Shown piece after piece: positions 1 to 33,698 of a DNA stretch of 33,698 nt; position 1 is the stretch's first letter; each line of letters opens with the position of its first letter. A model generated the notes under the pieces. The model did not search any database. It was not told the origin of the DNA and saw only the letters and a program-made list of their open reading frames with translations. The stretch spans positions 1 through 33,698 of the forward strand of contig SCRJ01000201.1 in assembly GCA_004298115.1 (NCBI GenBank). Reading direction: 5' to 3'. The translations under genes and the position numbers were made by a program. The DNA is from Acidobacteriota bacterium. GTDB lineage: Bacteria; Acidobacteriota; Thermoanaerobaculia; Thermoanaerobaculales; Thermoanaerobaculaceae.

Positions 1-73
1 ATCCCGACATCCCCAATCTAATATCATGGCGAGCGGTTGTCAATAAGTGCTCTGTGCCGCACACGACCTATCG

Positions 74-1411
74 CTATCGCTTGCCCTTGATCCTCACGAC
101 CTTCTTCTCATCGGCCGCGGCGTCGGCGCCGGCCTTGGCGAACGCGGCCGCGACGCCCTCGAGCGCGGCGCGCACGGGAGCCAGGTCGGGATGGATGTAC
201 GCCTTCGAGGATGCCAGCGACTTGTGCCCCAGCGCAGCCTGAATCATGAAAGCGTTCGCGCCTGTCTCTGCGAGCTTCGTTCCAACCGTCCGGCGCAGGT
301 CGTGAATCCGAAGTTTCTTGATCTCCGCTCGCTTGAGTACCCGCGCCCACGCGATTTTCGGCTCGACAAGGTGCCCACTCGCCCCCAGGCCGGGGAAGAC
401 GTACACCGCCGCCCCGCTGGCCCTGCGCTGTTCGACCGCGCGGTGTCGGGCCTCGCGGAGCGTCAGGCGCGTCGCGTCGACCGGCTTCGCTGCCCGGCGC
501 ACCAGCGCCTCGAGGTCCGTCTTCCTCTTGCGGAGCAGCTTCACCGCGTCCTCGATCAGCGCCAGGCGCATTTCCTTCCCGCTCTTGCTCTCGGCGGCCT
601 CGATCCGCCACGAGCCTCGGTCGAGATCAACGTCGGCCCACTTCATCGCCTGGACGTTTGCCTTCCTCGCCCCTGTGTACAACAGCATCTTGAAGAAGTC
701 GCGGAGGTCGGGGCGTTCGGCTTCGAGGGCGCGGACCAGACGCCCGGATTCGATTTCGCTCAAGACCCGTGAACGCGAGTTCTCCGGGTTTCCCTTGAGC
801 TTGTGGCAGGGGTTCACGCCGCCCCATAGTGCGGGCGCTCGGTCGTTCTCCTCCTCCTCCAGCGCGAACGAACACGCGGCCGATAGCACCTCGAGCGCCC
901 GATTGGCTCGGATCTTCGACCGTTTCGACACGTCCTTGTGCCAGTCCTTGACTCGCTTGCGGGTCAGTGCCGAGAGTCCGAACCCTACGAGGTCGCCCAG
1001 GTAGTCGCGCGTCAACTGCTCGGCTTCCTTCACGGCCTTCGGCTTGCAGTTCGGGGTCAGGTGGTCCGCGACGTATTGCGCCACGAGCTCGCCGACGGTC
1101 AACTCAGCGCGCTGCTCGCGCTTCGCCTGCGCCGGGTCGCCGCCGCTCTCAACGGCGCCGCGGTGCACGACGGTCTTGCTCTGCGCCGCGCCAACGGTGA
1201 GACCCGGAAACCGGCCGAGCTTGAACCGCTTCGATTGCCCCGCCACCTTGTACCGATAGAAGAACGTCTTCGTCCCCGAGACCGCCACGAGCACGCAGAG
1301 CCCGTGCTCTTTCGTGTCCCAAGCGTAGTACGGTGCCGAGCCCGGCTCGAGCGCCTCCACGGTGTCTTTCGTGAAGCGGAAGCGCGTACCCTCGACCGTC
1401 AGGTTCCCCAT
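74..1411 (-). CDS. Tyrosine recombinase (phage/island integrase)
   Basis: A 445-residue site-specific recombinase that would integrate and excise a mobile element by strand exchange through a phosphotyrosine intermediate. The N-terminal part (about 1-95) resembles the DUF4102-type arm-binding domain of P4-like integrases, with GLCVLV and FKLGRFPGLTV. A core-binding SAM-like domain spans about 104-205 and the catalytic domain about 215-415. The catalytic set is visible: Arg249 (TGARKANV), a lysine in ESKSGK (276/279), His370 and Arg373 (HDLRRT), His396 (LGHKS) and Tyr405 (KAYIH). The length is usual for the family and the gene looks intact. It starts at ATG 1411, preceded by GGGGGCAAAA repeats that also provide a G-rich ribosome-binding site. 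It is transcribed away from the tRNA-Lys fragment 160 bases to its right, which supports a tRNA-targeted element. The rest of the element probably lies left of the window. Confidence 0.93.
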   Translation of the reverse strand: MGNLTVEGTRFRFTKDTVEALEPGSAPYYAWDTKEHGLCVLVAVSGTKTFFYRYKVAGQSKRFKLGRFPGLTVGAAQSKTVVHRGAVESGGDPAQAKREQRAELTVGELVAQYVADHLTPNCKPKAVKEAEQLTRDYLGDLVGFGLSALTRKRVKDWHKDVSKRSKIRANRALEVLSAACSFALEEEENDRAPALWGGVNPCHKLKGNPENSRSRVLSEIESGRLVRALEAERPDLRDFFKMLLYTGARKANVQAMKWADVDLDRGSWRIEAAESKSGKEMRLALIEDAVKLLRKRKTDLEALVRRAAKPVDATRLTLREARHRAVEQRRASGAAVYVFPGLGASGHLVEPKIAWARVLKRAEIKKLRIHDLRRTVGTKLAETGANAFMIQAALGHKSLASSKAYIHPDLAPVRAALEGVAAAFAKAGADAAADEKKVVRIKGKR

Positions 1412-1431
1412 TTTGCCCCCTTTTTGCCCCC
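1411..1431 (-). repeat. Tandem GGGGGCAAAA repeats at the integrase start
   Basis: On the minus strand the decamer GGGGGCAAAA occurs twice at an 11-base period (plus-strand copies TTTTGCCCCC at 1411-1420 and 1422-1431) and runs into the ATG, which continues with GGGG. One copy can act as the ribosome-binding site. Repeats directly ahead of an integrase can also be arm-type binding sites, but that is inference. Confidence 0.5.
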
Positions 1432-1576
1432 TCGTGTGTCGCTTGCCGTAGTTCCTGGTCGTACACCATTGCTCTAATATTCGGCCTCTACATCGTGATT
1501 GTCAAGACACTTACCGCCGGAAACACCGCTACCGCCGACGTGTTGAGGATTTCAGCGTTCTGCGTAGGCAGGAAGG

Positions 1577-1618
1577 CTTTTAACCCGTCGGTCGTGGGTT
1601 CGATCCCCACACGGCCCA
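1577..1618 (+). other. 3' fragment of tRNA-Lys(UUU), attachment-site-like
   Basis: From the anticodon loop onward this matches a tRNA-Lys: loop CTTTTAA (anticodon TTT at 1579-1581), a 3' anticodon strand CCCGT, a perfect T-arm (GTGGG, loop TTCGATC, CCCAC at 1594-1610), acceptor strand ACGGCCC and discriminator A1618. Upstream the sequence diverges. The 5' anticodon strand does not pair, there is no D-arm, and no GGGCCGT acceptor strand is present. A tRNA broken in the anticodon loop next to an integrase is the usual attR/attL scar. The intact copy would be expected beyond the left window edge. Because of this fragment, the reading frame of the next gene appears open too far upstream. Confidence 0.75.
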
Positions 1619-1686
1619 ATGACTTACGGGATACGCGCGCAACCGTTGCCCCCGCGTTACCCCCAAGTCCACAGAGAGGAGCCACG

Positions 1687-2571
1687 GTGAGTGAGGGTCG
1701 CTGGCGTCCGCTTTCAGTCCGAACCGCCGGACAGGCCGAGCAATTTGACGCGCCCGTTCAAGGCGTGCCACCGTGGCTCAGGCAACCGCTATTGAATTGG
1801 CTTAACGAAGAGTTCCTCATGACGGAGAACTACCTTCGGGAGGTTGTCCCAGACGGCGAGATACTGATGCACATTCAGATTCGCCTCCGGGTTTCCCTCG
1901 ACTGGAATTACGGAGTTGCAGGGACCCATCAATCCCTTCTGGCCCTGTGCCAGAAGGACGACCGCGTGTTCCTTGACCTGCTGGACTTGGCTGCCTCAAT
2001 TCTCGGCAAACTCCCTCAGAGGAGCAAAGCTCTCGACGAAATCGATGCCCTTCTAAGAGCCGGGGGGTCGGCCTGGATGGTGGGGCCAGACCGCCGGTGC
2101 TTGGTGAGGCGCGTTGAACCCGAAGCGGCACAGGCAGCCAAAGAGGTGATCGAGAGTTCGGGTCGAGCCGGCGAATGCCTCGCGGAAGCGTGGCGCCAGA
2201 CGTACGGCAGAAGTCCCAATGCGAGTGCTGGTTACCGAGAGGCTGTACGGGCCGTCGAGGCCGCTGTATGTCCCATCATTCTCCCCAACAACCCGAAACC
2301 CACGCTGGGCGCGGCCATTGCGGCGCTTCGCGACGCGCCGCCAGGGAAGTACGCGACGGTGTTTGAGGACAACAGATCGGGAATCAACCCGATCGACGAG
2401 GTCCGCGGCCTAATGAGCCTCGTCTGGACAAACCAGCTTGATCGGCATGGGACGGACAATCCCGAAGTCCCGTTCCACGTCTCCCAGGAACAGGCCGAGG
2501 CGGTTCTGTTTGCAGCCCTCACTTTGGTGCATTGGTTCCACCGTGGGTTCTTCCGCCTCGTCAACGGGTGA
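1687..2571 (+). CDS. Hypothetical protein, possible HEPN/Abi-like C-terminal domain
   Basis: I cannot assign this 294-residue protein to a named family. The frame is open from 1495, but that stretch crosses the tRNA-Lys fragment. GTG 1687 has a strong ribosome-binding site (AGAGGAG at 1675-1681, five-base spacing) and is the preferred start. The protein is soluble, with no signal peptide or membrane helix. The first half (about 1-140) is mixed; it has a hydrophobic DLLDLAASILGKL helix. The second half (about 155-290) is helical, with YREAVRAVEAAVCPIILPN, then WTNQLDRHGT (His254) and a long helix EAVLFAALTLVHWF. The pairing of an early ExV-type helix with a late R-H-G segment recalls abortive-infection C-terminal/HEPN proteins, a weak resemblance. 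Its position next to an integrase scar and ahead of an alarmone-synthetase gene fits a defence or accessory role, which is inference. Confidence 0.72.
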   Translation: MSEGRWRPLSVRTAGQAEQFDAPVQGVPPWLRQPLLNWLNEEFLMTENYLREVVPDGEILMHIQIRLRVSLDWNYGVAGTHQSLLALCQKDDRVFLDLLDLAASILGKLPQRSKALDEIDALLRAGGSAWMVGPDRRCLVRRVEPEAAQAAKEVIESSGRAGECLAEAWRQTYGRSPNASAGYREAVRAVEAAVCPIILPNNPKPTLGAAIAALRDAPPGKYATVFEDNRSGINPIDEVRGLMSLVWTNQLDRHGTDNPEVPFHVSQEQAEAVLFAALTLVHWFHRGFFRLVNG

Positions 2572-3051
2572 AAACCCGGAGCTAAGTTTGCCACGTGGAC
2601 GCGCCACTACCGAAAGACCCCCAGGTGCTCTGGCCCTGGTGCGGCCCACCGATGGGGGAACGCGACGCGGTGGAGCTCGCCCGGCTCCACATCCCTTCCC
2701 ACAACTGGTCACCCTTGGCGTGCGACCGCTGCGAGCGGGTCGTGAAAATCCATAATGGAAGCAGCCGCCCAGGGCGTAAGGCCATGCTTTTCCCAGGGGG
2801 GATCGTCGATCATTGGGGCTCATGGCGACAGTCACAGACAGGGAACGCCCTGTGGAATGCCTTGCCCCGAATTCGGTGTTCGCCTGCCCCCACCCCCCGA
2901 TCACGTGCATAATCCGTCCCAGAAGGAGGTTCAGAGGACGCGATGTGCTTGGATGCAGAACCTACCAGACATCCGGCCCTCGCTTCGCCTTCTTCCGGGA
3001 GTTCGGCTGTATTGCGTTTGGCCGGACGGTGAAGCGACCTAGGAGTTAGGA
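2572..3051. other. Gene-poor stretch, one weak small ORF
   Basis: About 480 bases without a convincing gene. A rightward frame at 2595-2912 (GTG start, 105 codons) has CG and CDRC pairs resembling a zinc-knuckle segment (residues about 16-45), but there is no ribosome-binding site and the second half is low-grade. I do not call it a gene. No RNA gene, clear terminator or IS end is seen. Confidence 0.4.
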
Positions 3052-4179
3052 ATGACCGATCAGCCCGCGCCCCCCCCGGATTTTGATTTTGACGAGCACC
3101 GGACTCGCGCAGTCGAAGCCTATCAGCGAGTACGCCCACTCTACGAGGACTTTGCCGAGGTCGTGAGAGACATTCTCCAAGAGGCGCTCCGGAATGCCTC
3201 CATCAAGGTCGCCTCGATTGAGGCCCGGGCGAAGACGATCGACAGCTTCGGCGCCAAGGCCGCCGAGCCCACCGACGACGATCCCAATCAACCGAAATAC
3301 CCTGACCCCATGATGCAGATTACGGATCTGGCAGCGGCCCGCGTCATCACGTTCTTTTTGGCCACAATATCCAAGGTTGACTCTATTATTGCCTCGCAAT
3401 TCACCATCCGAGAGCGAACCGACAAGTCTGCACTTCTCTTGAAGGAGGAGAAGCTCGGCTACCACAGTGTCCATTACGTTGTCGAGCTCCGAGACAATCG
3501 CACCGAGTTGCCAGAGTACTCGCGATACCGTTCCCTCAGAGCCGAGATCCAGCTACGGACGGTCCTCCAGCATGCATGGGCAGAGATAGAGCACGATATT
3601 CAGTACAAGTCTCTTGAGACGATCCCCGTTGCGGTACGGCGGCGTTTTCTAGCTCTGGCGGGTCTACTGGAGATTGCTGATCGCGAGTTTCAAGCCGTCC
3701 AAGTGGAAGACGAGCGTCTCCGTCAGGCGGCCCGAAAGTCCGTGCGGCAGGGGCGTCTCCAGGAAGTCGAAATCACACGGGACGCCCTGAAGGCGTACCT
3801 GGATCATAGGTTGGGCCCGGACGGACGCATTACGACAAGCGCGTACGAGTTCACGGCCCGAATGCTTCGCCATCTCGGCTTCACGAACTTCCAGCAGATC
3901 GATGAGTGCCTCAAGCCGTACAACGACGACGCCGTCAGTCGAACCCTTCATGGCAGTCGTCAGGGCCAGCTCACCCGCTTCGAGGAAATTCTTATGGCTG
4001 CGATGGGACGAAATTTCGTCGATCGCCACATGTGGGCCAATACGCCGTGGTGGCGTTCCTGGCGGGAGGGGAGGCTTGAGAATATGCGGACCAAGGGAAT
4101 CAAGATCGGATCGTATCTTCCGGGCCCTCGCGAAACCGAGGCCCCGAACGGGAGCCACGAGTCAGGTTCGGCCGAATAG
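3052..4179 (+). CDS. RelA/SpoT-domain protein (small alarmone synthetase-like)
   Basis: A 375-residue protein whose N-terminal two thirds is a RelA/SpoT nucleotide pyrophosphotransferase domain, the fold that makes (p)ppGpp or related alarmones from ATP and GDP/GTP. Visible motifs are R59-A-K61-TIDSF-GAK (substrate binding), TDLAAARVI with metal ligand Asp92 and Arg97, GYHSVHYVVEL (136-146), and E165-IQLRT followed by LQHAWAEIEHDIQYK (172-186), where the catalytic glutamate and the basic/acidic pairs are retained. There is no HD hydrolase domain and no TGS/ACT regulatory part. A C-terminal region of about 150 residues (225-375) follows, helical and unlike the standard small synthetases. ATG 3052 has AGGAG six bases upstream. 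Being in an integrase-linked strip, it could be a toxic synthetase (toxSAS/CapRel-like) with a built-in regulatory region, or an ordinary accessory synthetase. The family assignment is firm; the biological role is not. Confidence 0.88.
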   Translation: MTDQPAPPPDFDFDEHRTRAVEAYQRVRPLYEDFAEVVRDILQEALRNASIKVASIEARAKTIDSFGAKAAEPTDDDPNQPKYPDPMMQITDLAAARVITFFLATISKVDSIIASQFTIRERTDKSALLLKEEKLGYHSVHYVVELRDNRTELPEYSRYRSLRAEIQLRTVLQHAWAEIEHDIQYKSLETIPVAVRRRFLALAGLLEIADREFQAVQVEDERLRQAARKSVRQGRLQEVEITRDALKAYLDHRLGPDGRITTSAYEFTARMLRHLGFTNFQQIDECLKPYNDDAVSRTLHGSRQGQLTRFEEILMAAMGRNFVDRHMWANTPWWRSWREGRLENMRTKGIKIGSYLPGPRETEAPNGSHESGSAE

Positions 4180-4390
4180 GCGGCTGCGCCCACCCGCGGC
4201 CGGTTCGCCGTCTCAATCTGGTGGCGGCGAGTAGGCCCCATAGCCGCGGGTAAACCGGCGCCCGACGCGAACCCGCCCGTGCCATCTGAGAGAACACCGC
4301 CCGGCAATCGAGCACCGTGCGGGTGATGCAGGGAGTCAGGATGAAGAGGTGCCGCTGAACAAGGCCACGGCGCGCCCTGCGACTCAGATA

Positions 4391-4423
4391 GGTACCTCCA
4401 GGTAAGTACCTAATTGTGGTACC
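4391..4423. repeat. Cluster of three GGTA..TACC dyads
   Basis: GGTACC at 4391-4396, GGTAAGTACC at 4401-4410 and GGTACC at 4418-4423 are each self-complementary or nearly so, and they sit about 220 bases ahead of the DUF2971 gene. The arrangement looks like repeated operator half-sites. No regulator gene next to it explains it, and there is no T-run that would make it a terminator. Confidence 0.4.
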
Positions 4424-4502
4424 CCTCGGCCGTCAAGATCGCCCGTCGCACGGACGACTAGCGCACGAGGCACGCAAATCGGAGTAGGCTTGGGTATGGC
4501 TC

Positions 4503-4528
4503 AGTTCCGGTACGGAGTTCCGGTGTCG
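4503..4528 (+). repeat. Two-copy 13-base direct repeat
   Basis: AGTTCCGGT occurs at 4503-4511 and again at 4516-4524, a 13-base period with different spacer bases. It lies in the unexplained stretch upstream of the DUF2971 gene. It could be a duplicated protein-binding site or chance. Confidence 0.4.
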
Positions 4529-4643
4529 TGCAGAGGGCAGTTCCCACCTGATGTGGGGCGATCTGTTGCCATGCCGGAGGTGAGGCCTCCGTTGCGGCGG
4601 CGACGGTGATGGCTAGGCGACAGTGAAACCAGGGAAGGCTTCT

Positions 4644-5474
4644 GTGAGCGCACAATCACTCCCTGAAAACCTCTTTCACTACACTTCGTTTCACAGTTTC
4701 CTTGGAATCCTCCAGTCGGGCACCCTGCAGGCGTCAGCGATTCAGTACCTCAACGATTCACAGGAGCTGTCGCATGCGATTGATCTTGCACGCAACTGCA
4801 TTCAGTACCACCTGCCCACCCCGAGAAACGAGGTGGAGAGACGTGTTCGAGAACACCTTGAAGTCAACCTCAATGCTCAGAGGGATCTTCATATCTTTCA
4901 GTTTTCCTTCTCTGAGGCCGGCGACCTCTTGAGTCAATGGCGCTCGTATTGCCCACACAGCGTTGGCGTCTGCTTTAGCCTCGACAACCGATCGCTTTTT
5001 GATCTGCCGAACTTTCGAATCGCCCAGTGTATTTACGACCAATCAAGCCAGTTTGCGTTGACGGATCCGATCATTCGATCGGAGATCCAACACCTCACCG
5101 ACTTCTTCTCCAGGGCCCTCGGGACCGGCGTCGATCCAAGAAGTCTCGAGACTGATTGGCTTGATCAGTTGCGGGCGATCGCGCCCCTGATTAAGGATTC
5201 GAGCTTCGCCGAAGAGCGGGAGTGGCGCCTTGTCTCACATCTAATCTCCAGCTCCGATCCCAGGTTTTCGTTCCATCCATCACCAAGCTTCCTAGTGCCT
5301 CACGTTAATCTCAGGATCCCTGACCAAGACGGACGCCTCCCCGTCAAACAGGTTATCGTTGGCCCCAACCCGCATGCCCAGCTTGCCATGAAGTCCGTAT
5401 CGCTTGCCCTTTCCCGCTATGCGCAGCGCGGTTGGTCGGTCACGAACTCCAAGATCCCTTACAGATCCTTCTAG
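4644..5474 (+). CDS. DUF2971 domain protein
   Basis: A 276-residue soluble protein with the family's hallmarks in order: LFHYTSFHSFLGILQSGTLQAS near the N-terminus, YLNDSQELSHAI, the FSFSEAGDLLSQWRSYCPHSVGVCFSL block, and EEREWRLV near residue 195. The function of DUF2971 is not established; members are scattered and often lie in accessory regions. GTG 4644 is chosen because AGGGAAGG lies five bases upstream. An in-frame GTG at 4623 would add seven residues but has no good site. The gene is richer in A+T at third positions than the core genes to the right, consistent with horizontal acquisition. It stands alone, about 465 bases after the alarmone-synthetase gene, with no strand partner within 250 bases downstream. 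Some proteins with the HYTS...ND..E signature have been suggested to be NAD-using or nuclease-like toxins; nothing here decides that. Confidence 0.82.
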   Translation: MSAQSLPENLFHYTSFHSFLGILQSGTLQASAIQYLNDSQELSHAIDLARNCIQYHLPTPRNEVERRVREHLEVNLNAQRDLHIFQFSFSEAGDLLSQWRSYCPHSVGVCFSLDNRSLFDLPNFRIAQCIYDQSSQFALTDPIIRSEIQHLTDFFSRALGTGVDPRSLETDWLDQLRAIAPLIKDSSFAEEREWRLVSHLISSSDPRFSFHPSPSFLVPHVNLRIPDQDGRLPVKQVIVGPNPHAQLAMKSVSLALSRYAQRGWSVTNSKIPYRSF

Positions 5475-5686
5475 TGCCTCGCTGCGGTCTTACCGCCGAA
5501 GGGAAGGTGTCAGGTGTGCAAGTAGCGGGAATGCGGCATGACTATCAACACGGGACGGCGGCGCCTGGACGGGCGAGGCGTTGGTGTGTTCCACGATGGG
5601 CGATCACGGCCGGATGGGGACTGGCGCCGGCAGCTCCCGTTCGCCCGCCGACCGTCGGGGATGTGCCGTTGGCCGAGTCCGGACCT

Positions 5687-5715
5687 TTGGCTTGCCCCGT
5701 GTCCCCTGTGATAAG
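5687..5715 (+). promoter_or_regulatory. Putative promoter of tRNA-Glu
   Basis: A -35-like TTGGCT (5687-5692) and a -10-like GATAAG (5710-5715) are separated by 17 bases, placing the start near 5722, a few bases ahead of the mature tRNA 5' end at 5731. Both boxes match the sigma70 consensus at four of six positions. Confidence 0.4.
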
Positions 5716-5730
5716 CTCTTCGCCCGCGAC

Positions 5731-5805
5731 GGCCCTGTCGTCTAACGGTTAGGACACCGGCCCTTCAAGCCGGCAGCACGGGTTCGATTCCCGTCAGGGC
5801 CGCCA
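5731..5805 (+). tRNA. tRNA-Glu(UUC)
   Basis: A complete cloverleaf. The acceptor stem is GGCCCTG (5731-5737) with CAGGGCC (5795-5801). The D-arm starts at GTC. The anticodon stem is CCGGC/GCCGG with loop CCTTCAA (anticodon TTC at 5764-5766). The T-arm is ACGGG, TTCGATT, CCCGT (5778-5794). The discriminator is G5802 and CCA is encoded at 5803-5805. It reads GAA glutamate codons. It marks the boundary between the lower-GC accessory strip and the GC-rich core. Confidence 0.97.
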
Positions 5806-5954
5806 TCCGCAGACCTCGTTTCTACCCCGACCAGCGCGAAGTCGCGACGCCCGGAGACCTGTCCGACTCGGACCAGGGGGCGGACGCGCCGGGGCCAGAG
5901 GTGAAACCGCGCAGATCCTCTCCAGCGACGGCGCGGCACCCGGAGAACAAGGCC

Positions 5955-6042
5955 TCGATCCCCGCCTTCGCGGGGATGACGACGATCGCGTTCCCGTACC
6001 GGACCAACGAGGGCGTGGATCCTCGCCTTCGCGGGGATGACC
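5955..6042 (+). repeat. Two REP-like hairpin elements
   Basis: Two copies of a short palindromic element. The first has stem ATCCCCGC (5958-5965), loop CTTC, stem GCGGGGAT (5970-5977), then GAC. The second is at 6019-6040 with one C-to-T change in the left arm that leaves a G-T wobble. A third, inverted copy lies at 11027-11051. The element resembles the widespread GCGGGGATGAC-type intergenic repeats that yield spurious IPAKAGI translations. The rest of the 5806-6178 interval holds only degenerate CCCGG-type sequence (about 6110-6180). Confidence 0.75.
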
Positions 6043-6178
6043 GAATCTCCTGTCCCCGCTCGCCAGGCCCTCTGGTGCGCTGCCTTGCCGCTTCGCCCTG
6101 TGCTCTGTCCCCGGCGCCCGATGGCCGGCGCTCGGAGCCCGATGCTCGGTGCCCGGTCTTCTCCGGTCTTCTCCGGGC

Positions 6179-6207
6179 TTGTCAAACGCCGGCCGAGAGC
6201 CTAGACT
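6179..6207 (+). promoter_or_regulatory. Putative sigma70-type promoter of the PFOR operon
   Basis: TTGTCA (6179-6184, five of six to TTGACA) and TAGACT (6202-6207, four of six to TATAAT) are exactly 17 bases apart. Transcription would start near 6214, giving a leader of about 100 bases before the PFOR ATG. A TAGACT hexamer in the same CTAGACTC context occurs ahead of the glycan operon at 23378. Confidence 0.55.
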
Positions 6208-6211
6208 CCGC

Positions 6212-6229
6212 ATGTGAAAGGGTTCACGT
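6212..6229. promoter_or_regulatory. Rex-like operator at the PFOR start site
   Basis: The site ATGTGAAAGGGTTCACGT contains a perfect GTGAA (6214-6218) and TTCAC (6223-6227) inverted repeat with a four-base centre. It closely matches the redox repressor Rex consensus (TTGTGAA, four bases, TTCACAA). It overlaps the predicted transcription start, a position where binding would block initiation. Rex senses the NADH/NAD+ ratio and controls fermentative and PFOR-type genes in several phyla, so the context is apt. No rex gene is in the window. Confidence 0.5.
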
Positions 6230-6313
6230 TGTAGACGCGGACCCGATCGCAGGTCCCGCCCCCCGGAAGGTTTGCAGGATGCGGAGCGGCGCCCCACTTA
6301 AAGGAGGGATGTC

Positions 6314-9904
<3,591 letters not shown>

Positions 9905-9914
9905 GGGGGACACG

Positions 9915-10907
9915 ATGGACCTCTCGACCACGTACCTCGGCCTCGCCCTCGCCAACCCGCTCCTCGCCGGCGCCTCGCCGATGGTGGACGACATGGACAC
10001 CGTCAAGAAGCTCGAGGACGCGGGCTGCGCCGCGATCGTGATGCACTCGCTGTTCGAGGAGCAGATCACGCGCGAGCAGCTCGGCACCGTCATGGACATG
10101 GAGTCGCACGCCGACTCGTTCGCCGAAGCGCTCTCCTACTTCCCGCAGCCGCAGGAATTCCGCCTCGGGCCGGAGTCCTACCTCGAGCAGATCCGCCGGA
10201 TCAAGGCGGCGGTGAAGGTCCCGGTAATCGGCTCGCTCAACGGCACCAGCCCGGCCGGCTGGCTGGACTACGCCAAGCTCATCGAGCAGGCCGGCGCCGA
10301 CGCGCTCGAGCTCAACGTCTACTACCTCGCGACCCAGGCGTGGGAGACGAGCGACGCCGTCGAGCGACGCGCGCTCGACGGGCTCAAAACCGTCAAGCAG
10401 GGCGTCACGATCCCGGTCGCGGTGAAGCTCTCCCCGTTCTACTCCTCGCTCGCCCACCTCGCCAAGCAGCTCGACGACGCCGGCGCCGACGGCCTCGTCC
10501 TGTTCAACCGCTTCTACCAGCCCGACCTCGACGTCGATGAGCTGGAAGTCGTCCCCAGCTTGAAGCTCTCGGACTCCTCGGAGCTGCTGCTGCGGCTGCG
10601 CTGGCTCGCGATCCTCTCCGGCCATGTGAAGGGCGCGCTCGCCTGCTCCGGCGGCGTGCACACGCCGCTCGACGCGATCAAGGCCGTGATGGCCGGCGCC
10701 CACGCGGTCCAGGTCGTCTCCGCCCTGCTCCAGCGCGGCCCCGCGTACCTCGCGACCCTGCGCGAGGGCCTGGCGAGCTGGATGGAGGAGCACGAGTACG
10801 CGTCGGTCGAGCAGATGCGCGGCAGCATGAGCCACCAGAACTCCCCCAACCCGCAGGCGCTCGAGCGCGCCAACTACATGCGCATCCTGCAGGGGTGGAA
10901 GCCGTAG
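9915..10907 (+). CDS. Dihydroorotate dehydrogenase-like flavoprotein
   Basis: A 330-residue TIM-barrel protein of the DHOD family, in the subgroup annotated as dihydroorotate dehydrogenase-like and often found beside PFOR genes. FMN-binding features remain: NPLLAGASPM at the N-terminus, GSLNGTSPAGW (106-115), Asn134, Lys171 (PVAVKLSPF), NRF (198-200) and the phosphate-binding CSGGVHTPLDAIKAVMAGAHAVQ segment. Two residues important in true DHODs look changed. The NLSCP block with the catalytic Cys/Ser reads NVYYL (134-138), putting Tyr137 at the base position. The active-site lysine after strand 2 is missing from VMHSLFEEQ. It is therefore unlikely to be a pyrimidine-pathway pyrD. It starts ten bases after the PFOR stop, behind an AGGGGG ribosome-binding site, so a redox role linked to PFOR is plausible but unproven. 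Confidence 0.85.
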   Translation: MDLSTTYLGLALANPLLAGASPMVDDMDTVKKLEDAGCAAIVMHSLFEEQITREQLGTVMDMESHADSFAEALSYFPQPQEFRLGPESYLEQIRRIKAAVKVPVIGSLNGTSPAGWLDYAKLIEQAGADALELNVYYLATQAWETSDAVERRALDGLKTVKQGVTIPVAVKLSPFYSSLAHLAKQLDDAGADGLVLFNRFYQPDLDVDELEVVPSLKLSDSSELLLRLRWLAILSGHVKGALACSGGVHTPLDAIKAVMAGAHAVQVVSALLQRGPAYLATLREGLASWMEEHEYASVEQMRGSMSHQNSPNPQALERANYMRILQGWKP

Positions 10908-10911
10908 AGAC

Positions 10912-10943
10912 CGGGGTCCGGGCACCGGGGTCCGGGGTCCGGA
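10912..10943 (+). repeat. Degenerate CCGGGGTCCGG tandem repeat
   Basis: About three imperfect copies of an eight- to ten-base unit (CCGGGGTC/CCGGGCAC) start right after the DHOD-like stop codon. Similar CCCGG-rich sequence occurs at about 6110-6180 and 11100-11135, always between genes. Confidence 0.55.
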
Positions 10944-10964
10944 AGATCAACGACGACAACCCGA

Positions 10965-10999
10965 GGGGCGGCCGCGAGGCCGCCCCAGTGCTTCTGGGG
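10965..10999 (+). terminator. Overlapping hairpins downstream of the PFOR operon
   Basis: A perfect nine-base stem, GGGGCGGCC (10965-10973) with GGCCGCCCC (10978-10986), is closed by a GCGA tetraloop. A second perfect stem, CCCCAG (10983-10988) with CTGGGG (10994-10999), shares its left arm with the right arm of the first, so the two cannot both form fully. There is no clear T-run. It is probably the operon's terminator or an RNA-stabilising structure. Confidence 0.5.
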
Positions 11000-11026
11000 G
11001 CCAGGGTCCGGAAAGACTGGTGAGAC

Positions 11027-11051
11027 GTCATCCCCGCGAACGCGGGGATCC
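11027..11051 (-). repeat. REP-like hairpin element, inverted copy
   Basis: This is the reverse-complement counterpart of the elements at 5955-6042. The stem ATCCCCGCG (11030-11038) pairs perfectly with CGCGGGGAT (11041-11049), and the conserved GTCA flank lies at 11027-11030. It sits between the PFOR operon and the convergent unknown gene, where it may also help terminate transcription. Confidence 0.7.
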
Positions 11052-11137
11052 AGGCCGGCGCTCCCGCTCGTCAAGGCCCGGGTGCCTGCGTGTGCGTTCC
11101 TCCGGAGCCCGGTGCCCGGTCCCCGGCGCCCGGTCGT

Positions 11138-12136
11138 TCAGGGGCGGTCGCCGCGCAGGAGACGCTCGACCTGGGAGGGGAACGAGGCCGAGAAGTCGAT
11201 GACCCACCAGCCGCCCCGGCCGTAGAACGGCCCGGTGACCGCCTCCGGGGGCGGCCGGAGGCTCATGGCCCCGTCCTTGTAACCGGAGGTCCGGACGACG
11301 CGCGTCCCGGACGGCGCCGCGAGCGCCGGCACGCCCTTGAACCGCAGCGCCGTCGCCGGCACGACCGCACCCGCGACCAAGGTCCCAGGGTCGCTCGCCT
11401 TCGCGATGGTGGCGCGGACGACCGCCAGGAGACCGAGGACGCGCTCGATCCGCGTGCACGGCGCCCCGTCGAGGTTGTCCCACATCCGTGCGAGCGACGC
11501 GCCGATGTCGTCGTCGGTCGCTCCCTCGGGGAGGAGGTCGCGCTGGCCGTTGACCTCGGCGACGGCCCGCGTCGTCGCGGCGACCTGCTTGGACTCTTCG
11601 CGGATGCGGCGAAGCAACTCCTCGCGCGCCGCATCATCCTTCCTCTCCTTGCCGTCGGCGCCGGAGCCCGGTTGGAACAGCTGCTTGAAGAGCTCCGGGA
11701 GGTCCGAAGGCTTCCCGACGTGCTCGACCGCGAGGTACTGCCCGCTCTCCAGGTCCTCCACCACGACGGCATCGGAGCCCGTCGGGTTCGAGAGCAGGAA
11801 GTCGACCCGGACGACCGTCTCGTCGGGGAAGAGGAACCGGCAGCTGTCCTGGGCCACACCGGCGCCCGGGGCCGCGCCGTCGGCCTGCGAGAGCGCCAGC
11901 GCGAGGCGCAGCCTCCCCTTCCACGTCTCGCCCGCCCAGGTCGAATCGATGCGCCGGAGGACGTCGTCGCGGTACTGGCGCTCGGCGTCCGTCATCAGCG
12001 AGGGATCCACTTCACGGGCCGACACGCACAGGACCCGCGCCGTCACGTCGGACCCGGTGCGGGCCTCGCCCGTCTGGTAGGTCACCGTGAAATGCAGGGG
12101 CTGCGCCGCAGCCAGCAGAAGCAGGGTCGCGATCAT
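11138..12136 (-). CDS. Putative exported protein of unknown function
   Basis: A 332-residue protein I do not recognise. The frame continues upstream to 12325, but ATG 12136 is preferred because it opens directly into a short hydrophobic leader (MIATLLLLAAAQPLHF), consistent with a Sec signal peptide; the upstream extension is low-complexity and overlaps the sensor-kinase start. The mature part looks soluble. It has a beta-rich first half with VDFLLSNPTGSDAVVVEDLESGQYLAVEHVGK (about 115-147) and a charged helical middle (KERKDDAAREELLRRIREESKQ). The C-terminal half contains one cysteine (APCTRIERV) and ends near GGWWVIDFSASFPSQVERLL. The run of lipid- or substrate-reporting beta strands recalls DUF4412-like periplasmic proteins, but I cannot claim membership. 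It is divergent from the sensor kinase, with about 160 bases between the starts, so the two may share regulation. Confidence 0.75.
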   Translation of the reverse strand: MIATLLLLAAAQPLHFTVTYQTGEARTGSDVTARVLCVSAREVDPSLMTDAERQYRDDVLRRIDSTWAGETWKGRLRLALALSQADGAAPGAGVAQDSCRFLFPDETVVRVDFLLSNPTGSDAVVVEDLESGQYLAVEHVGKPSDLPELFKQLFQPGSGADGKERKDDAAREELLRRIREESKQVAATTRAVAEVNGQRDLLPEGATDDDIGASLARMWDNLDGAPCTRIERVLGLLAVVRATIAKASDPGTLVAGAVVPATALRFKGVPALAAPSGTRVVRTSGYKDGAMSLRPPPEAVTGPFYGRGGWWVIDFSASFPSQVERLLRGDRP

Positions 12137-12297
12137 CGTTCGGTGCGATCGTACACCGCAGCGCACGAGCGGCGTCCGCGCCGGGCCGCCCCTGCCGCAG
12201 TCGTCCCCGTGCGGGGACCGGGAATCGGGAACGAAGGCGGAGATTTGCAGGGATTGGGCAATTGGGGGATCATCGTCCCAAAGGAGATCAGCTTTCG

Positions 12298-15200
12298 GTG
12301 CCGAGCAAGGACGCTCCACCCCCATCGCCCGACGCCGGGACCACTGGACGGGGTCGGGCGGACGGGACTCCCACCGAGCCCCGGCCGCCGCGCGTGCTGA
12401 TCCTGGAGGACCGGCCCGAGGATGCCGAGCTCATGATCGCGGCGTTGCGGCGTCACGGCCTCGATCCGGTTTGGCGGCGCGTCGACAACGAGGCGGCGTA
12501 CACGGCCGCCCTCGACCCCCCGCCGGACATCATCCTTTCCGACTACTCGGTGCCCGGGTTCGGTGCGCGGCGAGCGCTCGAGGTCCTGCAGGCGACGGGC
12601 CTCGACGTCCCCTTCGTCGTCGTCACCGGCACCACCAGCGAGGAGGTCGCGGTCGACTGCATCAAACGTGGGGCGTCCGACTACCTGCTCAAGGACCGGC
12701 TCGGCCGCCTCGGGCCGGCCGTCGCCACGCTCCTCGAGCATGCCCGCCTCCGCCGCGAGCGCGCCGCCGTCGACGAGACCTCGAGGAGGAACGAGGAGCG
12801 GCTCCGCAGCTACTTCGAGCTCGGGCTCGTCGGCATGGCGATCACCTCGCCGGCGAAGCGCTACGTCGAGGTCAACGACAAGATCTGCGAGATCCTCGGG
12901 TACGAGCGGGCGGAGCTCCTCGGAAGGCGGTGGGACGAGCTCAGCCACCCCGACGACCTCGCCGAGAACGTCGAGGCCTTCGAGCGCGTGCTGGCCGGCG
13001 GGATCGACGGCTACACGATGGAGAAGCGATACATCCGCAAGGACGGGCAGGTCGTCCACACCCTGATCTCGGTGAAGGCCGTGCGCAACGCCGAAGGCGC
13101 CGTCGACCACTTCGTCACGCTGGTGCACGACATCGGGGAGCGCAAGCGGGCCGAGGCGATGGCCCTCGAGAGCGAGAGCCAGCTGTCGGCGATGTTCGAG
13201 CTGGCGTCGGTCGGGATCGCGCAGGCCGACCCGAACACGGGCCGGTGGCTCCGGGTCAACCGGAAGCTGTGCGAGATCACGGGGTACGAGGCCTCCGAGC
13301 TGCTCGCGATGCGGGTCCCGGAGATCACCCACCCCGACGACCGGCAGGCCGACTGGGAACGGTTCGAGCAGGTCGTGCGGGGCGAGACGCCCGGCTACCG
13401 GCTGGAGAAGCGCTACATCCGCAAGGACGGCACGCCGATCTGGGTGAACGTCAACATGACGGTGATCCGCGACGCCGCCGGCCTCCCATTCCGCACGGTG
13501 GCGACGATCGAGGACATCGACGAGCGCAGACGGACGGAGGAAGCGCTGCGCGAGAGCGAGGAGCGCTACCGCACACTGGTCGCGCACAGCCCGGACGGGA
13601 TCTTCCTTGTGGACCTGAACGGGCGCTTTCTGTCGGTCAACGACGCCATCTGCTACGACCTCGGCTTCACCGAGGCCGAGATGCTCACCATGTCCGTCTG
13701 GGACGTCGTGCCCGAGTCGCAGTGGGAGGCCCACCGGGCCCGCCTGGCGAGGATCTTGAACGGCGAATCCCTCGACGAGACGTTCGAATACGAGGTGCGG
13801 GACAAGACCGGCCGGCTCATCCCGGCCGAGGTGCGCTCCGCCCCCTACCGCAAGGGCGAGGCGATCATCGGCTTCCAGGCCATCGCCCGCAACGTCCAGG
13901 AGCGCAAGCGCGCCGAGGAGGCGCTGCACGAGAGCGAGGCGCGCTTCCGTTCCCTGTTCGACAACTCTCCGATCGGCATCTACCGCACCACCCCGGCCGG
14001 CGAGATCCTGGACGCGAACCCTGCGCTCCTCGCCATGCTCGGTTACGCCACCCTCGACGAGCTGCGCCGGCGCAACCTCGAGGACGCCGGGTTCCAGCCC
14101 GACTATCCGCGCGCACGGTTCAAGGCGACCCTCGAGCGGGACGGGCGCGTTCGGGGCCTGGAGGCGAGGTGGAAGCGCAAGGACGGCACGGAGCTCGTGG
14201 TGCGGGAGAACGCGCAGGCCGTCCGCTCCACCGACGGGACCGTCCTCTACTACGAGGGTGCCGTCGAGGACGTCACCGAGCGCACCCGCACCGAGGAGGC
14301 GCGCCGGCGCCTCGCCGCCGCCGTGGACCAGGCCTCCGAGGTCGTCATGGTGACCGATACGGAGGGCGCAATCGAGTACGTCAACCCGGCTTTCGAGCGC
14401 GTCACCGGCTATACCCGGGACGAGGCCGTCGGGCGAACCCCCCGCTTGCTGAAGAGCGGCCGGCACGACGAGCGCTTCTACCGCGAGCTTTGGGCGACGA
14501 TCACCGCGGGGCAGCCGTGGAGGGGCCACTTGGTCAACCGGCGCAAGGACGGCACGCTCTACGAGGGGGACGCGACGATCTCGCCGGTGCGCGACGAGCG
14601 CGGCGTCATCCGCAACTTCGTCGCCGTCGCTCGCGACGTTACGCACGAGGTCGCCCTGCAGCAGCAGCTCGACCACGCGCAGCGGATCGAGGCCATCGGG
14701 CGGCTCGCGGGCGGGATCGCCCACGACTTCAACAACCTGTTGCAGGCGATCCTGGGCCAGCTCGCCGTGCTGGAGCTGCGCCTCCGGGGCACGACGGGGG
14801 CACAAAAGCCGCTCGACGAGGTGGGCCAGCTGGTGCGGCGCGGCGCGGCGCTCACGCGCCAGCTGCTGCTGTTCGCGCGCCGCGAGACCGCGTCGCGCGA
14901 GCCGCTCGACCTCAACGGGGTGGTCGAGGGCGCCGCCACCCTGCTGCGGCGGGTCGTGCGCGAGAACGTCCAGGTCATCACCGAGCTCTCCGGCGGGCCG
15001 CTCCCGGTGCTGGCCGACGCCAGCCAGCTCGACCAGGTGTTGATGAACCTCGCCGTCAACGCCTCGGACGCGATGGCCGAGGGCGGGCGCCTCACGCTGC
15101 GCACCAGTGGCGACGCCTCCTGGATCCGTCTCTCGGTGACCGACACCGGGCACGGGATCTCGCAGGAGGCGCGAGCTCACCTGTTCGAGCCTTTCTTCAC

Positions 15201-15780
15201 GACCAAAGGGATCGGCAAGGGAACCGGGCTCGGCCTTTCCGTGGTGCACGGCATCGTCGCCTCCCACGGCGGGACGATCGAGGTCGCCAGCCCGGCCGGT
15301 CGGGGCGCGACGTTCACCATCGTGCTGCCGCGTCACACCGCGGCGGCGCTCACCGCGACGCAGGCCGGGCCCGAGTCGGGCGGGATGCCGGCCGGCCGGG
15401 GCGAGCGCCTGCTGCTGGTCGAGGACGAGGACGGCGCCCGGCAGGGGCTGCTCGAGGTCCTCGGCGCTCTCGGCTACGTGGTCACCGCGGCGGCGAGCGC
15501 GGAGGAGGCGGGCGCGCTCCCGGGCGAGCCGGGGTTCGACCTGTTGCTCACCGACTTCATGTTGCCCGGCCTCTCCGGCGCGGAGCTCGCCGTCGGCCTG
15601 CGCGAGCGCTGGCCGCGGCTCAAGGTCGTGGTGATGTCGGGGTACGCCGAGGACGATATGCTGCGACGCCTTCGACCCGCGACGGCGGCGACATTCCTGC
15701 AGAAGCCGTTCGCGATGCAGGCGCTGGCGCAGACCGTTAGGCACGCCCTCGACGACGTTCCGCCGGCAGGGCACGGGTAG
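12298..15780 (+). CDS. Hybrid sensor histidine kinase with two receivers and five PAS domains
   Basis: A 1,160-residue cytoplasmic signalling protein with no membrane helix. Domain order: receiver 1 (about 32-150, phospho-acceptor Asp82 in LSDYSVPG); five PAS/PAC modules (about 167-285, 293-412, 418-537, 544-665 and 670-793), most ending in an (E/D)R(K/R)RAE-type linker; dimerisation/phosphotransfer helix with His809 (GGIAHDFNNLLQ); HATPase (about 915-1025; N-box LMNLAVNASDAM, DTGHGIS, LFEPFFTTKG, GTGLGLSVV); and receiver 2 (about 1037-1150, Asp1086 in LTDFMLPG, with the KPF lysine). The AHDFNN H-box is typical of kinases that are large multi-PAS hybrids. GTG 12298 is taken as the start, with AAGGAG eleven bases upstream; an in-frame TTG at 12262 is an alternative. 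The first two PAS modules share YIRKDG and look recently duplicated. The ligand and target are unknown; no DNA-binding response regulator is adjacent. Confidence 0.92.
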   Translation: MPSKDAPPPSPDAGTTGRGRADGTPTEPRPPRVLILEDRPEDAELMIAALRRHGLDPVWRRVDNEAAYTAALDPPPDIILSDYSVPGFGARRALEVLQATGLDVPFVVVTGTTSEEVAVDCIKRGASDYLLKDRLGRLGPAVATLLEHARLRRERAAVDETSRRNEERLRSYFELGLVGMAITSPAKRYVEVNDKICEILGYERAELLGRRWDELSHPDDLAENVEAFERVLAGGIDGYTMEKRYIRKDGQVVHTLISVKAVRNAEGAVDHFVTLVHDIGERKRAEAMALESESQLSAMFELASVGIAQADPNTGRWLRVNRKLCEITGYEASELLAMRVPEITHPDDRQADWERFEQVVRGETPGYRLEKRYIRKDGTPIWVNVNMTVIRDAAGLPFRTVATIEDIDERRRTEEALRESEERYRTLVAHSPDGIFLVDLNGRFLSVNDAICYDLGFTEAEMLTMSVWDVVPESQWEAHRARLARILNGESLDETFEYEVRDKTGRLIPAEVRSAPYRKGEAIIGFQAIARNVQERKRAEEALHESEARFRSLFDNSPIGIYRTTPAGEILDANPALLAMLGYATLDELRRRNLEDAGFQPDYPRARFKATLERDGRVRGLEARWKRKDGTELVVRENAQAVRSTDGTVLYYEGAVEDVTERTRTEEARRRLAAAVDQASEVVMVTDTEGAIEYVNPAFERVTGYTRDEAVGRTPRLLKSGRHDERFYRELWATITAGQPWRGHLVNRRKDGTLYEGDATISPVRDERGVIRNFVAVARDVTHEVALQQQLDHAQRIEAIGRLAGGIAHDFNNLLQAILGQLAVLELRLRGTTGAQKPLDEVGQLVRRGAALTRQLLLFARRETASREPLDLNGVVEGAATLLRRVVRENVQVITELSGGPLPVLADASQLDQVLMNLAVNASDAMAEGGRLTLRTSGDASWIRLSVTDTGHGISQEARAHLFEPFFTTKGIGKGTGLGLSVVHGIVASHGGTIEVASPAGRGATFTIVLPRHTAAALTATQAGPESGGMPAGRGERLLLVEDEDGARQGLLEVLGALGYVVTAAASAEEAGALPGEPGFDLLLTDFMLPGLSGAELAVGLRERWPRLKVVVMSGYAEDDMLRRLRPATAATFLQKPFAMQALAQTVRHALDDVPPAGHG

Positions 15781-15804
15781 CCGGCCCAGCGAGCGCCGGG
15801 CCGG
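15781..15804 (+). terminator. GC hairpin just after the hybrid kinase
   Basis: CCGGCCC (15781-15787) pairs perfectly with GGGCCGG (15798-15804) across a ten-base loop, starting at the base after the stop codon. There is no T-run, so a rho-independent terminator is only possible. Confidence 0.35.
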
Positions 15805-15916
15805 CCGAAGCCCGCCCCTCCCACCTGACCGTCGACCAGCGTTCCTCTTTCGGACCGCGGACACCCGGCCACGGACCATGCGCTGCCCCTGTGTTACGCT
15901 CCGGCGCGGAGGTGGG

Positions 15917-17113
15917 ATGGAACACGTTTCCAGCGTCATCGCCACCGTGCACGAGATCGCCCTCAAGGGCGGCAACCGCGGCTGGTTCGAACGCACCTTG
16001 ATGCAGAACGTCCGGGCCGCTCTGCGCGGGCTGCCGGTGGCGCAGGTGTCGCTCCCGGCGCGTGTCGTGGTGCGGTTTTCCGAGCCGGTCGGCTGGGACG
16101 AGGTGTTCGGCCGTCTCTCGACCGTCTTCGGGCTCAACGGGATCATGCCGGTGGAGCATGCCGGAGCGACGTACGACCAGCTCGAAGCGTTCGTGGGCGA
16201 GCGTCTCGGGGACCTGCGCGGGGCCACCTTCGCGATCCGCGCCAAGAGATCGGACAAGCGTTTCCCGATCGGCTCCGGGGAGATCAACCGCCGGCTCGGC
16301 GCGTTCGTCAACGAGCGCACCGGGATGGCGGTAGACCTCTCCAATCCCGATCTTACGCTGCACGTGCTGGTGCAGAGCGACGGCATCTGGGTGTATCGCG
16401 ACCACTTCCCGGGTCCCGGCGGCCTTCCGGTCGGCAGCTCGGGCCGCGTGCTGGTCCTGCTGTCCGGGGGGATCGACTCCCCGGCCGCCGCGTACCTCGC
16501 GATGAAGCGCGGCACCAAGGCGCACTACGTCCACTTCCACTCCGCGCCGTACACGTCGGACGCCTCGGTCGCCAAGGTCGAGCGGCTGGTCCGCGTCCTC
16601 GTCCGCCACCAGGGGTCCTGCCGGCTCGCGGTCGTCCCGTTCGGCGAGTGTCAGCAGGAGATCGTCGCATCCTGTCCCGAGCGGCTGCGGGTGGTGCTCT
16701 ACCGCCGTATGATGCTGCGCGCCGCCGAGCGCATCGCGCGCCGGTGGCGCTGCGAGGCGCTGGTGACCGGCGAGTCGCTCAACCAGGTCGCGTCGCAGAC
16801 GCTCGAGAACCTCGCTGCGATCGATCGTGTCGCCCACCTGCCGGTGCTGCGCCCTCTCGTCGGGCTCGACAAGCAGGAGATCATCGCCATCGCGGAGCGG
16901 GCCGGCACGTTCGAGCTGTCGATCCTCCCCCACCAGGACTGCTGCTCGTTCCTGCAGCCGCTGCACCCGGCGACCCGCTCCACGGCGGCGGCGTGCGAGG
17001 AAGCCGAAGCCGGGATCGACGTCGAGGACTGGGCGCGCCGCCTGCAGCACGATGCGGCCGTCACCATCGTGCAGCACCGCTGGGGTTCGGAAGCCGGGTC
17101 CGGCGGCGCCTAG
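15917..17113 (+). CDS. thiI: tRNA 4-thiouridine synthase / thiamine sulfur transferase ThiI
   Basis: A 398-residue cytoplasmic enzyme that adenylates uridine-8 of tRNA and transfers persulfide sulfur to it. In many organisms it also supplies sulfur for the thiazole of thiamine. It has an N-terminal ferredoxin-like part, a THUMP domain (about 55-165, FAIRAKRSDKRFPIGSGEINRRLG), and a PP-loop ATPase domain with LSGGIDSPAAAYLAMKRG (SGGIDS at 183-188). It continues to HQDCCSFL with Cys342-Cys343, near the position of E. coli Cys344. There is no rhodanese domain, so it ends where many shorter ThiI proteins do and would need an external persulfide carrier. ATG 15917 is chosen over an upstream in-frame start at 15878 because GGAGGTGGG lies directly in front. 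It converges with the peroxiredoxin gene, with only 41 bases between the stops. Confidence 0.93.
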   Translation: MEHVSSVIATVHEIALKGGNRGWFERTLMQNVRAALRGLPVAQVSLPARVVVRFSEPVGWDEVFGRLSTVFGLNGIMPVEHAGATYDQLEAFVGERLGDLRGATFAIRAKRSDKRFPIGSGEINRRLGAFVNERTGMAVDLSNPDLTLHVLVQSDGIWVYRDHFPGPGGLPVGSSGRVLVLLSGGIDSPAAAYLAMKRGTKAHYVHFHSAPYTSDASVAKVERLVRVLVRHQGSCRLAVVPFGECQQEIVASCPERLRVVLYRRMMLRAAERIARRWRCEALVTGESLNQVASQTLENLAAIDRVAHLPVLRPLVGLDKQEIIAIAERAGTFELSILPHQDCCSFLQPLHPATRSTAAACEEAEAGIDVEDWARRLQHDAAVTIVQHRWGSEAGSGGA

Positions 17114-17154
17114 CGCGTCAGCACGCGCCCTCGAGTTTGGCCCTCACGCTTCCC

Positions 17155-17676
17155 CTATTTGGCGCCGCGGAGCTTCGCGAGGTCCGCCAGCACCTGGTCG
17201 GCGTGCGCGCCCGGGTTCACGTCCGGGTACGCCTCCACCACCTTGCCGTCCGGCCCCACCAGGTACGAGATGCGGCGGGCCCAGATCCGGCTCGGCGAGT
17301 CGGCCGCACCGACCGCCACCGCGAGCGTCTTGCTCGTGTCGGAGAGCAGCCGGAACGGGAAGTGGTACTTCGCGACGAACTCGGCGTTGGTCGCCGGGGC
17401 ATCGAAGGAGACGCCGAGGAGCTGCACGCCCGCCTTCTCGAACCCCGCGTAGTTGTCGCGCAGGGTGCAACCTTCCTTCGTGCAGCCGGGCGTCATCGCC
17501 TTGGGGAAGAACCACAAAAGGTACGTCTTGCCGGCCATGTCGGCCGAGGAGACCTCCTTCCCCGCCTGGTCCGTGAGCTTCCACGCCGGGAACGCATCCC
17601 CGGGTTTGAGCATCCCCGCCGCCAACGCGGAACCGGTCAGCCCGAAGAACGCCATCGCCATCGCCAGCAGCTTCAT
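17155..17676 (-). CDS. Exported BCP/PrxQ-type peroxiredoxin
   Basis: A 173-residue thiol peroxidase that would reduce hydrogen or organic peroxides. The first 20 residues (MKLLAMAMAFFGLTGSALAA) form a signal peptide ending in ALAA, so the protein is probably periplasmic. The mature part has the AhpC/TSA fold: LWFFPKAMTPGCTKEGC, with peroxidatic Cys65 and resolving Cys70 five residues apart as in BCP/PrxQ; the GVSFDAPATNAEF strand; FPFRLLSD; and a C-terminal IWARRISYLVGPDGKV. ATG 17676 has a GGAGGGAGA site; the frame is open further upstream to 17787 but without a signal peptide. The gene is divergent from the CDF exporter, with 151 bases between. Periplasmic PrxQ proteins need a reductant such as a thioredoxin-like protein, and none is adjacent. 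Confidence 0.92.
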   Translation of the reverse strand: MKLLAMAMAFFGLTGSALAAGMLKPGDAFPAWKLTDQAGKEVSSADMAGKTYLLWFFPKAMTPGCTKEGCTLRDNYAGFEKAGVQLLGVSFDAPATNAEFVAKYHFPFRLLSDTSKTLAVAVGAADSPSRIWARRISYLVGPDGKVVEAYPDVNPGAHADQVLADLAKLRGAK

Positions 17677-17771
17677 GATCGTCTCCCTCCGCCGTCCTGT
17701 GAAAACCTGAGCACCCGAGGCGGGATTCCGCCCGTCGGTCGCGACCTGGGAAACGGCGGCGCCCGCAACCC

Positions 17772-17800
17772 TTGCGCTCAGCCTCAATTTTGAGTATAAT
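17772..17800 (+). promoter_or_regulatory. Strong putative promoter of the CDF exporter
   Basis: TTGCGC (17772-17777) and a perfect TATAAT (17795-17800) are separated by 17 bases, giving a leader of only about 20 bases before ATG 17828. An imperfect dyad overlaps the -10 box and start: GAGTA (17792-17796), then TATTC (17804-17808). It could be an operator for a metal-responsive repressor, which is inference. Confidence 0.6.
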
Positions 17801-17827
17801 GCTTATTCGGATGACACTATTGTTGAG

Positions 17828-19282
17828 ATGAGCGACAAACCTCATGACCGTCAAAGGATGTTGTCCGGCCCGGATGCCGACCGCGAGAAGCGCTCCGCGG
17901 CCGGAAACTCCGTGCTGGCGGCCGTCTTTCTGACGGGCGTCAAGGCCGTGGTGGGCGTCACGACCGGGTCCCTCGGCATCCTCGCCGAGGCGGCGCACTC
18001 CGGCCTCGACCTCGTGGCGGCCGTCGTGACGCTTTTCGCCGTGCGCGTTTCCGGTCGGCCGGCCGACCGCGAGCACACGTACGGCCACGGCAAGGTCGAG
18101 AACCTCTCGGCGCTGTTCGAGGCCGCGCTCCTGCTCGCCACGTGCGCGTGGATCATCTACGAGGCGGCCCAGCGCCTGTTGTTCAAGACCGTCGCAATCG
18201 AGGCGTCGGCGTGGGCGTTCGCCATCATGGCGGTCTCGATCGTGGTGGATTTCACGCGCTCCCGCATCCTGGCGCGCGTCGCCAAGAAGTACGACAGCCA
18301 GGCGCTCGAGGCCGACGCCCTGCACTTCTCCACCGACATCTACTCCTCGGCCGTCGTGATCCTCGGCCTCGTCGGCGTCTACTTCTCCAAACGCCCCGGG
18401 TTGGAGTGGCTCGTCAAGGCCGATGCGGTCGCCGCCCTCGGGGTCGCGGCGATCGTGGTGTGGATTTCGGTTCAGCTCGGCCGCAAGACCATCGCCGTGC
18501 TGCTGGACGAGATCCCGCCGGAGCTTCGCGACGGCCTCGTCCGCGCCGTCCGGGTCCCTGGCGTCGTGCAGGTCGGCCGCCTCCGTGTGCGGCGGAGCGG
18601 CCCCGAGACGTTCGCCGACGTCACGCTCACGGTCGAGCCCGACACGGGCTTGCCGATGGCGCATGCGATCGCCACCGCAGCCGAGTCCGCGGCGCGCCGC
18701 CTCCTGCCGGGGGCGGACGTCGTGGTCCACGTGGAGCCTTCCGACTCCGACTCCAGGGGGGAGCGGGATGACCTCGCGCCCCTGGCCCACCGCGTGGCGG
18801 GCAGTCTCGGCCTCGCGGCCCACGACATCCACGTCCACAACGTCCTCGGCGCCCGTTCGCTCGAGCTGCACCTCGAGGTCGACCCCGCGCTCTCGCTCGC
18901 GGCCGCCCACGCGAAGGCGACGGTGTTCGAACGGGCGCTCCGCGAGGCCAGCCCCGGCATCGGGCAGATCGTGACCCATATCGAGCCGCGCCCTGCCGTC
19001 CCGGGCGGCGTCCCGGTCGGCCCCGAGGACGAGGGCCAGGTGCTCGCCGTCCTCCACGAGCTGGCCGCCGACACCACCCTGCACTGCCACCCGCACAACG
19101 TCACCGTGCACCGGACGGACGACGGTGCGTTGGCCGTCTCGTTCCACTGCGCGCTCGACCCCGACACGGGAATCACGGCGGCGCACGATCTCACCGAGCG
19201 CGTCGAACGCGAGCTGCGCGCGCGCCTCCCGAGGATCGGCCGCGTCGTCATCCACCCCGAACCGTTGGTTGGGCAGAAGTAG
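17828..19282 (+). CDS. Cation diffusion facilitator with three cytoplasmic domains
   Basis: A 484-residue inner-membrane metal/proton antiporter of the CDF family, exporting Zn2+ or a similar divalent ion. The membrane domain (about 25-225) has six helices. The Zn-site signature is complete: His57-x3-Asp61 (AEAAHSGLD) in helix 2 and His166-x3-Asp170 (LHFSTDIYSS) in helix 5. HTYGHGKVENLSALFEA is also typical. A usual CDF ends after one dimerisation domain of about 80 residues. Here three related segments follow: about 228-316 (PPELRDGLVRAVRVPGVVQV...VVVHVEPSD), 320-397 (LAPLAHRVAGSLGLAAHDIHVHNV...IVTHIEPRP) and 406-482 (VLAVLHELAADTTLHCHPHNVTVH...VVIHPEPLV). Each ends with a V-H-x-E/P-P motif, so two extra copies of the metal-sensing domain seem to be fused. 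It starts at ATG 17828, next to a strong promoter, divergent from the peroxiredoxin. Confidence 0.93.
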   Translation: MSDKPHDRQRMLSGPDADREKRSAAGNSVLAAVFLTGVKAVVGVTTGSLGILAEAAHSGLDLVAAVVTLFAVRVSGRPADREHTYGHGKVENLSALFEAALLLATCAWIIYEAAQRLLFKTVAIEASAWAFAIMAVSIVVDFTRSRILARVAKKYDSQALEADALHFSTDIYSSAVVILGLVGVYFSKRPGLEWLVKADAVAALGVAAIVVWISVQLGRKTIAVLLDEIPPELRDGLVRAVRVPGVVQVGRLRVRRSGPETFADVTLTVEPDTGLPMAHAIATAAESAARRLLPGADVVVHVEPSDSDSRGERDDLAPLAHRVAGSLGLAAHDIHVHNVLGARSLELHLEVDPALSLAAAHAKATVFERALREASPGIGQIVTHIEPRPAVPGGVPVGPEDEGQVLAVLHELAADTTLHCHPHNVTVHRTDDGALAVSFHCALDPDTGITAAHDLTERVERELRARLPRIGRVVIHPEPLVGQK

Positions 19283-19390
19283 AGAGTCAGGGAAGAAGTA
19301 AGAGGAGAAAGGGTAAACGGTAGAAGGAATACGGAAAGACCAAGAAGCCGGACCCTGACGTTCTTTCTGCCTTCTCCCTGCTTCCGTCTC
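19283..19390. other. Purine/pyrimidine-skewed spacer between convergent genes
   Basis: The top strand is almost purely purine from 19283 to about 19355 (AGAGAGTCAGGGAAGAAGT and similar) and then pyrimidine-rich (TTCTTTCTGCCTTCTCCCTG) to about 19395. It is clearly less GC-rich than the flanking genes. The two halves are roughly complementary, so a loose hairpin or bidirectional termination is possible. No gene is supported. Confidence 0.5.
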
Positions 19391-19405
19391 CCCTGTCCTC
19401 GCGGG

Positions 19406-20617
19406 CTACGCGCCGAACTTCGCGACCTTTCCGGCCGCGGCCAACGCCTCGGCGAGCAGGAAGCGTAGCGGCATCCGGCCGAACCCCCCACCGACGCACT
19501 CGCTCTCCGAGAACGCCGTCACGCCATCGCGGAACACGCGCCCCGGCGCCCAGATCAGCCCCGGCACCGGGTGCCAGGAGTGCGCCTTGAGCGCCACCGG
19601 CGTCGAGTGGTCGGCGCTCACGATCACGACGTCGAACCCGTCGCCCAGGATCTCCGGCAGCAGCGCGTCGACCTCCTCGACGACCGCGCACTTGCGGTCG
19701 AAGTCGCCGTCCTCGCCGGCCTTGTCGGTGTACTTGACGTGCACGAACAGGAAGTCGTGGCCTTCCCGCGCCGCCCGCACCGCCGCGGGGAACTCGCCCA
19801 GGGCCGGGGGCGGCGGCGGCATCTCCATCCCGACGAGACGCGCCAACCCGCGGTACATCGGGTAGGTCGCGACGCACACGGGCCGCAGGCGGAAGCGCTC
19901 GGTCAGCGACGGGATCTTCGGCAGCGAGTCGAAGCCCCGCAGCAGGACGCCGTTCGCGCGCGGCTCGCCGCGGAGGATCTTGTCCGCGGCCTTGACGAAC
20001 GCGGCGACGATGGCGGCCGTCGGCCGGGACGCGGCGTCCAGCGCCTTCACCGGCAGGGGCGGTACGCCGGTGCGCTGCGGATCGGTGTCGGCCAGGCGAT
20101 GGCCGAGCCTCGCGCCGCGAACGATCAGCGCGCCGCGGTGCTCCGCCTCGGTCTCGACGAAGACCTCGACGCCCTTCGGGGGCGGGATCTCGCGAAGCCT
20201 CGCGACCAGGCGGCGGTTCTCCTCGGTGGGGATCCTCCCCGCCCGCCGATCCGAGACCTTCCCTTCGGCGTCGACGGTGCAGAAGTTGAAGCGTGCGGCG
20301 ACGTCGCCGGGTTGCAGGGCGAAATCGATCCCGACGGCGGAGAGCACGCCACGCCCGATCTCGTACTCGCTCGGGTCGTACCCGAAAAGACCGAGGTGGC
20401 CGGGACCGGACCCCGGCGTGATCCCCGGTCCCACCGGGTCGAAGCGACCGCAGCAGCCGTCCCGCGCCAGGCGGTCCAGATTCGGCTTGTGGGCGGCGGC
20501 CAGCGGCGTCAACCCGTCCCCGTAGCGGGGCAGGTCGCCGAGCCCGTCCATCACCAGCATCAGGATCTTCGACGCCGTCTGCTCCGCCTGAGCTTCGACG
20601 ATCCGCATCGGATCCAT
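19406..20617 (-). CDS. apgM: 2,3-bisphosphoglycerate-independent phosphoglycerate mutase, archaeal type
   Basis: A 403-residue cytoplasmic enzyme interconverting 3- and 2-phosphoglycerate in glycolysis and gluconeogenesis. It belongs to the alkaline-phosphatase superfamily. Visible sites are the metal-binding LVMDGLGDLP (Asp24), the phospho-serine loop ITPGSGPGHLGLFGYDP with Ser70, HVKYTDKAGEDGD and VSADHSTP near the C-terminus. The length fits the roughly 400-residue archaeal family rather than the 510-residue bacterial GpmI. ATG 20617 has a GGAGGGA ribosome-binding site. The frame is open upstream to 20854 but overlaps the M14 gene there. Only 35 bases separate it from the upstream M14 peptidase gene on the same strand, so they are probably co-transcribed. 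This ApgM type is known in several bacterial phyla, so it is not by itself proof of recent transfer. Confidence 0.93.
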   Translation of the reverse strand: MDPMRIVEAQAEQTASKILMLVMDGLGDLPRYGDGLTPLAAAHKPNLDRLARDGCCGRFDPVGPGITPGSGPGHLGLFGYDPSEYEIGRGVLSAVGIDFALQPGDVAARFNFCTVDAEGKVSDRRAGRIPTEENRRLVARLREIPPPKGVEVFVETEAEHRGALIVRGARLGHRLADTDPQRTGVPPLPVKALDAASRPTAAIVAAFVKAADKILRGEPRANGVLLRGFDSLPKIPSLTERFRLRPVCVATYPMYRGLARLVGMEMPPPPPALGEFPAAVRAAREGHDFLFVHVKYTDKAGEDGDFDRKCAVVEEVDALLPEILGDGFDVVIVSADHSTPVALKAHSWHPVPGLIWAPGRVFRDGVTAFSESECVGGGFGRMPLRFLLAEALAAAGKVAKFGA

Positions 20618-20652
20618 GATTCCCTCCCTGCCGCCCGTCGACGGCCTCCGCG

Positions 20653-23271
20653 CTACGACCGGCTGCCCTTCTCGCCCGCCGGCGAGTCCGCGCGGGCCAT
20701 CCGCTCGACCACCGCGTTGAACAGGAGCGGGAACGTCGCCTCGGTTTGCCCGCGGAAGTACGGCGCGAACGCGAACAGCACCGCGTGCCCGGCGCCGCGG
20801 GTCACCTCGACCACGGCCGCCCGCCGCCGCAGCTTTTCCTCGCCGCGCACCCACCCCGAGAGGACGAGCGGCTCATCGGGGAAGTACGCAACCACCCGGC
20901 TGGCCTGATCGCCGACGACCGGCCTGGTCTGAAAGGCGGTCCCCCACTCCACCATGGCGGCGATCCGAGCGGGGAGCCCGGCGCCGAGCGGGGACGCGCG
21001 GTCGACCGCCAGATCCAGCAGCGCCCCGGGGCAACGGAACGCCTCGGGCCCGGCGCCCTTGAGCGTGTCGGTCACGGGCAGCTCGAGCGTCTCGGAAAGC
21101 CAGTCGGCCGACGGGCCGAACGCGAGCACCGTCCCGCCGGCCGCGAAGAACCGGCGCACCGCCTCGACGCCCTCCTTGCCGATGCCCCGGCGGAACTCGG
21201 GCGGCGCCGGCGCCGGGCCGCGTTGCTGCGGCCCGTCGACGAGGGTCTTCCCCTCGAGCGGCGGCAGGACCAGCACGTCGACGTTTCCGGCGAACTCCCC
21301 GGAGGCGACCGCGGCGCTGCCCACGACCTCGACGTCGAACGCCGCGCCCTCGAGCACGAACCGCAGCCACCCCGCGTCCTCGAGACCGAAGTTCGGGTGG
21401 TACACGCCGACACGCACTCGGCGCAGCGCCACGGCCGGTTCGGGCCTCGAGACCGTGAGCACGCCCGTGACGCCGGAACTCGCCGCGATCTCGTCGCGCG
21501 CGCCGGCGGCGAGGCCCTCGATCACGAACGACCCGGCGGCGAGCGTCGCGGCGCCGACCGGGGCGGCCGCATCCAGACGGGCCACGCGAGCCCCACGCTG
21601 CAACGCCCGGTTGGCGGCCGCGAACCCGCCGAGCTGGCCGGCCGGGACGACGAATACGGCGCCCGCCCCCGTCGCAGCCGGCACGGACGGGGCCCAGGCC
21701 GCATCCACCTTCACCAGCTTCCCCGCCACCTCGCCCGCGACCGGCACCGCACGCACGCCGAGCTCGAGCGGCATGGTCCACGCGGTGACGTCGTACGGGA
21801 GCAGGATGTCGGCGTCCGGGGCCGGCGCGATCTCCGGGTAGCGCTGCCGCTCCATGACCTCGAGAAGGTACTGGCGGAGCGGCTGCGCCGCCGGGAAGAC
21901 GACGGTGCCGGCCGGGTACGTGACGCCGTCGGCCTCCACCGGGCCCGCAGCCGCCGCCCCCTCGACGCCGGCCTCGAGCAGGAGCCGCACCAGGTGCGCG
22001 CGCCGCGCGGGGTCGCCCTCCGGGGGGACCAGGTAGGCGCGCGGCGCTGCGTTCGCGCCGCGCTCGGCGGCCTGCGCCGCCATCGTGGCGACGTCGCGCA
22101 GCACGGCCGCGCGCTGGGTCGCCGCGAACTCCACGGTGGCGTTCATGATGACGAGCTGATAGGAGACGGCGTCGGCGAGGCCCCACGTGCCACCCCGCCA
22201 GGGGTTGGGGAAGTTGACCTGCGGCCGGTAGGCGACGAGCCCCTTCCCGCCACCGTGCAGCTCGTTCTCGTCGATCCTGATCGGGGTCGCGAGGGCCGCG
22301 CCGGCCGTCTCCGTGAGCACCCCGAAGACGTTCTTCCACCAGCCGGTGTTGCGGGTGCCGCCGATCCAGTTGCCGTCGAACGTCCACCCGGACACCACGC
22401 CGCTCTTCCCCGCCTCCTCCAGCCGCAGCGACATCAGGGTGCCGAGGTGCGAGGTGACGCGCCACACGAACGGGTGGACGTTCGGCGCGATCGGGTCCGC
22501 GAACGGCGGTACGAACTGCCGGGGCCCGGTCGGACCCATCATGTGGAGATCGAGGAAGAGCTGGGGGTGCCAGTCGCGGTACACGAAACGGTTGAGCGCC
22601 CGGCTCTCCGGCTGCGTCAGGTAGACGAAGTCGCGGTTGTTGTCGTGCCCGCCGTAGCGGTGGTACAGGAACGGCGGCTGCGACCCCTCGTACGCCGTCC
22701 CCAGCCACTTCCGGTACCACGCGACCGTGGCCTCCTGACCGTCGGGGTTGAGCGAGGGCACGATCAGCAGGACCATGCGGTCGAGCCACTGCGCCTCGGG
22801 GCTCCCCTCGGGAGCGGCGGCGAGCCGGTACGCCAGCAGCAGCGCGGCCTGCGGCCCCGCCACCTCGTTGGCGTGAATTCCGGCCGTGATCAGCGCGCAG
22901 CTGGGCAAACCCGCGATCAAACGTTCGCGCTCGGGCGCATCGAGTCCGCGCGGGTCCGCGACCCGCGCCCACCCGGCGCGCAGCTCCTCCAGCCGGGCCA
23001 CGTTCGCCGCGCTGCTGACGACCGCCGCGACCATCGTCCGGCCCTCGACGGTCGGACCCAGGGCGACCACGCGCACGCGGCCGCTCGCCGCGGCGAGGGC
23101 GCGCAGGTACCGCTCGCTCTGTGTGTAGCTCGCCAGCACCCGGTCGGCGCCGACGTCGATGCCGAGCACGTCGCGCGGCGACGGCGGCGCGGGAAACGTC
23201 CCCGCGGAGCCGACGACGCCGTTGAGAACGAGCAACGCCGCGCACGCCAACGTCAAGCGATGGATCTTCAT
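20653..23271 (-). CDS. Exported M14-family zinc carboxypeptidase with C-terminal amidotransferase-like domain
   Basis: An 872-residue protein with a signal peptide (about 1-23, MKIHRLTLACAALLVLNGVVGSAG), predicted periplasmic or secreted. The M14 domain (about 45-330) shows the zinc ligands His133 and Glu136 (GIHANEVAG) and His243 (LFLDLHMMGP), with Arg213 (NNRDF) for substrate carboxylate and catalytic Glu321 (GVLTETAG). It should hydrolyse C-terminal residues from peptides. The long rest has a middle region with Gly/Ala-rich strands and a C-terminal region (about 615-850) containing VGVYHPNFGLEDAGW...VDVLVLPPLEG...GGTVLAFGPSADW, a glutamine-amidotransferase-like Rossmann fold seen in many bacterial M14 proteins; its usual nucleophile is not evident. 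ATG 23271 follows GGAGGCGGG. The upstream frame to 23298 adds nine residues without a better site. It is the first gene of a leftward pair with apgM and divergent from the glycan operon. Confidence 0.9.
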   Translation of the reverse strand: MKIHRLTLACAALLVLNGVVGSAGTFPAPPSPRDVLGIDVGADRVLASYTQSERYLRALAAASGRVRVVALGPTVEGRTMVAAVVSSAANVARLEELRAGWARVADPRGLDAPERERLIAGLPSCALITAGIHANEVAGPQAALLLAYRLAAAPEGSPEAQWLDRMVLLIVPSLNPDGQEATVAWYRKWLGTAYEGSQPPFLYHRYGGHDNNRDFVYLTQPESRALNRFVYRDWHPQLFLDLHMMGPTGPRQFVPPFADPIAPNVHPFVWRVTSHLGTLMSLRLEEAGKSGVVSGWTFDGNWIGGTRNTGWWKNVFGVLTETAGAALATPIRIDENELHGGGKGLVAYRPQVNFPNPWRGGTWGLADAVSYQLVIMNATVEFAATQRAAVLRDVATMAAQAAERGANAAPRAYLVPPEGDPARRAHLVRLLLEAGVEGAAAAGPVEADGVTYPAGTVVFPAAQPLRQYLLEVMERQRYPEIAPAPDADILLPYDVTAWTMPLELGVRAVPVAGEVAGKLVKVDAAWAPSVPAATGAGAVFVVPAGQLGGFAAANRALQRGARVARLDAAAPVGAATLAAGSFVIEGLAAGARDEIAASSGVTGVLTVSRPEPAVALRRVRVGVYHPNFGLEDAGWLRFVLEGAAFDVEVVGSAAVASGEFAGNVDVLVLPPLEGKTLVDGPQQRGPAPAPPEFRRGIGKEGVEAVRRFFAAGGTVLAFGPSADWLSETLELPVTDTLKGAGPEAFRCPGALLDLAVDRASPLGAGLPARIAAMVEWGTAFQTRPVVGDQASRVVAYFPDEPLVLSGWVRGEEKLRRRAAVVEVTRGAGHAVLFAFAPYFRGQTEATFPLLFNAVVERMARADSPAGEKGSRS

Positions 23272-23353
23272 CCCGCCTCCGCGGCGACAAGGGTACACTC
23301 TTCCACGCGGATCGGGACAGCCGCGGCGCGCCCGTCGCGGCGGCCGCTCGCGC

Positions 23354-23383
23354 TTGGGAGCGCCCCTGCGGTGCTGCTAGACT
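23354..23383 (+). promoter_or_regulatory. Putative promoter of the glycan operon
   Basis: TTGGGA (23354-23359) and TAGACT (23378-23383) are 18 bases apart, just ahead of the first gene at 23411. The -10 sits in the same CTAGACTC context as the PFOR promoter. Both boxes match the consensus at about four of six positions. Confidence 0.45.
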
Positions 23384-23410
23384 CGGAACTCTGAGCGAGG
23401 TGCTCGCCCT

Positions 23411-25096
23411 TTGCCCGCCACCGCGATCCGCTACGCCACGAGCCGGGAGCGCTGGGTCGCCCTGACGCTCCTGGGCACAGGCCTGGTCCTGAGGGTGCCC
23501 TATCTCTACCGCTACCGCTTCAACTCGGACGAGGCGCAACACCTCCACGTCGTCTGGGGGTGGACGAAGGGGATGCTCCCGTACCGCGACCTCTTCGACA
23601 ACCACTCGCCGCTCTTCCACATCCTGACGGCGCCGGTCCTGGGGCTCGTCGGGGAACGGCCCGACGCGCTCGTCCTCATGCGCGTGGCGATGGTGCCGCT
23701 CTACCTGATCTCGTTGGGGCTCACATACCTCCTCGCGCGCCGCCTCTTCGACGCGCGGGTCGCGCTCTTCGCGGCCGCGCTCGCCGGCCTTCACTACGAG
23801 TTCTTCTTCAAGTCGCTCGAGTTCCGCACCGACGACCTGTGGGTGGTCGGGTGGCTCGCCGCCCTCGCGGTCCTGGCGGGCGGCCCGCCCGCCGCCGGCC
23901 GCGTCTTCGCCGCCGCCGCGGTGCTCGGCGCCGCGCTCGCCGTCTCGCAGAAGACGGCCCTCCTCGTCGCCGCGCTCGCCGCGTCGGCGGTCCTCGTCGC
24001 CGCGCTGTCGGCCGAGATCCGGGCGGCGTTCCCGGCGAGGCGGCTCGTCACCCTCGGTGCGGCCGCGGCCGCCGGCCTGCTCCTGCTCCCCGCCGCCATC
24101 GCGGCGTTCTTCGCGGCGCGGGGTGCGCTCGGAGCGCTCGCGTACGGCGTCATCGGCCACAACGTCCTGCCGGGGCTCGGCGCCTGGAACGAGCCCTGGC
24201 GCCTGGCGCTCCTCCCGTCGGGCGGGCTGGCGGCGGCGTGGGTGGCGGCGCCGCGGCTGCGCGCCGCCGGCCGCGACCGCATCCGGGTCCTGCGCGTCGT
24301 CGTCTTCCTGACCGTGGCGCTCTACGTCCTCGCCCTCGAAGGGTTCTGGCCGCTCGTCACCGGCCAGGACTACCTGCCGGTCTGGCCGCTCGCCGCCATC
24401 GCCGCCATCGCCGGCTGCCAGTACTGGGAGGACCGGCTCAGCGCGCGGGGCGCCGGCCGGCGGGCGCTCCCGGCCGCGGTCGTTCTCGCCGTGCTCGTCG
24501 CGGAGCTCGGCGTGATCGTCTTCAAGGGACCGATCTGGCGCGACCGCGGGCGCGCGCAGACGGCGCTGCTCGCGGACGTCCTGCGCCTGACCGACGGCCG
24601 CGATTACGTGATGGACGCTAAGGGCGAGACCGTGTTCCGCCGCCGCCCGTACTTCTGGGTGTTGGAAACGATCACGAGGGCGAGGCTGCGCCGCGGCCTG
24701 CTCTCCGACACGATCCCCGAGGCGATCGTGCGCACGGGTTGCCACGTCGCCGTTCCCGACAGCGCGAGCTTCCCCGAGCGCGGGCGCGCGTTCCTCAACG
24801 CCAACTTCATCTCCGTGGGCCGCCTCCGCGTCGCGGGCTGCCGGTTGGAACGGCTCGGACCCGCCGGGGCGCCGGTGCCGTTCGCGATCGCGGTCCCCGG
24901 CTTGTACACCGTGGTCACGCCGGACGGCCCGGCGGCCGGGGCCATCGACGGCGAGGCGGGCGCCGGCCCGCGCTTCCTGGCGGCGGGGGCCCACGAGTTC
25001 ACGCCGGCGAGCCGCCCGCAACGGCTCGAGGTCGTGTGGGCGAAGGCGATCGCGCGGGGCTTTTCGCCGTTCGGGCCGCGCCGGGGCGCGCCGTGA
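23411..25096 (+). CDS. GT39-like membrane glycosyltransferase
   Basis: A 561-residue polytopic inner-membrane protein of the PMT/ArnT (GT-C) superfamily, which transfers sugars from polyprenyl-phosphate donors on the periplasmic side. It has about ten to twelve hydrophobic helices over residues 15-430. The first periplasmic loop carries the acidic pair Asp40-Glu41 in NSDEAQHLH, and PYRDLFDNHSPLFH (57-70) matches the second conserved loop of this family. After the last helix there is a small soluble C-terminal domain (about 440-555) rich in beta strands. The start is TTG 23411 with GAGCGAGG nearby; the site is weak. It ends in TGA, with the next gene's GTG overlapping (GTGA, four bases). The acceptor is unknown; the operon suggests a cell-surface glycan or glycolipid. 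Confidence 0.8.
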   Translation: MPATAIRYATSRERWVALTLLGTGLVLRVPYLYRYRFNSDEAQHLHVVWGWTKGMLPYRDLFDNHSPLFHILTAPVLGLVGERPDALVLMRVAMVPLYLISLGLTYLLARRLFDARVALFAAALAGLHYEFFFKSLEFRTDDLWVVGWLAALAVLAGGPPAAGRVFAAAAVLGAALAVSQKTALLVAALAASAVLVAALSAEIRAAFPARRLVTLGAAAAAGLLLLPAAIAAFFAARGALGALAYGVIGHNVLPGLGAWNEPWRLALLPSGGLAAAWVAAPRLRAAGRDRIRVLRVVVFLTVALYVLALEGFWPLVTGQDYLPVWPLAAIAAIAGCQYWEDRLSARGAGRRALPAAVVLAVLVAELGVIVFKGPIWRDRGRAQTALLADVLRLTDGRDYVMDAKGETVFRRRPYFWVLETITRARLRRGLLSDTIPEAIVRTGCHVAVPDSASFPERGRAFLNANFISVGRLRVAGCRLERLGPAGAPVPFAIAVPGLYTVVTPDGPAAGAIDGEAGAGPRFLAAGAHEFTPASRPQRLEVVWAKAIARGFSPFGPRRGAP

Positions 25097-26169
25097 TCCG
25101 CTCGCTCGCCCTCGGCCCGACCGACCGACTCCTCGTCCTCCTCCCCCACCCCGACGACGAGAGCGTCGCCGCGGGCGGGCTGCTGCAGCACGCCCTCGAG
25201 GTCGGCTCGCGGCTCCTCGTCGTGTTCTTCACCGACGGCGACAACAACCCGTGGGCGCAGCGGGCGAGTGAGCTGCGCTGGCGGATCGGCCCCGCCGATC
25301 GAGCCCGCTTCGCCGCGCGGCGGCGGGACGAGGTCCGCGCCGCGCTCGGCCGGCTCGGCGTGCCGCTGGACGCCGTCCGTTTTCTCGGTTTTCCCGATCA
25401 GGGGACCACCGACCTCCTGCTCCACGGCAACGAGGTGGCCTTCCGCGCCGTCCTCGAGGCCATCGAAACGTGGGCGCCGACCGTGGTCGGCGGACCTTCA
25501 CTGTTCGACCTCCACCCCGATCACAGCGCTCTGGCCGTGCTCGCGGAGTTCGCGCTTGCGGCCCTGCGGGAAACGACGGGCGTGCGCTCTCGCATCCGCT
25601 ACCTGGTGCACAACCCGGGGCTCCTCTCGCGCCTCGACGAGGGCGCCCTCGTGCTGCCGTTGTCGGAGGCGCAACGGGAGCGCAAGAAGGCGGCCATCGC
25701 CTGCCACAAGACCCAACTCGTGTTGCGCGGCTCATGGCTGCTGTCGTTCGCCGGCGGCGACGAGAGGTTCTACCTCGAGGAGTCCCCATTCGGCGGCGAT
25801 CACCACCCGGTCGTCGGTTGCCGCCGCGAGGGCGGGGTGGTGGCGATCGAGGTGGCGTCGGGCGCGCACCTCCGTGCCTTCGGCCGCCGCACGCTCTGCC
25901 TCGTCGGCTGCGACGGCGGCGTAACCGGCGCCGCGATCGACCTGCCGCCGCACGGCGGCCGCGTGGCCGTGCGCGACCCGCGCACCGGCCGGGTTCTCGG
26001 CGAGGGCGAGTTCCACGGCGCCCGCGGCCGGGGAACGGTCGTCGTTCCCGCCGAACTCGCGCCGCCGGGCGCGGTGACGTTCGCGAAGATCGAACACGCG
26101 CGCGGCTTCTTCGACGAAGCGGGCTGGAAAGCCCTTGCGGCGGCGGGGCGGCCGGGAACCCGATCATGA
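25093..26169 (+). CDS. PIG-L family deacetylase with C-terminal extension
   Basis: A 358-residue protein of the PIG-L/LmbE family: zinc-dependent removal of N-acetyl from sugars such as N-acetylglucosaminyl lipids or GlcNAc-inositol. The metal site is clear: HPDDE (His19, Asp21, Asp22) near the N-terminus and a distal HPDH (His141, His144). The catalytic domain covers about 10-240. The remaining 115 residues are beta-rich (GGVVAIEVASGAHLRAFGRRTLCLVGCDGG...) and not part of the usual fold. GTG 25093 overlaps the preceding stop by four bases; the frame upstream of it is a shadow of the GT39 gene. The last codons overlap the histidine kinase start (ATGA). Its tight coupling to a GT39-like transferase suggests the two act on the same glycan, but the substrate is not shown by the sequence. 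Confidence 0.88.
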   Translation: MIRSLALGPTDRLLVLLPHPDDESVAAGGLLQHALEVGSRLLVVFFTDGDNNPWAQRASELRWRIGPADRARFAARRRDEVRAALGRLGVPLDAVRFLGFPDQGTTDLLLHGNEVAFRAVLEAIETWAPTVVGGPSLFDLHPDHSALAVLAEFALAALRETTGVRSRIRYLVHNPGLLSRLDEGALVLPLSEAQRERKKAAIACHKTQLVLRGSWLLSFAGGDERFYLEESPFGGDHHPVVGCRREGGVVAIEVASGAHLRAFGRRTLCLVGCDGGVTGAAIDLPPHGGRVAVRDPRTGRVLGEGEFHGARGRGTVVVPAELAPPGAVTFAKIEHARGFFDEAGWKALAAAGRPGTRS

Positions 26170-27554
26170 ACCCCGCTCCCCCCATTGAAGGCGGCCGGCC
26201 GAGAGCCCGCGGACGCCACCCCAGGGAGCGCGGTCCGGCGCCGCGCACGATCCGGCCGGGCCGCGTCCTCGATCTGCTGCTGCACGTCAGCGAGGTGCTC
26301 GACACCGTCGTCGACCCCGAGGTGGCGGGGTGGAGCGTCCTGGTCGCGTTCACGGCCGGCGAAGGGCTCGGCTTCAACCGAGCGTTCCTGCTCCTGGCCG
26401 AAGGGGAGGAGTTGCGCGGCTGGTTCGGCGTCGGGCCGCGCACCCGCGACGAGGCGCGCAAGGTGTGGACGGAGATGCGCGGCGCCGGCGTGCTGCCCTT
26501 GAGCCGGCTCCGCGAGCCCGACCACGCCGCGATCGAGTCCGAGCAGCGCCGCCACGCCGCGACGCTCGCCGCCCTCTCGCACGCTCACTCCCCGGAGTGC
26601 AACTCGTGGCGCCGGGCGTTCATCGGTCGTCCCAACCACCCGAGCGCGTGCGTCCGCCATTGGTCCGCGGCGCTCGAGTCGCGCGACCTCGCGGTGGTCC
26701 CGCTGATGGCGCCGGGTCGCCCGTGGGGCGTGGTCCTCGCGGACAACTTCGTCACCCACGCCCCGATCCATCGCGCCACACTCGAGGCGGCGGAGACGCT
26801 CGCCCACTACCTGCGCGCCGCCCTCGAACGCACGCAACTCCTGCAGCGGCTCCAAGGCGAGCGGCGGCAGCGGATCGTCGCAGAGCACGCCACCGCCCTG
26901 CTCGAGACCGCGCGGACGCTGGCGCACGACCTCAAGAACCCGCTCGCCCTGGCCGGCGGCCTCGCCAGGGAGCTGGTGGCGGCGCCGCCCGCCGACCGCG
27001 AGACGCTGATGCGGCAGCTCGGCATCGTCGCGGGTGCAGTCAGCCGTGCCGAGCAGCGCGTCGGTGAGCTGGTCGAGGGGCTGGCAAACCGCGCCGACGG
27101 CATCGCGCTCGAACCCGTGGAGGTCGGCGGGTTGACCGACCGGGTCGCGGCGGCGTTTCGCCCGCTGGCCGCCAGCCGGGGCGTCCGCCTCCTCTGCTAC
27201 CACCCGGCGCGTCCGGTCGTCGCCGCAGCCGCCGCGGCCTCGCTGGAGCGCTGCGTGGAGAACCTGATCGCCAACGCCGTCGAGGCGCTGTCGGACCGCG
27301 GAGGGGAGGTCCACGTCGCGGCTCGCGAGGAGGCTCCCTGGGTGCGGATCGAGGTGGCCGACAACGGTCAGCCGCTCCCGGCCGCCCTTCGCGCCGACCC
27401 GTTCGCCGGCGGCGTCACCACGCATCGCGGCGGCAGCGGCCTGGGTCTGCGATCGGTGCGCACCCTCGCCGAGGCGATGGGCGGCCGGGTGGAGTACGAT
27501 GAAAGAGAGCCTGGGTGGGCGCGGTTCACGGTGGTCCTGCGGAGGTGGTCGTGA
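26166..27554 (+). CDS. GAF-domain sensor histidine kinase
   Basis: A 462-residue soluble kinase. A GAF-like sensory domain spans about 33-220 (GLGFNRAFLLL..., and VPLMAPGRPWGVVLADN as the family's terminal strand). A coiled linker leads to the phosphotransfer helix with His254 (TLAHDLKNPLALAGG). The HATPase domain (about 345-460) has the N-box ERCVENLIANAVEAL, a G1-like EVADNGQPLP and the G2 motif GGSGLGLRSV. The usual F-box region is short. No membrane helix or signal peptide is seen, so it probably senses a cytoplasmic signal. ATG 26166 overlaps the preceding stop, and its own stop overlaps the receiver gene's GTG 27551 by four bases. Kinase and receiver thus form a two-component pair set inside the glycan operon. 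Confidence 0.9.
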   Translation: MNPAPPIEGGRPRARGRHPRERGPAPRTIRPGRVLDLLLHVSEVLDTVVDPEVAGWSVLVAFTAGEGLGFNRAFLLLAEGEELRGWFGVGPRTRDEARKVWTEMRGAGVLPLSRLREPDHAAIESEQRRHAATLAALSHAHSPECNSWRRAFIGRPNHPSACVRHWSAALESRDLAVVPLMAPGRPWGVVLADNFVTHAPIHRATLEAAETLAHYLRAALERTQLLQRLQGERRQRIVAEHATALLETARTLAHDLKNPLALAGGLARELVAAPPADRETLMRQLGIVAGAVSRAEQRVGELVEGLANRADGIALEPVEVGGLTDRVAAAFRPLAASRGVRLLCYHPARPVVAAAAAASLERCVENLIANAVEALSDRGGEVHVAAREEAPWVRIEVADNGQPLPAALRADPFAGGVTTHRGGSGLGLRSVRTLAEAMGGRVEYDEREPGWARFTVVLRRWS

Positions 27555-27916
27555 CAGGTTCGCGGTTGCTGTTCGTGGACGACGAGGAGGGGTTCCTCGA
27601 GCTGTACCGCGCCACGTTCAGCCGCGAAGGCTACACGGTGGACACCGCCGCCGGCGTCGACGACGCCCGCGGTCTCCTCGCGACCGGAGGGATCGACCTC
27701 GTCGTGCTCGACATCCGTCTGGGCACGAGCTCCGGACTGGCGCTGCTGCGCGAGATCAAGGCCGCCGACGCGCGCCTCCCCGTCGTCCTCGCCACCGCCT
27801 ACGCCCGCTACCAGGACGACTTCTCGTCGTGGCTCGCCGACGCCTACGTGGTGAAGTCCTCGGACCTCGGCGAGCTCAAACTGGCGGTGGCGCGGTGCCT
27901 GGAGACGGCGCAATGA
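27551..27916 (+). CDS. Stand-alone receiver-domain response regulator
   Basis: A 121-residue receiver domain with no output domain: acidic pocket FVDDEEG (Asp10, Asp11), phosphorylation site Asp54 in VVLDIRLG, ATAYA for the switch Thr, and lysine in YVVKSSD. GTG 27551 is chosen because it overlaps the kinase stop (GTGA) and GCGGAGGTGG lies in front; longer in-frame starts are shadows of the kinase gene. It should be phosphorylated by the preceding kinase. With no effector domain it must act by protein contact, perhaps on a neighbouring enzyme or as a phosphorelay shuttle. The unusual point is its placement between a kinase and metabolic genes; the next gene's ATG overlaps its stop (ATGA). Confidence 0.92.
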   Translation: MTGSRLLFVDDEEGFLELYRATFSREGYTVDTAAGVDDARGLLATGGIDLVVLDIRLGTSSGLALLREIKAADARLPVVLATAYARYQDDFSSWLADAYVVKSSDLGELKLAVARCLETAQ

Positions 27917-30423
27917 TCCCGGTCGTCATGGCGGGCGGATTCGGCACCCGCATCCGCCCGCTCTCCGCCAACCGTCCGAAACCGATGCTTCCGATCGTCA
28001 ACCGCCCGATCCTGGAGCGCGTCCTCGCCCACCTCGCGAGCTTCGGCATGCGCGAAGCGATGCTGTTGACGTACTACGACCCGGAGAAGATCAAGGGCGC
28101 GTTCGGGGACGGCGCTCGCCTCGGCATGCGGTTGCACTACTGCAACGGCGATCAGGACTTCGGCACGGCCGGCGCGGTCGCGCTCGGCGCCGACCAGTTG
28201 CCCGCCGACGAGTACCTCGTGCTCTCGGGCGACGTCGTCTGCGATTTCCCGCTGGACGCTCTCCTGGCGGCGCACCGCGAGGCGGACGCGACGGCGACGA
28301 TCGGGCTCACGCGCGTGACGAACCCGCTGCAGTTCGGCATCGTGATCACGGACGGCGAGCTTCGGGTCCGGCGGTTCCTGGAGAAACCGACCTGGGGCGA
28401 GGTCTTCTCCGATACGGTCAACACCGGCATCTACGTCCTCCGGGCCGACGCCCTCGCCCGCGTTCCGCGCGGGGAGCCGTTCGACTTCTCGCGCGACCTC
28501 TTCCCGCGGCTGCTCGCCGCCGACGCCAGGCTCTTCGGCCACGTCATGCGCGGGTACTGGCGCGACATCGGCGACCCGGAATCGTACCTGGCGGCGCACC
28601 GCGACTTCTTCGACGGCTCCCTGCGGCTGGTGCCTCCCGGCGAGCTGCGCCAGATCAGTGGCAAGCCGCTGTGGATCGAGGACGGCGCCGAGGTCGACCC
28701 CAGCGCCGAGGTCCGCGGCACCGTGGTGATCGGCCCGCGGTGCCGGATCGGCGCGGGCGTCCGCCTCGAGGACGTGGTGCTCGGTCCGGACACCGTGATC
28801 GAGGCGCGCGCCGAGCTCCGGCGCACCGTGGCCTGGGAGGAGGTCCTCGTCGGCGAGGGGGCGCGGATCGAGAGCGCCGTCCTGGGCGCACGCGTCCAGG
28901 CTCGCGCCGGGACCGTCGTCGAGAAGGGCGCGGTGGTCGCGGACGACACCGTCCTCGGCGAGGAGGTCAGGGTCAAGGAGGGCGTGAAGATCTGGCCCGC
29001 CAAGGTCGTCGAGGACCACGCGGTGGTCTACTCGAACCTCGTCTACGCGGAGCGGTGGCGGACGTCGGCGTTCGAGGAGGGAGCCGTCACCGGCCTCACC
29101 AACCTCGAGCTCACCCCCGAGGTCGCGGCCCGCCTCGGCGCCGCGTACGGCACCCTGCTGCAGCCGGGAAGCACGATCCTCACGGTGCGCGACGACCACC
29201 CGGCATCGCGCATGCTGCGGCGCGCGTTCGTCGGCGGGATGAGCTCGACCGGCGTCAACGTCGTCGACCTCGGCGTCCTGCCGGTGCCCGTGATGCGCCA
29301 CAAGCTCGAGGGCTTCGGCGAGGTGGGTGGCGTCTCGTTCCAGCAGGTCCAGCTCGTGCGCGGGATGACCTCGATCCGTTTCTTCGACGACCACGGGCTC
29401 GACATCTCGACCAGCTTCGCCAAGTCGGTGGAGCGGATCTTCCTGCGGGAGGAGTTCCGGCGCGCCCAGCACCAGGAGATCGGCGTCATCTTCGAACACC
29501 CCCGGTTGGTGGACTTCTACGCCGAGTCGTTCCTGAAGGCGCTCGCGGTCGAGCCGATCAGGGCACAACGCACGCGCGTCGTCGTGGACTACGCGCACTC
29601 CGCCGCCGTCGTCGTGCTCCCCCGCCTCCTCTCCGAACTCGGGTGCGACGTCGTGACCCTGAACGCCCACACCGGCGGCGTCCACGAGGCGCTGCTCGCG
29701 AGCGAGATCGCCCTGGCGCGAGGGCGGCTCGCCAAGATCGTGGCCTCGCTCGAGGCGGACATCGGCGTCTGGCTGCACCCGAGCTGCGAGCGGATGGTGC
29801 TGGCCGACCGCAACCAGCGCCTGTGGGCGGACCTCGACCTCGCGGCACTGATGGTGGCCGCGGTCTGCGCCGCCGACCTGCCGCCGGGCGAGGTCGTACT
29901 CCCGGCGTACGCCCCGTCCACGTTCGCCGCGACGCTGGCCGCCGCCGGCCACCAGGTGCGCGAGACGCTTTCGGCGCCGCGGGCCCTCACCGAAGCGTCC
30001 CGCCAGAAGGGCGTCCTGTTCGCCTCCGCCGGGGAGGGCGACTTCATCTTCCCGGGCCTCCACCACGCCCCCGACGCGCTCTTCGCCCTGGGGAAGCTGC
30101 TCGAGCTGCTGGCGCGCGCCGGGCGTCCGCTCGCCGAGCTCGCGAAGTCGGCGCCCGCGGTGCCCGTGGCGCAGGCCACCGTGCCGTGTCCCATGGAGCG
30201 CAAGGGCGAGGTCATGCGGCGCTTCGCTGAGGGCGTGCAGGGGCAGAACGCATCCTACCTGGAGGGAATCAAGGTCGCCGTGGACGGGGGGTGGATCCTG
30301 TTGCGACCCGACCGGGTCTCGCCGGCGCTGCACCTCCACGCCGAGTCGAACAGCGCGGAAACCGCGGGAAAGCTGCTCCGCTCCCACCGCGACGAGGTGC
30401 AGCGGCTGGTGAGGAGCGCCTGA
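27913..30423 (+). CDS. Mannose-1-phosphate guanylyltransferase-like / degenerate phosphomannomutase fusion
   Basis: An 836-residue cytoplasmic fusion. The N-terminal nucleotidyltransferase domain (about 1-235) has the NDP-sugar pyrophosphorylase signature AGGFGTRIRPLSANRPKPMLP and GDVVCDFPL. A left-handed beta-helix follows (about 250-370, hexapeptide repeats such as GPRCRIGAGVRL). The C-terminal part (about 375-835) has the phosphohexomutase fold. The best match is the mannose-1-phosphate guanylyltransferase/phosphomannomutase-like fusion seen in cyanobacteria and other bacteria; the sugar (mannose or glucose) cannot be settled from sequence. In the mutase-like half the catalytic TASHNP loop is replaced by SFQQVQLVRG (475-484), and the metal-binding DGDxDR by HPSCER (622-627). 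That half is probably non-catalytic and perhaps regulatory. ATG 27913 overlaps the receiver stop; GH57 follows after seven bases. Confidence 0.85.
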   Translation: MIPVVMAGGFGTRIRPLSANRPKPMLPIVNRPILERVLAHLASFGMREAMLLTYYDPEKIKGAFGDGARLGMRLHYCNGDQDFGTAGAVALGADQLPADEYLVLSGDVVCDFPLDALLAAHREADATATIGLTRVTNPLQFGIVITDGELRVRRFLEKPTWGEVFSDTVNTGIYVLRADALARVPRGEPFDFSRDLFPRLLAADARLFGHVMRGYWRDIGDPESYLAAHRDFFDGSLRLVPPGELRQISGKPLWIEDGAEVDPSAEVRGTVVIGPRCRIGAGVRLEDVVLGPDTVIEARAELRRTVAWEEVLVGEGARIESAVLGARVQARAGTVVEKGAVVADDTVLGEEVRVKEGVKIWPAKVVEDHAVVYSNLVYAERWRTSAFEEGAVTGLTNLELTPEVAARLGAAYGTLLQPGSTILTVRDDHPASRMLRRAFVGGMSSTGVNVVDLGVLPVPVMRHKLEGFGEVGGVSFQQVQLVRGMTSIRFFDDHGLDISTSFAKSVERIFLREEFRRAQHQEIGVIFEHPRLVDFYAESFLKALAVEPIRAQRTRVVVDYAHSAAVVVLPRLLSELGCDVVTLNAHTGGVHEALLASEIALARGRLAKIVASLEADIGVWLHPSCERMVLADRNQRLWADLDLAALMVAAVCAADLPPGEVVLPAYAPSTFAATLAAAGHQVRETLSAPRALTEASRQKGVLFASAGEGDFIFPGLHHAPDALFALGKLLELLARAGRPLAELAKSAPAVPVAQATVPCPMERKGEVMRRFAEGVQGQNASYLEGIKVAVDGGWILLRPDRVSPALHLHAESNSAETAGKLLRSHRDEVQRLVRSA

Positions 30424-30430
30424 ACCCGCG

Positions 30431-32398
30431 ATGCCGAAGCTGACGTTCCTCTGGCACCTGCACCAGCCCCAGTACCGGACCGCCGACGGGGTCGTGCACG
30501 CCCCGTGGGTGCTGCTGCACGCCGCCGGGGAGTACCTCACCCTCGTCCACGCGCTCGCCGCGTCCCACCTTTCCGGGCAGGTCCTCAACCTCACCCCCGT
30601 CTTCCTCGACCAGCTCGCCGCGTACCGCGACGGCACGGCGCGCGATCCGCTGCTCGAGGCGCTCGCAACGCCGGCGCGCGATCTCGCGCCCGCGGCGAAG
30701 CGGGAGCTGCTGCGCTGGGGGTTCCTCCTGCACGCCAACCAGCTCCGCCGCTTCCCGCGCCTGGCCGAGTTGGCCGCGACGGGCGCGGGGAGACCGGGCG
30801 AGGAGATCGCTCGGCGGTTCACCGCGCAGGACCTCAACGACCTGCAGGTCTTGCTGGTGCTCGCCTACGCCGCTCCCAACCTTTCCTGGGAACCCGAACT
30901 CGCCGACCTGGCGGCCAAAGGCACGGGGTTCGGCGAGAGCGCCCGGCGGCGCGCGGTGGCGTGGCTGACCGCGTGCCCCGGCCGCCTTCTCGACGCCTAC
31001 CGCCGGCTCGCGGCGGCGGACGGGATCGAGATCGCGACCTCGCCGTGGGCGCACCCGATCATCCCCCTCCTCATCGACACCCGCGTCGTGGCCGAGTCGT
31101 GGGCGCCCCACCCCGCGCCCGCCGCCCCGGCGTTCGCGGCGCCCGACGATGCGGCGGCCCAGATCCGGGCCGGCCTGGAAACCGCGAGGTCGTTCGGCTA
31201 CGCGCCGTCCGGGTGCTGGCCGCCCGAAGGTTCCGTGTCGGAGGCGGCGGTCGCGCTCTACGGGGTGCACGGCGTGCGCTGGCTCGCCACCGACGAAGGG
31301 ATCCTGGCGGCATCGCTCGGACGCAACCTTTCCGGGGAGACCGGAGTCGGCCACGAGCTCTTCCAGGCGTGGCGCCTGCCCGGCGGAGGGCCGACGCTGT
31401 TCTTCCGCCACCGCGGCCTCTCCGACTTCGTGGGGTTCCAGGCCGCCCGCTTCCCCGACGAGGCGGATGCGGCCCGCGAGTTCGCCGGCCACCTCCGGCG
31501 CACGGCAGCGCACCTCGGAAGCGACGCCGGCATCGTGATCGCCCTCGACGGCGAGAACCCGTGGACGAGCTATCCCCAGGGCGGCGCGAGGTTCCTCGCC
31601 ACGCTGGCGCACGAGATCGGCCGCTCCTCGCAGCTGCGGCCGGCGACGCTCGCCCAACGCCTGCGGGAGGAGACGCCCGCGACCCTCCCGCGGCTCCACC
31701 CCGGCTCGTGGATCGGCGGCACGTTTGCGACCTGGATCGGGCACGAGGAGAAGAACCGGGCGTGGGAGACGCTCGCGCGGGTGCGCTCGCTCGGCGCGTC
31801 CCGCGGCGGCCGGGCCTGGCTTGCCGCCGAGGGGAGCGACTGGTGGTGGTGGTTCGGCGACGACAACCCGACCCTGCTGGCGCCCCTGTACGACGAGCTC
31901 TTCCGCGCGCACCTGCGCGACGCGTGCGTCGCCGCCGGGATCACCCCGCCGATGGAGCTCGCGGCGCCGGTCCGCGCCGCCTCGACCAGGCTGGCCGTCC
32001 CCCTCTCCCGGACCTGGCCGTCGCCGGTGCTCGACGGCAGGACCTCGAGCTTCTTCGAGTGGTCGGTGGCGACGTGGGTCGAGGCGCCGGCAACGGCCAG
32101 GCGGCTCGGGCGCGCCGCCCTCCGCGCCGACGCCGACACCCTCTGGCTGCGGGTGGAATCGAGGGCGGGCGCCGCCCCGCCGGCGCCGCTGGTCGTCACG
32201 ATGGTCACCCCGGGCTCGCGCGCCGGGTGGAGGTTGCCGGAGGAGCTGCCGGGGCGCTGCGTCGTCGGCCGCGTCCTCGAGGCGGCGCTGCCGCTACCGT
32301 CCGGCGGCGAGGTCATGCTCGGGATCGAATGCGACGGCGAGCGGCTCCCCGCCGAGGGGCTGTGGCGCCTCGACCTGGTCGAGGTGGATGAACAGTGA
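30431..32398 (+). CDS. Glycoside hydrolase family 57 protein (alpha-glucan active)
   Basis: A 655-residue enzyme of GH57, a retaining family of alpha-amylases, 4-alpha-glucanotransferases, branching enzymes and amylopullulanases acting on alpha-glucans. The family motifs are visible: HLHQPQY (9-15), the nucleophile Glu266 in GCWPPEGS, and the acid/base Asp373 in IALDGENPW. An SWIGGTFATWIGHEEKN block and WWWWFGDD lie in the helical domain after the barrel. A C-terminal region (about 530-655) with short beta strands follows. There is no signal peptide, so it is intracellular. The exact activity cannot be told; the position before galT and glgA suggests glycogen/maltodextrin metabolism. It begins at ATG 30431, seven bases after the fusion gene. 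Confidence 0.9.
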   Translation: MPKLTFLWHLHQPQYRTADGVVHAPWVLLHAAGEYLTLVHALAASHLSGQVLNLTPVFLDQLAAYRDGTARDPLLEALATPARDLAPAAKRELLRWGFLLHANQLRRFPRLAELAATGAGRPGEEIARRFTAQDLNDLQVLLVLAYAAPNLSWEPELADLAAKGTGFGESARRRAVAWLTACPGRLLDAYRRLAAADGIEIATSPWAHPIIPLLIDTRVVAESWAPHPAPAAPAFAAPDDAAAQIRAGLETARSFGYAPSGCWPPEGSVSEAAVALYGVHGVRWLATDEGILAASLGRNLSGETGVGHELFQAWRLPGGGPTLFFRHRGLSDFVGFQAARFPDEADAAREFAGHLRRTAAHLGSDAGIVIALDGENPWTSYPQGGARFLATLAHEIGRSSQLRPATLAQRLREETPATLPRLHPGSWIGGTFATWIGHEEKNRAWETLARVRSLGASRGGRAWLAAEGSDWWWWFGDDNPTLLAPLYDELFRAHLRDACVAAGITPPMELAAPVRAASTRLAVPLSRTWPSPVLDGRTSSFFEWSVATWVEAPATARRLGRAALRADADTLWLRVESRAGAAPPAPLVVTMVTPGSRAGWRLPEELPGRCVVGRVLEAALPLPSGGEVMLGIECDGERLPAEGLWRLDLVEVDEQ

Positions 32399-32426
32399 GA
32401 CGACGCGTCGAGAACAGGAGTCGTGC

Positions 32427-33473
32427 ATGTCCGAGTTGAGGTTCGACCCGATCCGGAGACGCTGGTCGATCATCGCCACCGAGCGCCGCTTCAGGCCGCA
32501 CGAGTTCAAGCGCCCCACGACCGACGCCCCCGGCGACGTGGGCGCCTGCCCGTTCGAGTACGGCAAGGAGGTCGCGACCCCGGGGGAGATCTTCGCGATC
32601 GCGAAGGGTCCGCGCCAGCCGAACGGCCCGGGGTGGCAGGTCCGGGTCGTGGCCAACAAGTTCCCCGCGCTCCGGGTCGAGGGTGAGCTGTCGCGCGAGG
32701 CGGTCGGCATGTTCGACCGGGTCAGCGGCGTCGGCGCGCACGAGGTGATCGTCGAGACGCCGGACCACAACCGCCCGATGGCGGACATGAGCGCCGAGGA
32801 GATCGCCCTCGTGTTCCGGGCGTGGCGCGAGCGGCTCCTGGACCTGCGCCGCGACATCCGCATCAGGTACGTCCTCATCTTCAAGAACCACGGCCGCGAG
32901 GCGGGGGCGTCGCTGCACCACCCGCATTCGCAGCTCATCGCGACCCCGATCATCCCGACCTATCTCGTCGAGGAGCTCAACGTCGCCCGCGAGCACTGGG
33001 CGCACAAGGAGCGCTGCATCTTCTGCGACCTCATCCGGCAGGAGCAGGCGTTCGCCGACCGGGTGGCGCTCGAGACCGAGGCGTTCGTGCTGCTCGAGCC
33101 GTTCGCCGCTTCCTTCCCGTTCGAGACCTGGCTCCTGCCCAAGGACCACTGCCACGACTTCGCCCTGTGCAGCGATCAACTGCTCGACAACCTCGCGCGT
33201 CTGGTTCGCGACTTCCTGCGCCGCATCCGCACGCTCCTGGACGATCCGCCGTACAATTTCGTCCTGCACACCGCCCCGAGCCCGCACCCGCGCCCCGGGC
33301 AACCGCGGTACTGGACGACGATCGAGTACGACTACCACTGGCACCTCGAGTTCATCCCGAGGATCACCCACATCGCCGGGTTCGAGTGGGGCTCCGGCTT
33401 CAACATCAACCCGACGCCGCCCGAGGAGGCCGCCCGCTTCCTGCGTGAGGTCACCGTCGACGAAGACCGCTGA
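32427..33473 (+). CDS. galT: GalT-type hexose-1-phosphate uridylyltransferase
   Basis: A 348-residue cytoplasmic enzyme of the HIT superfamily that exchanges UMP (or another nucleotide) between sugar-1-phosphates, the Leloir-type reaction with galactose-1-phosphate and UDP-glucose. The active-site block [17 protein letters not shown] has HHPH at 164-167; His167 aligns with the uridylylated histidine. The first-half zinc motif is altered: typical CPFC reads CPFE (Cys41, Glu44), while a second-half CIFC (197-200) is present. ATG 32427 has AGGAG upstream. The stop is 14 bases before glgA. Relatives in glycogen operons of several phyla act on other hexose phosphates or nucleotides, so galactose specificity is inferred only from the family. 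Confidence 0.88.
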
Positions 33474-33487
33474 GATGGGAGTGCCGC

Positions 33488-33698
33488 ATGCGCATCGCAC
33501 ATCTGGCTTCGGAGGTCGCGCCGTTCTCGAAGACCGGCGGGCTCGCCGATGTCGCCGGGGCGCTGCCCCCGGCGCTCGCGGACCTCGGGCACGAGGTGAC
33601 GGTCGTCGTCCCAGCTCACCGCACCACCCTCGATGAGACGGTACCCGGGAAACCCGGCGGCGAGGTCAGCGCGCTCGGGTACACGGCCAGGGTCAGGG
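33488..33698 (+). CDS. glgA: Glycogen/starch synthase, 5' end (partial)
   Basis: The window ends inside this gene after about 70 codons. The N-terminus [19 protein letters not shown] contains the KTGGL ADP/UDP-glucose-binding motif of GT5 synthases, followed by [23 protein letters not shown], the usual first beta-alpha unit. The enzyme elongates alpha-1,4-glucan from ADP-glucose. ATG 33488 has GGGAG upstream and is 14 bases after the galT stop, so it is the eighth gene of the rightward operon. Confidence 0.93.

Follow-up and report, generated by a model that had tools for sequence, protein, structure and literature searches.

This locus raises the question of whether a gene for pyruvate:ferredoxin oxidoreductase (PFOR) is subject to redox repression by Rex, as a sequence-only reading of the window (the whole stretch of 33,698 nucleotides that was analyzed) had predicted. 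That prediction is supported by a rex gene in the host genome, by a conserved operator and by further sites of the same type at redox genes. We assign a probability of about 0.88 to the reading, built from sequence, that a Rex operator lies on the nifJ initiation region, that repression is relieved by NADH, that a small regulon shares the regulator and that the operator overlaps a stem-loop in the leader. The elements of this reading that we infer are Rex binding, the NADH response, the start site, co-transcription of nifJ with the gene after it, and what the hairpin does.

Promoter and candidate operator of nifJ

The features of the locus, all on the + strand, are:

6179..6207, +, promoter TTGTCA-17-TAGACT of nifJ/PFOR, kept in relatives, several of them operator-less
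6212..6229, +, candidate Rex operator ATGTGAAAGGGTTCACGT, spanning the predicted transcription start (about -2 to +16)
6314..9904, +, nifJ, single-chain pyruvate:ferredoxin (flavodoxin) oxidoreductase, 1196 aa (TIGR02176, 1805 bits)
9915..10907, +, dihydroorotate dehydrogenase-like (DHOD-like) gene (NF005741)

Promoter and operator sit in the gap between tRNA-Glu and nifJ. The -35 hexamer TTGTCA (6179-6184) and the -10 hexamer TAGACT (6202-6207) are separated by 17 nt, and together they form the sole sigma-70-like match in 6.5 kb (0.4 expected). A Shine-Dalgarno-like AAAGGAGG stands ahead of the PFOR ATG at 6314. The promoter and the inverted repeat a few bases downstream are present as first read, and the start predicted from the promoter (about 6214) does fall within the operator at 6212-6229.

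The inverted repeat ATGTGAAAGGGTTCACGT agrees with 11 of the 14 specified bases of the Rex consensus and has a perfect GTGAA-N4-TTCAC core; it departs from the 18-bp consensus at base 1 and at bases 17 and 18 (GT for AA). The earlier description of a match in all but the outermost bases thus holds for the core and is inexact for the edges, where one of the three mismatches is not outermost. These three outer-base departures weigh against the Rex reading. When the window was searched with the consensus TTGTGAANNNNTTCACAA, allowing up to 3 mismatches, ATGTGAAAGGGTTCACGT was the single match (0.08 expected); because 8 of 100 shuffles also yielded one match, the operator is only mildly improbable if judged alone, from the window.

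The DHOD-like gene begins 10 bp after nifJ, and the two genes are probably co-transcribed as one operon. The PFOR's closest named relatives come from two Acidobacteriota MAGs, RBG_13_68_16 and one of the Thermoanaerobaculaceae, each with 82% identity. A palindromic repeat, CCCCGCCTTCGCGGGGATGAC, possibly a REP-like element, occurs in three copies in the window (none expected by chance), two of them upstream of the PFOR promoter (5960-5980 and 6021-6041, + strand) and one just past the PFOR-DHOD unit (11027-11047, - strand).

Conservation of the operator among PFOR promoters

The operator was found in all 15 readable PFOR upstream regions of the same family and in 7 of 17 from the sister family, and its place relative to the promoter is constant across these 22, immediately downstream of the -10. 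The GTGAA and TTCAC half-sites are invariant in the 22 promoters of the two families; the 4-base spacer between them is variable (AGGG, ACGG, TTGG, ATGG, GCGG, TTTG, ACCG, ATCG and TAGG were seen). The operator is absent from 10 of the 17 sister-family PFOR promoters and from every PFOR promoter read in the class outside these two families, and rex is present in many of the genomes with an operator-less promoter, so that the link between operator and PFOR is lineage-specific. Since several operator-less PFOR promoters retain the -35 and -10, the operator is a separable module of these lineages.

A predicted leader hairpin that overlaps the operator

In the nifJ mRNA, the transcribed operator would supply the 5' arm of a stem-loop located at the very 5' end:

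6213..6251, +, predicted leader stem-loop with the operator as its 5' arm (-19.7 kcal/mol, z -4.5)

Its stem pairs 6213-6217 with 6247-6251, 6220-6225 with 6239-6244 and 6227-6230 with 6234-6237. Folding was assessed by holding the operator fixed and comparing the following 24 nt with shuffles; mean z was -3.5 in the 22 operator-bearing leaders, which are related and so do not amount to 22 independent tests, and the 64 control combinations averaged 0.0. Across an alignment of 15 leaders, 91.5% of cells in the inner 9-bp stem are paired, compared with 23-40% when slid, and two spacer positions carry changes on both sides of the stem. Covariation in the stem exceeds that of the slid controls and of nearly all shuffles, and the window has a G-C pair where close relatives have C-G. 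The other Rex targets described below lack such a fold, with mean z of -0.8 (iorA), -0.7 (2-oxoacid operon) and about +0.9 (the rest), whereas a weaker tendency to fold is seen in eight operator-less PFOR leaders (mean z -2.2). From these two results the hairpin appears to belong with PFOR rather than with Rex. Outside this order, hardly any PFOR upstream regions fit the promoter pattern used for the leader comparison, and a search of Rfam matched no family to the hairpin beyond a chance-level match.

The main rival to the hairpin reading is that the downstream element complementary to the operator is itself another, degenerate Rex operator, with the hairpin just a by-product of tandem palindromes. 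The genus form of the element, GTGGACCGGTTCGC, has 3-5 mismatches from the Rex core and lies 23-24 bp downstream, and repeated palindromes are always self-complementary. However, the spacing varies, with a loop of 3-10 nt; in four genomes (G009, G011, G012 and G014) the right half is gone but the stem persists; A-to-G changes in the element retain G-U pairing and break the Rex half-site; spacer bases covary, though they are free in Rex sites; and the operator-less PFOR leaders (n = 8, above) often fold well. Because the loop is variable, the changes preserve G-U pairs and the spacer covaries, RNA pairing is favored, and we regard a tandem operator as unlikely.

The hairpin is most likely a protective mRNA leader element, a role suggested by analogy with the known 5' stem-loops of ompA, papA and aprE. 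We lean, by a little, toward the further proposal that selection acts twice on one 16-bp sequence, which would serve in DNA as a Rex operator and in the nifJ mRNA as the 5' arm of a functional leader hairpin; the redox switch and leader-based control (e.g. of mRNA stability) would then use the same bases, and coevolution of the downstream arm would preserve its complementarity. If true, this would be a compact case of DNA- and RNA-level selection on the same bases.

Rex and its candidate regulon

The sequence-only reading had named a rex gene in the genome, and further sites of this type near redox genes, as points to check, and both were found. The host, an uncultured member of the Acidobacteriota, lies near MAGs of the Thermoanaerobaculia type, and its genome (3.97 Mb, 96% complete) holds one intact rex gene, whose 221-aa product, with the winged-helix and NAD-binding domains of Rex, passes the NCBIfam Rex cut-offs, contains both the IRKDLxYFGEFGxRGVGYNV segment and the GAGNLG motif, and aligns to solved Rex proteins over nearly its full length (best PDB match, the solved Rex 5zz5, E 1e-52). 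The host contig extends only 45 bases upstream of rex; in 29 relatives, the neighborhood of rex yielded no Rex site other than two 2-mismatch matches.

Only four sites in the host genome match TGTGAAN4TTCACA with at most 1 mismatch, all of the form YGTGAAN4TTCACR, and they stand before redox or central carbon genes:

Site 1, before PFOR
Site 2 (L002), before an ATPase/ferredoxin/2-oxoacid:ferredoxin oxidoreductase operon
Site 3 (L004), before citrate synthase
Site 4 (L005), between iorA (indolepyruvate oxidoreductase) and ribH

Across 17 family genomes, TGTGAAN4TTCACR was located at 50 distinct positions, and the reversed control gave 0. Among 60 relatives, mean strand matches were 3.0 with rex and 0.5 without (control, 8 in all), a contrast with p of about 1e-4, uncorrected for phylogeny. 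The recurrent targets are PFOR, iorA (8 genomes) and the ATPase/ferredoxin/2-oxoacid oxidoreductase operon (about 10); rarer ones in relatives, in single or double cases, include ackA (acetate kinase, 1), an aldehyde dehydrogenase-family gene and a sulfhydrogenase-beta-like gene (2). At citrate synthase, the site is common to the host and its closest relative only, and a few others have weaker ones. Some TGTGAAN4TTCACR matches fall within predicted coding frames or precede unrelated genes and may be due to chance; one YGTGAAN4TTCACR match, at C94:56249, was set aside as such, lying within a hisD-like coding sequence. The strict site was not found in four extra stretches (L222-L225).

The operator lies after the likely -10 of iorA, fills the -35/-10 spacer of the 2-oxoacid operon and covers the likely -35 of citrate synthase. 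At the main targets the operators thus lie on or adjoin promoter hexamers, positions that would suit a repressor.

Two weaker Rex-like sites stand 276 bp apart (L009 and L010, G000:C65:45873 and 46149), the second just before a gene whose start resembles cytochrome c (CKPCH motif). A Rex-type site is also common to two genomes of one genus (L220 at 2475, L221 at 2457), and the gene after it resembles, by eye, a PLP-dependent sulfur amino acid enzyme.

The palindrome could instead be a CRP/FNR-family site of the TGTGA-N6-TCACA type. TGTGA...TCAC is also a CRP half-site and so fits CRP as well, the host genome encodes four HTH_Crp_2 (CRP/FNR-family) proteins, and it has CRP-like TGTGAT...ATCACA palindromes at other places. 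In other Acidobacteriota, CRP-like palindromes stand before PFOR (TGTGACGAAGATCACA and TGTGATCTAAATCACA, at L082 and L092), which suggests a different PFOR regulator there. However, CRP/FNR sites usually have T/A at the inner bases (TGTGAT...ATCACA) or leave them free, and neither pattern was seen in the 22 PFOR promoters, where the inner A and T of GTGAA/TTCAC are invariant. The operator also lies over the predicted start site, which is no activating position, and site number climbs with the presence of rex. Mainly because the inner A and T never vary, we consider a CRP/FNR site improbable. A chance palindrome without regulatory role, which the rarity of about 8 in 100 in the window alone would allow, is very improbable, since 22 genomes share invariant half-sites at one position around a variable spacer and such sites are enriched genome-wide over the reversed control.

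Proposed mechanism

Under the preferred Rex reading, when NAD+ is abundant a Rex dimer would sit on GTGAA-N4-TTCAC (about -2 to +16) and block initiation or promoter escape. When electron acceptors become limiting, NADH would rise and displace NAD+, Rex would leave, and PFOR would be expressed, probably with the DHOD-like gene. The same Rex would govern a small regulon that combines ferredoxin-linked oxoacid oxidoreductases with genes of central carbon metabolism. A limited literature check found no paper on a Rex regulon in Acidobacteria, and this is apparently a classic Rex regulon undescribed so far in Acidobacteriota. For a class of that phylum with few cultured members, it offers an NADH-responsive regulon that can be tested, one centered on ferredoxin-linked oxoacid metabolism.

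Comparison with known systems

The Rex regulon of Caldicellulosiruptor includes POR and AckA, and its repressed targets have operators on or by promoter elements (PMC8579813). The arrangement here is similar in that Rex-type palindromes overlap or follow promoter elements, as they do at the POR, hydrogenase and pta/ackA operons there, and in both cases repression is read from operator position (PMC8579813). It differs in that the host belongs to another phylum, the regulon core comprises several ferredoxin-linked 2-oxoacid oxidoreductases, citrate synthase is included in two genomes, and a conserved leader hairpin shares sequence with the POR operator.

Binding of S. aureus Rex is enhanced by NAD+ and lowered by NADH (PMC2883068). 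The sites here share half-sites and spacing with those of S. aureus and with the general consensus TTGTGAANNNNTTCACAA (Ravcheev et al. 2012, as quoted in PMC5317091), and likewise lie in or adjoin promoters, whereas their outer bases are relaxed to YGTGAA...TTCACR in a GC-rich host.

The leader is comparable to the 5'-terminal mRNA stem-loops of E. coli ompA and papA and of B. subtilis aprE (cited in the reference list of PMC3997798) in having a stable stem-loop at the predicted mRNA 5' end. Unlike in those systems, the 5' arm here doubles as a candidate repressor operator, and stabilization is putative.
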